Below are positions 1-64,000 of a stretch of DNA of 64,000 nt, piece by piece. The stretch is from NCBI GenBank assembly GCA_023150875.1, contig JAKLKC010000002.1:178737-242736 (forward strand). Direction: 5' to 3'. Position 1 is the stretch's first letter. Each line of letters starts with the position of its first letter. A program made the translations under genes and the position numbers. The notes beneath the pieces are model-generated. The model was not told where the DNA came from. It did not search any database and saw nothing but the letters and a program-made list of their open reading frames with translations. This stretch comes from Myxococcota bacterium. GTDB taxonomy: Bacteria > Myxococcota_A > UBA796 > UBA9615 > JAKLKC01.

Positions 1-15
1 CAAGCGCTCGGGCGC

Positions 16-40
16 GGGCTGGGGCACGGGCTCGGGCACG
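16..40. repeat. GGGCTCGGGCAC tandem repeat, copy 1
   Basis: Two units of a GC-rich dodecamer. The 25-nt tract differs at one base from the tract after tcdA (1778-1802). It lies directly upstream of the TatD gene, so the two copies bracket the tatD-like/tcdA pair. No coding role is visible. Confidence 0.6.
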
Positions 41-78
41 ACTTGAGGGACGATGGGTGGCAACCGGATAGGCATGCG

Positions 79-876
79 ATGATCGATGCCCACTGCCATC
101 TCGACGACCACCGGTTCGATGCGGATCGGGCCGAGGCGATGGAGGCGGCCCGGCGGGTCGGGGTGCGGGGATTCGTGGTCGCGGGTGTCGGGCCCGGCCG
201 TTGGGAGCGCCAGCGGCGGCTGTGCGCCGACGTCGCCGACGCCTTCGCCTGCTACGGCCTCCACCCCTGGGCCGTCGCCCGGGCCCGGGACGACGGCGAG
301 GTCGATGGGGCGCTGGCGGAGCTGGAGCGGTTCCTGGAAGAAGCCCCCGCGGTGGGGCTGGGCGAGACGGGCCTCGACGCCTCGGGGCACGCGCCCCGGG
401 ACAGCCTCCCCCGCCAGGAGCGGGCCTTCCGGGCCCAGCTCCGCCTCGCCCGGGCCCGGGACCTCCCCCTGGTGCTCCACGTCGTCCGGGCCCACGAGGA
501 GGCGCTGCGGGTGGTGCGGGAGGAGGGGGTGCCCCCGCGGGGGGGCATGGTGCACTCCTTCGGAGGCGATCCCGAGCAGGCCCGCCGCTGGATCCGGCTG
601 GGGCTGTCGATCTCCCTGGGCCCCTCGGTCTGCGATCCCCGGGCGGAGCGGGCGCGCACGGTGGCCCGGGAGGTACCGGCGGACGCGCTGCTCATCGAGA
701 CCGACTGCCCCGACCAGGCGCCCTGGCCCGACCGGGGCCTCCGGAACGAGCCGTCCTGCCTCGCCCGGGTCGCCCTTGCCGTCGCCGCGATCCGGGACGA
801 AGATCCCCGCTCCCTGGGAGATCGGGCGGCGCGGAACGCCGCGCGACTCTTCCGCCTGCCCGCGGATCCCCGATGA
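79..876 (+). CDS. TatD-family metal-dependent hydrolase
   Basis: Predicted TIM-barrel metallohydrolase of the TatD family, whose members are metal-dependent 3'-5' exonucleases. The 265-residue length is normal for the family. Visible metal-site signatures are HxH at residues 5-7 (DAHCHL), the bridging Glu in GLGETGLD (about residue 96), His in LVLHVVRAHEE and MVHSFGG, and Asp in LLIETDCPDQAPWP. The ATG at 79 is chosen because MIDAHCHLD matches the usual start of the family; the ORF track begins at an upstream TTG (position 43) that would add 12 uncharacteristic residues. The TGA stop overlaps the ATG of tcdA (ATGA), so the two genes are probably cotranslated. Which substrate this paralogue cuts cannot be read from the sequence. 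Confidence 0.9.
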   Translation: MIDAHCHLDDHRFDADRAEAMEAARRVGVRGFVVAGVGPGRWERQRRLCADVADAFACYGLHPWAVARARDDGEVDGALAELERFLEEAPAVGLGETGLDASGHAPRDSLPRQERAFRAQLRLARARDLPLVLHVVRAHEEALRVVREEGVPPRGGMVHSFGGDPEQARRWIRLGLSISLGPSVCDPRAERARTVAREVPADALLIETDCPDQAPWPDRGLRNEPSCLARVALAVAAIRDEDPRSLGDRAARNAARLFRLPADPR

Positions 877-1763
877 GCACCGGCCTCCGCCACCCCACCG
901 GGCCCGGCCCCGGAACCGATCCCTCCCCCGAGGCCCCCCCGGTCCTCGACGCGCCGGCCCTCGACGACCGCTACCGCCTGCACCGCCGCTTCGACCGGAT
1001 GGGCCGGCTGGTGGGGGACTCGGGCATGGAGAGGCTCTTCCGCGCCCACGCCATGGTCGTCGGCCTGGGCGGCGTGGGCTCGTTCGCCGCCGAGGGCCTC
1101 GCCCGTTCCGGCGTCGGCACCCTCACGCTGGTGGACTTCGACCAGGTGTGCGTCACCAACGCCAACCGCCAGCTCCACGCCCTGAAGGGCACGGTGGGGA
1201 GGCCCAAGGCCGAGGTGATGGCCGAGAGGATGCGCGCCATCAACCCCGCCGCCCTGGTGTTCGCCCGGGAGCAGTTCTACTCGGCCTCCACGTCCGACGA
1301 CCTGCTCTCCGAGGCCCCCGACGTCGTGATCGACGCCATCGACAACCTCACCGCCAAGGCACACCTCGTGGCTGCCTGCCGCGCCCGGGGGCTGCCCCTC
1401 GTCGTCTGCACCGGCGCCTCGGGTCGGATGGATCCGATGCGGATCAAGACCGCCGACCTGGCCGAGACCCGAGTGGACCCCCTGGCTCGGGAGCTGCGGG
1501 CCATGCTGCGGAAGCACCACGGCTTCCCCGACGAGGGCCCCTTCGGCGTGCCCGCCGTCTACACCGACGAGGCGCCGAGGGAGCCGGTGGACCTGGGCTA
1601 CGACCGGGGGCTCGGGTTCCGGTGCGTGTGTCCGAGCGGCGACAACGGCCTGCACACCTGCGACCGCCGGAACCGCATCTACGGGACGGCGGGGTTCGTG
1701 ACCGGCGCCCTGGGGCTGGCCGCGGCCTCCCTCGCCGTTCGCGCCTTGCTCGGGGAGGGCTGA
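873..1763 (+). CDS. tcdA: tRNA threonylcarbamoyladenosine dehydratase TcdA
   Basis: ThiF/E1-like Rossmann protein of 296 residues that cyclises N6-threonylcarbamoyladenosine at position 37 of ANN-decoding tRNAs to ct6A, using ATP. The nucleotide-binding loop VVGLGGVGSFAAEGLARSGVG lies near residues 62-82, followed by LVDFDQVCVTNANRQ and the adenylation-site stretch VVIDAIDNLTAK. Near the C-terminus is FRCVCPSGDN. The ORF track entry is N-terminally inflated; the true start is the ATG at 873 that overlaps the upstream stop. An extra Pro-rich N-terminal segment (residues 1-30) precedes the conserved domain, which begins around RLHRRFDRMGRLVGD. Other ThiF-type enzymes (MoeB, ThiF) are less likely because of the TcdA-like DRMGRLVGDSGMERL lead-in and the IDNLTAK motif. 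Confidence 0.92.
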   Translation: MSTGLRHPTGPGPGTDPSPEAPPVLDAPALDDRYRLHRRFDRMGRLVGDSGMERLFRAHAMVVGLGGVGSFAAEGLARSGVGTLTLVDFDQVCVTNANRQLHALKGTVGRPKAEVMAERMRAINPAALVFAREQFYSASTSDDLLSEAPDVVIDAIDNLTAKAHLVAACRARGLPLVVCTGASGRMDPMRIKTADLAETRVDPLARELRAMLRKHHGFPDEGPFGVPAVYTDEAPREPVDLGYDRGLGFRCVCPSGDNGLHTCDRRNRIYGTAGFVTGALGLAAASLAVRALLGEG

Positions 1764-1777
1764 GTTCGGGCGCTGGC

Positions 1778-1802
1778 GGGCTCGGGCACGGGCTCGGGCA
1801 CG
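1778..1802. repeat. GGGCTCGGGCAC tandem repeat, copy 2
   Basis: Exact double GGGCTCGGGCAC followed by G, 15 nt after the tcdA stop. It matches 24 of 25 bases of the tract at 16-40 in the same orientation. It occupies part of the 316-nt gap before the MoxR operon. Confidence 0.6.
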
Positions 1803-1901
1803 TGGAGTTGCGGGGATCGGGCGGTGCCTGAGCCATCGGGAGGGGCAGGTGGCGGGGACCTGATCGGAAGCCACCTCGCGCGGGCGCCGCGGGGACCGAT
1901 G

Positions 1902-1910
1902 TGTTATAGA
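1902..1910 (+). promoter_or_regulatory. Candidate extended -10 promoter of the MoxR/vWA operon
   Basis: The stretch TGTTATAGA is the only AT-rich patch in the 1764-2079 intergenic region and reads as TGn plus TATAGA, an extended -10 box. No convincing -35 is seen 16-18 nt upstream. Transcription from here would leave a leader of about 160 nt before the ATG at 2080. Apart from this box and the repeat at 1778-1802, nothing recognisable was found in the gap. Confidence 0.4.
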
Positions 1911-2079
1911 TGCCAGCCTCTCGGGCGGCCCGGGGCGCCCTGTCCCCTGCCCCGGGGGATGGGTCCTGCCCGCCGGATCGACGGTCCCGGGCGGAACGCG
2001 GGCCCGCCGCGCAGCTTCCAGGAGTGGTCCTGCCCAAGTCCCAGAACAGGCCGGAAGCCCCCCAGGCCGGGAAGGCGCC

Positions 2080-3078
2080 ATGAGCGTCGACGCGCTCGTG
2101 TCCTTCCTGCGCTCCATCGAGTACGAGGGACGCGCCCCGGCGGGGCCCGCGCCCGCGTTCGAGGACGCGAGGGCCTGGATCGCCGCGCCCCCCGCGGAGC
2201 TGAGGCCGCCGCTGGTGGGGATCGCGGTCCGCGCGGCGGCTCGGCTGGGGGTCCGGACGCCCCCCGGGGGAGCTGGCCCGCTCAGCGCCGGCGCCCTGGG
2301 CCTCGCCGCCGCCGCCCAGGCCCTCGCCGCCGCCGGCGCGGGGGCGGATCCTTCGGGGCTCCCCACGGCGGAGCGTCTGGCGGAGGTGATCCCGACCGCC
2401 TCGGGCTGGGACCTCTTCGCCTACCACGGCGTCCTGTCCGCCCTGCATCGCTCCCTGCCGCCGGGCTCGCCCGCGCGCTTCGCCGCCGCCTCCCTGGTGG
2501 CCCGCTCCCCGCTCACCGCCCTCCTCTGGCACGCCGACCCCGGCGAGGGCGCCCGGGGACCGGCCGTGGCGCTGTTGCTGGACGTGGCCCGGGAGGGGCA
2601 CCCCCTCGCCACCGCCGTGGCCCGCGGCTGGGCCGACGGCCCCGACGAGGCCGGCTCCTGGCGCTGGCGGGCCTTCCTGCTGGATGGGCTGGCCAGGGCG
2701 GAGGGAGGGGCGGCCTGCGCGCTGGACTACTACGGCCACCTCGCCCTGCGGATCCGCGACGAGGGGGTGGACGTCGTCGCCCGCGCCGAGTCGGTCCTCA
2801 GGGACCCGTCGCCGGACGCCTCCGCGTCCACCTGGGCGACGGCCTTCGCCGCCGCGATGGCCCCCCTCGGGCGCCTCCGGGTCCTGGGGGCCGCGACCCT
2901 GGCGGCCCGGGGCGTCCCCCCGGACCTGGCGGTGCGCGCGGCCCGCGTCGCCCGCCTGGGGGAGGCCCTGGGCGCCGCCGCCCGCATCGAGGCCGTTCCC
3001 GATTCTTCCACCGAGACCCCCGAGAACGAAGGGGAGGCGTCCGGGACGCCCCCCCGGGAGGAGAGCCCGTGGGCCTGA
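2080..3078 (+). CDS. Uncharacterised helical protein, first gene of the MoxR-vWA-propeller operon
   Basis: Soluble 332-residue protein, very rich in alanine and predicted mostly helical, with no signal peptide or membrane segment. It begins MSVDALVSFLRSIEYEG. The last 30 or so residues are Glu/Pro/Ser-rich and look disordered. The reading frame is supported by its 10-nt overlap with the start of the MoxR gene and by its position at the head of a five-gene string without gaps. Pfam lists small families called bpX that occur only beside MoxR, vWA and propeller genes; this protein may be one of them, but I cannot assign a specific family from the sequence alone. Function unknown. Confidence 0.75.
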   Translation: MSVDALVSFLRSIEYEGRAPAGPAPAFEDARAWIAAPPAELRPPLVGIAVRAAARLGVRTPPGGAGPLSAGALGLAAAAQALAAAGAGADPSGLPTAERLAEVIPTASGWDLFAYHGVLSALHRSLPPGSPARFAAASLVARSPLTALLWHADPGEGARGPAVALLLDVAREGHPLATAVARGWADGPDEAGSWRWRAFLLDGLARAEGGAACALDYYGHLALRIRDEGVDVVARAESVLRDPSPDASASTWATAFAAAMAPLGRLRVLGAATLAARGVPPDLAVRAARVARLGEALGAAARIEAVPDSSTETPENEGEASGTPPREESPWA

Positions 3079-4310
3079 GCCCCGAGTCCCGCGATCGCGT
3101 CGCCCGCCTGCAAGCGATCGGCGCGGAGCTGAAGTCGACCTACGTGGACAAGGACCTGGTGGTCGACCTGATGGCGCTGGCGCTGATCACGAGGGAGCAC
3201 CTGCTCCTCCTCGGACCGCCCGGCACCGCCAAGTCGGCGCTGATCAAGCGGATGTCCACCCTCCTGGACGCGCGGTACTACGAGTACCTGCTGACCCGCT
3301 TCTCCGAGCCGTCGGAGCTCTTCGGCCCCGTGGACCTCGCCGCCCTCCAGGACGGTCGCTACTCGGTGAAGACGGCGGGCATGGCCCCCGAGGCGGAGAT
3401 CGTCTTCCTGGACGAGATCTTCAAGGCCAACAGCGCCATCCTCAACGCCCTGCTCTCCCTGATCAACGAGCGTGTCTTCTACAACGGCAACGTCCGCCAG
3501 GAGGTGCCCCTGGTCTCGGTGATGGGGGCCTCCAACGACCTCCCCACCGACACCTCCCTCGGCGCCCTCTTCGACCGCTTCCTGCTGCGGGTGCAGACCG
3601 AGTCGGTGCCCGACGAGAAGGTCGAGGACCTGCTGGAGAGCGGATGGTCCCTGGAGGTCGAGGGGATCCGCAGGGCCTCCGGCACCGACGCCTCCCCGGC
3701 TCCCAAGGGAAGGAGCAAGGCATCGGCCCGATCGGCCGCGCCCGCGGCCTCCCCCTCGGCCCGCCGGGGCCTCTCCGTCGCCGACCTCCTGGGCCTGCAC
3801 GGCGAGCTCGGCCACATCGACCTCCGCCCCGTGCTCCGGGAGTACCACCAGGTCATCCGCGAGGTCCGCGCCGAGGGCATCCCCTTCAGCGACCGGCGCT
3901 CCATCAAGAGCCTGAAGCTCATCGCCGCCTCGGCGATGCTCCGGGGCGACGCCTCGGCCCGGGCCCGGGACCTGTGGCCCCTGGTCCACACCTGGAGCCG
4001 CCCCGAGCAGCTCGGGCGCCTCCAGGAGATCGTGCTGCCCCGGGTCGAGGCCGACGGCGGCGCGGCCCTCACCGTGGACCGCCCCCTGGACGAGGTCGTC
4101 ACCGACCTGGGCCTGCTGGAGGCGGAGGCGGGGGCGCTCCGGGGCGAGGCGTCCTTCCTCGCCCACCTCCGCTCCCTGGGGAACCTGCGGCGGGAGCTGC
4201 TGGGGGGACAGGGGGACCGCGCGCGCCGCGACGAGCTCCTGGCCCGGTGCGACCGGATGGTCGAGGCGACCCTCGCCCGCATGGGCACCGTCACGGCCCA
4301 GGCGGTCTAG
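3069..4310 (+). CDS. MoxR-family AAA+ ATPase
   Basis: AAA+ ATPase of 413 residues in the MoxR/RavA group, which typically acts with a vWA-domain partner as a chaperone or metal-insertion machine. Walker A is GPPGTAKS at about residues 49-56, Walker B IVFLDEIFKAN near 111-121, sensor 1 in VSVMGASNDLP, and an arginine-finger candidate in GALFDRFLLRV. The MoxR-type insert VYFNG-like loop (NERVFYNGNV) follows Walker B. A Ser/Ala/Pro-rich linker (about residues 210-235) separates the ATPase core from a helical C-terminal lid domain. The GTG at 3069 is preferred because it starts just before the conserved SPESRDRVARLQAIG region and overlaps the upstream stop by 10 nt. The vWA partner is probably the C-terminus of the protein encoded at 6937-9237. 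Confidence 0.93.
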   Translation: MGLSPESRDRVARLQAIGAELKSTYVDKDLVVDLMALALITREHLLLLGPPGTAKSALIKRMSTLLDARYYEYLLTRFSEPSELFGPVDLAALQDGRYSVKTAGMAPEAEIVFLDEIFKANSAILNALLSLINERVFYNGNVRQEVPLVSVMGASNDLPTDTSLGALFDRFLLRVQTESVPDEKVEDLLESGWSLEVEGIRRASGTDASPAPKGRSKASARSAAPAASPSARRGLSVADLLGLHGELGHIDLRPVLREYHQVIREVRAEGIPFSDRRSIKSLKLIAASAMLRGDASARARDLWPLVHTWSRPEQLGRLQEIVLPRVEADGGAALTVDRPLDEVVTDLGLLEAEAGALRGEASFLAHLRSLGNLRRELLGGQGDRARRDELLARCDRMVEATLARMGTVTAQAV

Positions 4311-4316
4311 ATCGGG

Positions 4317-5087
4317 ATGGCCGCGCCCCCCCTCGCCGAGACCGGCGCCGCCACCGGTCGGAAGCCGAGCCTGTGGGCCCGTGCCGGCTGGTGCTACCTC
4401 CAGGCGGGCGAGCTCAAGTCGGCGGCCCGGTGCGCCGAGTCCGCGGGCGACCTCGGCCTCCAGGCGAGCGTCGCCGAGGCCGGCGGCGACTTCGCCGGGG
4501 CCGGGAGGCTCTACGAGCGGGCCGGGCAGCTCGGCGAGGCGGTCCGCTGCCTCTCCCAGGCGGGCTCCTTCGTCGAGGTGGCCCGGATCCAGCTCGGCGG
4601 CGTCGATCCCGTGGCCGGAGCGGAGCTGACCCTGGAGCGCCGACTGCCCCCGGCGCCCGCGGTAGCCGCCCTGGAACGCCTGCTGCGGGACAGCCCCGAG
4701 GACGCGCCCATCCGCCTCCGGGCGGTGCCCGCCCTGGCGTCGCTCCTGGCGCGGGCCGGGCGCGTCGCCGAGGCGCGGGGGACCCTCCAGGACCACGGCC
4801 GATGGCTCTCCCGCACCGACTCCGCCCGCTCCCCCGAGGACCGGGCCCGGGGCTGGCTCCGGCTGGCCGAGGCGGCGGCCCGGGGCGGTTGGGACGGGCT
4901 CGGGCTGACGGCGATCGCGCTGGCGGCGTCCGCCGCTCCCCCCCAGGAGGGGACCCGGGACGAGGTCCGACGGGCCTGGGGAGAGGCAGGCGGGGAGCCC
5001 ACGTCCCTGCCCTGGCCCGAACACGCATTCGACGACGGGGAGGGCCGACGCGCCGCCCGCAGGAGGAAGCGCCGTGAGCGCGGATGA
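4317..5087 (+). CDS. TPR-like helical-repeat protein of the MoxR operon
   Basis: Protein of 256 residues starting 6 nt after the MoxR stop. The N-terminal 90 residues are a run of short helical hairpins of TPR character (ARAGWCYLQAGELKSAARCAESAGD, then GDFAGAGRLYERAGQLGEAVRCLSQAG). The C-terminal half holds further alanine-rich helices and a basic end (RRKRRERG). There is no signal peptide, so it is expected in the cytoplasm as a scaffold for the neighbouring ATPase. It overlaps the next gene by 14 nt. The hairpin around RLYERAG resembles the last 50 residues of the next protein, which suggests a repeat type shared across the system. Precise role unknown. Confidence 0.8.
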   Translation: MAAPPLAETGAATGRKPSLWARAGWCYLQAGELKSAARCAESAGDLGLQASVAEAGGDFAGAGRLYERAGQLGEAVRCLSQAGSFVEVARIQLGGVDPVAGAELTLERRLPPAPAVAALERLLRDSPEDAPIRLRAVPALASLLARAGRVAEARGTLQDHGRWLSRTDSARSPEDRARGWLRLAEAAARGGWDGLGLTAIALAASAAPPQEGTRDEVRRAWGEAGGEPTSLPWPEHAFDDGEGRRAARRRKRRERG

Positions 5088-6912
5088 GCGCGGCTGGGGC
5101 CTGAGGGCCCGGCTGAAGCAGGTCGTGAAGGACCGGATCCTCGGCGGGACGCCGGGCCGCGAGGCGGATCCGTCCCCCCGCGCCGCCACCCCGCCGCCCC
5201 CCCCGGCGCCGGTGGCGACGGCGGAGGCGACGGCGACGCCGGAGGCTCCCGCCGCCGATCCCCAGGAGGCCCACGCCTCCCTCCTCAGCCCCCTCCGCCT
5301 GCTGGCGCCCGCCGAGGACGCGGTGCACGCGGCGCGGGTGATCGAGGCCGTGGCCGCCGCCGTGCCCACCGCCCGCTTCTCCGCCCGGGTCCCCCCCGGG
5401 GGCCGGGGTCGCCGCTACCTCTTCGTGGAGATCCCCGGAGGCCGCGGGGCGAGGGAGGCCCTGGCCTCCGCCTCCGAGGCGGCCCGGGAGGCCGGCTCGC
5501 CGGCCCTGCTGGGCTTCGCCGACGCCTATCGCCCCGGCGATCCCGGCGCCGCCAGCTCCGACGCCCCCGGCCCCGGAGTCGACCGGCTCCGCCTGGGCTC
5601 CCGCGCCGCCGCCGCCGACGGAGGGTCCGCCCCCGGGGTGGCCCCGGAGGAGGAGCGGGAGATCGACCTCGCTGGGTGGCCCCTCCACGGGGTGCGGGAG
5701 ATCGTGGGGGCCCTGCCCCTCTTGGAGAACCGCCTCCCCGAGCCCTCCTCCCGGGCGTGGGTCCGCCTGCCGGCGGTGATGCTCCGGGGGGCGGTGGTGC
5801 GCCTCTCCCAGGCCCGGGTGACCTGCCGGGCGGCGGCCATCCGGGTCGACCGCTTCGCCGGCCACGCCCACCTGCGGGACCAGGTGCTGCTGGCGGTGGA
5901 GGACCACGGCGGCTCCCCCCTGCCCGAGCACCTGCTGGAGGCCCTGGCGCGCCTCGCCGGCGCCGCGGTCTACCGCCCCGCCGAGGGCTCGGGGGGGGAC
6001 CGCTTCCTGGTGCAGAGGGGCTGGCGCCTGCCCATCTCGGGCTCGACGCTGTCGGGCCTCCTGGCGGAGACCGAGCTGCACCTCTTCGGCGGCCCCGGCG
6101 ACGGCCACCTGGTCCTGGACGAGGTCCCCGACTTCCGCCCCGTGGCCATCCCCGCCCTCGCCGAGGCTCCGGGCCCCGCGGAGAGGGTGCAGGCCGGGCC
6201 GGCCGGGCCCATCCCCGGGGTGGCGGTCCGCCTCGTGCCCCGTCCCCCCGGACCCGCCCCCGCCGAGGCCCTGCTGCTGAGCGAGCGCGAGCTGGGCTGG
6301 CTGGTGCGCCTCCTCCCCCACCTGCCCGGGCGTTGGATGGAGCGCCTCCAGGTCGTCCGGGGCAGGGACGTCTCGCTCCTCGTCTGCGACGGCCCCCTGC
6401 CCCCCTCGCTCCCCTTCGGCGTCCCCCTCCGGCGCCGCGACCCTCCCACCCTCCTGGTGGAGGCGCACCACGACCTGGACCCCGATCTCGACAGGGAGTC
6501 CCTGCGCGTGGTCGCCGGACTCGAGGAAGGGACCCTGGAGGCGTGGCTCCCCGGCCGCCGCCTCCGCTTCCCCGTCTCCGCCGTCCGCCCCGCCGCGGAC
6601 CTCGTCGCCGTGGATCCGGGCCTGGTGCCCGAGGGTGTGACCCCCCTGGACGAGGGCTTCTCGTGGAAGCTCGAGCAGTCCCGGGGGGACGCCGGGGGCG
6701 GTGAGGGCGAGACCGCCGAGGCCACGCCCGGGGGGATCTCCCTGGACGGCCGGCGCGCCCTGCTGGCGGACGCCGCGAAACTCGCCGCCGCGGGGCAGTT
6801 CAGCGAGGCTGCGGCGATCCACGAGCGCATGGGGGAGTACGGGAAGGCCGCGCGGCTGTACGAGCGCGCCGCCGAGGACGAGGAGCGCCGGAGGGCCCGC
6901 CGCCGGGCGTGA
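5074..6912 (+). CDS. Large uncharacterised component of the MoxR-vWA-propeller system
   Basis: Soluble protein of 612 residues starting at a GTG with a strong AGGAGG 7 nt upstream. After a basic N-terminus (LRARLKQVVKDRILGG) and a Pro/Ala linker there is a mixed alpha/beta region. This contains several strand-rich blocks (for example VRLPAVMLRGAVVRLS and DRFLVQRGWRLPISGS) that recur at a spacing suggestive of repeated domains. The final 50 residues form TPR-like hairpins (AAAGQFSEAAAIHERMGEYGKAARLYERAAED) ending in an Arg cluster. I recognise no catalytic motif. Its size and position match the variable bpX-type proteins of MoxR-vWA-propeller systems, but the family assignment is an inference from context. 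Confidence 0.8.
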   Translation: MSADERGWGLRARLKQVVKDRILGGTPGREADPSPRAATPPPPPAPVATAEATATPEAPAADPQEAHASLLSPLRLLAPAEDAVHAARVIEAVAAAVPTARFSARVPPGGRGRRYLFVEIPGGRGAREALASASEAAREAGSPALLGFADAYRPGDPGAASSDAPGPGVDRLRLGSRAAAADGGSAPGVAPEEEREIDLAGWPLHGVREIVGALPLLENRLPEPSSRAWVRLPAVMLRGAVVRLSQARVTCRAAAIRVDRFAGHAHLRDQVLLAVEDHGGSPLPEHLLEALARLAGAAVYRPAEGSGGDRFLVQRGWRLPISGSTLSGLLAETELHLFGGPGDGHLVLDEVPDFRPVAIPALAEAPGPAERVQAGPAGPIPGVAVRLVPRPPGPAPAEALLLSERELGWLVRLLPHLPGRWMERLQVVRGRDVSLLVCDGPLPPSLPFGVPLRRRDPPTLLVEAHHDLDPDLDRESLRVVAGLEEGTLEAWLPGRRLRFPVSAVRPAADLVAVDPGLVPEGVTPLDEGFSWKLEQSRGDAGGGEGETAEATPGGISLDGRRALLADAAKLAAAGQFSEAAAIHERMGEYGKAARLYERAAEDEERRRARRRA

Positions 6913-6936
6913 CCCGGGCGGGGAGAGCGGCATCCC

Positions 6937-9237
6937 ATGGCGACCACCGACTTCGATCCGACCCACACCCTGCCCCTGGCCCGACCCGGGGGCGCGGTGG
7001 CCTTCAGCCCCGACGGCCGGCGCCTCGCCGTCCAGTGCGCCAACTACGAGGTCCGCGTCGTCGACGTCGACGCCGTCGCCGAGGTGGCCCGGGTGCCCGG
7101 CCACCCCTTCGGCGCCTGCTGGGACGGGATCGCCTGGTCCCCCGACGGGCGCTGGCTGGCGGTGAAGGGTCCCGGGCGGAACGAGGCGTCGGTCTGGGAC
7201 GCCGAGGGCACGGCGGTGCGGGTGGTCCTCCGGGGCCACGCCGACCTCGTCCACGCCGTGCGCTTCTCCGCGGACGGCCGGTGGTTGGCCACCGCCGGCG
7301 ACGATGGCACCGCCCGCCTCTGGGACCCGGGTTCGGGCCGCTGCCGCGCCGTGATGCGCCTGCCCAACGAGACCCAGGCCCTCAACGTCGCGTTCTCCCC
7401 CGACGGCCGCTGGCTGGCCACGGGGGGCCTGGACACCGCCGTGCGCCTGCACGCCCTCCCCGACGGCGAGGTCGGCCCCCAGATGCTCGGCCACGGCGGC
7501 GGGGTCCGGGCCCTCGCCTTCACCTCCGACGGCCGCTTCCTGCTCTCGGGGGCCAGCGACGGCGAGGTGCGGGCCTGGAGCCTGACGGACTTCCGGGCGG
7601 AGATCGCGCTGCGGGGCCACGACGGCTCGGTGCTGGGGATCGCCGCCTCCCCCGACGGACGGCTCGCCGCCACCGCCGGCCGCGACAAGACGGTGCGGGT
7701 GTGGGACCTGGCGAGCCGCCAGGCGCTGAGGGTCCACACGACGGCCGACTGGGTCTGGTCCGTCGACTTCTCGCCCGACGGGCGCTGGCTCGCCGCCGGC
7801 TGCGGCGACCGCACCCTCAGGCTGTGGGACACCCGTCCCCTGGGGATCCGCCCCTCCTCGGACCGGGTGGACCAGGACCCCCTGCCCATCTGGCTCGCCG
7901 GGCAGAAGGCGATGCTGGAGCAACTGGCGAAGGTCTGGCCCCCTGGGGGGCGTCCCGCCGAGCTCCCCCCGCTGGCGGCCACGGTGCGGACGGCGGCCCT
8001 CGGCGATAGGGCCCTCCCCTTCGCCCTGGCCATCGAGACCCTGATGCACCCCCGGGCGGGGGCGGCCCTGCGCCGGGCGGTGGCCGAGGTGCCCCCCATC
8101 GGCGAGATCGGCCGCGCCCTCCCCGCCCTGGCCCGGTGCAACGCCCTGAAGCCCGACGCCCACCGCCTGTGGCCGGAGCTGGTGGCGGCCGTGGTGAACC
8201 TCGTCCAGGACGGGGTCGGGGTCGCCCCCACCCTGCGCCTACCCCCCGGCGTCCCCGCCGAGCGCGCCTGCGCCGCCCTGGAGGCGCTGGCGCACGAGGT
8301 CCTGAACCTCCCCCGGGACGACGACGCCCCGCCCCTCCCGCGGCCCCGGGTGGGGGACCGGCCACCCGCCGGCTTCCTGCTGGGCAGCGGCGCCCCCGAG
8401 CGCCTGGAGCGCAACGCCGCGGAGCTCCCCGACGACCTGCTGGGCCGCCTCAGGGCCCTCGGTCCGGACCTGCCCCGGGACCTCCGCCCCCTGGCGGGCG
8501 CCTGGGCCGCCGAGGACCGCCTCGCCGCCCGCTCCCCGATGATCAAGAGGCTGCTGGAGCGGGGCGCCGAGGCCGCCCGCGGCTCCTCGGACCCGGAGCA
8601 GCTCGGGGCGGCCGTGGGCGGGGTCACCGGTGTCGACCGCAAGGGGGACTGGCGCAGCCTCCTCCACACCCAGCTCGTGCTCCCCCGGGACGAGCTGATG
8701 CGCCGCTTCCACGCCGGTGGGCTCCTCTTCCGGGGCCGGGAGCAGGAGCCCCCCCCCACCTACGCGCCGGCCCTGCTGCTGGTCAGCCGCGAGGCGCCCA
8801 TGGCCACGGCGGCGGGCCTCGCCGCCCGCACCATGGCCTACGTCCTGGGGCGCCTGCTGCGGGAACAGAAGGTGCCGCTCCGGGTCGCCTCCTTCGCGGG
8901 CGGTCAGGTCGATCCGCCGCGGATCGTCGCCAGCGAGGCCGATCTCCTCCCCCTCCTCCGCCCCGCCGAGGCGGCCTGGCCCGAGCCCGACGTCGTCCTG
9001 GAGGCCGCCGGCGCCGCGCTGGCGAAGCTGCCCGCCAGTTCGGTCCCGCCCCGCCTGTTCGTGGTGTCCTGGCCCGGCTGGCTGGAGACCGCCCCGGGGG
9101 ACCCCGGCCCCCGCCTCGCGTCCCTGCGCTCCCGCGCGGACCTCCGCCTGCTCGCGGCCACTCCCGAGGCCATGAAGGACCCGGATCGGGTCCTGGTGCA
9201 GTTCCTGGGTGGCACGGCGGGGGGCGTGGTGGGCTGA
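6937..9237 (+). CDS. Seven-blade WD40 propeller fused to a degenerate vWA domain
   Basis: Protein of 766 residues. Residues 1 to about 305 contain seven blades, each with an (F/W/A)S(P/A)DGR(W/R/L)LA motif and most ending in a WD-type dipeptide (ARLWD, VRVWD, LRLWD), enough for one closed propeller. Residues 320-600 are helical. From about residue 605 the sequence reads LLFRGREQEPPPTYAPALLLVSREAPM, followed by a helix and VPLRVASFAGG. This is the layout of a MoxR-associated vWA domain, but the MIDAS DxSxS is replaced by SREAP, so metal binding is probably lost. It is the last gene of the operon, 24 nt after its neighbour. The likely role is the substrate-recognition partner of the MoxR ATPase. 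Confidence 0.85.
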   Translation: MATTDFDPTHTLPLARPGGAVAFSPDGRRLAVQCANYEVRVVDVDAVAEVARVPGHPFGACWDGIAWSPDGRWLAVKGPGRNEASVWDAEGTAVRVVLRGHADLVHAVRFSADGRWLATAGDDGTARLWDPGSGRCRAVMRLPNETQALNVAFSPDGRWLATGGLDTAVRLHALPDGEVGPQMLGHGGGVRALAFTSDGRFLLSGASDGEVRAWSLTDFRAEIALRGHDGSVLGIAASPDGRLAATAGRDKTVRVWDLASRQALRVHTTADWVWSVDFSPDGRWLAAGCGDRTLRLWDTRPLGIRPSSDRVDQDPLPIWLAGQKAMLEQLAKVWPPGGRPAELPPLAATVRTAALGDRALPFALAIETLMHPRAGAALRRAVAEVPPIGEIGRALPALARCNALKPDAHRLWPELVAAVVNLVQDGVGVAPTLRLPPGVPAERACAALEALAHEVLNLPRDDDAPPLPRPRVGDRPPAGFLLGSGAPERLERNAAELPDDLLGRLRALGPDLPRDLRPLAGAWAAEDRLAARSPMIKRLLERGAEAARGSSDPEQLGAAVGGVTGVDRKGDWRSLLHTQLVLPRDELMRRFHAGGLLFRGREQEPPPTYAPALLLVSREAPMATAAGLAARTMAYVLGRLLREQKVPLRVASFAGGQVDPPRIVASEADLLPLLRPAEAAWPEPDVVLEAAGAALAKLPASSVPPRLFVVSWPGWLETAPGDPGPRLASLRSRADLRLLAATPEAMKDPDRVLVQFLGGTAGGVVG

Positions 9238-9264
9238 TCCCGGCGGACGACCGCCCGGGCCCCG

Positions 9265-10623
9265 TCACTCCACCAGCGCGCAGGTCGCCACGGGGCTCAG
9301 CCCCTCCAGGGTGGCGGGGGCGAAGTCGGCGTCCGTGAGCGCCCGGGCGTTGTAGAGGGACACGAAGCCGCAGTCGATCCGGCTCACCGGCGCCAGGGGG
9401 GTCCGCAGCGTGCTCGGGGCGCCGCCCGTGCCGATGGCCCCGGTGAGGGGGCTGTCCAGCGTGGGATCTGGATCCTCCACGATGCGCAGGGTGGAGGGGA
9501 AGGTGCAGCCATCGGCCGCTGCGCACCCCGACTCGGCCACCAGGAGGCGGAGGGGTGGGGTGGGGAGGTCCGCCCAGGCGTCCACCGACCGCGGGAAGTG
9601 GAGCGGCTCCACCCCGGGGACGAGGGAGGTGTCCAGGTCGTACCGATAGTCGGGGACGCCCTCCTTCACCACCATCCGGCCGATGGTCCCGCCCTCGGCG
9701 GGGGAGAGGCCGTCGGAGTGGGCGTAGTACACCGAGTCCAGGCCGTCGCCGGCGTCCAGGCTCGCGGGGCCGTGGGAGGTCCCCAGGTGGAAGCCTCCGG
9801 GATCGTCGGGGAAGCGCCACAGCGACACCGGCGCTTCCGCGTCCAGCTCGACGCGATAGCCCAGGAGGTACCCGCCGTGGACCGACAACAGGACGTCCAG
9901 GCCGTCGGCGTCGGACCGGACGTCGACGTCGTTCGGGAACCCCTTCACCTCCGGCCAGCCGGGGGCGGACGGATCGATCACCCAGCGGGCCACGCCGACG
10001 TTGGACCCCAGTTCCAGGCGGACGCCCAGGATCCGGCGGTTCCCGGTGTCGGCGATCACCAGGTCCAGCCCCGACGCGTCCTCCCACAGGACCTCGACGT
10101 CGTGGGCCATGCCGAGTCCGCACTCCGGGATGGGCTCCGCGGAGCAGTCGTGGGCCTGGGGGCCGGGCAGGCCCAGGAGGTCCACCGCCCACAAGCGCCA
10201 GCGTTCGACCGGCTCGTCCTCGACGGTGAACTCGCTGAGGAAGAACATGTCGCCCGCCGCCCAGGCCACGGTGACGACGTCGGTCCCGTCCCGCGCCCGC
10301 CGCGGCGTGACCTCGTACGTCACGCACGATCGGGGCGCCCCCGCGCCACCCCCCGGGCAGTCGTCCGGCACGACGTCCTCGAGCCTCATCTCCCAGAGCA
10401 CGGCGGGGGGGGAACCCAGCTCGACCAGCGCGACGCGCGCGGCCTCGAAGTCCGACGCCAGGGCGAAGCGCCGGACTTCGGGACCGTCCGGCGTCGAGTC
10501 GTCGTCCGCCCCGGGGTCCGGGACCGGATCGAACTGCGCCGTGGTGCCGCACCCACCCACGGCCAGAGCGAGGGACGCGAGGAACGCGAGGTGGCGAGGC
10601 GCGGTCCGGGGGCAGCGTGGCAT
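9265..10623 (-). CDS. NHL-like beta-propeller lipoprotein, copy A of a tandem pair
   Basis: Lipoprotein of 452 residues. The start is set at the ATG encoding MPRCPRTAPRHLAFLASLALAVGGCGTT, because this gives a classical signal peptide with lipobox VGGC and the same length as copy B; the ORF track entry is 49 residues too long. The mature part begins with an Asp/Pro-rich spacer (DPGADDDSTPDGPEV) and then a strand-rich domain. That domain contains LDLVIADTGNRRILGVRLE, a textbook NHL-repeat motif, so a propeller fold is likely. Copy B (10804-12162) is identical at roughly four in five residues by eye. No catalytic residues are recognised. It has its own promoter (10743-10770), so copy A does not depend on copy B for transcription. 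Confidence 0.88.
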   Translation of the reverse strand: MPRCPRTAPRHLAFLASLALAVGGCGTTAQFDPVPDPGADDDSTPDGPEVRRFALASDFEAARVALVELGSPPAVLWEMRLEDVVPDDCPGGGAGAPRSCVTYEVTPRRARDGTDVVTVAWAAGDMFFLSEFTVEDEPVERWRLWAVDLLGLPGPQAHDCSAEPIPECGLGMAHDVEVLWEDASGLDLVIADTGNRRILGVRLELGSNVGVARWVIDPSAPGWPEVKGFPNDVDVRSDADGLDVLLSVHGGYLLGYRVELDAEAPVSLWRFPDDPGGFHLGTSHGPASLDAGDGLDSVYYAHSDGLSPAEGGTIGRMVVKEGVPDYRYDLDTSLVPGVEPLHFPRSVDAWADLPTPPLRLLVAESGCAAADGCTFPSTLRIVEDPDPTLDSPLTGAIGTGGAPSTLRTPLAPVSRIDCGFVSLYNARALTDADFAPATLEGLSPVATCALVE

Positions 10624-10742
10624 GGTCGTTTCCGTCCGTCGACGACGGGAGGCGGGAGCGGCGGAGCGGACCCTGCCGCGCCTGCCAGCCCCCGCCACCA
10701 TGCCCGGGCCCTCCCGCGGAGGCGGACCCGCGGGGACAGCGC

Positions 10743-10770
10743 ACGCTACCACGGCACGGAGCGGCGTCAA
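10743..10770 (-). promoter_or_regulatory. Promoter of lipoprotein copy A
   Basis: On the minus strand TTGACG - 16 nt - TAGCGT, at exactly the same spacing as the promoter of copy B. Conservation of both hexamers after duplication, while the spacer has partly diverged, supports function. The leader is about 115 nt. Confidence 0.65.
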
Positions 10771-10803
10771 GGGATCCGCTGGCCCTCGCCCGCGGGCGCC
10801 CCG

Positions 10804-12162
10804 TCAGTCCACCAGGGCGCAGCTCCCGACGGGGCTCAGCGCGGACAGGGTGGCGGGGGAGAAGTCCGCCTCGTCCAAGGCGCGGGCGCTGTAGAGGGAC
10901 ACGAAGCCGCAGTCGATCCGGCTCGCCGCCACGGAGGGAGTCCGGAGGATGTCCGGCCCACCGCCGGTGCCGACGGCTCCGGTGAGGGGGCTGTCCAGGG
11001 TGGGATCCGCGTCGTCCAGGATCCGCAGCGTGGAGGGGAACGGGCACCCGCCGAACGTGGCGCACCCCGACTCGGCCACCAGGAGGCGAAGGGGTGGGGC
11101 GTGGAGGTCCGCCCAGGCGTCCACCGACCGCGGGTAGTGGAGCGGCTCCACCCCAGGCGTGAGCGATACGTCCAGGTCGTACCGGTAGTCGGGGACGCCC
11201 TCCTTCACCACCATCCGCCCGATGGTCCCGCCCTCCGCGGGGTAGAGGCCGTCGGAGTGGGCGTAGTACACCGAGTCCAGGCCGTCGCCAGCGTCCAGGC
11301 TCGCGGGGCCGTGGGAGGTCCCCAGGTGGAACTCCTCGGGACCGCCCGGATAGCTCCAGAGGAACGCCGGGACCTGCGCGTCCAGCTCGACGCGGTAGGC
11401 CTGGAGGTACCCGCCGTGGTCCGAGGCCCGGACCTCCAGCCCGTCGGGGTCGACCCGGACGTCGACGTCGTTCGGGAACCCCTCCACCTGCGGCCAGCCC
11501 GGGGTGGTGGGGTCGATCACCCAGCGGGCCGTGCCAACGTGGGAGCCCGGATCCAATCGGACGCCCACGACCCTGCGGTTCCCGGTGTCGGCGATCACGA
11601 GGTCCAGCCCCGACGCGTCCTCCCACAGCACCTCGACGTCGTGGGGCATGGCGAAGCCGCACTCCTGGATGGGCTCCTCGGTGCAGTCGTGGGCCTGGGA
11701 CCCGGGCAGCCCCAGGAGGTCCACCGCCCAGAGGCGCCAGCGCTCCACCGGCTCGGCCTCGACGGTGAACTCGCTGAGGAAGAACAGCTCTCCCGCCGCC
11801 CAGGCCACGGTCACGACGTCGGCCCCGTCCCGCGCCCGTCGCGGCGTGACCTCGTAGACCGCGCAACGCCGGGGCTCCCCCCCCACCGAACCCGGGCAGA
11901 CGTCCCGCGCCACGTCGTCCAGCCTCATGTCCCACAGCACCGCGGGGGGCGAGCCCAGCTCGACCAGCGCGATCCTGCCCTCCTCGAAGTCCGAGGCCAG
12001 GGCGAAGCGCCGGACCTCCGGCTCGTCCGGGGTCGAGTCGTCGTCCGAGGAGAGATCGGGCACCGGCACGAACTGCGCCGACGTCCCGCACCCGCCCGCG
12101 ACCCAGAGGACGGACGCGAGGAACGCGAGGCGGCGGGGCGCGGGCCAGGGGCGGGGTGGCAT
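10804..12162 (-). CDS. NHL-like beta-propeller lipoprotein, copy B of a tandem pair
   Basis: Paralogue of the adjacent gene, also 452 residues: signal peptide MPPRPWPAPRRLAFLASVLWVAGGCGTS with lipobox AGGC, then the spacer DLSSDDDSTPDEPEV and a strand-rich domain. The NHL-type motif is LDLVIADTGNRRVVGVRLD. Four Cys positions in the mature domain (for example DVCPGS...RRCAVYE and ESGCATFGGCPFPS) are shared with copy A and could form disulfides outside the cytoplasm. Divergence is greatest in surface-like segments and in the middle of the propeller, whereas the C-terminal SRIDCGFVSLY block is nearly identical. No substrate or partner can be deduced. Confidence 0.88.
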   Translation of the reverse strand: MPPRPWPAPRRLAFLASVLWVAGGCGTSAQFVPVPDLSSDDDSTPDEPEVRRFALASDFEEGRIALVELGSPPAVLWDMRLDDVARDVCPGSVGGEPRRCAVYEVTPRRARDGADVVTVAWAAGELFFLSEFTVEAEPVERWRLWAVDLLGLPGSQAHDCTEEPIQECGFAMPHDVEVLWEDASGLDLVIADTGNRRVVGVRLDPGSHVGTARWVIDPTTPGWPQVEGFPNDVDVRVDPDGLEVRASDHGGYLQAYRVELDAQVPAFLWSYPGGPEEFHLGTSHGPASLDAGDGLDSVYYAHSDGLYPAEGGTIGRMVVKEGVPDYRYDLDVSLTPGVEPLHYPRSVDAWADLHAPPLRLLVAESGCATFGGCPFPSTLRILDDADPTLDSPLTGAVGTGGGPDILRTPSVAASRIDCGFVSLYSARALDEADFSPATLSALSPVGSCALVD

Positions 12163-12278
12163 GATCGCTTCCGTCCGTCGATGACGGGAGGCGGGAGGGG
12201 CGATGCGGATCCGCCCGCGTCACCCGCCTCCGCGCGCCATGCCCTGGCATCCCGGCGGGTGGGCCGCCGGGACGGACC

Positions 12279-12306
12279 ACGCTAGCACGGTTCGGAGCGG
12301 GGTCAA
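12279..12306 (-). promoter_or_regulatory. Promoter of lipoprotein copy B
   Basis: Minus-strand TTGACC - 16 nt - TAGCGT. It is positionally equivalent to the promoter of copy A, with the same 16-nt spacing. Confidence 0.65.
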
Positions 12307-12341
12307 GCGGGAGCCGGGCCCGCGCCGCCCCCGCCCGCCGG

Positions 12342-12545
12342 TCAGCGGGAGGACGCCGGCCGGAACAGCCTCACCAGCACCCAGATCACCCCGAGCACCG
12401 CGGCCACCGGCACGAGGAGGGCCAGCAGCGCCATGGCCAGCCCGGCCAGGATCCCCAGGACCTTCAAGGCGATCAGCGCCAGCACCACCAGCCCCACCAT
12501 CTGGAGGGCGGTCTTGAACAGGTCGGAAGAGGGGGAGGGGGACAT
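12342..12545 (-). CDS. Small two-helix membrane protein
   Basis: Predicted inner-membrane protein of 67 residues. The start is placed at the internal ATG giving MSPSPSSDLFKTALQMVGL, since the longer ORF adds only low-complexity Pro/Arg sequence; GGAAAGGAGAAG upstream is a good ribosome binding site. Two hydrophobic stretches follow (MVGLVVLALIALKVLGILAGLAMALL and ALLVPVAAVLGVIWVLVRLF), ending in a short basic tail. It lies downstream of another small membrane protein gene and the rhomboid gene on the same strand and may be cotranscribed with them. No family is recognised. Confidence 0.65.
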   Translation of the reverse strand: MSPSPSSDLFKTALQMVGLVVLALIALKVLGILAGLAMALLALLVPVAAVLGVIWVLVRLFRPASSR

Positions 12546-12643
12546 CGGGCGGCTTCTCCTTTCCAGGGCGCCGGGGCCGGGGCGCGGCACCGGGAGGGGC
12601 GATGGGGGCGGTGTGGCGGGGGCCGCGGGGGATCCGGCCCGGC

Positions 12644-13003
12644 TCAACGGGCGATCCGCGGGGCGGGGGGCACCCCTCCGACCCGAGGCGAGGCGAACCC
12701 GGGAGCCGCGCTGGGGGTCCCTTCCGGCGTCGAGGTCGAGGCGGCGGCCACCACCTCGGCCACCATCGGGGCCGAGGCGTGGACGATCAGGACCAGACCG
12801 AGGGCGGCGGCGAGGAAGGGCGCGAGGCCGAGGGCCGCCAGGACCACCCCCGCCTCGCCGCGCCCCGGCAAAGCCGGGGGGCGGACGAAACGGAGGGAGC
12901 CGGACACCTCGCGGCGGGGCGGCCGTACCGGGGCCGGAGGGCCGATCACGCGGGTGGGGCCGGGCTGGGACGGGCCGGGGACTCGAAGGCTGGACGGGGT
13001 CAC
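12644..13003 (-). CDS. Hypothetical single-pass membrane protein
   Basis: ORF of 119 residues. A basic Pro/Arg-rich N-terminal half (VIGPPAPVRPPRREVSG) leads into one strong hydrophobic helix (AGVVLAALGLAPFLAAALGLVLIVHAS) and a low-complexity Ala/Pro/Ser tail. The sequence is too simple to assign to a family. The reading frame is believable because of its place between the rhomboid gene (84 nt upstream) and the small membrane protein gene downstream on the same strand, but short GC-rich ORFs of this kind can be spurious. Confidence 0.45.
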   Translation of the reverse strand: MTPSSLRVPGPSQPGPTRVIGPPAPVRPPRREVSGSLRFVRPPALPGRGEAGVVLAALGLAPFLAAALGLVLIVHASAPMVAEVVAAASTSTPEGTPSAAPGFASPRVGGVPPAPRIAR

Positions 13004-13086
13004 GGCGGGGCTCCGGGCGCCGGGATGTTCCGCTCGGGGCGGATCGGCGCGACCACCGGGCCTACGGCGTCACCCCCGGACCTATT

Positions 13087-15111
13087 TCAGCGACCCTCGA
13101 CTTCCCGTGATCCACCGGCGTCTCCCCCCGCCCACTCCGCCCGCGGCGGAGTCCAGGCCGACTCGGCGGGCTCGCCCCGGACGGCATCGGCGGCGGGTCC
13201 TCCGGGTGGCGGGGGCGGTGGCGCGGGATCGGCCCCCGGGGGTTCGGTCGCCGCGGCCGCGGGCCGGGCCGGCTCCCTCCCCTCCCGGGCAGCCTTCGCC
13301 AGCATCGTCGCGGGCACGGGGTCCCGGATCAGGGGGGTGACGCCCAGGGCCTCCCGCTCCAGGGGGGGGCCGGCCGGAAACCACCGCTCCTCCACCACCC
13401 GCCGGGCCTCCTCCGCCAGCGTGCCCTCCGGCCACACCGCCCGGGCCTGCCCGAACACCTCCCGGGCGCCGGCCAGGTCGCCGATCCCCGCCCGGGCCAT
13501 GACGTAGATGTAGATGTCGCTGGACCGCTGGGAGACGCCGCCGATCTCCATGGTCCTCTCGATGGTCTGGAAGGCGTCGAGGTACTGGCCCGCGAGCCAC
13601 TGGCCGTAGGCGAGGCTGTTCAGGTAGATGGGCTGCTTCGGGTCCTCGGCGAGGTCCTGGGCCACCAGGGCGAGGCCCTGGGCGACGGCGGCCCGGTCCT
13701 CGGGCCGGTCCACGAAGAGGGACCACCCGAAGTTGTTCCGCATCGGGGGCCGCCAGCGCTCGAGGGGGACGACGCGGGAGAGCCGCGTGTACAGCTCGAC
13801 CGCCCCCGGGGCGTCCCCGGCGGCGCTGTAGAGTTCCGCCGCCTGCATGAGCACGAGGGGGTCCTCGGGCGCCTTGGCCAGGGCCAGGTCCACCTCCTTC
13901 CGGGCCCGGTCCAGGTCCCCCGATCCCACCGCCTCCATCGCCGCCGCGATGTGGGGGGCGACCACGTGCTCCGAGGCCCCGGCGATGCGGGGGGCGACGT
14001 TCGCCGCCGCCGCCAGGAGCGCCAGGACGCTCAGGCCGAAGGGGACCGCCAGCGTGCCCCAGCGGGCCGGCGCGCCCTCGGGCTCCAGCACCACCGGCCG
14101 CAGCAGGGCCCCGCAGAGGGCACCCCCCACGAAGCCCCCGAAGTGGCCCCAGTGGTCGATGGGCAGGCCGGGCAGGAGGCCCAGCCCGAAGACCAGGGCC
14201 GCGTAGACCACCAGGTTGGTCCCGAAGAACGGGTGGAGGGCCTCGGGGATCCGGCGCCGGTGCCGCCTCCCGAAGCTGATCCCGGCCCCCACGAGGCCCA
14301 TGACCGCGCCCGACGCTCCCATGGAGATCGCGTCGGGGTGGACCCAGGCCGAGAGGGCGCTGGCGCACAGGATCGAGGCGACGAGGAGCACCAGGAAGCG
14401 GGGGCTCCCGAACACGTTCTCGAAGATCCGCCCCAACATCATCAGCATCGCCATGTTGATGCCGAGGTGCAGCAGCGAGCCGTGGAGGAAGGCCCCCGTC
14501 ACCAGGCGCCACCACTCGGCGGGCCCGCCGGAGGCGAAGACGCGCTCCCCCATGACCGCCCCGAACAGCGGGGGGATCTCCAGCCCGACGGCCGCCGGGA
14601 CCAGAAGGCCGGCGTCGTAGCCCAGTACGAGCATCATCCCGTACAGCACGACGCAGATCGCCACCATCGAGGCGGCCAGGTACGGGAAGGGGGAGAGGCG
14701 CTGGAGGAAGTCCCGCACCACCGCCCGGGGCTCCCGGTAGGGACGCCACCGGGTGAGGGCGATCTTGCGGGGACCGTCCGCCCGGCCCTCCGGCTCCGGC
14801 GGACGGGGCTCCGGGGGCACCGGGGGCGCCGGTTCCCCGCCCATCGAGCGCCGCTCCCGGGGTCCCGGCCCCACCTCCGCCTTCTCCAGGACGGGTCCGG
14901 CCCGATCCCCCGCCGGGGGCCCTCCCAGGCCGGGCTCGACGAACTCCGGGTCGAACTCCCCCCCCGCCGCCGCCAGCACCTCCCCGACCCGGTCCGGATC
15001 GAGGACCGGCTCGGACGCCCCCGGCCCCTCCCCTCTCCCGGGGACCTCCGCGGCTTCGCCCGGATGCCCGCCGCCCCCCGGCGCCGGTGCGCCACCGCCG
15101 GGAGCGCTCAA
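13087..15111 (-). CDS. Rhomboid-family intramembrane serine protease with C-terminal TPRs
   Basis: Predicted inner-membrane rhomboid protease of about 674 residues. After a Pro/Gly-rich cytoplasmic N-terminus come the membrane helices (about residues 140-350). They carry the rhomboid signatures: HLGINMAMLMMLG (His/Asn region), catalytic Ser in ISMGASGAVMGLVGAG (about residue 264), and catalytic His in DHWGHFGGFVGGALCG (about residue 318). Residues 380-570 are TPR-like (DPLVLMQAAELYSAAGDAPGAVELY), followed by a disordered Pro/Ala tail. The ORF opens at an ATG at 15282, but the promoter at 15264-15292 overlaps that ATG, so translation must start downstream. The TTG at 15111 is the first credible in-frame start. 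Substrates are unknown. Confidence 0.85.
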   Translation of the reverse strand: MSAPGGGAPAPGGGGHPGEAAEVPGRGEGPGASEPVLDPDRVGEVLAAAGGEFDPEFVEPGLGGPPAGDRAGPVLEKAEVGPGPRERRSMGGEPAPPVPPEPRPPEPEGRADGPRKIALTRWRPYREPRAVVRDFLQRLSPFPYLAASMVAICVVLYGMMLVLGYDAGLLVPAAVGLEIPPLFGAVMGERVFASGGPAEWWRLVTGAFLHGSLLHLGINMAMLMMLGRIFENVFGSPRFLVLLVASILCASALSAWVHPDAISMGASGAVMGLVGAGISFGRRHRRRIPEALHPFFGTNLVVYAALVFGLGLLPGLPIDHWGHFGGFVGGALCGALLRPVVLEPEGAPARWGTLAVPFGLSVLALLAAAANVAPRIAGASEHVVAPHIAAAMEAVGSGDLDRARKEVDLALAKAPEDPLVLMQAAELYSAAGDAPGAVELYTRLSRVVPLERWRPPMRNNFGWSLFVDRPEDRAAVAQGLALVAQDLAEDPKQPIYLNSLAYGQWLAGQYLDAFQTIERTMEIGGVSQRSSDIYIYVMARAGIGDLAGAREVFGQARAVWPEGTLAEEARRVVEERWFPAGPPLEREALGVTPLIRDPVPATMLAKAAREGREPARPAAAATEPPGADPAPPPPPPGGPAADAVRGEPAESAWTPPRAEWAGGDAGGSREVEGR

Positions 15112-15263
15112 GGGACCTGCCTGCGCCGCTCGGGCGGGATCGGGGAGTCTCGATGGGGGTCGATCAAGGGGACTCTCGGGCGGGAGGAGGCTCGATCCGG
15201 CGCGTCGTGGGCTGCGCGCGGGGGGACGGACCCAAGGCGTCGCCCAGGGGGCGACCGCGCCAA

Positions 15264-15292
15264 TAAATAGCAACCCCCCCATGGGGAAGCAA
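15264..15292 (-). promoter_or_regulatory. Promoter of the rhomboid gene
   Basis: Minus-strand TTGCTT - 17 nt - TATTTA in a rare AT-rich patch of the region between the divergent rhomboid and histidine-kinase genes. The expected transcript start (about 15257) lies downstream of the ATG at 15282, which rules out that ATG as the rhomboid start if this is the only promoter. Confidence 0.6.
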
Positions 15293-15295
15293 CGC

Positions 15296-15313
15296 GGGCC
15301 CGCCCGCGGGCCC
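15296..15313. other. Hairpin in the rhomboid / histidine kinase intergenic region
   Basis: GGGCCCG - CCCG - CGGGCCC forms a perfect 7-bp stem with a 4-nt loop, about 46 nt upstream of the kinase ATG. It could be an operator-like palindrome or an RNA hairpin; no function can be read from it. Confidence 0.4.
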
Positions 15314-15359
15314 CCGCCTCCGATTGACCGCCCCCCCCGAAGCGGGGTCGAATGGCGCG

Positions 15360-17507
15360 ATGCTTCCCTTCCGGAGCCACCCCCCTCGCCGCCCCCGCTC
15401 GGGCCCGAAGGTCGTCGGCCTCCTCGGCCTGCTGGTGGGCCTGCCGGGGCTGGTGCTGGCCTACTTCGGCGTGCTGTCGGTGCGCTCCGAGGCGGTGGTG
15501 GCCCGCGCGCAGTTCCAGGAGCGCTGCGAGGAAGTGGCTGCGGACCTCTACGGGGAGTTGGAGCGCCGCTTCGCGGGCCTGGACCAGGGGCTGCTGCGGG
15601 GAGTGTCCCGCGCCGGGGACGCGTGGGTCGATCCCGGCGCCGTCGGCGACGCCCTCGTCGCGTCCCTCCCCGACGTCGAGGGCCTGCTGGTGCTGGACGG
15701 CAACGGGTCCATCCTCTACCCGCCGCCGAACGCGATCTCGCTGGAGGACGCCACCTTCCGCAGGATCGGGGACGTGGACCGCTCGTTCATGGGGGAGAGC
15801 TTCCGCCTCGGCGAGGACGCGGAGATCCGAGGGGACGATCCCGCCGCCGCCGCCGCGGCCTATGCCGCCTCCGTGCCGGGGATCCCCGGGGATCGGGGCA
15901 AGGCGCTGGCCATGAACGCCTGGGCCCGCGCCCTCCTCAAGGACGGCCGCCCCGGGGAGGCGCGGGCGGTGTGGCAGGGGATCGCCCGGGACCACCCCGA
16001 CGAGCAGGACTGGAACGGCTTCCCCCTGGCGACCCTCGCCCGCTACCAGGTGGGCCTGTCCTACCTCCAGCAGGGGGAGCTGCTCCCGTCGGCCCGCGCC
16101 TTCTCGGACCTCCTCGCAGACCAGATGCGGCGGCCGTGGAGCTACGGCGGGTTCGCGGAGGGGGTGATCGCCCGGAAGCTCCTGCTCCACCTGGACTCGG
16201 GCCGCCTCGTGGAGGCCCTGCCCCCGGGGGAGCGCCCCGACCTCGACGCCGCCCGCGCCCACTTCGCCGAGGCGTCCCGCCGCCAGAGGGACCAGGCGGC
16301 GACCCTGGCCCTCCTGCCGGTGCTCCGGGAGGACCGCGCGACCAGCGAGGACTCCCGGGTCCAGTACTCCCGCGACGACGTCGGAGACGTCCGGGTCCTG
16401 ACCGCCCGGGTGAGGTGGAGCGCCCCCGGGGTGAAGCGCCTGTTCATCTTCACCCTGGACGAGGGGCGCCTTCTGGGACGGCTGAGGGACCTGATCGCCA
16501 GCGCCGCCCGGGTCAACCCGGAGATCCGGATCTCCCTGGTGGACTCCCGGGAGGGGCCCCTCCCGCTCCGCTCCTCCGGCGAGGGAGCGCTCTACTCGTT
16601 GGAGCCCTGGGTGGCGGGCATGATGCTGGTGGTGGGCCGCGGCGATCCCAGCAAGGTGGACGCCCAGCTCGCCCGGGCGCGGGGCGTCCGGATCGGCATG
16701 GTCGCCGCCTTCACCCTGCTCATCCTCTTCGGCGCGGGCGTCACCGCTCGGGCCGTCCTCCGGGAGATGGACATCGCTCGCCTGCGTACCGACTTCGTCA
16801 GCAACGTCTCCCACGAGCTCCGCACCCCCATCACCACCATCCGCCTCATGGGGGAGATGCTGGCGATGGGGGCGGTCCCCACCGAGGAGAAGCGCCGGGA
16901 GTACTACCAGACCATCGTGTCGGAGAGCGAGCGCCTGTCCCGCCTCATCAACAACGTGCTGGACTTCGCCCGGCTGGAGGAGGGACGCAAGAAGTTCCGC
17001 TTCGCCCGCGGGGACGTGGGGGAGTGCGTGCGCCAGGTGGCGCGCACCACCGCCGACTACCTCCACGGCGAGGGGTTCGACTTCGAGGTGGAGGTCGCCC
17101 CGGACCTGCCTCGGCTGTGGTTCGACTCCGACGCCATCGTGCAGGCCCTGGTCAACCTGCTCACGAATGCGGTGAAATACTCGCGCCGCGAGCGGCACGT
17201 GCGCCTGACCGCCCGCCGGGAGCGGAGCAACGTCGTGCTGGCGGTGAGAGACCGGGGCGAGGGCATCGACCCCAAGGACCTGAAGCACATCTTCGAGAAG
17301 TTCTACCGCGGCGGGGACGCGCTGACCCGGGAGACCCGGGGAGCCGGGCTGGGACTGAGCATCGTCCGGGCCATCGTCGACGCCCACGGCGGCAGGGTCC
17401 GCGTCGAGAGTCGACCCGGCGAGGGCAGTACCTTCAGCATCGTCCTGCCGGTGCGGGAGGAGCCTCCGGCCGACCTCCCCACCACCCCAGAGGAACAAGT
17501 CGCATGA
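15360..17507 (+). CDS. Sensor histidine kinase
   Basis: Membrane histidine kinase of 715 residues. TM1 lies at about residues 17-38 (VVGLLGLLVGLPGLVLAYFG). A large extracytoplasmic sensor region of about 400 residues follows, including a helical TPR-like section (GKALAMNAWARALLKDGRPGEARAVWQ). TM2 is near residue 445 (IGMVAAFTLLILFGAGV). The HisKA box is FVSNVSHELRTPITTIRL with His485. The ATPase domain shows the N box (LVNLLTNAVKYSRRE), G1 (VRDRGEGIDPKD), F box (FEKFYRGGD) and G2 (GAGLGLSIVRAIVDAHGG). The ATG at 15360 is preferred to the TTG at 15324. The stop overlaps the ATG of the response-regulator gene, so the two are a cognate pair. The signal sensed is unknown. Confidence 0.93.
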   Translation: MLPFRSHPPRRPRSGPKVVGLLGLLVGLPGLVLAYFGVLSVRSEAVVARAQFQERCEEVAADLYGELERRFAGLDQGLLRGVSRAGDAWVDPGAVGDALVASLPDVEGLLVLDGNGSILYPPPNAISLEDATFRRIGDVDRSFMGESFRLGEDAEIRGDDPAAAAAAYAASVPGIPGDRGKALAMNAWARALLKDGRPGEARAVWQGIARDHPDEQDWNGFPLATLARYQVGLSYLQQGELLPSARAFSDLLADQMRRPWSYGGFAEGVIARKLLLHLDSGRLVEALPPGERPDLDAARAHFAEASRRQRDQAATLALLPVLREDRATSEDSRVQYSRDDVGDVRVLTARVRWSAPGVKRLFIFTLDEGRLLGRLRDLIASAARVNPEIRISLVDSREGPLPLRSSGEGALYSLEPWVAGMMLVVGRGDPSKVDAQLARARGVRIGMVAAFTLLILFGAGVTARAVLREMDIARLRTDFVSNVSHELRTPITTIRLMGEMLAMGAVPTEEKRREYYQTIVSESERLSRLINNVLDFARLEEGRKKFRFARGDVGECVRQVARTTADYLHGEGFDFEVEVAPDLPRLWFDSDAIVQALVNLLTNAVKYSRRERHVRLTARRERSNVVLAVRDRGEGIDPKDLKHIFEKFYRGGDALTRETRGAGLGLSIVRAIVDAHGGRVRVESRPGEGSTFSIVLPVREEPPADLPTTPEEQVA

Positions 17508-18181
17508 AGTCGATCCTGATCGTCGAGGACGAACCTCGGATCCTCTCCTCCCTGGCGGACTTCTTCCGACTCCAGGAGTACGACGTCCGGACCGCCCCGA
17601 GGGGCGAGGACGCGCTTCGCCTCGCCCGCGAGCACCCCCCGGACCTGGTGCTGCTGGACATCATGCTGCCCGGAATGCACGGCTACGAGGTCTGCCGCCG
17701 GCTGAGGCAGGAGGGGTTCCACCGGCCGGTGCTCTTCCTGACCGCCAAGGGGGAAGAAGTCGACAAGCTGACGGGCTTCGATGTGGGCGGCGACGACTAC
17801 GTGACCAAGCCCTTCTCGCTGCTGGAGCTCCACGCCCGGGTCAAGGCGCTGCTCCGCAGGGCCGATCCGGGGCCGGAGGAGGACACCTACGCCTTCGACG
17901 GGATCACGGCGAACTTCACCACCTACGAGATCTCGGTGCAGGGGAACCCCGTCAAGCTCTCGGCGAAGGAGATGGACCTCCTGAAGTTCCTCATCCGGCA
18001 CCGGAACCAGGTCCTGACCCGGGACGTGCTCCTGGAGCAGGTCTGGAACTACGACACCGACGTCAGCACCCGAACCGTCGACACCCACATCCTCAACCTC
18101 CGGCGCAAGCTCGCCGCGGACGGGCCCCGGGACCGGTACATCGAGACCATCCACGGCGTCGGCTACAAGTGGGTGGGCTGA
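17504..18181 (+). CDS. OmpR/PhoB-family response regulator
   Basis: Response regulator of 225 residues. The receiver domain begins MKSILIVEDEPRIL (acidic pocket), has the phospho-acceptor Asp52 in LVLLDIMLPGMHG, Thr in LFLTAKGEE and the conserved Lys in DDYVTKPFSLLEL. The C-terminal winged-helix DNA-binding domain contains KLSAKEMDLLKFLIRHRNQVLTRDVLLEQVW and the recognition-helix region STRTVDTHILNLRRKL, ending IETIHGVGYKWVG. ATGA overlap with the kinase gene indicates coupled translation. Likely targets include the immediately downstream pair (18220-21238), but no binding repeat could be identified. Confidence 0.95.
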   Translation: MKSILIVEDEPRILSSLADFFRLQEYDVRTAPRGEDALRLAREHPPDLVLLDIMLPGMHGYEVCRRLRQEGFHRPVLFLTAKGEEVDKLTGFDVGGDDYVTKPFSLLELHARVKALLRRADPGPEEDTYAFDGITANFTTYEISVQGNPVKLSAKEMDLLKFLIRHRNQVLTRDVLLEQVWNYDTDVSTRTVDTHILNLRRKLAADGPRDRYIETIHGVGYKWVG

Positions 18182-18219
18182 TCCCCAGGGGCCGGTGACC
18201 GGGAGGATCGGGGACGAAG

Positions 18220-19182
18220 GTGCGGCGCCTGCAGCGGACGAGATGGCTCATGGGGGCGGCGGGAGCGGCGGCGCTGCTCGCGGCGATCGCCTGGGCCGCG
18301 GTCCATCGGCTCGGCTCCGACCCTCCCCCGCCGTCCGCGCCGCGGGGCGCCGCCGACCGGGCGCCACCGCACCGGGATCCCGGCGACGACCTGAGGGCCC
18401 GGGAGCTGCTCGGGGACGGGCTCTACCTGGAGTCCGGCATGGGCGACTACCGGGGCGCGGTCGAGCGCTACCGCCAGGCGGCGGCACTGTCCGATGTGGA
18501 CCCCGGGACTCGGGGGGAGGTCCTCTTCCGCCTGGGCCACGCCCTGGAGAGGCTCGGGGAGAGGGCCGAAGCCGGAGCCGCCTTCCAGGGAGTCCTCGAC
18601 CTCCCCACCGGCCGCTCCCGGTGGTCGGAACCCGCGCGCGTCCGCCTGACGCGGATCCGGGAGTCGGAGGGGGCGGTGCGGGACCTGCCCGCGGCCCTGG
18701 ACTTCGAGAGGGACGGGGGAGGCTGGCAGCACTCCTCCCACTACGCCGCCAAGGGGACCGTCCAGCGCGTGGAGGACGCCGCCATCGCCCGGACCGGCTC
18801 CGGGGTGCTGGAGTGGCGCACCACCGTGGTGGCCCGGGAAGACGACCTGATCTACCTGCCCCTCGACACCGAGCCCCAGGCGCCCCGGAGGGTCTCCTTC
18901 GCGGTGCGGACCACGGCGTTCACCGCCCGCCTCTTCCTCTTCGCGGTGCTGGCGGACGGGAGCCGTTACTCGTCGCCCGGTTTCGTGGTATCTCCGGCGG
19001 ACGGCTGGATCCACCGGGACCTCCACCTGGCCTCGGACTTCCGCCCCATTGCAGGGCAGGTGTCGGGGACTCCGTTGGATCCGAGCCGGATCAAGTTCCT
19101 CATGCTCCAGGACGCCACGGGGTACTTCTCCACCGACCGCGGCGAGAACCGGATCCTGCTCGATGACTTCCTCGTCCGCTGA
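18220..19182 (+). CDS. Membrane-anchored TPR protein with a C-terminal jelly-roll-like domain
   Basis: Protein of 320 residues starting at a GTG with GGGAGGATCGGGG upstream. One N-terminal helix (LMGAAGAAALLAAIAWAAVHRL) serves as membrane anchor or uncleaved signal. Residues 55-140 carry TPR-like hairpins (GDYRGAVERYRQAAALS, LFRLGHALERLGERAEAGAAFQ). From about residue 165 a strand-rich domain (LDFERDGGGWQHS ... ISY-type strands ... ILLDDFLVR) has the look of the carbohydrate-binding or discoidin-like jelly rolls that follow hydrolase genes. It overlaps the next gene by 20 nt and follows a two-component system, so the four genes may form one functional unit at the cell surface. No enzyme activity is evident. 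Confidence 0.8.
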   Translation: MRRLQRTRWLMGAAGAAALLAAIAWAAVHRLGSDPPPPSAPRGAADRAPPHRDPGDDLRARELLGDGLYLESGMGDYRGAVERYRQAAALSDVDPGTRGEVLFRLGHALERLGERAEAGAAFQGVLDLPTGRSRWSEPARVRLTRIRESEGAVRDLPAALDFERDGGGWQHSSHYAAKGTVQRVEDAAIARTGSGVLEWRTTVVAREDDLIYLPLDTEPQAPRRVSFAVRTTAFTARLFLFAVLADGSRYSSPGFVVSPADGWIHRDLHLASDFRPIAGQVSGTPLDPSRIKFLMLQDATGYFSTDRGENRILLDDFLVR

Positions 19183-21238
19183 ACGCCGCGCCGTCGCCTC
19201 CCTGGCGGCCGCTTGCCTGCTCGCCGCGGCCTCGCCCTCCGTCGCCGGGCCCCCGCCGGCCCTGGACCTCAAGTGGTCGGCGTCGCTGATGCACTTCAAC
19301 CTCCAGTACTGCGCCGGGGGGCTGGAGGGGTTCGCCGACGCCATGGGCCTGGACTTCGGCGACGACTACGACGCCAGCGAGCAGGGCGTGGAGGACCAGA
19401 TCGTCCGGGAGAGCTTCGTCCCGGTGCTGGAGATCCTGGAGCGCCACCCCGACTGGGCGTTCGACATCGAGATGCAGGGCCTCATGGTGGACGTGCTGCG
19501 GGAGCGGTTCCCCGACGTCCTGGACCGACTCCGGGCCCTGGCCGACCAGGGAAGGGTCGAGCTGGTGTCCTTCCATTACTCCGCCCAGCTCTATGTCGCC
19601 TGGCCGGAGCGGGACCTGGACGAGTCCCTGGGGGACACGGCCCGGGCCTTCCAGGAGGCAGACCTGCCCCTCTCGGGGGTCGTGTTCGCCCAGGAGGGCC
19701 AGTGGAGCCCCGGGCAGACCCGCCTGATGGGGCGGAGGGGCTACGACCTGGCCCTGCTCCCGAAGAACCTCTTCTCCTACTTCCACCCGGAGATCGCGCC
19801 CGAACCGTGGTACCGGCTGGACGGGGTCGACGTCCTGCTGGCGGGGAGGGGGATCGACGCCGCCGACGGGCAGGTGAAGCTCCACTGGACCTGGTTCGAC
19901 GACGGCGAGCTCCTGGCGACCCAGGACCTCAACTGCTACCTGGGGCCCGCCTTCGTCCGGTCCGAGGAGTCCATCGCCGAGTACGAGGCCAAAGTGGAGC
20001 AGGACGCCTCCCAGGGGTACGTCGTGGGCACCGTCTCGGGGTTCCGGGACGCCCTCGCCGCCGCGGGCGTGGTCGCCGCGGTGGACCTGCCCCCGACTCC
20101 GGACGGCACCTGGCAGCCCTCGGACACCGACAACGTCGCCCTGTGGATGGGTGGGATGGGGATCTTCCAAGACACCGAGGACGACGCCGGGGTGCTCACG
20201 GGGATCGCCGACGCCCGCGCCCTCCTGCTGGCCGCCGAGGTGCTGGCCGCGGGCGCCCCTCCGGACTCCGGCCGGAGCGCCTCCCTGGCGGAGGCCTGGC
20301 GGGAGCTCTCCCTGGCCCAGGTGAGCGACGCAACGGGATGGAACCCCTTCGCCACGGAGGTCGACTACTCCCACCGCCACGCCGAGGCGACCTCCGCGCT
20401 GGCGGCGGACGTCGCCGCCACGGCGCTGCGGGACCTGGGGGTGGCCCCGGGCACCGAGGTCGACGTCGACGCCTCCATCGGCACCTACTCCGAGGCGCCC
20501 GCCGACGGCACCGCCGGGGAGTGGATCGACGTCGAGGAGGGAGGAGGTCCGCTGGCGGTCGAGGTCGTCGCCGCCGGGCGGGAGGCGCGGACGGTGTGGC
20601 AGCGGCACGGCCAGCGGGAGGGCCTCCACCGGGTCCACGTCGACCTGGGCGTGCCGGCCGGAGGGGAGCGCACGGCGACGGTCCGCTTCCCCCTCTCCCT
20701 GGACGAGCTCGCCTGGTCCCCCGCCCTGGCGGAGGACCGCGTCGACCGGGTGCCCCTCGCCGATCTGGCGGGGGGCGGGGACTTCACCGTCCCGTTGGCC
20801 AACGGGCTGATCGGCCTGGCGGACGACCTGTGGCTGGTGGCCGACACCCGGACCGTCCACGCCGCGGGCTGGGTGTCGGGGACGTCGGGCGCGGTCGCCT
20901 TCGACGACGAGACGCTGCCCGCGGCGGGCGCCGTGCGCTGGACCTTCCTGGTGCTCGCCGGCCCGGAGGGAGACGCCATCGCCCTCGCCGACGCGACGAA
21001 CGTGCGCCCCACCGTGCGGATCGCCGCCTCCCTCGCCCCCGAAGCCCCCCCCGGCGACGGCGGCGATCCCCCGCCCGAAGAGGAGGCGGGCTGCGGCTGT
21101 TCGGCCTCCGGGACCTCCGGACCCGCGGGCTGGCCCCTCGTCGCCGCCGCCGTCGCCGCCGCTTCGGCCCGCCGGCGACGAGACGAGAACGGGGCCCGAG
21201 GGCCCTCCACTCGCGATGCCGGGACCGGCCGCTCTTGA
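19163..21238 (+). CDS. Secreted GH57-like glycoside hydrolase with C-terminal sorting tail
   Basis: Exported protein of 691 residues. The start is the ATG giving [29 protein letters not shown], which supplies a signal peptide. The catalytic-type region begins LKWSASLMHFNLQYCAGG and continues with ELVSFHYSAQLYVAW and VVFAQEGQWSPGQTRLMGRRGYD, a pattern resembling the barrel of family 57 hydrolases and related polysaccharide-active enzymes; Glu in QEGQWSP is a nucleophile candidate. A beta-rich C-terminal half follows. The end CGCSASGTSGPAGWPLVAAAVAAASARRRR is a Cys + hydrophobic helix + Arg tail of the MYXO-CTERM type, implying processing and surface attachment. The substrate is not deducible. 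The 20-nt overlap with the upstream gene suggests cotranslation. Confidence 0.78.
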   Translation: MTSSSAERRAVASLAAACLLAAASPSVAGPPPALDLKWSASLMHFNLQYCAGGLEGFADAMGLDFGDDYDASEQGVEDQIVRESFVPVLEILERHPDWAFDIEMQGLMVDVLRERFPDVLDRLRALADQGRVELVSFHYSAQLYVAWPERDLDESLGDTARAFQEADLPLSGVVFAQEGQWSPGQTRLMGRRGYDLALLPKNLFSYFHPEIAPEPWYRLDGVDVLLAGRGIDAADGQVKLHWTWFDDGELLATQDLNCYLGPAFVRSEESIAEYEAKVEQDASQGYVVGTVSGFRDALAAAGVVAAVDLPPTPDGTWQPSDTDNVALWMGGMGIFQDTEDDAGVLTGIADARALLLAAEVLAAGAPPDSGRSASLAEAWRELSLAQVSDATGWNPFATEVDYSHRHAEATSALAADVAATALRDLGVAPGTEVDVDASIGTYSEAPADGTAGEWIDVEEGGGPLAVEVVAAGREARTVWQRHGQREGLHRVHVDLGVPAGGERTATVRFPLSLDELAWSPALAEDRVDRVPLADLAGGGDFTVPLANGLIGLADDLWLVADTRTVHAAGWVSGTSGAVAFDDETLPAAGAVRWTFLVLAGPEGDAIALADATNVRPTVRIAASLAPEAPPGDGGDPPPEEEAGCGCSASGTSGPAGWPLVAAAVAAASARRRRDENGARGPSTRDAGTGRS

Positions 21239-21264
21239 CTCCCGCCACGGAACGCCTCTAACTT
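21235..21264 (+). promoter_or_regulatory. Promoter of the small proline-rich protein gene
   Basis: TTGACT - 18 nt - TAACTT, starting at the stop of the upstream hydrolase gene. It is a near-consensus sigma70-type promoter and gives a leader of about 54 nt to the ATG at 21325. Confidence 0.65.
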
Positions 21265-21324
21265 GATGCATTCCCCCGCGGGAGCAGGCTTCGCTGCCCC
21301 ATGCGGGCTGGACCGGAGGCTACG

Positions 21325-21489
21325 ATGGGAAAGGCCCTCGCCCTGACCCTGGTGGCCGGACTGGCGCTCGCCGCCGCGGCCCCGCCGGTCTGTGGCCTCA
21401 TCGCGGGGGTCGCGCTGGCCGCGCGCGCCGAACCACCGCCGGAGGAGCCCCCTCCTCCACCCCCGCCGCCGCCGCCCGAGCCGATCTAG
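21325..21489 (+). CDS. Small exported or membrane protein with polyproline tail
   Basis: Predicted 54-residue protein below the size most pipelines keep. It has its own promoter (21235-21264) and a GGAGG 6 nt before the ATG, which argues that it is expressed. The N-terminus is a strong hydrophobic helix ([30 protein letters not shown]). The tail is [19 protein letters not shown], a run of ten prolines flanked by glutamates. The helix could be a signal peptide with a Cys near its end or a single membrane span. No family is recognised, and similar polyproline ends exist in many GC-rich spurious ORFs. Confidence 0.55.
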
Positions 21490-21529
21490 CGCCCTCGGCG
21501 GCGCCCTCCCCGCGGTCCCGTGGCTGCGG

Positions 21530-21535
21530 TAGACT
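21530..21535 (+). promoter_or_regulatory. -10 box of lysC, leaderless arrangement
   Basis: TAGACT ends 7 nt before the lysC ATG, so the transcript would start at or one base before the start codon. The -35 region (TCCCCG) is poor, as is often seen for leaderless promoters in GC-rich bacteria. Confidence 0.45.
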
Positions 21536-21542
21536 CGCGCCC

Positions 21543-22781
21543 ATGGGCATCGTCGTCCAGAAGTACGGTGGTTCCTCCGTCGCCGACGTCGACCGCCTGA
21601 GGGCCATCGCCCGCCGGGTGGTGGCCAGCGTCGAGGGGGGGGATCACCCCGTCGTGGTGGTCTCGGCCATGGGCAAGACCACCGACGAGCTGCTGGGCCT
21701 GGCCCGGAGGATCAGCGAGCGGCCCGGGCGCCGGGAGCTGGACATGCTGGTCAGCGTCGGCGAGCGGATCTCCATGGCGCTGCTGGCCATGGCCATCCAC
21801 GACGCCGGCCACCGGGCGATCTCGTTCACGGGGAGCCAGAGCGGCATCATCACCGACGACCGGCACTTCGACGCCCGCATCGTCGAGGTCCGTCCCGCCC
21901 GGATCCTGGAGGCCCTGGGCCGGGGAGACGTGGTGATCGTGGCGGGCTACCAGGGAGTGAGCCGGAGCCGCGAGGTGACCACCCTGGGCCGAGGCGGCTC
22001 CGACACCACCGCCGTCGCCCTGGCCGCCGCCCTGGAGGCCGACCACTGCGAGATCTGCTCCGACGTGGACGGCGTGTGGACGGCCGACCCCAGGCTCGTC
22101 CCCGAGGCGCGCCGGATCGACCACCTCTCCCACGGCGAGGTCCTGGAGCTCGCCCACGGTGGGGCGAAGGTGCTGGCGGCCACGGCGATGGAGTACGCGC
22201 GCCGCTCGGGGATCGCCGTCTGGGCCCGCTCCACGTTCGCGCCCGGCCCGGGGACCCGGGTGGACGCGATGCCCTCGGACCGGGGGCTGGGGGGGGCGGT
22301 CGCCGTCGCCGGGGAGCCGTCGGTGCCGGTGGTCCGCTGCCCGGGGGGGTCCGGCGCGTGGCGGCGCCTCCTGGCGGCCCTGGACCGCGCCGGTCTCTCC
22401 TGGCGCCACGCCCGCGCCGTGGATGACGGGTTGGAGGTCTGGCTGGACCCCCGGTCCCACCCGGACGCGGCCGGCGAGGCGAGCCGGGTCGCCGGTGCGT
22501 ACGGGGGAGGCGCGGTGAGCCTGGGCGGTCTCGGGACGGTCACCGTCGTGGGCGCCGACGCCGCCGCGTCGCCCTCCGTGGCCGCTGGCCTCCTCGCCAC
22601 GGTGGAGGGGGCGGGGGTGGCGCCGCGGGGGCTCGCCTCGACGCCTTTCGGAGTCGCCTGCTTGCTGGACGGGCAGGCCGTGCCTACCCTGATCCGGGCA
22701 CTCCACCGGACCTTCGTCGAACCCCATGGCCGCGTCGGCGAAGGAGCCCCGGGTGTTGCGGGTCCGGGAGGGGGCCGGTAG
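21543..22781 (+). CDS. lysC: Aspartate kinase
   Basis: Aspartokinase of 412 residues, the first enzyme of Lys/Thr/Met/diaminopimelate synthesis. The catalytic domain is complete: [15 protein letters not shown] at the N-terminus, [21 protein letters not shown], and [39 protein letters not shown]. Conservation falls off after about residue 260, where two ACT domains are expected. The C-terminal part here is recognisable only by length and scattered strands and is very Ala/Gly-rich, so feedback regulation may differ from that of well-studied enzymes. No Shine-Dalgarno sequence is present, in keeping with a leaderless start. The stop codon lies within the -10 region of pssA. Confidence 0.93.
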
Positions 22782-22784
22782 ACT
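22756..22784 (+). promoter_or_regulatory. Promoter of pssA inside the end of lysC
   Basis: TTGCGG - 17 nt - TAGACT. The -10 box contains the lysC stop codon. The leader to the pssA ATG would be about 48 nt. Confidence 0.5.
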
Positions 22785-22838
22785 TCGGCCGGTGCAGGGG
22801 ACCTTCCGGTCACCGGCCAGGGGGAAGAGCGCGCCACG

Positions 22839-23669
22839 ATGCTCCGCTACGCACTGCGACCCGCGAACCTGTTCACCGCCACCAGCCTCTTCTGCGGGCT
22901 GTACTCGATCATGCTGTCCGCCGGCGCCACCAGCGGGGACAGCCAGGTCCTGTTCCAGGCGGCGATCCTCATCATGGTGGCCGGCCTGTTCGACATGCTC
23001 GACGGGCCGGTGGCGCGGATCACCCGCACCCAGAGCGACTTCGGGATCCAGTTCGACTCCCTGGCGGACGTCGTCAGCTTCGGCGTCGCCCCGGGGGTGC
23101 TCCTCTACAAGTGGGGGCTCGACACCTTCGGGGGCTGGGGCTTCTTCTTCGCGTTCCTCTTCACCCTGGCGGGAGCCCTCCGCCTCGCCCGCTTCAACGT
23201 CCAGACGGGCCACTCGGATCCCCGCTTCTCCACGGGCCTGACCATCACCAGCGCCGGGATGATGGTGGCGGCCCTGGTCATCCACCACCACCACGTGAAG
23301 CCGGGCGAGCTGGCCAACCACCTGACGGTGCTCGCCTTCGCGCTGCTGCTGAGCTACCTCATGGTCAGCAACGTCCGGTTCCGGACCACCAAGTGGTTCC
23401 GGCCCAACCTGGCGACCATGGTGGGGGTGGCCCTCTTCGTCTTCGGCGTGCTGGCCATCAACATCCTCTTCGACGTCACCTTCGTCTTCGTCGCCATCGG
23501 CTACACCTACATCGGGTGGGGACTGCTGGAGGAGGTGGTGAGGGTCGGCCGCCGGGCGGCCCGTCGCGGCGCCACCTGGTACGCGGGCGGCCTTGGCGCG
23601 AGCCACGACCCCGGTTACGGCGACGAGGACGACGAGGACGACGAGGAGCCCGAGCCCCGCGCCCTGTAG
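22839..23669 (+). CDS. pssA: CDP-diacylglycerol-serine O-phosphatidyltransferase
   Basis: Integral membrane enzyme of 276 residues that makes phosphatidylserine from CDP-diacylglycerol and serine, the committed step to phosphatidylethanolamine. The CDP-alcohol phosphotransferase signature DGx2ARx8Gx3Dx3D is complete (DGPVARITRTQSDFGIQFDSLAD), followed by SFGVAPGVLLY typical of the PssA subgroup. About eight hydrophobic helices are visible. The C-terminus is an acidic tail of alternating Asp/Glu runs (GDEDDEDDEEPEPRAL), longer than usual and probably cytoplasmic. Possible cotranscription with lysC is not excluded, but a separate promoter is present. Confidence 0.93.
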   Translation: MLRYALRPANLFTATSLFCGLYSIMLSAGATSGDSQVLFQAAILIMVAGLFDMLDGPVARITRTQSDFGIQFDSLADVVSFGVAPGVLLYKWGLDTFGGWGFFFAFLFTLAGALRLARFNVQTGHSDPRFSTGLTITSAGMMVAALVIHHHHVKPGELANHLTVLAFALLLSYLMVSNVRFRTTKWFRPNLATMVGVALFVFGVLAINILFDVTFVFVAIGYTYIGWGLLEEVVRVGRRAARRGATWYAGGLGASHDPGYGDEDDEDDEEPEPRAL

Positions 23670-23693
23670 GGATGGCGGGCGGCGCTCACGCCC

Positions 23694-23711
23694 GGGGCGG
23701 TGGGCCGCCCC
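23694..23711. terminator. Hairpin between convergent pssA and methyltransferase genes
   Basis: GGGGCGG - TGGG - CCGCCCC makes a perfect 7-bp GC stem in the 45-nt gap between the two stop codons. There is no T tract on either strand, so termination may be hairpin-assisted or Rho-dependent. Confidence 0.5.
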
Positions 23712-23714
23712 GAC

Positions 23715-24410
23715 CTACTTGGGCTCGCCCCCCGAGCGGGACCGGGGACCACCGCCGACGACCCGGAGGGCGCGGACGATCTGCGACTCGGTCCAGATCT
23801 CGTCGGGGGCGTCCCGCAGGCTGAACTTCTCACCCTGCATGATCGACACGCCCCCGAGCCCGCTGCGGCCGATCAGGCCGCACTCCCAGAAGGACGCGCG
23901 CTCCAGCATCCCGTGGATGTCGCGGGTGGTCCACCTCTCCCCGGAGATCGCGTACCACGCCGACGTCACCAGTCGGACTGCGGCGCTCTTGGGGACGGTC
24001 GGCTGGATGACCACGATGCGGGCCTTGGTGCGCAGGACGCGGTAGACCTCCCGGAGCCCCTGGACCGCGAGGCTCTCCCCCAGCGCGGCGAGGCTGTCGA
24101 GCCACACGGCGCCGGCGACCTGCTCCGAGGCGTAGGGGAGGGCTCGGTCCGCCGCGGGGGGGATCACCAGGCCGGGGGCGCCCCCCTCCTGGTGCGCGAG
24201 GGAGCCCGGCGGCCGGATCGCCGTCACCACGTCCACCTGTCCACCGGCCCCGGCGGCGGCACGGAGGTCCTCCACGAGGGCCTCGTCCCAACCCACCAGG
24301 AGCAGGAATGCCCCCGGATGGACGCCGAGCCCGTGCAGGACTCGCTCGGCCTGACGGCTGCGGAAGGGTCGCGTTGACGCGGTCGGTGTCCCGCTCTGGG
24401 CGCCCGTCAT
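23715..24410 (-). CDS. Probable class I SAM-dependent methyltransferase
   Basis: Soluble protein of 231 residues (ATG at 24410; an ATG at 24491 would add 27 residues, and the promoter allows either). Order of elements: FLLLVGWDEALVEDL (degenerate motif I), VDVVTAIRP, LPYASEQVAGAVWLDSLAALGESLAVQGLREVYRVLRTKARIVVIQPT. The last stretch is the motif IV-VI layout of a ubiquinone/menaquinone-type methyltransferase fold. A C-terminal segment WTTRDIHGMLERASFWECGLIGRSGLGGVSIMQGEKF fits the last two strands of that fold. The glycine-rich SAM loop is weak (LLVGWDE), so substrate and even activity are uncertain. A strong promoter precedes it. Confidence 0.7.
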   Translation of the reverse strand: MTGAQSGTPTASTRPFRSRQAERVLHGLGVHPGAFLLLVGWDEALVEDLRAAAGAGGQVDVVTAIRPPGSLAHQEGGAPGLVIPPAADRALPYASEQVAGAVWLDSLAALGESLAVQGLREVYRVLRTKARIVVIQPTVPKSAAVRLVTSAWYAISGERWTTRDIHGMLERASFWECGLIGRSGLGGVSIMQGEKFSLRDAPDEIWTESQIVRALRVVGGGPRSRSGGEPK

Positions 24411-24539
24411 GACGATGCACCTGTGCCCGGCCGCCCCCCCGATCCAGCGGAGGGGCGACCCATCGCCCGGCGAACCGACCCTGTACGGCACGGCCGGCGG
24501 GAGCCCCGGGGGCCCGCGCGGTGCCGACGCACGATGACG

Positions 24540-24568
24540 ATTACACGGCCCGCCGCACCGGCTGTCAA
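24540..24568 (-). promoter_or_regulatory. Promoter of the methyltransferase gene
   Basis: Minus-strand TTGACA - 17 nt - TGTAAT, with a perfect -35 hexamer and optimal spacing. It is one of the best sigma70-type promoters in the window. Transcription would start near 24533. Confidence 0.7.
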
Positions 24569-24654
24569 ACGGGCTCCTCCCCGGCCTCCCTCCCGGACCA
24601 TCCCCACCGCGGCCCGCGGGGATCCCGCCGCGGTGGACCCACCGGCCTTGCCGC

Positions 24655-27324
24655 TCACCTCCGGCCCTCGTCGCGGCTCCGGCGGGCCCCCGCTCCTTCC
24701 TCGCCGCGCCCCAGGACCTCGGCCCGAAGCTCCTCGATCCGTGCCCGAAGGGCGTCGTCGTCCGGGGTCCACCCCAGGGCGTGAAGGCCCGCCAAGATCG
24801 CCTCCCCGTATCGGTCGCGGGCCAGGTAGGCCGCCTCGATCTCCCGGAACCGGCGCGCCGCCTCCCCGGGCGAGGCGCCTGCGAGGGCGCGCTCCATGAG
24901 GCGGAACGGGCCCGTGGATGCCTGGAGCAGCATCTCGAAGTTGGCGTCCTCGGTCCGGTAGTGGAGCATCCGTGGGGCGGAGAACTCGATCCGCATGTTG
25001 TCGTCGGTGTTCAGGGGGGCACCCCGGGTGAGGGGGGCCAGGTCCACCTCGTCCATGAGGTAGTAGGTCAGGAGGTCGGCGACGCCCCGGACCCCTATCC
25101 TCGACAGATCGGCGGCGGGACGCTCGGCTTGAATGGCCGCCTCCACCCGGGGAAGGTCCATCTGCAGGGGCCGCGCCGAGCCCACCAGGATCAGATCTCC
25201 CGCCTCCACGGGCGAGTAGACCAGGGCGTACGGGAAGACCGACGAGAAGGTGCGCAGGAGCGACTTCAGGTCGTCCGTGCCCATGCCGTAAAGCTGCACC
25301 CACTGGCAGAAGACCCCGTCCGGGGCGAGCCGGTCGCGTCCGAGCTGGAAGAACTCCCGGGTGAAGAGGTTGCTCACCCCGCTGATCCACGGGTTGCTGG
25401 GCTCGTTGACGATGACGTCGTAGGGTCGGTCGGCGAGGAAGAGGTGGTTGCGGGCGTCGCCCGCGATCATCCGGACCCGGGGATCGGCCAGGGGGTTGCC
25501 GTTCCACTCGGAGAAGTACCGGGAAGCCTCGATGACGGAGGGCTCGATCTCCAGGATCTCCAGTTGGCCCAGGTCGTGGGTCAGCACCGATCCGGCGGTG
25601 ATCCCGCTGGCCAGTCCCACCAGGAGCACGCGGTCCGCCCGCGCCGCGAAGTGGAAGGGCAGGTGCCCCAGGAGGATCTGGGTGGGCATGTCGGCGGACG
25701 TGGAGGCGTCGACCTTGCCGTTGTTGGCGAGCCACACGTTCCCCGAGCCCTGGGACCGGCCCACGATGACCACCGTGGACGGGCCCTCGGCGTAGTACAG
25801 GACCTCGAAGTCGGAGATCGCGTGGTTGAGCACCGCCTCGCGGCTGTAGTCCGAGAGGTTGTCCACGTAGGTGTACATGCCGGCGCTCATCAGGAGGGGG
25901 TCCCACCTTGGGAAGGCGAGGGCGGTCAGCGCCAGGGCCGCGGCGGCGGCACCGGCGGCGGCGAGGCGGGTCCGCCCCCGCAGGGCAAGGGCGAGGGCGA
26001 GGCCGGCGGCCACCTGGACGGCCACCACGGCCCGGACCGTGGGCTGGATGCCGATCCCCGGGACCAGCAGGAAGCCGGCGGAGAGGGCGCCGGCGATGGC
26101 GCCGACGGTGTTCCAGGCATACAGGCGGCCGACGTCGCTGCCGACGGTCCTCGCGTCCTTCACCCGCACCGCCACCGCGAAGGGCATGACCGCGCCCATG
26201 AACAGGGTGGCGGGCATCATCACCGCCCCCGCCAGCAGGAGCTTCATCCCGTAGAGCAGGTCGTCGTGGCCCGAGATCAGGCCGTAGAGCCCGACGAACC
26301 AGAACGGCATCTGGCCGAAGGTCCAGCTCGTGCCCCACGCCGCCAGTCCGGCCCCCACCAGGCAGGCCACCAGCGCCGGGAGGGGCCGGATCCGCCGGGC
26401 GAGGCGGGTCGCCGCGGCGGTCCCGCCGGCGAGCCCCGACAGGAAGGCCAGCAGCATCAAGGAGAACGAGTAGACGGAGTTGTCGAGGACGAGGGTCAGG
26501 ACCCGGGACCACGCGACCTCGAGGGCCATCGCGCAGGCGCCGCTGACCGCGAAGGCGGCGGCGGCGGCGGATCCGGCCCACCGGGGCGGCGCGGGGCGCA
26601 CCGCCGGGGCGCCGGCGGTGGCGGCCGGGGCGGGTACGCCCTCCGACGGATCGGCTTCCCTCTCCCGCTCCGCCGCGGCGCCCATGCGCCAGGCCACGAT
26701 CGCCAGCAAGGCGTTGGTGGCGGCCGCGATGAGGAGGGTGGAGCGGATCCCGGCGTAGGGCAGGAGCAGGAAGCCGGCCGACCCCACCCCGAGCACCGCC
26801 CCAAGGGTGTTCGCGGCGTAGAGCCCGCCGACCCTCGTCCCCGCCTGGTCGGCCCGGCGCACCACCGCGCGGGAGAGCAGGGGCAGCGTCGCTCCCATGG
26901 CCGCGGTGGGGATCAGCAGCAGCCCCAGCACCGAGACCAGGTGGAACGCCACCGATGCCCCAGGCCCCGGCTGCAGGACCCGCCAATAGGCCCGGTACAG
27001 GTCCGCGGCGCCGTCCATGAGCAGCGGGAAGGCGAGGGCGTACGCGCCGATCCCCAGCTCCAGGACGGCGTAGGCCCGCAGGGGCCGCACCCGGTCGGCC
27101 ACCCTGGCCCCGGCGAGTCCCCCGATGGCCAGCCCCCCCATGAAGGCGGCGAGCACCGTGGAGATGGCCGGCTGGGTCGCCCCGAAGACCAGGGTGATCA
27201 TCCGGACCCAGACCACCTCGTACACCAGCGCCGTGGCCCCCGAGACGGCGAAGAGCAGGTACAGGGCGGCGCGGGTCGGGTCCGCGGCGCGGTCCCTGGC
27301 GTAGGCGTTCTCGGTCGGGCTCAT
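24655..27324 (-). CDS. Fused multi-helix membrane protein / spermidine-synthase-like enzyme
   Basis: Protein of 889 residues. The N-terminal 560 or so residues are membrane-embedded and internally duplicated: FAVSGATALVYEVVWVRMITLVFG near residue 25 recurs as FAVSGACAMALEVAWSRVLTLVLD near residue 275, each followed by a GGLA(G/A)-type helix pair and an R-x-RPL loop. The C-terminal part is a polyamine aminopropyltransferase-like SAM fold: RVLLVGLASGITAGSVL, LEILEIEPSVIEASRYFSEWNG, MIAGDARNHLFLADRPYDVIVNEPSNPWISG. This fused architecture is common and usually annotated spermidine synthase, but its true substrate is generally unknown. The usual catalytic Asp region reads NEPSNPW here, so genuine aminopropyl transfer is doubtful. 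Confidence 0.88.
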   Translation of the reverse strand: MSPTENAYARDRAADPTRAALYLLFAVSGATALVYEVVWVRMITLVFGATQPAISTVLAAFMGGLAIGGLAGARVADRVRPLRAYAVLELGIGAYALAFPLLMDGAADLYRAYWRVLQPGPGASVAFHLVSVLGLLLIPTAAMGATLPLLSRAVVRRADQAGTRVGGLYAANTLGAVLGVGSAGFLLLPYAGIRSTLLIAAATNALLAIVAWRMGAAAEREREADPSEGVPAPAATAGAPAVRPAPPRWAGSAAAAAFAVSGACAMALEVAWSRVLTLVLDNSVYSFSLMLLAFLSGLAGGTAAATRLARRIRPLPALVACLVGAGLAAWGTSWTFGQMPFWFVGLYGLISGHDDLLYGMKLLLAGAVMMPATLFMGAVMPFAVAVRVKDARTVGSDVGRLYAWNTVGAIAGALSAGFLLVPGIGIQPTVRAVVAVQVAAGLALALALRGRTRLAAAGAAAAALALTALAFPRWDPLLMSAGMYTYVDNLSDYSREAVLNHAISDFEVLYYAEGPSTVVIVGRSQGSGNVWLANNGKVDASTSADMPTQILLGHLPFHFAARADRVLLVGLASGITAGSVLTHDLGQLEILEIEPSVIEASRYFSEWNGNPLADPRVRMIAGDARNHLFLADRPYDVIVNEPSNPWISGVSNLFTREFFQLGRDRLAPDGVFCQWVQLYGMGTDDLKSLLRTFSSVFPYALVYSPVEAGDLILVGSARPLQMDLPRVEAAIQAERPAADLSRIGVRGVADLLTYYLMDEVDLAPLTRGAPLNTDDNMRIEFSAPRMLHYRTEDANFEMLLQASTGPFRLMERALAGASPGEAARRFREIEAAYLARDRYGEAILAGLHALGWTPDDDALRARIEELRAEVLGRGEEGAGARRSRDEGRR

Positions 27325-27446
27325 GGCGGAGGGGTGGGAGGTGCCCCCTGGGTCGGGTGTCCCGGACGGCAGGCGGCGGCAGGATAGCCGGTTTCCGGGG
27401 CGTCCGGGGGCGCGGGCGGCCGGGGCCCCTCCCCTGCTCCGCCGGC

Positions 27447-27475
27447 TTGAAAGCCCTGGCGTCCTTCTCTAGAGT
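27447..27475 (+). promoter_or_regulatory. Promoter of the TPR/zinc-finger gene
   Basis: TTGAAA - 17 nt - TAGAGT, about 50 nt before the ATG at 27525, in the 200-nt gap between two divergent genes. Nothing else recognisable was found in that gap; the minus-strand TATCCT at 27381-27386 is a weak -10 candidate for the opposite gene. Confidence 0.65.
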
Positions 27476-27524
27476 CGGTGGCCGAGCCCCGGACCGTCCC
27501 GCTCCCCCGCCTCCTCCGCCCCCC

Positions 27525-29612
27525 ATGACGCCCGAAGCCAAGCACGACTGGAAGATCGAGAAGCTCGAGCGCCGGCTCGCGGCGCAGCCCGGGGACGGGG
27601 AGGCCCTCCTGGACCTCGCCGAGGCCGCCTTCCAGAAGGGCTACTACTTCGGGGGCGGAGATCCCTGGTACGAGAGGGCGGTGGAGCTGGCGGAGGAGTA
27701 CCTCCGGCGGCACGCCGAGTCGGCCCGGGCGCGGAACGCCCTGGCCAGCGCCTGCTTCGCCCTGGGCCGCCCGGACGAGGCCGAGGCCCACTACCGCCGC
27801 GCCATCGCCGCGGACCCGGGGGACGCCCTGGCCCTGGTGGGGCTGGGGAACCTCCACCGGGAGAGGGGCAACCTCAGCCGGGCCATCGAGACCTTCGAGA
27901 AGGCGACGGAGCTGGGCCCCGACCTCTGGCAGGCCCACTACAACCTCGGCGGCGCCCTCTACGCCGAGGCCCGGGCGCGGGAGTTCCGCAAGGCCGACGA
28001 CTGGATGGAGCGGGCGATCTACCACCTCGTCACCGCGCTGCGCCTCGGCCCCCTCCTCCCCTTCGTCGGCAACATCTACAAGGACCTGGGCGAGCTGTTC
28101 CTGCACACCCGCCAGTACCAGCACGCCCGACGCTTCTTCAGCAAGCTGACCACCCACGAGGCGTACAGCGCCCTGGCCTACTACTACCTGGGGCTCACCC
28201 ACTTCAGCCTGGGCAAGTACAAGAACGCCCTCCAGCACTACCGCACCTACCTGCGCCTGGAGCCCGGGAGCGCCGTCGCCCTCTCCAAGATCGGGCTCTG
28301 CCACCTGGAGCTGGAGGAGTACGACCGGGCCCGGGATGCCTGCGAGCAGGCGCTGGAGCTGGAGCCCGGCAACCTGATGGCCCGGTTCACCCTCGGGTGC
28401 ACCGCCCAGGCCCGGGGCGACCACGACGAGGCCCGGGAGCGGTTCGAGGGGATCCTCGCCCAGGCGCCGGACTACTTCCCGGCCTACGTGGAGCTGGTGA
28501 AGACCCACTTCCTGGCCGGCGACCGGACCTGGATGGTGGCGAACCTGAAGTCCGAGGTCCGCGCCTTCGAGGAGGCGCCAGGGTACGACGGGGGGCGCTT
28601 CTACTACCGGGGCCCCCGTGGGCGCGTCCGGCGGCGCATCGACGTCCTCCTCGCCCAGCTCAAGGAGGTGGGGCTGGAGGGCTTCGGGGACCTCGCGTCC
28701 GTGTGGGACGAGGTGCAGACCGACTCCCTCCGCTTCCAGATCTGGGAGGAGCTCTTCGACCTCGCCCGGGCGGCCCGGGTCGCCGACGTGGAGCGCAGGC
28801 TCGGGGAGCCCGACCTCCACTTCGGCCGGGAGCTGGGCCGCGCCGCCCTGACCCTGAGCCAGTTCCTCCCCGAGCAGGCCCTGATCTCCGCTTCCCGCGT
28901 GGACGACGACGCCGTGCGCCGCGCCGCCCTCGCCCGGAAGGCGAGGGGCGACGACATCCACGCCTACATGCGGGCCCTGGACGACGTGCAGGAGGAGCTG
29001 CGGCAGTTCCGCGCCTACCTGCTGCTGGCCCTCGCCATCAAGGGGAGCGCCGACGCCGAGGACCACCTGACCGACCAGATGGAGGGCGGAGATCCCGTGC
29101 TCGCCATCGCCGCCGCCATCGCCCTCGTCTTCTACGGCAACGACCGCGCCGTCTCCCTGGTCCAGGCGGAGGCCGCCCGGATGCCCGATCCGGAGCGGGA
29201 GCGCCTGCTGGCCCTGCTCCAGCTCGGCCGCAGCCGCCGCGAGGACGCGGGGAAGGTCATCGACCTGTCGGGACGGGAGCGGCGTCGCCCGCGCCGGGAC
29301 GGCGACGGAGGCGCGGCCGCCACGGCCGGCTGCTCGTTGTGCGGGCGGGGACAGGACGAGGTCGACCGCCTGATGAGCGGCAACCGCGTGCTGATCTGCA
29401 ACCTCTGCATCAGCCACCTGCACGCGCACCGGAGCGAGATGCGCGTCCCCGACCACGAGGACCTGGGCTGCGGCTTCTGCCGCCGCTCGATCTTCGAGGT
29501 CGAGTCCCTCTACCGCGCCCGCTCCCTCCTGATCTGCAGCCAGTGCCTCGATAGCTGCGTCAGTCTCCTCCAGCGCGAGGAGATCGAGCGCTTCCTCATC
29601 GAGAACTTCTGA
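27525..29612 (+). CDS. TPR protein with two C-terminal ClpX-type zinc fingers
   Basis: Soluble protein of 695 residues; the start ATG gives MTPEAKHDWKIEKLERRLAAQPGDGEALL. Residues 1 to about 330 contain at least seven TPR hairpins (for example SARARNALASACFALGRPDEAEAHYRRAIAADPGD). A helical middle region follows with HEAT-like repeats (EDHLTDQMEGGDPVLAIAAAIALVFYGND). The C-terminus holds two C4 modules of the kind found at the N-terminus of ClpX: CSLCGRGQDEVDRLMSGNRVLICNLC near residue 602 and CGFCRRSIFEVESLYRARSLLICSQC near residue 648. In ClpX this domain dimerises and binds adaptors and substrates; here there is no AAA+ domain. Its role as an adaptor or scaffold is inference. The 3' end overlaps the convergent aminotransferase gene by 17 nt. 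Confidence 0.87.
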   Translation: MTPEAKHDWKIEKLERRLAAQPGDGEALLDLAEAAFQKGYYFGGGDPWYERAVELAEEYLRRHAESARARNALASACFALGRPDEAEAHYRRAIAADPGDALALVGLGNLHRERGNLSRAIETFEKATELGPDLWQAHYNLGGALYAEARAREFRKADDWMERAIYHLVTALRLGPLLPFVGNIYKDLGELFLHTRQYQHARRFFSKLTTHEAYSALAYYYLGLTHFSLGKYKNALQHYRTYLRLEPGSAVALSKIGLCHLELEEYDRARDACEQALELEPGNLMARFTLGCTAQARGDHDEARERFEGILAQAPDYFPAYVELVKTHFLAGDRTWMVANLKSEVRAFEEAPGYDGGRFYYRGPRGRVRRRIDVLLAQLKEVGLEGFGDLASVWDEVQTDSLRFQIWEELFDLARAARVADVERRLGEPDLHFGRELGRAALTLSQFLPEQALISASRVDDDAVRRAALARKARGDDIHAYMRALDDVQEELRQFRAYLLLALAIKGSADAEDHLTDQMEGGDPVLAIAAAIALVFYGNDRAVSLVQAEAARMPDPERERLLALLQLGRSRREDAGKVIDLSGRERRRPRRDGDGGAAATAGCSLCGRGQDEVDRLMSGNRVLICNLCISHLHAHRSEMRVPDHEDLGCGFCRRSIFEVESLYRARSLLICSQCLDSCVSLLQREEIERFLIENF

Positions 29613-30708
29613 CCGCGCCCGCACCCGCGGCGTCCAGGACCTCCCCCAGGCGGCGCAGGGCCTCATCGGTGTGCCCCACGTCCTCGGCCCACCCCACGCG
29701 GATCCAGCCGGGGAGGTCGAAGAAGGACCCCGGCACGACGACGGTGTCCCGTTCCTCCTTCAGGCGCGACGCGAAGTCCCGGTCGTCCACCCCCGGGGGA
29801 AGGCGGAGGGCGCAGCAGATCCCCCCGTCCGGCTCCACCCAGGAGATCCCCGGCCGGGCCTCCACCAGGGCGCGGACGCGGGGGATCCCCATCGCCGACT
29901 GCGCCCGGGCCCGCGCCACCAGCGCGTCCCGGCGGGCGAGCCCCCGGAGCGCGAGGGCCAGGACCGGGGCCGGCGCCACGACCTCCAGGTGGTCCCGCAC
30001 GTCGTGGATCCGGGCGGCGAGGCGCGGCTCGCACAGGACCCACCCCGCCCGGAGCCCCCCGAGCCCGTGGACCTTGGTGAGGCTGGACGTCGTCACCACC
30101 CCCTCGCCGAGGGTGGCCGCCACGGGGGACGCTCCCTCCCCGAGGAAGTCCCGGTAGACCTCGTCCACCACCAGCGTCGCCCCCGCCTCCCGGCACGCCT
30201 CCGCCGCCGCCTCCAGGGTCCCGGGCGCCAGGTCCACGCCGCTGGGGTTGTGCAGGCGGGTCAGCAGGACGGCCCGGACCCCCGCCCCGAGCAGGCGCCG
30301 GAGGGCCTCGACGTCCACCGCGAAGCGGTCCTGGGGCCGCCGCCTCAGCCACACCGGCCGCGCCCCCAGGGCCCTGACGGCCGCCACCAGGGGCTCGTAG
30401 ACCGGCGTCTCCACCACCACGCGCTCCCCGGGCTCCACCAGGGCCGCCAGGACCAGGAAGTTCGCCTCGCTCGTCCCGCCGGTGAACACCACGCCCCGGG
30501 GATCGACACCGTAGGCGCCCGCGATCGCCTCGGCCACCGCCCTCTTGCCGTACCCCTCGTCCGCCCCCGCCCTCAGCTCCTCCCACGACGGCGGATCCCC
30601 CAGCCACTCCAGGGGCGGGGGGAGCACGCCGCTGGCCGACAGCCGGAAGGCCGCCCCCCCGGGCACCGCCTTCGCCCACCTCATGTACTCGACGCGCCCG
30701 AATCCCAT
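29596..30708 (-). CDS. PLP-dependent class I/II aminotransferase
   Basis: Aminotransferase of 370 residues with fold type I motifs in order: GVVFTGGTSEANFLVLAALVEPGERVVVETPVYEPL (cofactor-phosphate binding), RLHNPSGVDL (Asn/Pro of the substrate loop), LVVDEVYRDFLGE (Asp contacting the pyridine nitrogen), and the Schiff-base lysine in TSSLTKVHGLGGLRAGW (about residue 208). The C-terminal Arg that binds the substrate carboxylate lies in PGWIRVGWAED. The start is the ATG of MGFGRVEYMRWAK; longer ORF versions run into unrelated upstream sequence. Pyruvate- or aspartate-type specificity cannot be decided. The last 17 nt overlap the convergent TPR gene. Confidence 0.88.
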   Translation of the reverse strand: MGFGRVEYMRWAKAVPGGAAFRLSASGVLPPPLEWLGDPPSWEELRAGADEGYGKRAVAEAIAGAYGVDPRGVVFTGGTSEANFLVLAALVEPGERVVVETPVYEPLVAAVRALGARPVWLRRRPQDRFAVDVEALRRLLGAGVRAVLLTRLHNPSGVDLAPGTLEAAAEACREAGATLVVDEVYRDFLGEGASPVAATLGEGVVTTSSLTKVHGLGGLRAGWVLCEPRLAARIHDVRDHLEVVAPAPVLALALRGLARRDALVARARAQSAMGIPRVRALVEARPGISWVEPDGGICCALRLPPGVDDRDFASRLKEERDTVVVPGSFFDLPGWIRVGWAEDVGHTDEALRRLGEVLDAAGAGAVRSSR

Positions 30709-30733
30709 GGCCGGAGTCCTCGTGCCGCGACCC

Positions 30734-30781
30734 GGGATCACCCGTGTCGGATCGCCTCTCGCAAGAGCGCGGCATCGTACC
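30734..30781 (-). pseudogene. Possible remnant matching the 3' end of the cytochrome lipoprotein gene
   Basis: The 48 nt here match 31994-32041 at 38 of 48 positions, including the stop-codon region. Read on the minus strand they give RYDAALLREAIRHG-stop against GYDAARYLEAIRHW-stop at the end of the multihaem lipoprotein. It sits just upstream of the aminotransferase start. It may be the tail of a lost paralogue or a short dispersed repeat; upstream sequence shows no CxxCH motif. Confidence 0.35.
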
Positions 30782-30853
30782 GCGAGTCGTGGGGGGAGTC
30801 CCAGCGGCGCGAGCCTGAGCCCGTACGTCCCGGTTGTGCTACGGTCGCCACGC

Positions 30854-31882
30854 ATGCCTTCGCTGCACGAGCAGCTCGAACGCCTCGCGGCGGCCGGGGT
30901 CCGGATGCGGACCGGGGACGGCGTCGCTCGGCTCCTGCGGGAGCACGTGCCGCCGGACTTCGAGGCGCGGCCCTGGGAGCTGCTGCTCGCGGAGATGGCC
31001 CGGCTGGACCTCACGGACGCGGTGCTGGCCGTGGGCGGCGCGCCCTGGTCACGGCGCGGTTCTCCCCGAGACGCCGGAGGCAGCTCGGCGGACGTGGCGG
31101 AGCACCTGGCGCGGCTGCTGGGCGACGCGGAGGCCGTCGCGGCGCTCGGTGTGTCCCCGGACGAGCCCGACGTCCACGGTGCCCTGGCGCGCCTGGCACC
31201 CCGGCTGTCGGCGCGGCACGGGCTGTCGGTGCTGGTGGGGCGCCCGGCGGACACCCGGGAGGCCGAACGATGGGCGCGAGGCGACGCCTGGTGGGTGGCC
31301 TTCGCCCGCGCGGACCTCCTCCGCGAGGCCACGGACGGCCACGTGGAGTGGCGGAGCCCGGTGGATGGGCCCCCCTCCTCGTCCGCCCGAGAGACGTCGC
31401 CGGCCGGGACGAGCCGTCGCTGGGTGTGCTTTCCACCGTTCGGGTCGGGCTTCCTCGCCTTCACCGTGACCTTCTGGCCCGCGGCCTTCGCGGTGCTGCT
31501 GCTGTGGCACGTGGCCAGTGCGGGGCTCGCCGCGCTGGCCGACGTCCACACGGCGGCCATCGTCGCCGGCGTGCTCGGCCTCTATCCGCTGGCCACGCTC
31601 CTCCTCAACTGGCGCTGCGCCGCGAGGCGGACGGACGAGGCAATCCGCGTCCGGATCGGCCTCCTCCCTTGGCCGGGGTGGCAGCGGCTCGACGTCCCGC
31701 GCGCCGACGTGGCCCGCGTCTACGTCGACCGCCGCCTGGACAGCGGGGGCGAGCTCGCCTCGAGCGAGTACGCCTTCACCGTCTGCCTGGCGCTGCGCGA
31801 CGGCCGCGTCCACCGAGTGGGCGGCGAGACCTACGACGAGGAGAAAGCCGAAGCGCTGCGGGCCTTCCTCGCGGGAGGGTGA
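30854..31882 (+). CDS. Uncharacterised membrane protein with two C-terminal helices
   Basis: Protein of 342 residues starting MPSLHEQLERLAAAGVRMR. The first 180 residues are soluble and helical (contains VPPDFEARPWELLLAEMARLD and ARGDAWWVAFARADLL). Two hydrophobic segments follow (FGSGFLAFTVTFWPAAFAVLLLWHV and AAIVAGVLGLYPLATLLLNWRC). The last 80 residues form a strand-rich domain (WQRLDVPRADVARVYVDRR ... YAFTVCLALRDGRVHRVGGETYDEEKAEALRAFL) that resembles PH-like domains of bacterial membrane proteins of the DUF/YcxB type. A TACGGT box ends 8 nt before the ATG, so the mRNA may be leaderless. Function unknown. Confidence 0.75.
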   Translation: MPSLHEQLERLAAAGVRMRTGDGVARLLREHVPPDFEARPWELLLAEMARLDLTDAVLAVGGAPWSRRGSPRDAGGSSADVAEHLARLLGDAEAVAALGVSPDEPDVHGALARLAPRLSARHGLSVLVGRPADTREAERWARGDAWWVAFARADLLREATDGHVEWRSPVDGPPSSSARETSPAGTSRRWVCFPPFGSGFLAFTVTFWPAAFAVLLLWHVASAGLAALADVHTAAIVAGVLGLYPLATLLLNWRCAARRTDEAIRVRIGLLPWPGWQRLDVPRADVARVYVDRRLDSGGELASSEYAFTVCLALRDGRVHRVGGETYDEEKAEALRAFLAGG

Positions 31883-31997
31883 GGGCGCGGCACTGATCCC
31901 CCGCCCGGTACCCCCGGGGGCTGACCCTTTCGGCCGAAGTCGACCACCTCCTTCGGGCCCATCCACTCCGGGGACGTCCGGGCATCGGAACAGGGGA

Positions 31998-33701
31998 TCA
32001 CCAGTGCCGGATCGCCTCGAGATACCGGGCGGCGTCGTACCCAGGGCTGTTGGCGGCGTCGTGGCAGCGGCGGCAGGTGTCCGCGCCGGGCTCCCGGAAG
32101 GCCACCGGGCGGGAGGGGTGGCCGGTGGCGGGGCCGTGGCACGCCTCGCACTGGACCCCCAGCAGGTGCCGGCCCTGCTCCGGCATCACGAAGCCGCCGG
32201 GCTCGGCCCAACCGGTGGTGTGGCAGCCCAGGCAGGCGGGGTCGTCCCCCTGCTCCCGCTCCAGGATCCTCTGGAAGGCCGTGGCGTGGCCGCTCGCCGA
32301 CCAGCGGGCGAACGCGGGGGCGTGGCAGGTCAGGCAGGCGTCGACCCCCGCGTACGCGGCGGCTCCGGGCGGCGGCGCCGGAGGTGAGATCCCCGCCAGG
32401 AGCACGCTCCTCAGGGCGTCCAGCTCGGCCCGGACCGCGGGAGCCTCGGGCAGGGAGGGGTCCAGGGGCCCGATCCGGAACCCGAAGGCGTGCCGGGGCG
32501 CGGTGCCGGCCCCGAGGCGGCCCCGCAGCACGCCGATCTGCCGCTCCAGGGCGGCCCTCGCGCCCTCGGCCGTCGCCTGCGGCGCGGCTCCCCCTCGCCC
32601 CGAGCCCCTCCGAGGCGCCGGACTCGACCCTCCGGCCCCTTCCAAGCGCGCCCACTGCTCCTCGTGCCCCACCAGGGTCTCGACGGCGACGGCGCGGTCG
32701 GTGTCCGGGTCGAAGCGGGCCCCCTTTTCGCCGGTGAACAGCAGGTCGAGCCGGGCCAGGGCCGTGCCGCCCCCCTCCAGGCGCAGCACCTGGGCCTCAC
32801 CCACCCGCTGCCGGGGGGGCTCCCCCGGCGCCCCACCCTCCACCCACCAGAAGTCCACCCCGCGCACCGTCCGGGCGAGGGAGCGGATGGACTCCCCCGG
32901 CACGTCCGCGGCCACCAGGACCGCGTCGACCTCCGGCAGCCGGGAGATCTCCGCGCGGAGCGCCTCGGCGGGATCGAGCACCGTCGTCTCGCCGGCCCGC
33001 CGGGACGAGGCGGCCCCGGCGACGACCGAGAGCAGGGCCAGCTTCCGGTCCCCCGCCGCCAGCACGGCGTGGGTCGGGAAGGGCGGGCGTCCTGTGCGGG
33101 CGTGCAGCAGGTTGGTCGCCACCACCGCCAGGCGGGTCCCCTTCGCCGCCCGGGCGATCCCCGCGGCCCCCAGGAGCTCCAGGTCCTCCACCCCCGGGGC
33201 GAAGGCGTCGTACCCCATGCGGTCCAGCAGCCCCAGGACCTCCCGCGCCCGGCCCTCCAGCGGGCCCCGGCCGTAGGTCCCCACCTCCCCCAGCGTGCCC
33301 AGCAGGTTGGGGCCCTCCACGGCGAGCAGCCCGGGGTGGAGGCCGCCGGCCGCCCGGAGCGCCGTGGCGCGGCGCGCGAACCCTCCCGCGGGAGCCCCCG
33401 GGCAGCCGCAGGGCTCGACGCGCCCCCGGACCCCGATGGAGAGCGACAGCGAGAGGCGATCCGCCGGCTCCGCCCCGGGGGGGGTGGCGCGGGGGGCGGG
33501 CTCCGACGCCGCCAGCTCCGCGAGGGTGGGGGGGAGGGCGCCGCCTCCGGGCGGGTCCGAGACCCTCTCCCCACGGCAGGCCGCCACCCCCGCGGCCATG
33601 GCGGCCAGCGCGAGGGCCCCCGTCAACGTTTTGCAAATTCGCGTAGGCAAGACTCGGCTCGGGAGGGCGTTCCCGGACCCGATGCTATCATGCCTTGCCA
33701 T
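31998..33701 (-). CDS. Multihaem c-type cytochrome lipoprotein with 5'-nucleotidase-like domain
   Basis: Exported protein of 567 residues. The signal sequence TLTGALALAAMAAGVAACRGE ends in a lipobox-like VAAC. The true start may be the ATG at 33701 or a TTG at 33650 that gives a more usual n-region (PTRICKTL). A metallophosphoesterase/5'-nucleotidase-like domain follows, with the signature GRVEPCGCPGAPAGGFARRATAL near residue 95 and LLAVEGPNLLG. The C-terminus carries four CxxCH haem sites: CLTCH (about 457), CLGCH, CEACH and CRRCH (about 543), with candidate distal His residues such as SGHATAFQR. This combination is known from cytochrome c554-type envelope proteins in metal- and nitrogen-cycling bacteria. 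A redox role in the periplasm or outer surface is likely; the electron partner is unknown. Confidence 0.85.
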   Translation of the reverse strand: MARHDSIGSGNALPSRVLPTRICKTLTGALALAAMAAGVAACRGERVSDPPGGGALPPTLAELAASEPAPRATPPGAEPADRLSLSLSIGVRGRVEPCGCPGAPAGGFARRATALRAAGGLHPGLLAVEGPNLLGTLGEVGTYGRGPLEGRAREVLGLLDRMGYDAFAPGVEDLELLGAAGIARAAKGTRLAVVATNLLHARTGRPPFPTHAVLAAGDRKLALLSVVAGAASSRRAGETTVLDPAEALRAEISRLPEVDAVLVAADVPGESIRSLARTVRGVDFWWVEGGAPGEPPRQRVGEAQVLRLEGGGTALARLDLLFTGEKGARFDPDTDRAVAVETLVGHEEQWARLEGAGGSSPAPRRGSGRGGAAPQATAEGARAALERQIGVLRGRLGAGTAPRHAFGFRIGPLDPSLPEAPAVRAELDALRSVLLAGISPPAPPPGAAAYAGVDACLTCHAPAFARWSASGHATAFQRILEREQGDDPACLGCHTTGWAEPGGFVMPEQGRHLLGVQCEACHGPATGHPSRPVAFREPGADTCRRCHDAANSPGYDAARYLEAIRHW

Positions 33702-33730
33702 CGACCCCCGAGCAGACCGAGGACCCCCCG

Positions 33731-36610
33731 ATGCCCCTCCGGCCCCTCCCCTCCGCCGCCGCCCTGGTCGTCGCCGCCGCCGTCGCGCTCCCGATCCCGG
33801 CCCACGCCCTCACCGGGCGGCAGCCGATCCTCCGGGATCCCCGCCTCTACCAGCGCACGTACGAGGCCGCGGTGCAGCGCGCCCACGGATCCCGGGGCGA
33901 GTGGACGGACTTCCTGCTCCGCCACGGCCCCAAGTGGACCGCCCGCTGGGACGAGCGGTCCCACACCGCCCTGCGCTTCTACGGCGAGGGCATCGAGGTG
34001 GGCCAGCCCGCCACCGACGAGGAGGCGTACGCCATCGGCGAGACGTTCTTCTACGACAACGAGGACCTGCTGGGGGACGGCGTGCTGGTGGAAGACCTCG
34101 TCCGGGTCGCCGCCAAGGAGGCCCACGGCACCCGCTACGTGTCGTTCCGGCGGGAGCACCGGGGCGTGCCCGTCGAGGGCTCCCGGGTCCACGTGCGCAT
34201 CAAGAACGGGCGCCTGTTCATGGGCGGAGTCGACACCCACCCCGACGCCGACGTCCCCACCAGCCCGGCGATCCCGAAGGAGGCGGCGGTGGAGGTCGCC
34301 CGGGGCGATCTCTCGACCCTGGCGCCCCGGGATCGGCTCTCGGCCCAAGGGGACGTGGAGCTGGTGGTCTACCCGCTGCCCCTCGAAGACCGCTACGAGT
34401 ACCACCTGGCCTGGAAGGTCCGGATGGTGCGCGAGGACGGCCCGGGGACCTGGGACGTCTTCGTCGACGCCACCGACGGATCCCTGGTGGACCGCCTGGA
34501 CCGGATCCTCTGGCTCGACGGGACCCTGAACGTCCGCCACGACCTGCGGACCGTCACCAATCCCCCCGAGTACGGCGTCACGCCGATGGCCTTCAACAAG
34601 GTCACGTTCCCGGACCCGGATCCCGACGTCACGGTCTACACCGACGCCGCGGGATGGTTCGACGCCAGCGGCGTGTCGGGCCCCACCACGGTCACCACCA
34701 GCGTGGTGGGCGACGACGTCCGGATCTCGAACTTCAGCCAGGGGAACGCCGAGATCGCCGGGAGCTGGACGGTCTCCGACGGCGCCGTGCTGGAGTTCTC
34801 CACCGACGCGGCCACCGACGAGTACGGGCAGGCCCAGCTCGACGTGTACGCCTTCCTGCTCCAGGTGAGGGCGAGGGCCCAGGGGATGGACCCCGCCAAC
34901 GCCTACGCCTGGGACCGCATCGACGCGAAGGTCAACCAGGACCAGACCTGCAACGCCTACTTCGACGGGGACGTGAACTTCTTCCGCTCGGGGAGCGGCT
35001 GCAACAACACCGGGAGGATCTCCGACGTCGTCTACCACGAGTTCGGGCACGGCTTCCACTACTACCAGCTCACCCAGGGAGACGTCGGCGTGTTCGACGG
35101 CGCCCTCAGCGAGGGGGCCGGCGACTACATGTCGGGCACCATGTGGGGGGATCCCTACCTCGCCCCGGGCTTCTTCGTCAGCGGCGCCAGCACCTGGCTC
35201 CGGGAGTTCGACTCGGACTACTCGTGGCCCGAGGACATCGACGCCGACCCCCACTACACGGGCCTGATCTTCGCCTCGACCATGTGGGACCTCCAGACGC
35301 TGCTGGTGGGCAAGTACGGAGCCGACGCCGGCCGGGCCCACGCCGACCTGCTCTACGCCCGGATCCTGATCGGGGCCATGGACATCCCCACGACCTACGA
35401 GGAGGCCCTGGCGGGGGACGACGACGACGGGAACCTCGCCAACGGCACCCCCAACGTGTGCGAGATCAACGACGCCTTCTCCGCCCACGGCCTCGGCCCG
35501 GTGGGGGGTGCTGCCGGGATCTCCACCGCCCACGCGCCCTTGGGCAACCAGGCCAGCGGGACGGAGATCCCCGTCTCCGCCTACGTGGCGATCCAGTACC
35601 CCCAGTGCGTCGAGTACGGCATAGAGAGCACCCGCCTCTCCTGGTCCGTCGATGCCGGGTCGAACTGGGAGACGGCGGATATGGTGGGCGACGACGGCGA
35701 GAACTGGACGGCCACCCTCCCCGCCCTCCCCGCCGGGACCCAGGTGCTCTACTCCATCGAGATCGCCGACGGCGGAGGCAACGCCGCATACACCCTGCCC
35801 GACAACGCGGCGATGCCGTACTACATGTTCTACGTCGGCGAGTTGGCCCCGGTCTTCTTCGACGACTTCGAAGGGGACGACCTGGGGTGGACCCACGAGC
35901 TCCTGTCGGGGGACGACGAGGAGGGGGCGGACGACTGGCAGCAGGGGCGCCCCCGGGGAGAGAGCGGCGACCCGTCGGAGGCCTTCAGCGGCTCCATCGT
36001 CTGGGGCAACGACCTCGGATCGAACCAGTACAACGGCGCCTACCAGCCGGACAAGGTGAACACCCTGGTCTCGCCGCCCCTCGACCTGTCGGCCCACTCC
36101 CTCGTCCGCCTGCAGTTCCGCCGCTGGCTCAACGTCGAGGACGGCTCCTTCGACAACGCCACGGTCTACGTCGAGGAGCAGCCCGTGTGGACCAACCTCG
36201 CCTCTCCGTCTTCCGTGCCCGACGACGAGCGGGACGTCCACCACGAGGACCTGGAGTGGCAGCTCCACGACATCGACATCTCCGGGATCGCGGGCGGCCG
36301 CTCCGACGTCCGGATCCGGTTCGAGATCGACTCGGACGGAGGCCTGGAGTTCGGCGGCTGGAACGTGGACGACGTAGGGGTCTACGCCATGACCGAGGCC
36401 CCCGAGGATCCGCCGGGCGACGACGACGACGATGATGATGGCGACGACGACACCACCGATCCCGCCGGTGAGGACCCGGAGGGCCCGAGCCTGATCGGGG
36501 ACCCGGACACCTGCGGCGGCTGCGACGCCTCGGACTCCTCCCCGTCCTCGCCGGTCGGCGCGGCCCTGGCCGCCCTCGCCCTCCTCTTCTTCCGCCGCCG
36601 CCTCCGCTGA
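33731..36610 (+). CDS. Secreted M36/fungalysin-like zinc metalloprotease with sorting tail
   Basis: Exported protease of 959 residues. Signal peptide MPLRPLPSAAALVVAAAVALPIPAHA; the ATG at 33731 is used because the ORF track start 12 codons upstream precedes the signal peptide. Residues 60-260 resemble the FTP/PepSY inhibitory propeptide (DNEDLLGDGVLVEDLVRVAAKEAHGTRYVSFRREHRGVPVEGSRVHVRIKNG). The zinc site is VVYHEFGHGFHYYQ (about residue 436) with downstream Glu in LSEGAGDYMSG (about 460). Later domains are strand-rich (FFDDFEGDDLGW, an MAM/jelly-roll-type start). Near the end an Asp-rich linker (DDDDDDDGDDD) precedes TCGGCDASDSSPSSPVGAALAALALLFFRRRLR, a MYXO-CTERM-like tail. A TATCAT box at 33686-33691 is a candidate -10. 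Confidence 0.87.
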   Translation: MPLRPLPSAAALVVAAAVALPIPAHALTGRQPILRDPRLYQRTYEAAVQRAHGSRGEWTDFLLRHGPKWTARWDERSHTALRFYGEGIEVGQPATDEEAYAIGETFFYDNEDLLGDGVLVEDLVRVAAKEAHGTRYVSFRREHRGVPVEGSRVHVRIKNGRLFMGGVDTHPDADVPTSPAIPKEAAVEVARGDLSTLAPRDRLSAQGDVELVVYPLPLEDRYEYHLAWKVRMVREDGPGTWDVFVDATDGSLVDRLDRILWLDGTLNVRHDLRTVTNPPEYGVTPMAFNKVTFPDPDPDVTVYTDAAGWFDASGVSGPTTVTTSVVGDDVRISNFSQGNAEIAGSWTVSDGAVLEFSTDAATDEYGQAQLDVYAFLLQVRARAQGMDPANAYAWDRIDAKVNQDQTCNAYFDGDVNFFRSGSGCNNTGRISDVVYHEFGHGFHYYQLTQGDVGVFDGALSEGAGDYMSGTMWGDPYLAPGFFVSGASTWLREFDSDYSWPEDIDADPHYTGLIFASTMWDLQTLLVGKYGADAGRAHADLLYARILIGAMDIPTTYEEALAGDDDDGNLANGTPNVCEINDAFSAHGLGPVGGAAGISTAHAPLGNQASGTEIPVSAYVAIQYPQCVEYGIESTRLSWSVDAGSNWETADMVGDDGENWTATLPALPAGTQVLYSIEIADGGGNAAYTLPDNAAMPYYMFYVGELAPVFFDDFEGDDLGWTHELLSGDDEEGADDWQQGRPRGESGDPSEAFSGSIVWGNDLGSNQYNGAYQPDKVNTLVSPPLDLSAHSLVRLQFRRWLNVEDGSFDNATVYVEEQPVWTNLASPSSVPDDERDVHHEDLEWQLHDIDISGIAGGRSDVRIRFEIDSDGGLEFGGWNVDDVGVYAMTEAPEDPPGDDDDDDDGDDDTTDPAGEDPEGPSLIGDPDTCGGCDASDSSPSSPVGAALAALALLFFRRRLR

Positions 36611-36703
36611 ACCCACTGGGGGCGGGCACGTCCGCGCCCGCCTGCGTGGTGCGTCCCGTGCACCAGGGTCCGCCGAGGGGGACAGCGGGAGCTTCCCGAG
36701 CCC

Positions 36704-37228
36704 ATGAGACCCGACTCCGCCGCGATGGCCGCCTGCGTGGTCCTCCTGCTGGGGGGCTGCGGGGCGTCGGACTACGCCGCGACCGCGGGCGGCCTTCCCG
36801 AGGACGGGAGCAGCCCCGAGATCCAGGTCCAGGTCAGCGGCGGCGCGCGCCCGTCCACGGTGGTGGACTCCCGCACCGGCTGGACCACCATCGACGTGAC
36901 GGCCGGAGAGAGGCTCCAGGTCCAGGCCACCGCCACCGACCCCGGGGGCGTCGCCTGGCTGGAGCTGTCCTGCCCCGGATCCGAGGCCGTGGACGAGCAG
37001 CTCCGGGAGGGCGACGAGGCCGGCGACATGAACCCCACCGCCGGGGACACCTCGAACCCCGAGCCCACCGTCTACGCCGTCGCCGGCTTCACCGTCCCCG
37101 ACGACGCCGACCTGGGCAGCTTCGAGGTCCAGGCGGACGCCGTCGACGTCGAGGGCAACGACGCCCTGCCGGTGGTGGTGCGCTTCGTGGTCCACCGCAG
37201 CGAGGACCCCGCCGCGGCCGACGACTGA
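36704..37228 (+). CDS. Small lipoprotein of unknown function
   Basis: Predicted lipoprotein of 174 residues: signal peptide MRPDSAAMAACVVLLLGGCGAS with lipobox LGGC. The mature part begins with an Asp/Ser/Pro spacer and has a repeated strand pattern (IQVQVSGGARPSTVV, WTTIDVTAGERLQVQATATDPGGVAWLELSCPG, FTVPDDADLGSFEVQADAVDVEGND) like an Ig-like or cadherin-type domain. It lies 93 nt after the metalloprotease gene on the same strand and could be cotranscribed with it. No catalytic residues are seen, and no named family is recognised. Confidence 0.8.
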   Translation: MRPDSAAMAACVVLLLGGCGASDYAATAGGLPEDGSSPEIQVQVSGGARPSTVVDSRTGWTTIDVTAGERLQVQATATDPGGVAWLELSCPGSEAVDEQLREGDEAGDMNPTAGDTSNPEPTVYAVAGFTVPDDADLGSFEVQADAVDVEGNDALPVVVRFVVHRSEDPAAADD

Positions 37229-37315
37229 AGCGCCCGGGCCATCCCCCGCGCCGGACGTCGAGACCGCCGGTAGGTCCGTCCCGCCCCCCCTCCGGTCGGC
37301 GAGCCCCATAGCCGA

Positions 37316-37357
37316 GAAGCCCCCGGACCCCGGCGCGAGCGGGAGTCCGAGGGCTTC
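37316..37357. terminator. Bidirectional hairpin between the lipoprotein gene and groEL
   Basis: GAAGCCC-CCGGAC ... GTCCG-A-GGGCTTC forms a long imperfect stem around a GC loop in the convergent gap. No T tract is present. Together with the hairpin at 37368-37399 it separates the two transcription units. Confidence 0.55.
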
Positions 37358-37367
37358 GGGGGTAGGG

Positions 37368-37399
37368 TCCCGGGAGGCGCCGCGTGACGCCCCCCGGGA
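37368..37399 (-). terminator. Hairpin just after groEL
   Basis: TCCCGGG-a-GGCG - 8 nt - CGCC-c-CCCGGGA, an 11-bp stem with a single A/C mismatch, beginning 22 nt past the groEL stop. It is the first structure met by polymerase leaving groEL. Confidence 0.6.
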
Positions 37400-37420
37400 A
37401 CCCCTCAGGCGATCACCGAC

Positions 37421-39112
<1,692 letters not shown>

Positions 39113-39126
39113 TCACGGTTCGACGT

Positions 39127-39417
39127 TCAGTTCTCGACGATGCCGAGGATGTCTTCCTCGCGGATCAGCAGGTGCTCCTCGCCGCCGAGCTTCACCTCGG
39201 TGCCGGCGTACTTGCTGAACAGGACCCGCTGCCCCTCCTTGACCTGGGGCGCGGCGACCTTCCCGTCCTCGAGGATCTTCCCGGTACCGACGGCGACGAT
39301 CACGCCCTCGGCCGGCTTCTCCTTGGCGGTGTCCGGGATGATGATCCCGCCGGCGCTCTTCGCCTCACCCTCGACGCGCTTGATCAGCACACGATCCTGC
39401 AGCGGACGGACCTTCAT
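39127..39417 (-). CDS. groES: 10-kDa co-chaperonin GroES
   Basis: Co-chaperonin of 96 residues that caps the GroEL ring. The start is the ATG of [16 protein letters not shown], with CTGGAGGATGAAGAG in front; the ORF track adds 28 spurious residues. The mobile loop [19 protein letters not shown] is present, followed by [47 protein letters not shown]. It is the first gene of the groES-groEL unit. Upstream there is a promoter but no CIRCE element (TTAGCACTC-N9-GAGTGCTAA), so control by HrcA is not supported by the sequence. Confidence 0.98.
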
Positions 39418-39505
39418 CTCTTCATCCTCCAGCGGCCCGATGTCGGGCGAATTGGGGGCGCGGAACGGGGAGGGCTCCACGCCCCGAGATCGAGCTGTCA
39501 CGGGG

Positions 39506-39538
39506 CTTCGCGCCCCGCCCCTCCCAAAGGAGGCGAAG
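39506..39538. promoter_or_regulatory. Nested palindrome in the groES leader
   Basis: CTTCG ... CCTCC-CAAA-GGAGG-CGAAG: a 5-bp stem with 4-nt loop enclosed by a second CTTCG/CGAAG arm pair. It covers the expected groES transcription start (about 39531). It could be an operator or a leader hairpin; it is not CIRCE. Confidence 0.35.
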
Positions 39539-39565
39539 GGATAATCACCCGGGATCCGGTGTCAA
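39538..39565 (-). promoter_or_regulatory. Promoter of groES-groEL
   Basis: Minus-strand TTGACA - 16 nt - TATCCC, about 115 nt upstream of the groES start. The -35 matches consensus. Confidence 0.6.
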
Positions 39566-39680
39566 GACGAGCTCGCCGGTCCATCGGCCCCCCGGGGATC
39601 GGCCCGGCACGGGGCGCGGGTCCGGAACCTGCACCAGGGGGGCGCCGGCGGGCGGTGCACCCGCGATTCGCACGAACGAC

Positions 39681-39708
39681 TTGTAACCGGGAGAGGTCTG
39701 CCGATAAG
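39681..39708 (+). promoter_or_regulatory. Candidate promoter of the 39932 gene, in an AT-richer patch
   Basis: TTGTAA - 16 nt - GATAAG in the stretch 39679-39730, which is markedly AT-richer than its surroundings (also TTCTAGTGAAGTCGTCATAAG). The 514-nt gap between groES and the 39932 gene otherwise holds only the groES promoter and the palindrome at 39506-39538; the remaining 39740-39930 shows nothing recognisable. Confidence 0.4.
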
Positions 39709-39931
39709 TTCTAGTGAAGTCGTCATAAGAGCGCCTTCCTCGGCGGGAGGGCCGCGGCGACGGCATCGAGGCGGGAACCGAGGCCCTGCGGGGGGTCGCG
39801 GGGGCGCCGGGGCGTGCGCAGCGCGCGCCACGGAGGGCCCGAGGGCCCCACCACGGTCCGGTCCCCCTCATCGCCGCCCGTGGCGGACCCCGGGCCGGGA
39901 GGAGGCGCCCGGAGCGACGCACGGAGGGACG

Positions 39932-40561
39932 ATGTCCTCGGATCCCAAGGACCTGGCGACCACCGAGAGCCTCTTCGGCTTCTTCTATGACCGCGTGCAC
40001 TCGGCGCGGCGCAACCAGCGGGTGCCGCTGAGCGACGAGAGCGAGTTCTACCTGGTCAACCTCCTGGTGGGCTTCCTGCGCTCCGCGAAGCTCTTCCGCC
40101 CCGAGGGGACCCAGGTGGACCGGGTGCCCCTGGCCATCCGCCTGGGGCAGGCCCAGCACCTCTCCCGGGAGGAGCGCTACCGCCAGCTCAAGCACGTCGG
40201 GGACTACACCCTGTACATGACCGGCTTCTTCGCCGAGAGCCTGCGCCGGGGGCTGGTGGACCTGGACTACTACATCGCCCTCGGCGGCTCGGCCTACGGC
40301 TCGATCTCCCGGGGCACCGGCCGCCGGGGAGACGTGTCCGAGGACCTGTTCGGCGAGCTGTCCGAGAAGTTCGCCCGGTGCGCGGGCGTCCTGGCCGAGG
40401 TGTCCGACGGGGCCCGGGGCTCCACGAGCCGGGACGTGCTCGCCCTGTACGAGGCGTGGCTCTCCCACCAGAGCGAGAGCGCCCGGCGCCGCCTGGAGGA
40501 GCTGGGCGTGACCCTGCCCGGCCCGGGCCGCGCGGGCCGCTCCAAGGAGTCGGTGCACTGA
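39932..40561 (+). CDS. Uncharacterised soluble protein, first of a coupled pair
   Basis: Soluble protein of 209 residues with GGAGG 6 nt before the ATG. Sequence composition is normal for a folded, charged helical protein (ATTESLFGFFYDRVHSARRNQRVPLSDESEFYLVNLLVGFLRS, then EERYRQLKHVGDYTLYMTGFFAESLRRGLVDLDYYIALGGSAYGS). The regular hydrophobic spacing and aromatic content indicate a genuinely conserved domain rather than a chance ORF. I recall similar unnamed proteins in other Myxococcota but cannot give a family. The stop overlaps the next start as TGATG, so the two products are probably made in equal amounts and may interact. Confidence 0.8.
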   Translation: MSSDPKDLATTESLFGFFYDRVHSARRNQRVPLSDESEFYLVNLLVGFLRSAKLFRPEGTQVDRVPLAIRLGQAQHLSREERYRQLKHVGDYTLYMTGFFAESLRRGLVDLDYYIALGGSAYGSISRGTGRRGDVSEDLFGELSEKFARCAGVLAEVSDGARGSTSRDVLALYEAWLSHQSESARRRLEELGVTLPGPGRAGRSKESVH

Positions 40562-41241
40562 TGGAGGGCGGGCACGCTCCCCGCCACGCCGCCTCCGCGG
40601 CCCCTCTCCAGCGCATCCAGGCGCACCTCCAGCGCCTCTACCACCTGGACGGCGTGCTGCCCATCGCCGACTTCCTCATCAGCGAGGGCGAGGCCCACCG
40701 GCTGACGGGGGGAGCGGTCCGGGACGAGCAGGTGCTGGTGCGTGAGGACGAGGACGGGTGCTCCCTGGGCGTCTACGTCGCCGACGCCGTCCTGGACCGG
40801 CTGGGCGCCTCGGGGGCGACGGGGCACCTCGTCTGCCAGGACGCCCTGCAGGCTTACTGCCACGCCGCGGAGGGGGTGAGCCACTTCGTCCTGTTGCTCT
40901 GGTCCGCGGGGCAGGAGCGCCCCGTCCGGGCGCTGGACCTGGAGCTCCAGGCGGAGGTGGACAAGGGGCTGACCTGCCTGCTCACCGACCGCCTGTACGC
41001 CGATCCCCAGGCGTCCCGGGACCTCCTGCGCCGCCTCTTCGAGGGGGGATCCCTCCTCCCGGGGCTCTCGGAGCAGGAGCGGGAGCGGTACGCCATCGCC
41101 AACGACCTCGCCTACCGGTGGCTGAGGTCCCTCCTGCCCCGGCTCCGGCGGGACCTGGGGGCGGCACTCTCGGAGGCGAGGCGCTTCTACCGGATGCCCG
41201 GTCCCGACAAGAGGGGGCTGATCGCCGCTACCGCGGCCTGA
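40561..41241 (+). CDS. Uncharacterised soluble protein, second of a coupled pair
   Basis: Protein of 226 residues whose ATG overlaps the stop of the preceding gene (TGATG). The core reads LQRIQAHLQRLYHLDGVLPIADFLISEGEAHRL, then strands (VLVREDEDGCSLGVYVADAVLDRL) and HLVCQDALQAYCHAAEGVSHFVLLLWSAGQERPVRALDLELQAEVDKGLTCLLTDRLY. The C-terminus is Arg-rich helical. The ORF track version starts too early, inside the upstream gene. There is no signal peptide and no recognisable active site, although the DLELQAEVDK stretch is acidic. Function unknown; it is most likely a partner of the upstream product. Confidence 0.8.
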   Translation: MEGGHAPRHAASAAPLQRIQAHLQRLYHLDGVLPIADFLISEGEAHRLTGGAVRDEQVLVREDEDGCSLGVYVADAVLDRLGASGATGHLVCQDALQAYCHAAEGVSHFVLLLWSAGQERPVRALDLELQAEVDKGLTCLLTDRLYADPQASRDLLRRLFEGGSLLPGLSEQERERYAIANDLAYRWLRSLLPRLRRDLGAALSEARRFYRMPGPDKRGLIAATAA

Positions 41242-41264
41242 GGGGGTGCTCGGCGCCCCCGCCG

Positions 41265-41294
41265 TTGCCGCGGGGGCCGCGCCTGCCCTAGTAT
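41265..41294 (+). promoter_or_regulatory. Promoter of the 41395 gene
   Basis: TTGCCG - 18 nt - TAGTAT, leaving a leader of about 95 nt before the ATG at 41395. Confidence 0.5.
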
Positions 41295-41394
41295 CGCCCT
41301 GGCGTCGCCACGGGAGGGTCGCGGGCTCGGCCCTCCGCGCCGGGGCGGACCACCCCCGCGACTTCGCCACCCGCCCCCCCGGAGAGAGACCCCC

Positions 41395-42693
41395 ATGAGC
41401 CGCGACCGCGACGTCTTCCCGGTGCTGCGAAAGGCCGCCGCCGCGGCCCTGCGCGGCTCCCGCATGCCCGAGCAGGCGGTGGGGCTCTTCGAGCGCGCGG
41501 CCCCGGACGACGCCCCCGCCCTGGAGATGGACCTGGCGAAGGCCCAGGAAATGATGGAGGAGTGGGCCCTCGGGCGCGCGCTGGAGGCGGTACCGACCCT
41601 GCTCCCTCCCATCCAGGCGGCGGTCGTCGACGTCCTGGGGGACCGGGGTTCGGCGACCGCCCTGGTCGCCTTGGAGGGGATGGACCTGGACCGCCACTCC
41701 GCCAAGGCGGTCTCCCACGCCCTGGGCCCCCTGCGCGCCCGGGGGCTCGCGCCGCCCCAGGCTCCCCGGGGCAGCGGCCTCCTCGCCGCCGCCCCCGGCC
41801 GCGAGACGGAGCGGTTGGCCTTCTGCACCCCCCACGACGCCCACGGCCAGGCCCTGTGGATGCTGGTCGAGCACAGCGCCACGGAGGGCACCTTCGTCCA
41901 CAGCGGCATGATCGACGAGCGGATCGGCTTCGCGGGCTTCACCAGCCTCCGCCAGTCCCGCAAGGCCGCCAAGGAGATCCAGGACTACTACCGGTCGGAC
42001 CCGGGGCTGGTGATGACCGCCATCCCGGTGCCCCTGGGGGTCCGCATGCTCCTGGACGCCCGGGCCCGGGCCGAGGCGGCGCGGGAGCCTCCCAACCAGG
42101 CGGTGGTCAGCCTCCTGTCCTCGCTACCCCGCTCCCTCCTGGACGAGGCGGCCTCCCTCGAACTCCCGGCCCTGCGTGAGGCCACCGATCCCGAGGTCCT
42201 GCCCCGCTCCCTGTACCTGCTGACGGTGCCCTCCCTCCGGGCCTGGGCCCTCCCCGCCGACGCCGTGGAGGCCCTGCGGCTCCGGGTCGCCGAGGCGGCC
42301 TCCAGCTCCCTGGTGCTGGCCGGGACCTCCGCCGAGGACCGGATCCGGGACGTGCTGGCCCGGGGCACCGAGGACCTCATGCGGTCCGGGTGGGGAGGCG
42401 TCCTGTCCGCCCGTCTCCGACACCTGGGGACGCTGCTGCTGCACCGGGGGATCGGCGGGCTCGCCGCCGTCGCCTTCGGGGTCGCCGAGGCCCTCCGGGA
42501 GGGCCGGCCGTCCCCCTGGCGGATCCCCGTCGTCGCCGTGTGGCTCGCCGCCAGCCTCCGGATGGAGGAGGTCGATGACCTGCTGGTGCGGGACGGCGTC
42601 CTGCCGCCGCCCCGACGGGGGCAGCCCGAAGACGAGGCCGCCGGACCGGGGTCCGGCCCCGACGCCCCCCGGATCATCCTCCCCGGGGGTTGA
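41395..42693 (+). CDS. Uncharacterised helical-repeat protein
   Basis: Soluble protein of 432 residues with GGAGAGAGACCCCC before the ATG. It is almost wholly helical, with weak HEAT/ARM-like periodicity (IQAAVVDVLGDRGSATALVALEGMDLDRHSAKAVSHALGPLRARGL is a HEAT-type pair). The middle section contains a small alpha/beta insert (ETERLAFCTPHDAHGQALWMLVEHSATEGTFVHSGMIDERIGFAGF). The C-terminus is a Pro/Gly/Asp-rich tail. There is no signal peptide and no catalytic motif. Its last 20 nt overlap the convergent lipoprotein gene. It may be functionally linked to the preceding pair, but it has its own promoter. Confidence 0.75.
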   Translation: MSRDRDVFPVLRKAAAAALRGSRMPEQAVGLFERAAPDDAPALEMDLAKAQEMMEEWALGRALEAVPTLLPPIQAAVVDVLGDRGSATALVALEGMDLDRHSAKAVSHALGPLRARGLAPPQAPRGSGLLAAAPGRETERLAFCTPHDAHGQALWMLVEHSATEGTFVHSGMIDERIGFAGFTSLRQSRKAAKEIQDYYRSDPGLVMTAIPVPLGVRMLLDARARAEAAREPPNQAVVSLLSSLPRSLLDEAASLELPALREATDPEVLPRSLYLLTVPSLRAWALPADAVEALRLRVAEAASSSLVLAGTSAEDRIRDVLARGTEDLMRSGWGGVLSARLRHLGTLLLHRGIGGLAAVAFGVAEALREGRPSPWRIPVVAVWLAASLRMEEVDDLLVRDGVLPPPRRGQPEDEAAGPGSGPDAPRIILPGG

Positions 42694-43279
42694 AGGCGTC
42701 GGCGGGTCGCCGTTTCGGCTCGAACTTCCAGACCTCGATCTGGTCGAACTGAGGCGCGTCGGCGGCGATGCGCCGCAGCGAGATCCGGCGCATCCCCCAC
42801 GCGTTGTTCACCCGGACCTCCTTGCTGGCCTCGATGGCGGGCCCCAGGTCCAGGGGGAACCCGCAGACGCCGTATGCGGTCTTGCGGTCCATGGGGGCGG
42901 CGAAGGGATACCGGATGTGGAAGATCCGCCCCCTCCACAGGCGGATCTCCGCCTTCTCGTAGCGGACCACCACCTGCCCGTCCGGCAGGACGGCCCGCTC
43001 CCGCTGCGGCCCGAGCTGCTCCTCGATGTCCTGGGGGTCGATGGACGCGAACTCCCGGCCGGCGAGGTAGGGCACGTCGACGTGCAGCCCCTCCTTCTTC
43101 TTGTACTTCGGCGGGGCCCGCTCCCTCCGGACCTTCTCGGCCTGGGCGATCAGGCTCGGCCGGCCGGCGGGCGCCTCCGCCCCGCCGCAGCCCCAGGCGA
43201 CGGCGAGGGCCGCCACGGCCGCGAGGGCACAGACGCCCGCCGGGGCACGCCGTCCTTGGGAGCGTTCTCGCGGTGGCAC
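42674..43279 (-). CDS. Lipoprotein of unknown function
   Basis: Lipoprotein of 201 residues. The start is set at the GTG giving VPPRERSQGRRAPAGVCALAAVAALAVAWGCGG, since this yields a proper signal peptide with lipobox AWGC; the ATG of the ORF track lies 47 codons further up in the promoter region of moaD. The mature protein has a Lys-rich spacer (PPKYKKKEGLHVDVPYLAGREF) and a strand-rich domain (GQVVVRYEKAEIRLWRGRIFHIRYPF ... TAYGVCGFPLDLGP). No family is recognised. Its promoter overlaps that of the divergent moaD gene. Confidence 0.78.
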   Translation of the reverse strand: MPPRERSQGRRAPAGVCALAAVAALAVAWGCGGAEAPAGRPSLIAQAEKVRRERAPPKYKKKEGLHVDVPYLAGREFASIDPQDIEEQLGPQRERAVLPDGQVVVRYEKAEIRLWRGRIFHIRYPFAAPMDRKTAYGVCGFPLDLGPAIEASKEVRVNNAWGMRRISLRRIAADAPQFDQIEVWKFEPKRRPADAFNPRGG

Positions 43280-43285
43280 GACGGC

Positions 43286-43315
43286 ATCCTGCCCCACGGC
43301 GCGTGCCGTTGACAA
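43286..43315 (-). promoter_or_regulatory. Promoter of the 43279 lipoprotein gene
   Basis: Minus-strand TTGTCA - 18 nt - CAGGAT. The -10 is weak. Its -35 overlaps the -35 of the opposite moaD promoter base for base, so the two promoters probably compete. Confidence 0.4.
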
Positions 43316-43337
43316 CTTCCCGCCAGGGCCGGATATT
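43309..43337 (+). promoter_or_regulatory. Promoter of moaD-moaE-trmB, leaderless
   Basis: TTGACA - 17 nt - GATATT. The -10 box ends 6 nt before the GTG start of moaD, so the mRNA should begin at the start codon. Confidence 0.6.
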
Positions 43338-43343
43338 CGGCCC

Positions 43344-43619
43344 GTGCCCGCCCCCACCCCCCGTCCCACCATCCGCGTGGTCGTCCGCCTCTTCGCCTCC
43401 CTCCGGGAGCGCCTCGGCACCGACCGGATCTCCCTGGACCTCCCCGAGGGCGCGCCCGCGTCCGCCGTCTTCCCGGCGCTGTTCCCCGCCGAGGCGTCCT
43501 CGGGGACCGGCTGGCCGGGTCCCCTGATGTACGCGGTCGGCCACGCCTACGTGACCGCCGAGACCCCACTCGCCGACGGCGACGAGGTCGCCCTGATCCC
43601 CCCCCTGGGGGGAGGCTGA
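43344..43619 (+). CDS. moaD: Molybdopterin synthase small subunit MoaD
   Basis: Ubiquitin-like sulfur carrier of 91 residues. IRVVVRLFASLRERLGTDRISLDLPEGAPASAVFPAL is the first half of the beta-grasp fold, and the protein ends DGDEVALIPPLGGG with the C-terminal Gly-Gly that becomes the thiocarboxylate. The GTG at 43344 is chosen because it lies just downstream of a near-consensus promoter and removes a long non-homologous extension present in the ORF track. It is followed 12 nt later by moaE, its partner in converting precursor Z to molybdopterin. The rest of the Moco pathway is not in this window. Confidence 0.9.
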   Translation: MPAPTPRPTIRVVVRLFASLRERLGTDRISLDLPEGAPASAVFPALFPAEASSGTGWPGPLMYAVGHAYVTAETPLADGDEVALIPPLGGG

Positions 43620-43631
43620 GGCAAGCAGGCG

Positions 43632-44045
43632 ATGCCCTTCGTGACCCGAGAGCCCCTGGACCTGGCGCGCATTTCGAGGGAGGTCGAGTCCCCCGCCCAC
43701 GGCGCGGTCTGCACCTTCGCGGGCGTGGTGCGGGACCACGACTCCGGCCAGCCGGTGGTGGCGCTGGAGTACGAGTGCTACCCCGAGATGGCGGAGCGGG
43801 AGATGGGAAGGGTCCGGGACGACGTGCTGGCCCGGTGGCCCGGCTGCCGGATCGCCCTCGTCCACCGGGTGGGGAGGCTCCTCGTGGGGGAGGTCAGCGT
43901 CGCCATCGCGGTGGGCTCACCCCACCGCGCCGAGGCGTTCGAGGCGTGCCGCCACGCCATCGACACCCTCAAGGCCACGGTGCCCATCTGGAAGAAGGAG
44001 ATCCACCCGGACGGCGCGGCCTGGAAGGGAAACCGGCCGGCATGA
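43632..44045 (+). CDS. moaE: Molybdopterin synthase catalytic subunit MoaE
   Basis: MoaE of 137 residues, which with MoaD inserts the dithiolene sulfurs into precursor Z (cPMP). Characteristic segments: HGAVCTFAGVVRDHDSGQPVVALEYECYPEMAEREM, CRIALVHRVGRLLVGEVSVAIAVGSPHRAEAFEACRHAIDTLKATVPIWKKEIHPDGAAW. The conserved Lys residues of the active site lie in KATVPIWKKE, and the Arg/His residues in FEACRHAID. Its stop overlaps the trmB start (ATGA). The presence of moaDE implies that the organism makes molybdenum cofactor and so has Moco enzymes elsewhere. Confidence 0.95.
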   Translation: MPFVTREPLDLARISREVESPAHGAVCTFAGVVRDHDSGQPVVALEYECYPEMAEREMGRVRDDVLARWPGCRIALVHRVGRLLVGEVSVAIAVGSPHRAEAFEACRHAIDTLKATVPIWKKEIHPDGAAWKGNRPA

Positions 44046-44800
44046 GCGACGGAGGCGCGGGCGGCGAGGGCCGCCGAGGGCCCCGGGACCGGGGGGAGGT
44101 CCCCAGCCACTCCGGCTCCCGCCGCGAGTTCCGGCTGGACCCCGCTCGCGGCCGCTTCAACCCCTACGTCGCGCGCCTCTCGGAGTACCCGGGCCTGATC
44201 CTCACCGGGGACGAGGCCCGGTCCCTGAGGGGCCGTTGGGCGGCGGAGGGCTTCGACTCCCCCGGCGACGTCTGGCTGGAGATCGGCCCCGGCAACGGCT
44301 TCTTCCTGTCGGGGATGGCGGCGCTCCACCCCGAGCGCCGCTTCGTGGGGGTCGAGATCCGCTACAAGCGGGTGTGGATGACGGCGAAGAAGCTCCACCA
44401 CGCCGCCGTCCGGAACGCCCGCGTCGTGCACTTCCACGCCGGCTTCCTGCCGGAGATCTTCGCCCCGGGGGAGCTCTCGGGGGTCTTCGTCAACCACCCG
44501 GATCCCTGGCCCAAGGACCGGCAGCAGAAGCACCGCCTGTTCAACCCCGACTTCGCGGCCATCCTGGAGTTCCTGGTCCGCCCCGGCGGGGAGCTCCGCG
44601 TCAAGAGCGACTTCGCCCCCTATGTCCCGGCGGTGCGCGACGCCTTCGCCGGCACCCGCTTCGCCGAGACCGCCTTCACCCCCGACATCAACCGCCCGGG
44701 CGAGCCCCTCGCGGCGGGCGACGTGGTCACGAACTACCAGCGCAAGTTCATCGAGAGGGGCCTCCCGGTCTTCTTCATGTCGCTGCGGCGCGGGGCCTGA
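44042..44800 (+). CDS. trmB: tRNA (guanine-N7-)-methyltransferase TrmB
   Basis: SAM-dependent methyltransferase of 252 residues that makes m7G46 in tRNA. Motifs: VWLEIGPGNGFFLSGMAALHPERRFVGVEIRYKRVWMTAKK (SAM binding), VVHFHAGFLPEIF, and the family signature VFVNHPDPWPKDRQQKHRLFNPDFAAILEFLVRPGGELRVKSDF. The N-terminal 30 residues are Gly/Arg-rich and probably disordered. Start at the ATG overlapping the moaE stop; the longer ORF is out of frame with moaE and contains nothing homologous. Its presence in a moa operon is an accidental housekeeping linkage rather than a functional one, as far as known. Confidence 0.94.
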   Translation: MSDGGAGGEGRRGPRDRGEVPSHSGSRREFRLDPARGRFNPYVARLSEYPGLILTGDEARSLRGRWAAEGFDSPGDVWLEIGPGNGFFLSGMAALHPERRFVGVEIRYKRVWMTAKKLHHAAVRNARVVHFHAGFLPEIFAPGELSGVFVNHPDPWPKDRQQKHRLFNPDFAAILEFLVRPGGELRVKSDFAPYVPAVRDAFAGTRFAETAFTPDINRPGEPLAAGDVVTNYQRKFIERGLPVFFMSLRRGA

Positions 44801-44887
44801 GAGGGTGCGCGGCGCGGTGACCGTGGTCGTGTTGCGGGCGCCCCGCAGCCCTGTCCGCCCCTCCCCGCCGCTGCTATCCTGCCGGAG

Positions 44888-45652
44888 ATGCCTGCCCCAA
44901 GCCCACCCGTCGCCTGGATCGTGGTGATCGGGGACGAGATCCTGTCCGGGAAGTTCCCCGACGCGAACTCCCCCTGGCTCCTGGCCCGGCTCCGGACGCT
45001 GGGGGTGAGGGTGAGGCAGGTCCAGACCGTGCCCGACGACGTCGGCGTGATTGCCGACACCGTCGCTGCCGCTGCGGCCGGAGCGGACTGGGTGCTGACC
45101 ACCGGCGGCGTCGGGCCCACCCACGACGACGTCACTATGGAGGGGATCGCCCGCGCCTTCGGCCAGGACGTCATCGAGCACCCCGAGCTGGGGGCCATCG
45201 TCCGCGCCCACCACGGGTCCCCCGAGGCGCTGCGCATGGCCCGGGTCCCCCGGGAGGCTCGCCTGGTCCACGCGGCCGGCCTCCGCTTCCCCCAGGTGGT
45301 GGTCCGGAACGTCTGGGTCTTCCCCGGCGTGCCCTACCTGCTGCGCCTGAAGTTCGACGCCGTCGCCGGCCTCCTGGGGGGCCGCCCGGTGGAGGCCGCC
45401 GCCGTCTACACCACCGACGGCGAGAGCGAGATCGCCGCGGTGCTGGACGCCGTGGTGGCCGCCCACCCCCGGGTCGCCATCGGCTCCTACCCCCGCTTCG
45501 GCGCCCCGGGCTGGCGGGTGCTCCTCACCGTCGAGGCCGACGAGAGGCCCCCCGTCGACGCCGCCGTCGGCGACCTGGTGGCCCGGCTGGGCGCCGAGCG
45601 GGTCTTCCGGGTGGTGGCGCGGTACGATCCCGCGGTCCCGGACGGGACCTGA
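44888..45652 (+). CDS. CinA-type molybdopterin-binding domain protein
   Basis: Protein of 254 residues with the MoCF/MoaB-Mog fold: WIVVIGDEILSGKFPDANSPWLLARLRTLGVRVRQVQTVPDDVGVIADTVAAAAAGADWVLTTGGVGPTHDDVTMEGIARAFGQ. This matches the N-terminal domain of CinA (competence/damage-inducible protein A; ADP-ribose pyrophosphatase in characterised members). The C-terminal NMN amidohydrolase domain of full CinA is absent. Position after moaDE-trmB would also fit a role in molybdopterin chemistry. A TATCCT box ends 7 nt before the ATG, suggesting a separate leaderless promoter. Confidence 0.85.
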   Translation: MPAPSPPVAWIVVIGDEILSGKFPDANSPWLLARLRTLGVRVRQVQTVPDDVGVIADTVAAAAAGADWVLTTGGVGPTHDDVTMEGIARAFGQDVIEHPELGAIVRAHHGSPEALRMARVPREARLVHAAGLRFPQVVVRNVWVFPGVPYLLRLKFDAVAGLLGGRPVEAAAVYTTDGESEIAAVLDAVVAAHPRVAIGSYPRFGAPGWRVLLTVEADERPPVDAAVGDLVARLGAERVFRVVARYDPAVPDGT

Positions 45653-45728
45653 GCCCCCTTGGCCGCCCCGAGTCCCCCCGGCGGGGTCGCGGCCCGGGAG
45701 CGGGCGAGGCGCGCGGAGATGGGAGCGC

Positions 45729-45759
45729 TTGCAGCGGCCGGGGGAGGAGGGGCTATACT
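45729..45759 (+). promoter_or_regulatory. Candidate promoter of the IPT surface-protein gene
   Basis: TTGCAG - 19 nt - TATACT, with a near-perfect -10 and slightly long spacing. Start of transcription would be near 45766, with a 95-nt leader before the ATG at 45861. Confidence 0.5.
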
Positions 45760-45860
45760 GTCGCGCCAGGCCGGATATGCGGGCGAGACCCCCTCCCGGC
45801 CCGAGGCCCCGGCGGGGCGCGCACCGACCGATCCCGCGCCCTCCCGCCCACGGAGCGACC

Positions 45861-47300
45861 ATGAGACCTTCCCGCCAGACCACCGCCCCCCTGGCCCTGG
45901 CCGCCGCCCTGGCGGCGGGTGGCGGCACCGCCCGCGCCGACGACGTGAACTCGTTCCTGGATGCGATGGAGGTGGACCTCGGGGACGTGAGCAACGTCAC
46001 CACCGCGGGGGACCTCACGAAGATGCTCCAGGTCCGCACCGACCTGGGGATCCTCACGCCCCAGGAAGGCAGCACGATGGGGCTGATGTACACGGGGAAC
46101 TACGGGCAGCTCCCCCAGTGCACCGACTCCGACAACGCCCCCATGAACTCCGCTGGCGGGGACACCATCAGCGTCGAGTTCGACGCCCAGGTGCCGTCGA
46201 CGGCGAACTCCTTCATCTTCAGCTTCTACTTCCTGAGCCGCGAATACCCCATCTACGTCGGGTCCACCTACAACGACAGCTTCACCGTGTACCTGAGCTC
46301 GGCGGCCTGGAACGGCAACATCGTGTTCGACGCCGCGGGCAACGTCATCGACGTCAACAACGCCCTGTTCGTGGTGACGGACTCCGCCTCCCTCTCGGGG
46401 ACGGGCTTCCACTGCCCCATGGCGGGCGGGGGCACGGGGTGGGTCAGCACGATCGCCCCCGTGGAGCCCGGCGAGACCCTCCACGTCAAGTTCGAGATCG
46501 GCGACATCTCCGACGGCGTGTTCGACTCGGCGGTCCTGGTGGACGACTTCTACTGGAGCGAGCTGGACCCCAAGCAACCCTACACCGGCGACCCCCTGCA
46601 GGTCTTCTTCCTGTCCCCCAAGCGGGGCTCGGTGGAGGGGGGCGAGACCACCATCGTCTACGGCGCCAACTTCACTTCCGGCTCGCGGGTGTACTTCGAC
46701 GGGGTGGAGCTGGACTCGACGGTGTTGAGCGACGAGCGGATTTCGGTGGTCACGCCCCCCGGCGCCCCCGGCTTTGTCGACGTGACCGTGAAGGACTTCG
46801 ACGGCGGCGGAGCGGTGAGCCAGGAGCTGACGCTGCTCAACGGCTACACCTACTACGACACGTCCAGCGGGGAGTGGCCCCCGGAGTTCCGGGCCATCGA
46901 GCCCGACTATTCCCACGTGGACGGGGGGCAGACCGTCACCATCCAGGGCGACTACTTCCAGCCCGGGGCCCTGGTGTACTTCGACGGGGTCGAGGCCACG
47001 GGGGTCGAGGTCCTGAACACCCAGACCATCAACGCCGTCACGCCGCCCCACGAGGCGGGGGTCTCGGAGGTCGTGGTGTTCAATCCCGACGGTCAGGTGA
47101 CCGAGCCCCCCTACCCCTTCACCTACAGCGAGGACGTGCCGGTCCCGGACGGCGACGACGGGGATCCCGCGGACGGGGGCGGTGGAGGTTCCTCCACCTG
47201 CGGCGGCTGCGACGTCCCCTCCAGGGCCGGCACGGGCGCCTTGCCCCTCCTCGCCGCCGTGGGCCTCCTCGCCGGCCTCCGCCGGCGGACCCGGGGATGA
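45861..47300 (+). CDS. Choice-of-anchor-L / IPT-domain surface protein with sorting tail
   Basis: Exported protein of 479 residues. Signal peptide MRPSRQTTAPLALAAALAAGGGTARA. Residues 27-235 look like the choice-of-anchor-L domain (DVNSFLDAMEVDLGDVSNVTTAGD ... SFIFSFYFLSREYPIYVGSTYNDSFTVYLSS ... AVLVDDFYWSE). Two IPT/TIG domains follow, beginning FFLSPKRGSVEGGETTIVYGANFTSGSRVYFDG and AIEPDYSHVDGGQTVTIQGDYFQPGALVYFDG. The end STCGGCDVPSRAGTGALPLLAAVGLLAGLRRRTRG is a MYXO-CTERM-like anchor signal. The ATG at 45861 has GGAG in front. The role is probably structural or adhesive at the outer surface. The stop overlaps the next start (ATGA). Confidence 0.87.
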   Translation: MRPSRQTTAPLALAAALAAGGGTARADDVNSFLDAMEVDLGDVSNVTTAGDLTKMLQVRTDLGILTPQEGSTMGLMYTGNYGQLPQCTDSDNAPMNSAGGDTISVEFDAQVPSTANSFIFSFYFLSREYPIYVGSTYNDSFTVYLSSAAWNGNIVFDAAGNVIDVNNALFVVTDSASLSGTGFHCPMAGGGTGWVSTIAPVEPGETLHVKFEIGDISDGVFDSAVLVDDFYWSELDPKQPYTGDPLQVFFLSPKRGSVEGGETTIVYGANFTSGSRVYFDGVELDSTVLSDERISVVTPPGAPGFVDVTVKDFDGGGAVSQELTLLNGYTYYDTSSGEWPPEFRAIEPDYSHVDGGQTVTIQGDYFQPGALVYFDGVEATGVEVLNTQTINAVTPPHEAGVSEVVVFNPDGQVTEPPYPFTYSEDVPVPDGDDGDPADGGGGGSSTCGGCDVPSRAGTGALPLLAAVGLLAGLRRRTRG

Positions 47301-48235
47301 GAACCATGCCCGACATCGTCCGGAACGCCCCTCTCCTGCTCCCCGCCCTCGCCGCCTCGGTGGCCCTCCAGGGCGGTTGCAGCCGCTACACCCTGGGCAC
47401 CGCGCCCAGCGACCCGCCGACGGCCCAGGCCTACGTGGTGGTGCCCCCCGCGACCGACGAGGGCGAGTCCACGCTGGCCCGCTACGCGCGGCTGCCCTAC
47501 GGCAGCGAGGTGCAGCTCGACGGCAGCCAGAGCTTCCATGACGTGGCCACCGGCCAGTCCACCGAGGGGCTGACGTACGAGTGGTCGATCCTGCTCACCC
47601 CCGAGGGCAGCGGGATCGCCCTCTCCGATCCCCTGGTGGCGATGCCCACCTTCACGCCGGACATCGCGGGGACCTACGAGTTCGAGCTGGTGGTGGTGGA
47701 CGAAGACGACCTGGTCAGCCCCCCGTCCATCGCCACGGTGATCGCCGCCGCGCCCGAGAACCTGACCATCACCATGAGCTGGACCACCGGCGCCACCGAC
47801 GTCGACGTCCACCTGATCCGCCCGGGGGGCGCCTACTGGAGCGAGGACGACTGCTACTTCGGCAACCCCGAGCCCGACTGGGGGGTCGTGGGATCGGTGG
47901 TGGACAACCCGGTGCTCAACCGTGACGACGACGACGGCGGCGACGTCGCCAACCCCGCCGTCGAGGAGGTCGTCGTCCAGAGGCCCGAGGACGGGGACTA
48001 CGAGGTGGTGGTGACCTACCACAACGACCGGGGCAACGACTTCACCGTCCAGCCCTCCCTGACCATTGCCGTGGGGAACATCATCATCGGCAACGCCGGC
48101 CCCGTCGAGCTGGCCGCCGAGGGCGACGCCTGGCGCGCGGTCCGGATCCGCTGGCCCGAGATGCAGGTGGAGCCCATCGACGAGATGACGACCCACACGG
48201 CCCTCGGCGGGCCCGACTACAACGAGGGGAGTTGA
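47297..48235 (+). CDS. Lipoprotein with PKD-like and metal-site-like domains
   Basis: Lipoprotein of 312 residues: MRTMPDIVRNAPLLLPALAASVALQGGCSRY with lipobox LQGGC; the second ATG (47306) is an equally possible start. Residues 45-150 form a PKD-type Ig fold (ARLPYGSEVQLDGSQSFH ... GLTYEWSILLTPEGSG ... IAGTYEFELVVVDEDDLVS). Residues 155-300 contain MSWTTGATDVDVHLIRPGG...DDCYFGNPEPDWG and the strand pair DGDYEVVVTYHN, a pattern seen in secreted myxobacterial proteins. It is coupled to the upstream surface-protein gene by ATGA and to the downstream carbonic-anhydrase-like gene by TTGA, so the three appear to be cotranslated. Confidence 0.83.
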   Translation: MRTMPDIVRNAPLLLPALAASVALQGGCSRYTLGTAPSDPPTAQAYVVVPPATDEGESTLARYARLPYGSEVQLDGSQSFHDVATGQSTEGLTYEWSILLTPEGSGIALSDPLVAMPTFTPDIAGTYEFELVVVDEDDLVSPPSIATVIAAAPENLTITMSWTTGATDVDVHLIRPGGAYWSEDDCYFGNPEPDWGVVGSVVDNPVLNRDDDDGGDVANPAVEEVVVQRPEDGDYEVVVTYHNDRGNDFTVQPSLTIAVGNIIIGNAGPVELAAEGDAWRAVRIRWPEMQVEPIDEMTTHTALGGPDYNEGS

Positions 48236-48765
48236 CCTCCTCCCCCCTCATCCTCCCCTACCGCGGCGTGTCCCCCCGCATCCACGCGTCCGCCTACGTC
48301 GCCCCCGGGGTGGCGGTGATCGGCGACGTGGAGGTGGGCGAGGACTCCAGCCTGTGGTTCGGCACGGTGGTCCGGGGGGACGTCTTCCCCATCCGGATCG
48401 GCAGGCGCACCAGCATCCAGGACGGCTCCGTGGTCCACGTCACCACGGACAAGCACGCGACCGTGGTGGGCGACGGATGCACCGTCGGGCACCGGGTGGT
48501 GCTCCACGGCTGCACCGTCCACGACCGTTGCCTGGTGGGGATCAACGCCGTTGTCCTGGACCGGGCCGTCGTCGGTCCCGACGCCTGGGTCGGCGCGGGG
48601 GCGGTGGTCGCCCCGGGCACCCGGATCCCGCCCTTCACCCTCGCCATGGGCGTCCCGGCGCGGGTCAAGCGGGACCTGCGCCCCGACGAGGTGGAGTGGC
48701 TGAAGTGGTCGGCCGCCCACTACGTGGACATCGCCCGGAACTACCGGGAGCCCGAGGGGAGCTGA
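48232..48765 (+). CDS. Gamma-class carbonic anhydrase-like left-handed beta-helix protein
   Basis: Hexapeptide-repeat protein of 177 residues starting at a TTG that overlaps the upstream stop (TTGA), with GAGGGGAG immediately before it. The repeats run through ASAYVAPGVAVIGDVEVGEDSSLWFGTVVRGDVFPIRIGRRTSIQDGSVVHVTTD. The three zinc-binding His of gamma carbonic anhydrases are present: one in DGSVVHV and two in VGHRVVLHGC. The C-terminal helix (DEVEWLKWSAAHYVDIARNY) is typical. Many such homologues are not proven anhydrases, so the activity is probable but not certain. Confidence 0.88.
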   Translation: MTSSPLILPYRGVSPRIHASAYVAPGVAVIGDVEVGEDSSLWFGTVVRGDVFPIRIGRRTSIQDGSVVHVTTDKHATVVGDGCTVGHRVVLHGCTVHDRCLVGINAVVLDRAVVGPDAWVGAGAVVAPGTRIPPFTLAMGVPARVKRDLRPDEVEWLKWSAAHYVDIARNYREPEGS

Positions 48766-48774
48766 CGGGAACCC

Positions 48775-49926
48775 TCAGATGTCGGTGCGGACCCGCTCGG
48801 CGATGAGCTGGCCGTCGATCTCCCGCAGGGAGGCCCGCATCCTGTCCACCCACTCGCCGCGGATGTTCACCTTCGCGGCCCGGTCCAGGACCTTCCGGTA
48901 GCACTCCCGGGCCTTGATGAGCAGGACCGTGGTCTGCTCCCGCAGGACGTCCCGGTACACCGCCTCGTCCTCGCCGGTGAGGCCCCGGGGGGAGGGTGAG
49001 TCGATGACGTCGACGCGGAAGCGACGATACAGCTCCCCCAGCCGGTAGCCCGCGGGGGCGACCCAGTCCCGGACCCCGAAACGGATGGTCTCCAGGTACT
49101 CCCGCTGGGCGTCGAGCACCAAGCGGGCCTTCCGCTCGAGCTGGGCCTCGGCCAGGGCGCGGTCGTCGACGTCGTCGAAGGTGACAGCCTCGGCCCGAAG
49201 GCGGTGGACCTCCCCCAACAGGTACCGGACCATGGCGCCGTGGTAGGGGGAGTAGAGGGTGCTCTCCCGGTGCGTGCGGTAGTGCCCCGCGAGGTCCGAG
49301 AGGGCCTGCTCGGCGGCGTCGAGCCGACCCGTGTCCATGTCGGCCTGGGCGAGGAGGGCGCGGGCCTCGAAGCGGTCCGCCTCCTCCCTCAGGCCACCGG
49401 CGAGGGCGGCCAGGAGGAGGGGCTTCGCTTCGGCGGGCCGGCCGGCGGCCAGCAGCATCCGCCCCGCGGACACCCGGACGTGCGCGACGTCGGACGCCCC
49501 GGGCCAGCCCGCGAGGTAGGCCAGGTAGTGCTCCGCCGCCCGGGAGGGCTGCCGCGCCCTCTCGGCGGCGAGGCCGGCGTTGAAACGGGCGCCCCCGTCC
49601 TCGTCCCACTCGGGGAAGAGCGCCACCAGCCGCTCGTAGAGGGCCAGGGCCCTGTCGTACTCGCAGGCGTCGAAGGCGCGGCTCCCCAGGTCCCAGAGAT
49701 CCCCGGCGGTGTATCGGTCCAGGCCGGTCAGGAGGTCCCGCCCGGCGGGCAGCGCGGTGGCCTGCCCCTGGATCCGCAGGGGAGGCAGCGCTGACCGGTC
49801 GGACTCGACCACGGCCCCGACGGCGGGACCCGGCGCGGCGACCGTGGGGACCGCGGCCCACCCACCCCGGGGCGCGAGCCCCAGGAGGACGATGGCGGTC
49901 ATCCGACAGGCGGCCAGCGGTCGCAC
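48775..49926 (-). CDS. Exported TPR protein
   Basis: Protein of 383 residues starting at a GTG with CGGAGGTTCCG in front. The N-terminus MRPLAACRMTAIVLLGLAPRGGWAA is a signal peptide. Five or more TPR hairpins are visible (RAFDACEYDRALALYERLVALFPEWDEDGGARFNAGLAAERARQPSRAAEHYLAYLAGWPG ... ALLAQADMDTGRLDAAEQALSDLAGHY), then a long helical region with charged repeats (REYLETIRFGVRDWVAPAGYRLGELYRRFRV). It resembles the periplasmic TPR proteins that accompany adventurous-gliding or envelope complexes in Myxococcota, though no partner genes for such a complex are adjacent. Function not assigned. Confidence 0.8.
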   Translation of the reverse strand: MRPLAACRMTAIVLLGLAPRGGWAAVPTVAAPGPAVGAVVESDRSALPPLRIQGQATALPAGRDLLTGLDRYTAGDLWDLGSRAFDACEYDRALALYERLVALFPEWDEDGGARFNAGLAAERARQPSRAAEHYLAYLAGWPGASDVAHVRVSAGRMLLAAGRPAEAKPLLLAALAGGLREEADRFEARALLAQADMDTGRLDAAEQALSDLAGHYRTHRESTLYSPYHGAMVRYLLGEVHRLRAEAVTFDDVDDRALAEAQLERKARLVLDAQREYLETIRFGVRDWVAPAGYRLGELYRRFRVDVIDSPSPRGLTGEDEAVYRDVLREQTTVLLIKARECYRKVLDRAAKVNIRGEWVDRMRASLREIDGQLIAERVRTDI

Positions 49927-49950
49927 CGGAACCTCCGAGCACGAGACCTT

Positions 49951-49979
49951 ATCATACGTCGCGCCCCGCCCACGACGAA
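49951..49979 (-). promoter_or_regulatory. Candidate promoter of the 49926 TPR gene
   Basis: Minus-strand TTCGTC - 17 nt - TATGAT; the -10 is good, the -35 poor. The leader is about 18 nt and contains the GGAGG ribosome binding site. Confidence 0.45.
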
Positions 49980-50093
49980 AATGTGCGCACGCCCCCCGGC
50001 GGGGGCGAGGTAGGGCCTATGTGGGCGAGACCCTCGCCTCCCGCCGCCCCCACTCATCGGCCGCCCGGGGCGGGCCTCGATCCCCGCCGGGGA

Positions 50094-52112
50094 TCAGGGC
50101 TCGGCACCGGCCTCGGTCGCCAGGTCCTCCCCCAGGGACTCCCACTCGGCGTAGGCCGCCTCCACCTCCCGGGCGAGGGAGTCCCGGGCCCGCTGGATCT
50201 CGCTGAACCGCGCGTAATCACAAGCGATCTCGGGCTCGGACATCCTCTCGTCCAGAGCGGCGACCTGGGCCTCCTTCGCCTCGATGGCGGCCATCAGCTC
50301 CCGGACCCGGCGCTCCGCCTTCTCGCGCTGCCTCCTGGCCTTCTTGACCTCCTCGTAGGACCGGGCGGCGCGGGGCGGGGCCGCGGCGCTCCCCTCCCCC
50401 ACCGGCCCGGCGGCGGGCGCGTCCCGGGGGGGAGCCTCGGCGAGGGCCCCGATCAGGCCGACGTCCGGGGCGGGCAGGCCGGGGGTGCGGACGGTGGTGT
50501 CGCCCGCCTCCCGGGCGCGCCGCCACAGGAAGTCCTCGTAGCCCTCCTGGAACATCCGCGCCCCGCCGCCCCGCACGTCCAGGACCTTCGAGGCCACGGC
50601 GGTGGTGAAGGCGCGGTCGTGGCTGACGAAGACGACGGTGCCGGTGAAGGCCCGCAGCGCCGCCTCCAGCATCTCCTTGGTGTCGATGTCCAGGTGGTTG
50701 GTGGGCTCGTCCAGGAGCAGCACGTTGGCGTTCCGGGCGATCACCCGGGCGAGGGCGAGGCGGTTGCGCTCGCCCCCGGACAGGACGCGGCAGGGCTTGA
50801 GGACGTCGTCCCCCTCGAAGAGGAAGGCCCCCAACAGGGTCCGCAGGCGCAGCTCCGTCGCCAGGGGGTCCACCTCGGCGAGGGCCGCGAGGACGGTGGC
50901 GTCCTCTTTCAGCTCGTCCGCCTGGTCCTGGGCGAAGTAGGCGATCCGCACGCCGTGGCCCAGGGTCCGGTGCCCGCCGTCCGCCCCCTCCCGCCCCGCG
51001 AGCAGGCGCATCAGCGTGGACTTCCCCGCCCCGTTGGGCCCCACCATCGCCACCCGGTCCCCCCGGAACAGCTCGAAGGTGACCCCCTCCAGGACCCGCT
51101 TTTCGCCGTAGGTCTTGCCGAGGCCGTCGGCGGTGGCCACCAGCTCCGAGGACCGCGGCGGCTCGGGGAAGCGGAAGCGGGCAGTGCGCTCGGCCTCGGG
51201 GGCGGAGATCCTCTCGATCTTGTCGAGCTGCTTGACCCGGCTCTGCACCTGGGCCGCCTTGCTGGCCTTGTAGCGGAACCGCTCCACGAAGCGCTCGACC
51301 TCGGCGATCTCCCGCTGCTGGCGGGTGGCGGCGGTCCGCAGGCGCTCCCACTCCTCCTCCCGCTGGCGGCGCCACGCCGTGAAGTCCCCGGCCCACGGGA
51401 TGGCCTTGCCCCGCCGGACCTCCACCACCCGGCCGATCACCCGGTCCAAGAAGAAGCGGTCGTGGCTCACCAGCACGACGGCGCCGGGGTAGCGGCCCAG
51501 GAAGCCCTCGAGCCAGGTGCGGGCCTCGATGTCCAGGTGGTTGGTGGGCTCGTCCAGGAGCAGGTAGTCGGGGGCCTGGAGGAGCAGCCGCGCCAGGGCG
51601 ATCCGCATCTGCCAGCCGCCGCTGAAGGTCTCGCAGCGGCGCCCCTGGGCGTCGGGATCGAAGCCGAGGCCCCGCAGGATCCGGGCCGCGTCGGCCTCCA
51701 GGCTGTAGCCCCCGTGCTGGCGGAAGGTCGCCTCCTTGCGCTCGTACTCGGCGAGGGCCGCGGCGTGGGCGGGATCGCCGGCGGGGACCTCGTCCAGCCG
51801 CCGGAGCAGCGCCTCCATCTCGACGCCCAGGCGCCGCAGCCGCTCCACCCCGGCCAGCACCTCGTCCAGGGCCGAGCGGCCGGCGAGGGCGAGCCCGGTC
51901 TGGGGCAGGTAGCCCACCGCCGCCCCCCGCGGCGCCGCCACCTGCCCCCCGTCGGCGGCCTGGAGGCCGGCGGCGACCCGGAGCAGCGTGGACTTCCCGG
52001 CGCCATTGGGACCGACGAGTCCCGCCCGGTCCCGGGGCCCGACGTCGAAGGTGACGCCATCGAGGACGGCGCGGCCGCCGAGGTGGAGGGAGACGTCGTC
52101 GAAGCGGAGCAA
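50094..52112 (-). CDS. ABC-F family ATPase
   Basis: Soluble tandem ATPase of 672 residues in the ABC-F class, whose members act on the ribosome to relieve stalling or regulate translation. Both nucleotide-binding domains are complete: Walker A GLVGPNGAGKST near residue 33 and MVGPNGAGKST near 355; signatures ETFSGGWQMR and RVLSGGERNR; Walker B YLLLDEPTNHLD and VLLLDEPTNHLD. The interdomain linker (WERLRTAATRQQREIAEVERFVERFRYKASKAAQVQSRVKQLDKIE) is the basic P-site-tRNA-interacting motif. The C-terminal extension ends in a coiled coil (EEVKKARRQREKAERRVRELMAAIEAKEAQVAAL) as in the Uup/EttA-like group with C-terminal domain. Last gene of the string fabD-miaB-Phd-ABC-F. Confidence 0.95.
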   Translation of the reverse strand: MLRFDDVSLHLGGRAVLDGVTFDVGPRDRAGLVGPNGAGKSTLLRVAAGLQAADGGQVAAPRGAAVGYLPQTGLALAGRSALDEVLAGVERLRRLGVEMEALLRRLDEVPAGDPAHAAALAEYERKEATFRQHGGYSLEADAARILRGLGFDPDAQGRRCETFSGGWQMRIALARLLLQAPDYLLLDEPTNHLDIEARTWLEGFLGRYPGAVVLVSHDRFFLDRVIGRVVEVRRGKAIPWAGDFTAWRRQREEEWERLRTAATRQQREIAEVERFVERFRYKASKAAQVQSRVKQLDKIERISAPEAERTARFRFPEPPRSSELVATADGLGKTYGEKRVLEGVTFELFRGDRVAMVGPNGAGKSTLMRLLAGREGADGGHRTLGHGVRIAYFAQDQADELKEDATVLAALAEVDPLATELRLRTLLGAFLFEGDDVLKPCRVLSGGERNRLALARVIARNANVLLLDEPTNHLDIDTKEMLEAALRAFTGTVVFVSHDRAFTTAVASKVLDVRGGGARMFQEGYEDFLWRRAREAGDTTVRTPGLPAPDVGLIGALAEAPPRDAPAAGPVGEGSAAAPPRAARSYEEVKKARRQREKAERRVRELMAAIEAKEAQVAALDERMSEPEIACDYARFSEIQRARDSLAREVEAAYAEWESLGEDLATEAGAEP

Positions 52113-52183
52113 GCCGGCCCTTCGGGGGGTGGGAACGGGGGGAGAGACCAGGGCGCGGGTCGCCGGTCAGAGCGCCGGCCTCG

Positions 52184-52483
52184 TCAGGGGCCCCGCTCGT
52201 CGTCCAGGATCTCCTGGATCCTCTCGGGAGACGGGGCCGACCCGCCGGGGGCGATGAGCGTCGGGTCGAACCGTGCCGCGGGCGCGATCGCGAGGCCCCG
52301 CCGCACCAGGTCGCGCAGGTGGAGCTCGACGGGCGAGGTCCCCTCCGACGCGACGCCTCCCGCGGGGCGGAGTTCGGCGACGACGACCCCGCCGTCCGTG
52401 ATGGCGAAGACCTCGCCGTCCCGGACTCGAAGGAGGTACTCGCCGAGGCGGGCCTCGAGATCGTGGACGCCGACGGACTGCAT
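52184..52483 (-). CDS. Phd/YefM-type antitoxin, apparently solitary
   Basis: Protein of 99 residues. The start at the ATG of MQSVGVHDLEARLGEYLLRVRDGEVFAITDGGVVVAELRP gives the Phd/YefM N-terminal DNA-binding domain, with the family's usual (S/G)VxDLxxxLxxxLxxVxxGExxxIT pattern. The C-terminal 50 residues are the toxin-neutralising type of flexible region (SPVELHLRDLVRRGLAIAPAARFDPTLIAPGGSAPSPERIQEILDDERGP). The ORF track start lies 110 residues upstream, inside miaB antisense-unrelated sequence. No VapC/Doc/YoeB toxin ORF is found on either side: miaB is 59 nt upstream and the ABC-F gene 71 nt downstream. Confidence 0.85.
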   Translation of the reverse strand: MQSVGVHDLEARLGEYLLRVRDGEVFAITDGGVVVAELRPAGGVASEGTSPVELHLRDLVRRGLAIAPAARFDPTLIAPGGSAPSPERIQEILDDERGP

Positions 52484-52542
52484 GCCGCCAAGGTAGCCAC
52501 AGGACGTGACTGCTTCAACGGGCAGGTCGCGGATCCTGCCCT

Positions 52543-54003
52543 TCACGACCCCATCCGCCGCGCCGTCCGGCGGGGGCGAAGCTCCACCAACACGGGTGCG
52601 GCCGCGGGGTCCTCCCGGGGGGCCTCGCCCGCCGGCTCCTCCTCGGTGGGACGGAAGGCGCCGGTGTCGCGCTCGTCGCCCCGGAGCACCACCTCGCCCT
52701 TGAGGGAGTGGGGGAACGCCTCGGTGACCCGCACCGGCAGGACCTGCCCGCGGACCCGGGGCGGGGCAGGGAAGTTCACGATCTTGAAGTCGGGGAGGCG
52801 CCCCGACATCCACGCCGGGTCGTTGCGGCTCCGCCCCTCCACCAGCACCTCGTGGACCCGCCCCGCCGTCGCCTCCATCGCCCGAGCGGTGATGGGCGCC
52901 TGGACCGCGTTCAGCTCCGCCAGGCGGGCGGACTTCACCGCCTCGGGCACCGTGTCGGCCAGGCGCGCCGCGGCGGTGTGGGGCCTGGGGCTGTACTTGA
53001 AGGAGTATATGAAGGCGTAGCCCACCTCCTCCACCAGGGACAGGGTGGACCGGAAGTCCTCATCGGTCTCCCCGGGGTAGCCCACGATGACGTCGGTGGA
53101 GAGGGCCAAGCCGGGCCGCGCCCCCCGCAGGGAGTCCACCAGGGCCTCGTACTCCGCCCGGGTGTGCTTGCGCCGCATCGCCCGGAGCACCCGGTCGCTG
53201 CCGCTCTGCACCGGCAGGTGCAGGTAGGGCATCAGCTCCGGGACCTCGGCGAAGCAGCGGACGAGGTGGGGGGAGAGGTCCCAGGGGTTCGAGGTGGTGA
53301 AGCGGATCCGGGCGATCCCCGGCACCCGGGCGACGTCCCGGACCAGGCCCGAGAAGGCCCTCCCCAGGGCGTCGCCCCCGTAGGAGTTCACGTTCTGCCC
53401 GATCAGGGTGACCTCCCGCACTCCGGCGGAGGCGAGGCGGGCGACCTCGTCCAGTACGTCCTCCCGGGCGCGGCTCACCTCCCGCCCCCGGGTGTGGGGG
53501 ACGATGCAGAAGGAGCAGACGTTGTCGCAGCCCTTCATGATGGTGACGAAGGCGGTGACCTGGCCGGGCTCACCCAGGGCCAGCTCGTTCACGAAGGGCT
53601 GCTCCTGGCGGTCCAGGAAGCGGGTGTCCAGGACCCGCTCCGACCTCGCCCTCTCCACCAGCTCGGCCACCTTCGCCACGGCGTCGGGGCCGAAGACCAG
53701 GTCGACGAAGGGGTACGCCTCCAGCAGCCGCCCCTTCTCCTGTTGGGCGAAGCAGCCGGCGACCCCCAGCACGAGGTCCGGCCGCTCCTTCTTGAGCAGG
53801 CGGTATCGCCCCAGAAGGGATCGGACCTTGTGGGCCGGCTTCTCGCGCACCGAGCAGGTGTTCACCAGCACCACGTCCGCGGCCTCAGCGGCGGGGGCGG
53901 CGTGGAAGCCGGCGGCGCCGAGGAGCTTCAGCATCTGGGCGGAGTCGTGGTCGTTCATCTGGCACCCGAAGGTCTCGATGAACACCCCCCTCGGGGTCGT
54001 CAT
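52543..54003 (-). CDS. miaB: tRNA-2-methylthio-N6-dimethylallyladenosine synthase MiaB
   Basis: Radical-SAM methylthiotransferase of 486 residues that converts i6A37 to ms2i6A in tRNA. The UPF0004 domain has the three auxiliary-cluster cysteines in FGCQMN, NTCSVRE and VAGCFAQQ. The radical SAM domain has CNVCSFCIVPHTRGREVSR, GQNVNSYGGD and LPVQSGSDRVLRAMRRKHT. The C-terminal TRAM domain is VHEVLVEGRSRNDPAWMSGRLPDFKIVNF...VTEAFPHSLKGEVV. A 50-residue Pro/Glu/Arg-rich tail follows TRAM and is longer than usual. The ATG at 54003 is 22 nt after the fabD stop. MiaB is distinguished from RimO and MtaB by FGCQMN plus GQNVNSYG. Confidence 0.95.
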   Translation of the reverse strand: MTTPRGVFIETFGCQMNDHDSAQMLKLLGAAGFHAAPAAEAADVVLVNTCSVREKPAHKVRSLLGRYRLLKKERPDLVLGVAGCFAQQEKGRLLEAYPFVDLVFGPDAVAKVAELVERARSERVLDTRFLDRQEQPFVNELALGEPGQVTAFVTIMKGCDNVCSFCIVPHTRGREVSRAREDVLDEVARLASAGVREVTLIGQNVNSYGGDALGRAFSGLVRDVARVPGIARIRFTTSNPWDLSPHLVRCFAEVPELMPYLHLPVQSGSDRVLRAMRRKHTRAEYEALVDSLRGARPGLALSTDVIVGYPGETDEDFRSTLSLVEEVGYAFIYSFKYSPRPHTAAARLADTVPEAVKSARLAELNAVQAPITARAMEATAGRVHEVLVEGRSRNDPAWMSGRLPDFKIVNFPAPPRVRGQVLPVRVTEAFPHSLKGEVVLRGDERDTGAFRPTEEEPAGEAPREDPAAAPVLVELRPRRTARRMGS

Positions 54004-54025
54004 GGGGAGTCCCGGTGAGGGAAGG

Positions 54026-54952
54026 TCAAGCCTTCAACCAGGCCGCGAGGTCCGCGCCCTCGAAGGCCTGGGCGGCGATCTTGCGGTCGATCCTCTTGGC
54101 CAGCCCGACGAGGGTGCGGCCGGCGCCGACCTCGGCGAAGCGCGCCACCCCCGCCGCCAGCATCGCCCTCATGCCCTGCTCCCAGAGCACGGGCCGGCTC
54201 ACCTGGGTGATGAGCCGCTCGGGGATCCCGTCGGCGTCGGAGCAGAGGCGGGCCTCCACGTTGGGCACGTAGGGCATGCGGGGGGGAGTGATCCGCACCT
54301 CCCGCAGCGCCGCCCTCAGCCTCTCGCCCGCGGGGGTGAGGAGGGAGCAGTGGAAGGGCGCGCTGACGTTGAGGCGCTTGGCCATCATCGCCCCCCTCGC
54401 CAGCGCGATCTCGCAAGCCCGGTCCACCGCCTCGACGTGGCCGGCGACCACGAGCTGGCCCGGGCAGTTGTAGCCCGCCGGCTCCACCACCTGCCCCTGG
54501 GCCGCCTCGGCGCAGATCGCGTCCAACGCCGCGGGGTCCGCGATCCCCATGAACGCCGCCATGGTGCCCACCCCCAGGGGGACCGCCCGCTGCATCGCCT
54601 GGCCCCGCAGGCGGGTCAGGCGGACCGCGTCGGAGAAGGACAGGGCGCCCGCGACCACCAGGGCGGAGTACTCCCCCAGGCTGTGCCCGGCGACGACGTC
54701 GGGCTCCGGCACCCCCTCCTCCGCCAGCAGGCGGGCGTAGGCGACGGACACCGTCAGCAGCGCGGGCTGGGTGTTCTCGGTCTCGGTCAGGACCTCCAGG
54801 GGCCCCTCCAGGATCACCCGGCTGAGGGGGGTGCCGAGGGCGTCGTCGGCCTCCTCGAAGGTGTGCCGGACGACGGGGGAGCGCTCCAGGGCCTCCTTGC
54901 CCATGCCGACGGACTGGGAGCCCTGTCCGGGGAAGATGAAGGCGGTCTTCAT
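54026..54952 (-). CDS. fabD: Malonyl-CoA:ACP transacylase FabD
   Basis: Transacylase of 308 residues that loads malonate onto ACP for fatty-acid synthesis. The N-terminus KTAFIFPGQGSQSVGMG is typical. The active-site Ser is in VVAGHSLGEYSALVVAGALSF (about residue 90) and the catalytic His in LNVSAPFHCSLLTPAGERL (about 198). The C-terminus contains WEQGMRAMLAAGVARFAEVGAGRTLVGLAKRI. It is the promoter-proximal gene of the minus-strand string with miaB, Phd and ABC-F. Other fab genes normally linked to fabD (fabH, fabG, acpP) are not adjacent here. Confidence 0.96.
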   Translation of the reverse strand: MKTAFIFPGQGSQSVGMGKEALERSPVVRHTFEEADDALGTPLSRVILEGPLEVLTETENTQPALLTVSVAYARLLAEEGVPEPDVVAGHSLGEYSALVVAGALSFSDAVRLTRLRGQAMQRAVPLGVGTMAAFMGIADPAALDAICAEAAQGQVVEPAGYNCPGQLVVAGHVEAVDRACEIALARGAMMAKRLNVSAPFHCSLLTPAGERLRAALREVRITPPRMPYVPNVEARLCSDADGIPERLITQVSRPVLWEQGMRAMLAAGVARFAEVGAGRTLVGLAKRIDRKIAAQAFEGADLAAWLKA

Positions 54953-55114
54953 GGGGATGGTCTTCCGGCCCGGCTCCCGGGACCGGGTTCCCGGCGCCGG
55001 CTCGGGTGTTGGAGAAGAGGGGTGGAGCGGAGAGAGGGCGGGCGGGGTGAAGGGGGAGTCCCTACTTCATTGCCTTTCCGTTTGCCGCCCGAAGCTCCGG
55101 GCTCCCCGCTCTTG

Positions 55115-55164
55115 CCTCTGTGTTCTCTGTGGGCCCCGAACGGGCCGCTCTGTGCCTCTCTGAG
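55115..55164. repeat. CTCTGTG-type dispersed repeat, copy 1
   Basis: CCTCTGTGTTCTCTGTG, then a small GGCCC-CGAAC-GGGCC hairpin, then CTCTGTGCCTCTCTGAG. The first 17 nt are the exact reverse complement of 56406-56422. It lies in the 290-nt gap between fabD and the 55243 lipoprotein gene, which otherwise holds no recognisable signal. Confidence 0.6.
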
Positions 55165-55242
55165 CGAGCCCAGGACGACGAGCCATTGACGACGGCTGGC
55201 GGTCGTCACGAACCGCCCTGGGTGGCATCCGGACAGGCATGC

Positions 55243-56172
55243 CTACTTCTTGCCCTTGGACGCCTCGGTCTTCACCTCTTCGAGCTGCTTGGCGACGTCG
55301 ATCACGTTGTCGGCGATGGCGAGGCGCTCCTTCTTGCCCGCGCACTCGCGGTAGCGCCGGATCTCCACGGTGCCGAGGCCGGCGTACTCGAACTTGTGGT
55401 GGTAGACCCAGCGGAGGTGGCCGTCCTTCTCCTCGGGGGTGACGGCGACGCCCTTCTCGACGGGGCGGTCGTCCCGGTAGAAGTCGAGGGAGTAGGTGCA
55501 GCCCTCCTGGCGGTCCGTCAGCGGGGACCAGACGGCGAAGTCCTCCTCCATCCGGTCGATCATGTACTGCTGGTACTCCGCGCCCTCGGCCTCGGCGGCC
55601 TTCCAGCTCTCGGCGGCGTCGAACATGCGGACCCGCTCGGTGGCGGTCTCGAAGCTGTACTCCCGGTCGTCGGGGATCTTCACGAAGACCTTGCTGCCCA
55701 GGTCGCTCTGCTTCCACCGCTCCTTGCCGTCGACGAAGGTGTCCCACCCGTCCCGCACCACGAGGCGGCACGAGGAGTCCACCTCGACCTTCACGTTGAC
55801 CCGCAGGCGGTTGTTCACGCTGGTGTTGGTCTTCTTGTAGTTCTCCAGGGCCTCTCCCTCGTACTGGGGGGCCTCGACGTACTGCCACTTGCCCTCCGCG
55901 TCCTTCTCGCCGGTGAGCTGGACGCGGGTGAAGGTGGGCGAGCCCATGAGGAGGGTGAGCTTGCGGGTGCCGCCCTCCTCGAAGAAGCGGCCCCGGAAGA
56001 GCCACTGGGGCTTGAGCTGGCTCCCGAGGCCCTGGCCCCAGACGTACCCGCCCTCGAGCTTCTCGAGGTCGATGTCGCACTTGTTCTCGGCCTGGACCGG
56101 CTCCTTCGCGCCCCCGCAGCCCGCCAGCGCCACCACCGCCGCCACCATCCCGAACGTCCCGCGCAGCGTCAC
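55243..56172 (-). CDS. Lipoprotein of unknown function
   Basis: Lipoprotein of 309 residues. The start is the GTG preceded by CGGGAGGTGGGTC, giving VTLRGTFGMVAAVVALAGCGG with lipobox LAGC; the ATG used by the ORF track is 35 codons further up. The mature part is unusually rich in Lys, Glu and aromatic residues for this genome (KPQWLFRGRFFEEGGTRKLTLLMG, KKTNTSVNNRLRVNVKVEVDSSCRLVVRDGWDTF). It carries an alternating strand pattern consistent with a lipocalin- or barrel-like fold, then a helical C-terminus ending EVKTEASKGKK. No family is recognised. It has a clear promoter. Confidence 0.82.
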   Translation of the reverse strand: MTLRGTFGMVAAVVALAGCGGAKEPVQAENKCDIDLEKLEGGYVWGQGLGSQLKPQWLFRGRFFEEGGTRKLTLLMGSPTFTRVQLTGEKDAEGKWQYVEAPQYEGEALENYKKTNTSVNNRLRVNVKVEVDSSCRLVVRDGWDTFVDGKERWKQSDLGSKVFVKIPDDREYSFETATERVRMFDAAESWKAAEAEGAEYQQYMIDRMEEDFAVWSPLTDRQEGCTYSLDFYRDDRPVEKGVAVTPEEKDGHLRWVYHHKFEYAGLGTVEIRRYRECAGKKERLAIADNVIDVAKQLEEVKTEASKGKK

Positions 56173-56298
56173 GACCCACCTCCCGTGCCGAGGGCCCCGA
56201 GGGGAGAGTCCCTGGGGCCCCGGCGCCTCCGCACCCATCACCACTCGGCGGGGCCCGTCCCTCCCGACGCCCCCCACCCGGCTGCGCAGGCCGCGCCG

Positions 56299-56327
56299 AT
56301 GATAGCGCTACGGCCGGAGCGGGACAA
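56299..56327 (-). promoter_or_regulatory. Promoter of the 56172 lipoprotein gene
   Basis: Minus-strand TTGTCC - 17 nt - TATCAT, with a leader of about 120 nt. It is the only signal found in the part of the 495-nt gap (56173-56667) not occupied by the repeat at 56395-56568 and the -10 box at 56655. Confidence 0.65.
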
Positions 56328-56394
56328 GGGCCCGCGCCACTCGCGGTTTCGGAAGAACGAGTCGGCTCGGGGCTTCGGAAGGATGCGGGGATTG

Positions 56395-56568
56395 AACCAC
56401 AGAGACACAGAGAACACAGAGGAGGGCTCGGGGGGGGTGGGGGGTGGACTTCCGGGGCGAGGCCCTCCTCCCCAGCGCCCGTTCCTTGGTGGTCGGGCAA
56501 GCGCGGCCGCAAGCCTCCCCGCGGGTCACTCCCCTTCCGTCCTCTCCGTATCCTCTGTGTCTGTGGTT
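56395..56568. repeat. CACAGAGA inverted-repeat element
   Basis: A 174-nt element bounded by AACCACAGAGACACAGAGAACACAGAGGA and, in inverted orientation, TCCTCTGTGTCTGTGGTT. The arms are low in GC compared with everything around. The 17-mer CACAGAGAACACAGAGG recurs inverted at 55115-55131. It has no ORF and looks like a REP- or MITE-like dispersed element; similar CACAGAGA elements are scattered in many environmental bacterial genomes. Confidence 0.6.
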
Positions 56569-56654
56569 CGTTCCTTCGTTCCCTCCCAGTCCCCTTTGCC
56601 CTTCCTGCCCGAACTCGCAACGCTCCCTGCCCCCCCCAACCTCCCCACCCGGTC

Positions 56655-56660
56655 TAGAAT
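56655..56660 (+). promoter_or_regulatory. -10 box of the M28 peptidase gene, leaderless arrangement
   Basis: TAGAAT ends 7 nt before the ATG at 56668, exactly as TAGACT does at lysC. No good -35 is seen. No Shine-Dalgarno sequence fits between box and ATG. Confidence 0.5.
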
Positions 56661-56667
56661 CCCGCCC

Positions 56668-57930
56668 ATGCCCTGCTCCCCCGGCGCCCTCGCCCTCGCC
56701 ACCCTCCTCGCCGTCCGGGCCCCACCCGCCCTCGCGGCCCCGGACGCGGCGGCCCTGGCGGCGGCGGTGGACGAGGAGGAGCTGAGGATGACCGTGGAGG
56801 AGCTGACGGGGGTCCTCCCCGTGGACGGGGCCGTCGGGGAGGTGAGGCTGCTGAGCCGGGACGTCCACGATCCCCGCGTCGCCGACGCCGCGGAGTACGT
56901 CCGGGGGCGGTTCCGGGACCTGGGCCTCGACGTGTCCTCCCACGGGTTCTCCTGCCAGGGGATCGACGGCCTGGAGAACGTGGTGGCGGAGGTCCCCGGC
57001 GCGGGCGAGGGGCCGCCGATCCTCCTGTCGGCCCACTACGACAGCATCGGCAGCCTCACCGAGGGGGGATGGGACCCGCTGGTGGACCCCGCGCCGGGGG
57101 CCGACGACGACGCCTCGGGAGTGGCGCTGCTGGTGGAGGTCGCCCGGGTGCTCGGGGACGCGCCCCTCGCCGCGCCGGTGCGCCTCGTCGCCTTCTCGTG
57201 CGAAGAGTACGGCCTCGCCGGAAGCACCGCATACGCCGCGGACCTCGCCGGGCGAGGCGAGGATCTGGCGGGGATGGTCTCCTTCGACCCCGTCGGGTAC
57301 AACGCCTGGGACGCCTCGGGGGAGGCCCCCTGGCTGTGGGCGAGCCACGACGACCGCTCCGCGGAGCTGGCGGCCCGGTGGGCGGAGCTGGCGGCGGCGG
57401 GGATCCCGGGGTACGCGCCCGTGGCGGTCCACGAGGACCTCATCGGCGGCGACGCGCGCTCCGACCACCACCCGTTCCAGGAGCGGGGCTACGCCGCCAT
57501 CCATGGGGGCGGCTTCCCCCAGCCCCCCGCCTACCACACCACCTCCGACACCGTCGACGTCGTCGACTTCGCCTACCTGGCCGCCTTCACCCGCTCCGCC
57601 GTGCTCCTGGCCGCCGACCTCGCCGGCCTGGTGGAGCCGGCAGCGGACGAGGCCCCGGACGAGGCCCCCGGCGCCGGGTGCGCGTGCCGGAGCGGGCCAG
57701 GAGCAGGCGCGCCCCCGGGGCTCTTCTCGTGGCTGGCCGGCCTCGCGGCCGTGGCCGCCGCCTCGGGGCGGAGGCGGTGGGCCGCACCGCGGGTCAGACC
57801 CGGACCTCCCGCCGGCCTCCCGTCCTCTCGACCCCCGGAGCCAGCGAGAACACGACCACCAGGATCCCCACGATCACGTCGTTCCAGGTGGCCCGGGCGA
57901 ACGCGTAGCCGATCACCCAGGGGGCGATGA
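56668..57930 (+). CDS. Secreted M28-family aminopeptidase with sorting-signal-like tail
   Basis: Exported peptidase of 420 residues. Signal peptide MPCSPGALALATLLAVRAPPALA. The catalytic domain has the M28 zinc ligands and bases in order: LLSAHYDSIG (His/Asp), GADDDASGVALLVEVARVL (bridging Asp), FSCEEYGLAGSTAYA (Glu-Glu), VSFDPVGYNAWD (Asp), and HTTSDTVDVVDF (His). After it comes GCACRSGPGAGAPPGLFSWLAGLAAVAAASGRRRW, a Cys-helix-Arg tail like MYXO-CTERM. Unusually, the frame then continues about 47 more residues (AAPRVRPGPPAG...) antisense to the SPW gene, overlapping it by 137 nt. The natural stop may have been lost, or there is a sequencing frameshift near 57785. Confidence 0.88.
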   Translation: MPCSPGALALATLLAVRAPPALAAPDAAALAAAVDEEELRMTVEELTGVLPVDGAVGEVRLLSRDVHDPRVADAAEYVRGRFRDLGLDVSSHGFSCQGIDGLENVVAEVPGAGEGPPILLSAHYDSIGSLTEGGWDPLVDPAPGADDDASGVALLVEVARVLGDAPLAAPVRLVAFSCEEYGLAGSTAYAADLAGRGEDLAGMVSFDPVGYNAWDASGEAPWLWASHDDRSAELAARWAELAAAGIPGYAPVAVHEDLIGGDARSDHHPFQERGYAAIHGGGFPQPPAYHTTSDTVDVVDFAYLAAFTRSAVLLAADLAGLVEPAADEAPDEAPGAGCACRSGPGAGAPPGLFSWLAGLAAVAAASGRRRWAAPRVRPGPPAGLPSSRPPEPARTRPPGSPRSRRSRWPGRTRSRSPRGR

Positions 57931-58150
57931 TCAGCCAGGCGCCCAGGGCGGTGTTGAGCCAGCGGACCTCGGGGGCGTAGGACGCCGCGAAGGCGATGGC
58001 GATCACGGCGATCCCCACCAGGACGTCGTTCCAGGTCGCGGCGACCCCGGGGTAGCCCAGGATGAAGGGCGCCAGGATCAGCCAGGCGCCGAGGAGGATG
58101 CTCGGCCAGCGGATGGGGCTGGCGGACGTCTCGATGTCGTCGCGAGTCAT
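57794..58150 (-). CDS. SPW-repeat membrane protein
   Basis: Small membrane protein of 118 residues made of two copies of the SPW unit: ASPIRWPSILLGAWLILAPFILGYPGVAATWNDVLVGIAVIAIAF and PEVRWLNTALGAWLIIAPWVIGYAFARATWNDVIVGILVVVFS. Each has two membrane helices, so four in all. The GGGAGG 7 nt upstream supports the ATG at 58150; the ORF track adds 46 spurious residues. The family is widespread but has no established function. The gene's 3' part is overlapped by the extended M28 reading frame on the other strand. Confidence 0.9.
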   Translation of the reverse strand: MTRDDIETSASPIRWPSILLGAWLILAPFILGYPGVAATWNDVLVGIAVIAIAFAASYAPEVRWLNTALGAWLIIAPWVIGYAFARATWNDVIVGILVVVFSLAPGVERTGGRREVRV

Positions 58151-58398
58151 TGGGACCTCCCGGGCGCGCGGCGGTGTCCCCCGCGGGTCGCCTCGCGCCC
58201 CGGGGGCGTGGGGCTGCAACGGGCACGCCACCGCTCCCCGGAGCCCCGGGCGCGGAGCGGCGGGGAATTCGTGGTGGCGATGGGGCACTCGGACCGGCTA
58301 TAGACGGAGGAGGGAGCGGTCTCGCCTGCCCGCTCCCTCCCCATGGGCCACCCCCAGGGCCCTCCCCCGACCCCGATCCCCCTACCGCGAGAGAACCG

Positions 58399-61300
58399 AT
58401 GCCGTTGCCGCGCCCGAGGCCGTTTCCCCGAGCGACCGTCCCCCTCTCCCTGTCCCTGCTGCTGGCCCTGGCCGCCGCCTCCGGGTGCGGCACCGCCGGC
58501 TCCCAGGAGACCCCCGCCGCCGAGTCGACGCCGCTCCGCTTCGACGTCCGGACCTTCGACCCCCTGGCGGCCCCCTTCGACCCAGAGCCCGACCTGACCG
58601 CCCGCCTGCCGGAGTCGGGGCGGGCCTATGCCGTCCTCCAGTTCGGCGGCCCGGTCCGGACGGAGTGGAAGCGCCACATCTCGACCCTCGGGGTGCGCTT
58701 CCACGGGTACGTCCCCGATCGCGCCTTCGTGGTCGGCCTCGACGCCGGCCGCCTGGACGAGCTCCGGGCCCTCCCCTACGTGCGGTGGATCGGCCCCTAC
58801 CACCCCGCGTACAAGCTCGGCACCAGCCTCGGGACCGTCCCCCTCCACCCCGAGGTCGCCCACGGGGATCCCCGCCACGTGCTGGACATCGACCTCTTCC
58901 TGGGCGAGGACGCCCGGGGCACCGCCGACGTCATCGAGTCCATCGGCGCCGAGGTCGGCTTCGTCGTCGAGAACGCCTTCCAGGCCCGGATCCGGGTGAA
59001 GGCGACGCTGGAGCAGGCCCGGGAGATCGCCTCCCTGGAGGCGGTCCGCTACGTCGAGGAGCGCTCCGGGATCGTGATGCGGAACGACACCGTCGCTACC
59101 GCCGTCCAGTCCGACACCACCACCGACAGCCCGGTGTGGGACGCGGGGATCCACGGCGAGGGCCAGGTGGTGGGGGTGATCGACGGCGCCGTCGACGTGG
59201 ACCACTGCTTCTTCGACGACACCGAGGCCGTCGGGCCCACCCACCGCAAGGTCGTCGGCTGGTATCCCGATGCCGCTCCCGGGGCGTACACCGACTCCCA
59301 CGGGAGCCACGTCGCCGGCACCATCGCCGGCGAGGACCTCACGGGGGTGAGCGACAGCCACAACGGCGTGGCGTGGGCCGCCAAGCTCTCCGTCGGCGAC
59401 GTCGACGACATCGCGGGGTGGAACAACACCCCCTCCACCCTCTTCGAGTACCTGGAGGCGGCGTGGCTCGACGGAGCCCGCGTCCACACCAACTCCTGGG
59501 GCGAGGACTACCGCACCGACTACACCACCTTCGCCCGGGAGGCGGACCTCTACACCTGGACCTACGAGGACGCCATGGTGGCGTTCGCGGTGTCCAACAC
59601 CAGCCGCCTCTACACCCCCGAGAACGGCCGGAACGTGCTGGCCGTCGGCGCCACCCAGGCCGCGCCCAGCACCGACACCCACTACTCCGGAGGCACCGGG
59701 CCCACCGTCGACGGCCGCCGCAAGCCCGAGGTCTACGCCCCGGGCAACCAGACCACCTCGACCAACGACGACACCACCTGCGGCACGACCAACATGGGGG
59801 GCACCTCCATGGCCGCCCCCGCCGTCGCGGGTGCCGCGGCCCTGGTGCGGCAGTACTTCGCCGAGGGCTGGTACCCCCAGGGCTCCCCCGACCCCGCCCG
59901 GGCCTTCGAGCCGTCGGGGGCGCTGCTGCGGGGTGCCATGGCCCACTCCGGCCGGAACATGACCGGCGTGTCGGGCTACCCCAGCGACAAGGAGGGGTGG
60001 GGGAAGATCGTCATCGACGACGTCCTGCACTTCCCCGGCGACGCGCGCCGCCTCTGGGTCCGGGACGTCCGCCACGCCGCGGGGCTGGAGACGGGCGAGG
60101 TCGCCGAGTATTCCGTCGAGGTGCTCTCCGGCGGCCAGCCCCTGCGGGTCTCGCTGGTCTGGACCGACGCGTACGGCACCCCGGGCGCCAACCCCGCCCT
60201 GGTGGACGACCTGGACCTGGAGGTGGTCGCCCCCGAGGGGACCTACAAGGGCAACGTGATCGATGCCGCCAGCGGCGAGTCCACCCTCGGCGGCAGCGCC
60301 GACGGCGTCAACAACATGGAGCACGTGATCGTCGATCCCCCGACCGCCGGCACCTACACCATCCGGGTGCGGGGCACCGACGTCCCCGAGGGGCCCCAGG
60401 GATATGCCGTCATCGTGACCGGCGACGTGCCCGAGGACGGCGGCGAAGGCGGAGGCGACGAGGACCTCGACGCCGACGGCTTCACCCCCGCCGACGGCGA
60501 CTGCGACGACGGGAACGCCGCCGTGTTCCCCGGCGCCACCGAGGTCTGCAACGCCACCGACGACGACTGCGACGGCTCCGTGGACGAGGGGCTCCCGGCG
60601 GAGACCTTCTTCCTGGACCTCGACGGTGACGGGTTCGGCGACCCCCTCGCCCCCCTGGACTCCTGCGACGGCGCCCCCGCGGGATACGTCGCGGACTCCA
60701 CCGACTGCGACGACGCCGCGTCCACGATCAACCCCGGCGCGGTGGAGGTCTGCGGCGACGGCGTGGACCAGGACTGCGACGGCGCCGCCGACGAGGGCTG
60801 TCCCGCGGAGGCCTGCTCCGTCGCGCCCGTGTCCCCCGTGGACGGCGGAAACCTCAGCTCCGGCCGGGTCCGCTTCACCGGGGACTGCGTCGCCTACGTC
60901 CTCCAGGCGAGCACCGACGCCTCCTTCCCCGACTGGGCGACCCACTGGTACGGCCCCATCGCCGAGGCCGCCGACACCCAGACCTACACGGTCTCCAGCT
61001 CCCTGTGGAACACCGACGGCCGGTACTTCACGGACGGCGGCTACTGGCGCCTGGTGGGGGTCGCGGCGGACGGGACCACCACCGAGTCCGAGGTCCGCTC
61101 CTTCTACACCACCAAGACGCCCCTCGCCGACCTCGTCCCCAACGCCACCTGCTCCGCCTCCATCGTCGGCCCCCCCAACGGCAGCGTCTTCACCAACAGC
61201 CCGACCTGGCGCTGGAGTGGCAATTGCGCCGCCTACCGCCTGGAGGTGAGCGCCGACTCCGCCTTCCCCGCGGGGTCCACCTGGTACTACGGCCGCACCG

Positions 61301-61443
61301 CGGCGGCGAGCTACCGCTTCCCGAATACGACCTGGAACTCCATGAAGCCGGGGTTCGTGGGGGGTGGCTACTGGCGGGTCGTCGGCGGCGCCCTCGACGG
61401 GGCCCACCCGTCGACGACCTACTCCTTCTCCACCACTCCCTAG
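58399..61443 (+). CDS. Subtilisin-like serine protease lipoprotein with metal-binding motifs
   Basis: Exported S8 protease of 1,014 residues. Lipoprotein signal MPLPRPRPFPRATVPLSLSLLLALAAASGCGT (lipobox ASGC). The propeptide-like region (residues 60-230) precedes the catalytic triad: Asp in VVGVIDGAVDVDH (about 260), His in DSHGSHVAGTIAGEDL (about 300), Ser in NMGGTSMAAPAVAGAAALV (about 470). A P/homo-B-type strand domain follows. Residues 690-800 contain two putative metal-binding units (DCDDGNAAVFPGATEVCNATDDDCDGSVDEG, DCDDAASTINPGAVEVCGDGVDQDCDGAADEG). The last 200 residues are a duplicated domain (CSVAPVSPVDGGNLSSG...GYWRLVGV; CSASIVGPPNGSVFTNS...GYWRVVGG). A TATAGA box at 58299-58304 is a possible -10. 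Confidence 0.9.
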   Translation: MPLPRPRPFPRATVPLSLSLLLALAAASGCGTAGSQETPAAESTPLRFDVRTFDPLAAPFDPEPDLTARLPESGRAYAVLQFGGPVRTEWKRHISTLGVRFHGYVPDRAFVVGLDAGRLDELRALPYVRWIGPYHPAYKLGTSLGTVPLHPEVAHGDPRHVLDIDLFLGEDARGTADVIESIGAEVGFVVENAFQARIRVKATLEQAREIASLEAVRYVEERSGIVMRNDTVATAVQSDTTTDSPVWDAGIHGEGQVVGVIDGAVDVDHCFFDDTEAVGPTHRKVVGWYPDAAPGAYTDSHGSHVAGTIAGEDLTGVSDSHNGVAWAAKLSVGDVDDIAGWNNTPSTLFEYLEAAWLDGARVHTNSWGEDYRTDYTTFAREADLYTWTYEDAMVAFAVSNTSRLYTPENGRNVLAVGATQAAPSTDTHYSGGTGPTVDGRRKPEVYAPGNQTTSTNDDTTCGTTNMGGTSMAAPAVAGAAALVRQYFAEGWYPQGSPDPARAFEPSGALLRGAMAHSGRNMTGVSGYPSDKEGWGKIVIDDVLHFPGDARRLWVRDVRHAAGLETGEVAEYSVEVLSGGQPLRVSLVWTDAYGTPGANPALVDDLDLEVVAPEGTYKGNVIDAASGESTLGGSADGVNNMEHVIVDPPTAGTYTIRVRGTDVPEGPQGYAVIVTGDVPEDGGEGGGDEDLDADGFTPADGDCDDGNAAVFPGATEVCNATDDDCDGSVDEGLPAETFFLDLDGDGFGDPLAPLDSCDGAPAGYVADSTDCDDAASTINPGAVEVCGDGVDQDCDGAADEGCPAEACSVAPVSPVDGGNLSSGRVRFTGDCVAYVLQASTDASFPDWATHWYGPIAEAADTQTYTVSSSLWNTDGRYFTDGGYWRLVGVAADGTTTESEVRSFYTTKTPLADLVPNATCSASIVGPPNGSVFTNSPTWRWSGNCAAYRLEVSADSAFPAGSTWYYGRTAAASYRFPNTTWNSMKPGFVGGGYWRVVGGALDGAHPSTTYSFSTTP

Positions 61444-61463
61444 ATCCCGCGCCCGTCCCCCCC

Positions 61464-63335
61464 CTAGATCGTCAGGACGATCCCCCCGCACCCCAGGAAC
61501 ACCGGCCGGCCGTCCACGACTCCCGCGATCCCCCCGATCTCCACCCCGGGGGCCCGCTCCTTGCCGGGCCGGACGATCAGCAGCAGCTCCGCGCCCCCGC
61601 CGACCCCCGGCACGTCCGACGTGGGGTTCCACGCCCCCATCAGGAACACCCCCCGCACCACCGGGGCCACCACCCCGCGGAGCCCCACCCCGATCCGCCC
61701 CAGGGGGATCCAGCGCGCCGCGTCCTCGCTGTCCCGCCGCCACGCCGCCAGGAAGCCGCCCCCGACGTGGAGCGGCGTGCGCGCCACGTGCCCCCACACT
61801 CCGACGTCTGCGGTCCCGAACCCGGCCAGGCCGAACCGCAAGTACCCGCCTCGCAACGAGATCCACAGTCGATCCGCCCGCGGGACCGGGGCGTCGGACG
61901 GGGCCTCCCGCCCGGGGGCCCCGGGGGCGCCGCCCCGTGCCTCGGCCGCCCGGGCCGACCCCGGCAGGGCCAGGAGGAGCAGCGCCACCACCCACGGGGC
62001 CCCCCGCGCCGCCCACCCGCCGCGGCCCGGGCGCCGCCTCCAGCTCCGGGCCCAGAGGCAGGCGACCCCGAGCGGCAGGGCCAGCCCGCCCGGGCCTCCC
62101 GCGCCCCCCGACGCGCAGTACAGGCCCTCCAGGTCCGGGTAGGGGCACTCGTCCTCGGGGTCGTCCACCCACCCGTCGCAGTCGTTGTCCCGGGAGTCGT
62201 CGCAGACCTCGGTCAGGCCGTGGGCGGCCAGGGCGTCCCGGTCGTCGCAGTCCTCGCCGAAGGGGTCGCCGTCCCCGTCCAGGTCCCAGTAGACGGACTC
62301 CGGCCCCCCGAACGGCCCGATGTCCGCCCGGGTGCCGTCGGGATCCCCCTCGTTGGGGTCCCCGGTGTTGGCCAGCCCCGAGCGGCCCTTCAGCCGCATG
62401 TCCAGGCCGTCGCAAGACCGCTCCAGGAAGTGCACCTCGACGAAGTCGGGAGCGACGTCCAGGTCGCTGCCGTTGGGGTCGCAGGTGGACAGGCCGCCGA
62501 TCTCGTACCAGTCGTTCCACCCCGAACCGCCGGGTGGCAATGCGCACGACAGGCCCGCCTCGGACCACCCCACCGCGTTCATCGCCACCCGCGCCGTGGC
62601 CGATCCCTCCTGGAGCTCCACCCCCGCCACCCCCGCGAAGACCACGCCGTTGTGGGCGATCTCCCCCGCGAAGCCCTCCCCGGCCCGCACGCCGATGCGG
62701 CAGTCGCAGACCTGGTTGTTCCAGGCCCCCGCGCCGCCGTCCTCCAGGAGGATCCCGGCGCCGTCCACCCCGGTGACGAGGTTGGCGACCACCCGGGCCT
62801 CCCCGGCGACGGCGATCCCCGCCTTCGCCGCCCCGGAGACCGCGTTGGCGACCACGTGAGAGGCGCCGCCGAAGACCCGGATCCCGTGGTCGCCGGTGGT
62901 CCGCACGTCGTTGTGGCGGATGTCGAAGACGTGCTCCGGCCCCGTGCCGCCGATGGCCCGCACCCCGTCCCCCGAGCCCCGCAGGGTGAAGCCCGAGACG
63001 GTGCCCCCGGGCTGGATCCGCACCGCGAAGTCCGCCCCCCCGGACTCGATGGTCGTCACCGACGCCCCGTCCCGGGACCGGAGGACCACCGGGGGAAGGG
63101 GGAACCCTCCGTCGGACTCGGGGAGCGTGGGATCGCCGTAGGCGAGGTCCACCGCCCCCTGGTACGTCCCCGGGGCGACCACCACCTCGTCCCCGGGCGC
63201 CGCCGCGGCGACCGCCGAGGCGATGTCGAGGTAGGGGCCCTGCTCGGGATCCACGGTCAGCGTCGCCGCCCGGGCGGGGCCGCCCGCGGCCAGCATGGTC
63301 AGGACGACGAGAACCGACGACCGGCCTTGGGCCAT
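61464..63335 (-). CDS. Right-handed beta-helix surface protein fused in frame to a beta-barrel-like domain
   Basis: ORF of 623 residues. Signal peptide MAQGRSSVLVVLTMLAAGGPARA, then a parallel beta-helix (residues 25-310) with DIASAVAAAAPGDEVVVAPGTYQGAV as first coil and repeated G/N turns. A metal-binding-type motif follows (DCDDRDALAAHGLTEVCDDSRDNDCDGWVDD). Next comes LYCASGGAGGPGGLALPLGVACLWARSWRRR, a Cys-helix-Arg tail. Where such proteins normally end, the frame continues into WVVALLLLALPGSARAAEA, which looks like a second signal peptide, and a 140-residue strand-rich domain (LWISLRGGYLRFGLAGFGTADVGVWGHV ... GIAGVVDGRPVFLGCGGIVLTI) resembling an outer-membrane barrel. It may be two genes joined by loss of a stop. 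A TAGCAT box (63365-63370) is a weak -10. Confidence 0.8.
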   Translation of the reverse strand: MAQGRSSVLVVLTMLAAGGPARAATLTVDPEQGPYLDIASAVAAAAPGDEVVVAPGTYQGAVDLAYGDPTLPESDGGFPLPPVVLRSRDGASVTTIESGGADFAVRIQPGGTVSGFTLRGSGDGVRAIGGTGPEHVFDIRHNDVRTTGDHGIRVFGGASHVVANAVSGAAKAGIAVAGEARVVANLVTGVDGAGILLEDGGAGAWNNQVCDCRIGVRAGEGFAGEIAHNGVVFAGVAGVELQEGSATARVAMNAVGWSEAGLSCALPPGGSGWNDWYEIGGLSTCDPNGSDLDVAPDFVEVHFLERSCDGLDMRLKGRSGLANTGDPNEGDPDGTRADIGPFGGPESVYWDLDGDGDPFGEDCDDRDALAAHGLTEVCDDSRDNDCDGWVDDPEDECPYPDLEGLYCASGGAGGPGGLALPLGVACLWARSWRRRPGRGGWAARGAPWVVALLLLALPGSARAAEARGGAPGAPGREAPSDAPVPRADRLWISLRGGYLRFGLAGFGTADVGVWGHVARTPLHVGGGFLAAWRRDSEDAARWIPLGRIGVGLRGVVAPVVRGVFLMGAWNPTSDVPGVGGGAELLLIVRPGKERAPGVEIGGIAGVVDGRPVFLGCGGIVLTI

Positions 63336-63399
63336 GCTCCGCGCTCCACACTTCCCCTCGGCCCATGCTAGCCCAAGTGGGGGCGGAGGGCGCGGATGC

Positions 63400-64000
63400 T
63401 CAGCGGCGACGCTCCAGCGCGGAGGCCAGGAAGTCCCTGCGGACCTCGGGATCGTCGCGGAAGACCCCGGTGAAGCTGGTGCTCACGATCTCGCAGGGGC
63501 GTTTGACGCCCCGGGCGATCACGCACATCGGCGCCGCTTGCACGACGCAGGCCGCGCCCCGGGGGGCCAGCACCCGGTCCAGGACGGCGGTGACGTCCCG
63601 GGTCAGCCACTCCTGGAGGGTCAGGCGATGGGCCAGGGCGTCCAGCAGCCGCACCACCCCCGAGAAGCCCACGGCGAGTCGGCCCGGGACGTACCCGATG
63701 TGGGCGGTGCCCCGGTAGGGCATGAGGTGGTGGGGGCAGGACGAGAAGAACTCGATGTCCGAGACCACCACCATCTGTCCCCCCTCGTCGGGGAAGGGCT
63801 CCCCGAGGGCCGCCTCGGGGTCCAGGCGGTATCCCCCCAGCAGGTCCCGGCTCCACGCCTCGGCGACCCTCCGGGCGGTCTCCCTCAGGTGGGGCTCCGC
63901 GTCCACGGGGAAGCCCGCCCCCCGGAGCAGGGCCTCCACCCCCAGGCGCATCGCCGCCTCGTCCGGGGGCGCGTCGGGCCGGATCCTGCCCTCGATGGGC
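63400..64000 (-). CDS. folE: GTP cyclohydrolase I, divergent (5' end outside window)
   Basis: FolE of the T-fold superfamily, first step of folate/pterin synthesis, cut by the window edge: the frame stays open past the ATG at 63951 (PDAPPDEAAMRLGVEALLRGAG), so the true start lies beyond 64000. Recognisable parts: ETARRVAEAWSRDLLGGY, FFSSCPHHLMPYRGTAHIGYVPGRLAVGFSGVVRLLDALAHRLTLQEWLTRDVTAVL, and CVIARGVKRPCEIVSTSFTGVF. Zinc ligands are kept (Cys in SSCPHH, the His, and Cys in APMC). However, two residues differ from the standard enzyme: CEHH reads CPHH, and the catalytic His equivalent to E. coli His179 (VHYC) is Pro (APMC). Activity may therefore stop at the ring-opened formamide intermediate. 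Confidence 0.88.
   Translation of the reverse strand, partial: PIEGRIRPDAPPDEAAMRLGVEALLRGAGFPVDAEPHLRETARRVAEAWSRDLLGGYRLDPEAALGEPFPDEGGQMVVVSDIEFFSSCPHHLMPYRGTAHIGYVPGRLAVGFSGVVRLLDALAHRLTLQEWLTRDVTAVLDRVLAPRGAACVVQAAPMCVIARGVKRPCEIVSTSFTGVFRDDPEVRRDFLASALERRR

Follow-up and report, generated by a model that had tools for sequence, protein, structure and literature searches.

The 64,000-nucleotide stretch of Myxococcota DNA analysed here (hereafter the window) closes with a folE gene of the proline type on the minus strand (63400..64000), identified from a profile match, the contig sequence and a structural model. The frame that is complete within the window (63400-63951) opens at an internal ATG and encodes 183 residues. 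Reading the contig sequence revealed that the window end cuts the gene and that the frame runs on upstream of it; the true start is probably a GTG at C103:242756 (window-equivalent 64020), about 20 bp past the window end, from which the product would comprise about 205 residues. The neighbouring frames at 58150-61443 (plus strand) and 61464-63335 (minus strand) encode large proteins in which Asp-rich DGDCDD...CDG repeats are discernible by eye; repeats of this kind are characteristic of surface proteins in myxobacteria.

Its fold, zinc site and profile match place the window protein in the FolE family. Residues 9-177 match PF01227 (GTP_cyclohydroI) with 156.5 bits against a cut-off of 27. The score against the TIGR00063 folE equivalog is 127.5 bits, below its cut-off of 181.6, and that against NF006825 (PRK09347.1-2) lies at the cut-off of 174, with 174.1 bits from the ATG and 173.5 when the longer start is used, a threshold that related CPHH proteins clearly exceed. 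The AlphaFold model is confident (mean pLDDT 92.2) and its top Foldseek matches are ordinary FolE structures, including 9p8z (TM 0.90, E 2.2e-18) and 1wm9 (TM 0.87); the TM of 0.90 is to M. tuberculosis FolE.

Just beyond the window end, upstream of folE and likewise on the minus strand, lies a gene for a 125-residue PTPS/QueD homologue (L082:6754-7131), whose TGA stop overlaps the probable GTG start of folE by four bases as GTGA, the two sharing an operon. The same two genes adjoin one another in all three proline-type genomes with enough flanking sequence (G000, G002 and G003). The partner protein retains the zinc histidines and the CxxxHGH motif, a signature of PTPS-I/QueD (PMC5041015). It differs from these COG0720 enzymes in carrying Arg-Gly where the catalytic Asp-His is expected, and it scores below the QueD cut-off. 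Indeed, at this site the folE-adjacent PTPS proteins of G000, G002 and G003 read RG, DG and NG respectively, against DH in active PTPS proteins. DH is also retained in the adjacent PTPS of Archangium-type loci and in the syntenic PTPS of G001, where folE is missing between the PTPS gene and the gene that follows. Among the genomes compared, loss of Asp-His from PTPS was thus seen only beside a proline-type FolE, an association of three genomes from one order that are not statistically independent. The partner probably acts on the same pterin as FolE or on a related one.

Several further features of these loci can be recorded. Synteny between G001 (L201) and G003 (L004) suggests that folE was lost from between the PTPS gene and a conserved downstream gene that looks glycosidase-like. 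A gene resembling an isochorismatase-like hydrolase by eye adjoins the PTPS genes of G000, G002 and G003 and is found upstream of the QueD-FolE pair in Archangium (L203:7576-8611; L205; L206; L043:3635-4243).

Active-site residues of the window FolE

The window protein was aligned to the E. coli, human and Thermus FolE proteins, and E. coli numbering is indicated below by Ec. The initial annotation had described a zinc Cys/His/Cys site that is kept, CPHH in place of CEHH and APMC in place of VHYC, and the alignment bears out both substitutions, as do the sequences of four genomes. The CPHH motif (63727..63738, minus strand) contributes the zinc ligands Cys72 and His75 together with His74, the equivalent of Ec His112, and the third ligand is Cys143 (63523..63525, minus strand), such that Ec Cys110, His113 and Cys181 are all retained. 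Gln113-Glu114 (63610..63615, minus strand) correspond to the conserved Ec Gln151-Glu152, which serve guanine recognition (PMC4005822). Ser135, Arg139 and Arg185 are likewise preserved. The T-fold, the zinc ligands, His112, Gln151-Glu152 and Arg185 are all shared with GTP cyclohydrolase I of the FolE/GCYH-IA type (PF01227, TIGR00063).

Set against canonical FolE, three positions have changed. Pro73 (codon 63733-63735) replaces Ec Glu111, and Pro141 (63529..63531, minus strand) replaces the catalytic Ec His179. At Ser97-Gly98 (63658..63663, minus strand) Ec Ser135 is kept and Ec Lys136, a substrate-site residue, has become Gly98, a change additional to the two in the initial annotation. Glu111 and Lys136 are invariant in the 32 canonical sequences compared, in contrast to the Pro and Gly of the window FolE. 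The alignment is gapless around position 179 and brings no other histidine to it, which rules out a misalignment concealing an equivalent; the histidines specific to the class, at alignment positions 44 and 131, fall elsewhere in the sequence. No compensating acid-base residue for His179 was identified in the window FolE.

In the Thermus enzyme, the equivalent of His179 protonates guanine N7 and that of His112 donates a proton to the ribose oxygen (PMC4005822). That E. coli His179 mutants stop short of the product had been invoked in the initial annotation, correctly to judge from the title of Bracher 1999 (ref 40 of PMC7750480), according to which such mutants form a 5-formylamino pyrimidinone triphosphate. 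GTP ring opening, at ~5 s-1, is far faster than the overall turnover of 0.05 s-1 (PMC7750480). Although the laboratory mutants are altered at the same position, they carry single changes in a canonical site, whereas the window protein is naturally selected and has Glu111 and Lys136 changed as well.

Distribution and phylogeny of FolE proteins lacking His179

All four genomes of the window's order that possess FolE share CPHH together with PMC, and the proline state can therefore be ascribed neither to sequencing error nor to chance. A contig scan for the nearest relatives returned three with this same combination; other near relatives, including Archangium and Azoarcus MAGs, have CPHH with Gln179, and the alphaproteobacterial ones are canonical. 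Many FolE relatives also occur in phage and plasmid records, every one at <60% identity.

Loss of His179 is not unique to the window protein but characterises a large class. PF01227 was detected in 75 of 94 genomes (the window genome and its relatives), and 95 proteins were aligned. Glu111 is present in 32 of these, every one of which has Ser135 and Lys136, and 31 have His179, the remaining one being truncated. Conversely, none of the 52 proteins without His179 (47 with Gln and five with Pro at that position) keeps Glu111; Glu111 is lost with His179 kept in 11 of the 95. In these sequences, Glu111, Lys136 and, for the most part, His179 are lost together in a Myxococcota-centred class of FolE that usually has Gln at 179. 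The class is already represented in NCBIfam, as the FolE subfamily NF006825, within which proline is less often the residue at 179. Nothing was found for NF006825 that states that its members lack His179 or names their product, and no experimental work on the naturally His179-less class was found in the literature searched. Nor was a solved structure of the class obvious, the best sequence matches shown being ordinary FolEs.

In the phylogenetic tree, the C[A/V]HH proteins form one group (support 100/100), as do the CPHH proteins (97/88). A single clade (100/99) unites the order's four proline proteins, with ~60% identity across the four genomes. The fifth proline case, in G089, stands apart on a long branch. 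These groupings are to be read with root placement unsettled and with the canonical group recovered as a single clade at only 75/30. The CPHH/Gln179 FolE of the Azoarcus MAGs (L005, L006), the sole FolE of each MAG, is nested among Myxococcota sequences, for which horizontal transfer or a binning error are possible explanations.

The folate context

In the window genome, which is 98% complete, profile searches detected a single PF01227 gene; the second folE that the initial annotation had proposed to look for was not found, and neither was FolE2 (PF02649). FolE2/GCYH-IB belongs to a different family with the same expected product and stands in for FolE in related genomes. One FolK, one FolP and two PTPS homologues are encoded, and no FolB was found in the window genome. 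The second PTPS homologue (C145) reads EPMHGH...DFDHQHLNE and so combines an intact Asp-His with ExxHGH, the folate signature of PTPS-III in COG0720 (PMC5041015). By its motifs, this homologue would replace the absent FolB. The substrate of PTPS-III is dihydroneopterin triphosphate. In G001, G002 and G003, where FolB is present, the second PTPS homologues are without the Glu of ExxHGH.

Within the order, G000, G002 and G003 have a proline FolE without FolE2, G004 and G005 show the reverse, G006 has both and G001 neither, a pattern in which proline FolE and FolE2 look interchangeable. Further afield, the closed genome G077 possesses FolB, FolK and FolP with a Gln179 FolE as its sole type I enzyme, and G007 and G011 resemble it in all of these respects and are without any PTPS. 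The Archangium and Azoarcus MAGs have a single PF01227 gene each; in Archangium, the CPHH, Gln179 FolE lies near QueD and what by eye are FolB-like and SDR genes. In some other relatives, G018 and G051 among them, a FolE without His179 occurs alongside FolE2 or a canonical FolE. G001, G009 and G015 possess FolB, FolK and FolP, yet neither FolE nor FolE2 was found in them, and a search with a profile of the divergent FolEs turned up no more divergent FolE either. An unrecognised source of dihydroneopterin triphosphate, or GTP cyclohydrolase, may hence exist in the phylum.

A probable divergent GTP cyclohydrolase and its alternatives

We consider it probable, at roughly 60%, that the window protein is a zinc-dependent GTP cyclohydrolase I of divergent type which, despite the loss of Glu111, Lys136 and His179, would still make 7,8-dihydroneopterin triphosphate to feed the folate pathway. 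This reading is favored because the protein is the sole FolE of its genome, FolE2 is absent, and the genome also encodes FolK, FolP and a PTPS-III-type homologue in place of FolB; the same considerations weaken the suggestion in the initial annotation of a changed final product. The apparent interchange of proline FolE and FolE2 in the order, and the Gln179 FolE of G077, G007, G011 and the Archangium MAGs, count in its favor as well. Under such a scheme, the zinc-bound water and His112 would open the ring in the normal way, solvent or a rearranged pocket would take over the steps that are credited to His179, and PTPS-III would then produce hydroxymethyldihydropterin. Against this stand the arrest of the E. 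coli His179 mutants at the formamidopyrimidine (Bracher 1999, as cited in PMC7750480), the want of an identified compensating acid-base residue, the gap in G001, G009 and G015, and the coexistence of His179-less FolE with FolE2 or canonical FolE in relatives such as G018 and G051.

That arrest at the ring-opened intermediate is equally the point of departure for an unlikely alternative, in which the proline FolE stops at the formamidopyrimidine nucleotide, or its deformylated form, and the PTPS partner or a different enzyme carries out the remaining deformylation, rearrangement or cyclisation. The initial annotation had envisaged a partner enzyme finishing the reaction; that suggestion still stands, if with low probability, and a candidate partner gene lies just outside the window. 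The GTGA overlap and the conserved adjacency in each of the three proline genomes with flanking sequence speak in its favor, as does the occurrence of RG, DG or NG exactly in the proline genomes, with DH in the folE-less G001 and in Archangium. It stays in play mainly because the partner's site is altered. Nevertheless, G007 and G011 manage with a Gln179 FolE and no PTPS at all, if their folate pathway is real, few independent genomes are involved, and no PTPS is known to perform such chemistry. We consider it less likely than a working GTP cyclohydrolase I. Cast more specifically as a two-enzyme GTP cyclohydrolase, in which the translationally coupled PTPS without Asp-His finishes the reaction or redirects it towards a pterin not yet described, the proposal is somewhat more doubtful still.

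The absence of FolE and FolE2 from G001, G009 and G015, which nonetheless have FolB, FolK and FolP, hints at an unrecognised precursor source, which weakens the sole-enzyme argument and counsels caution over both the working-enzyme and the divided-reaction readings. Such a source could supply the folate precursor, leaving the FolE-PTPS pair to make a pterin of another kind, a rather improbable arrangement that also draws some weight from several relatives in which His179-less FolEs accompany FolE2 or canonical FolE; however, no such cyclohydrolase has been identified, no source other than the pair is visible in the window genome, and the distribution of FolE and FolE2 in the order looks like replacement. 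Decay to a non-enzymatic protein could explain the loss of several substrate and catalytic residues, and is very improbable for a protein that keeps its zinc ligands, Gln151, Glu152, His112, fold and frame at ~60% identity over four genomes and is the sole FolE of its genome. Least probable of all is the supply of queuosine or another 7-deazaguanine precursor with the QueD-like neighbour: CxxxHGH is indeed the signature of PTPS-I/QueD, but the neighbour lacks the catalytic pair of QueD and falls short of its cut-off score, and no full-length QueC was found in the window genome or the order, where short weak matches only were seen (a 23-bit partial match in the window genome). The absence of QueC largely refutes this role, and with it the deazapurine precursor of the initial annotation.

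Taken together, the divergent GTP cyclohydrolase I that we favor would bring into focus a large class of FolE without His179 that apparently serves as the only enzyme of the cell, and in which Glu111, Lys136 and His179 behave as a linked set. His179 has been considered necessary for the later steps of GTP cyclohydrolase I catalysis, a claim that a natural class without it makes directly testable. Since the class is annotated plainly as FolE, databases may over-annotate its members. The three relatives with folate genes and without a known cyclohydrolase point to another gap. Finally, the paired loss of residues in FolE and in the PTPS beside it could signal a new pterin step.
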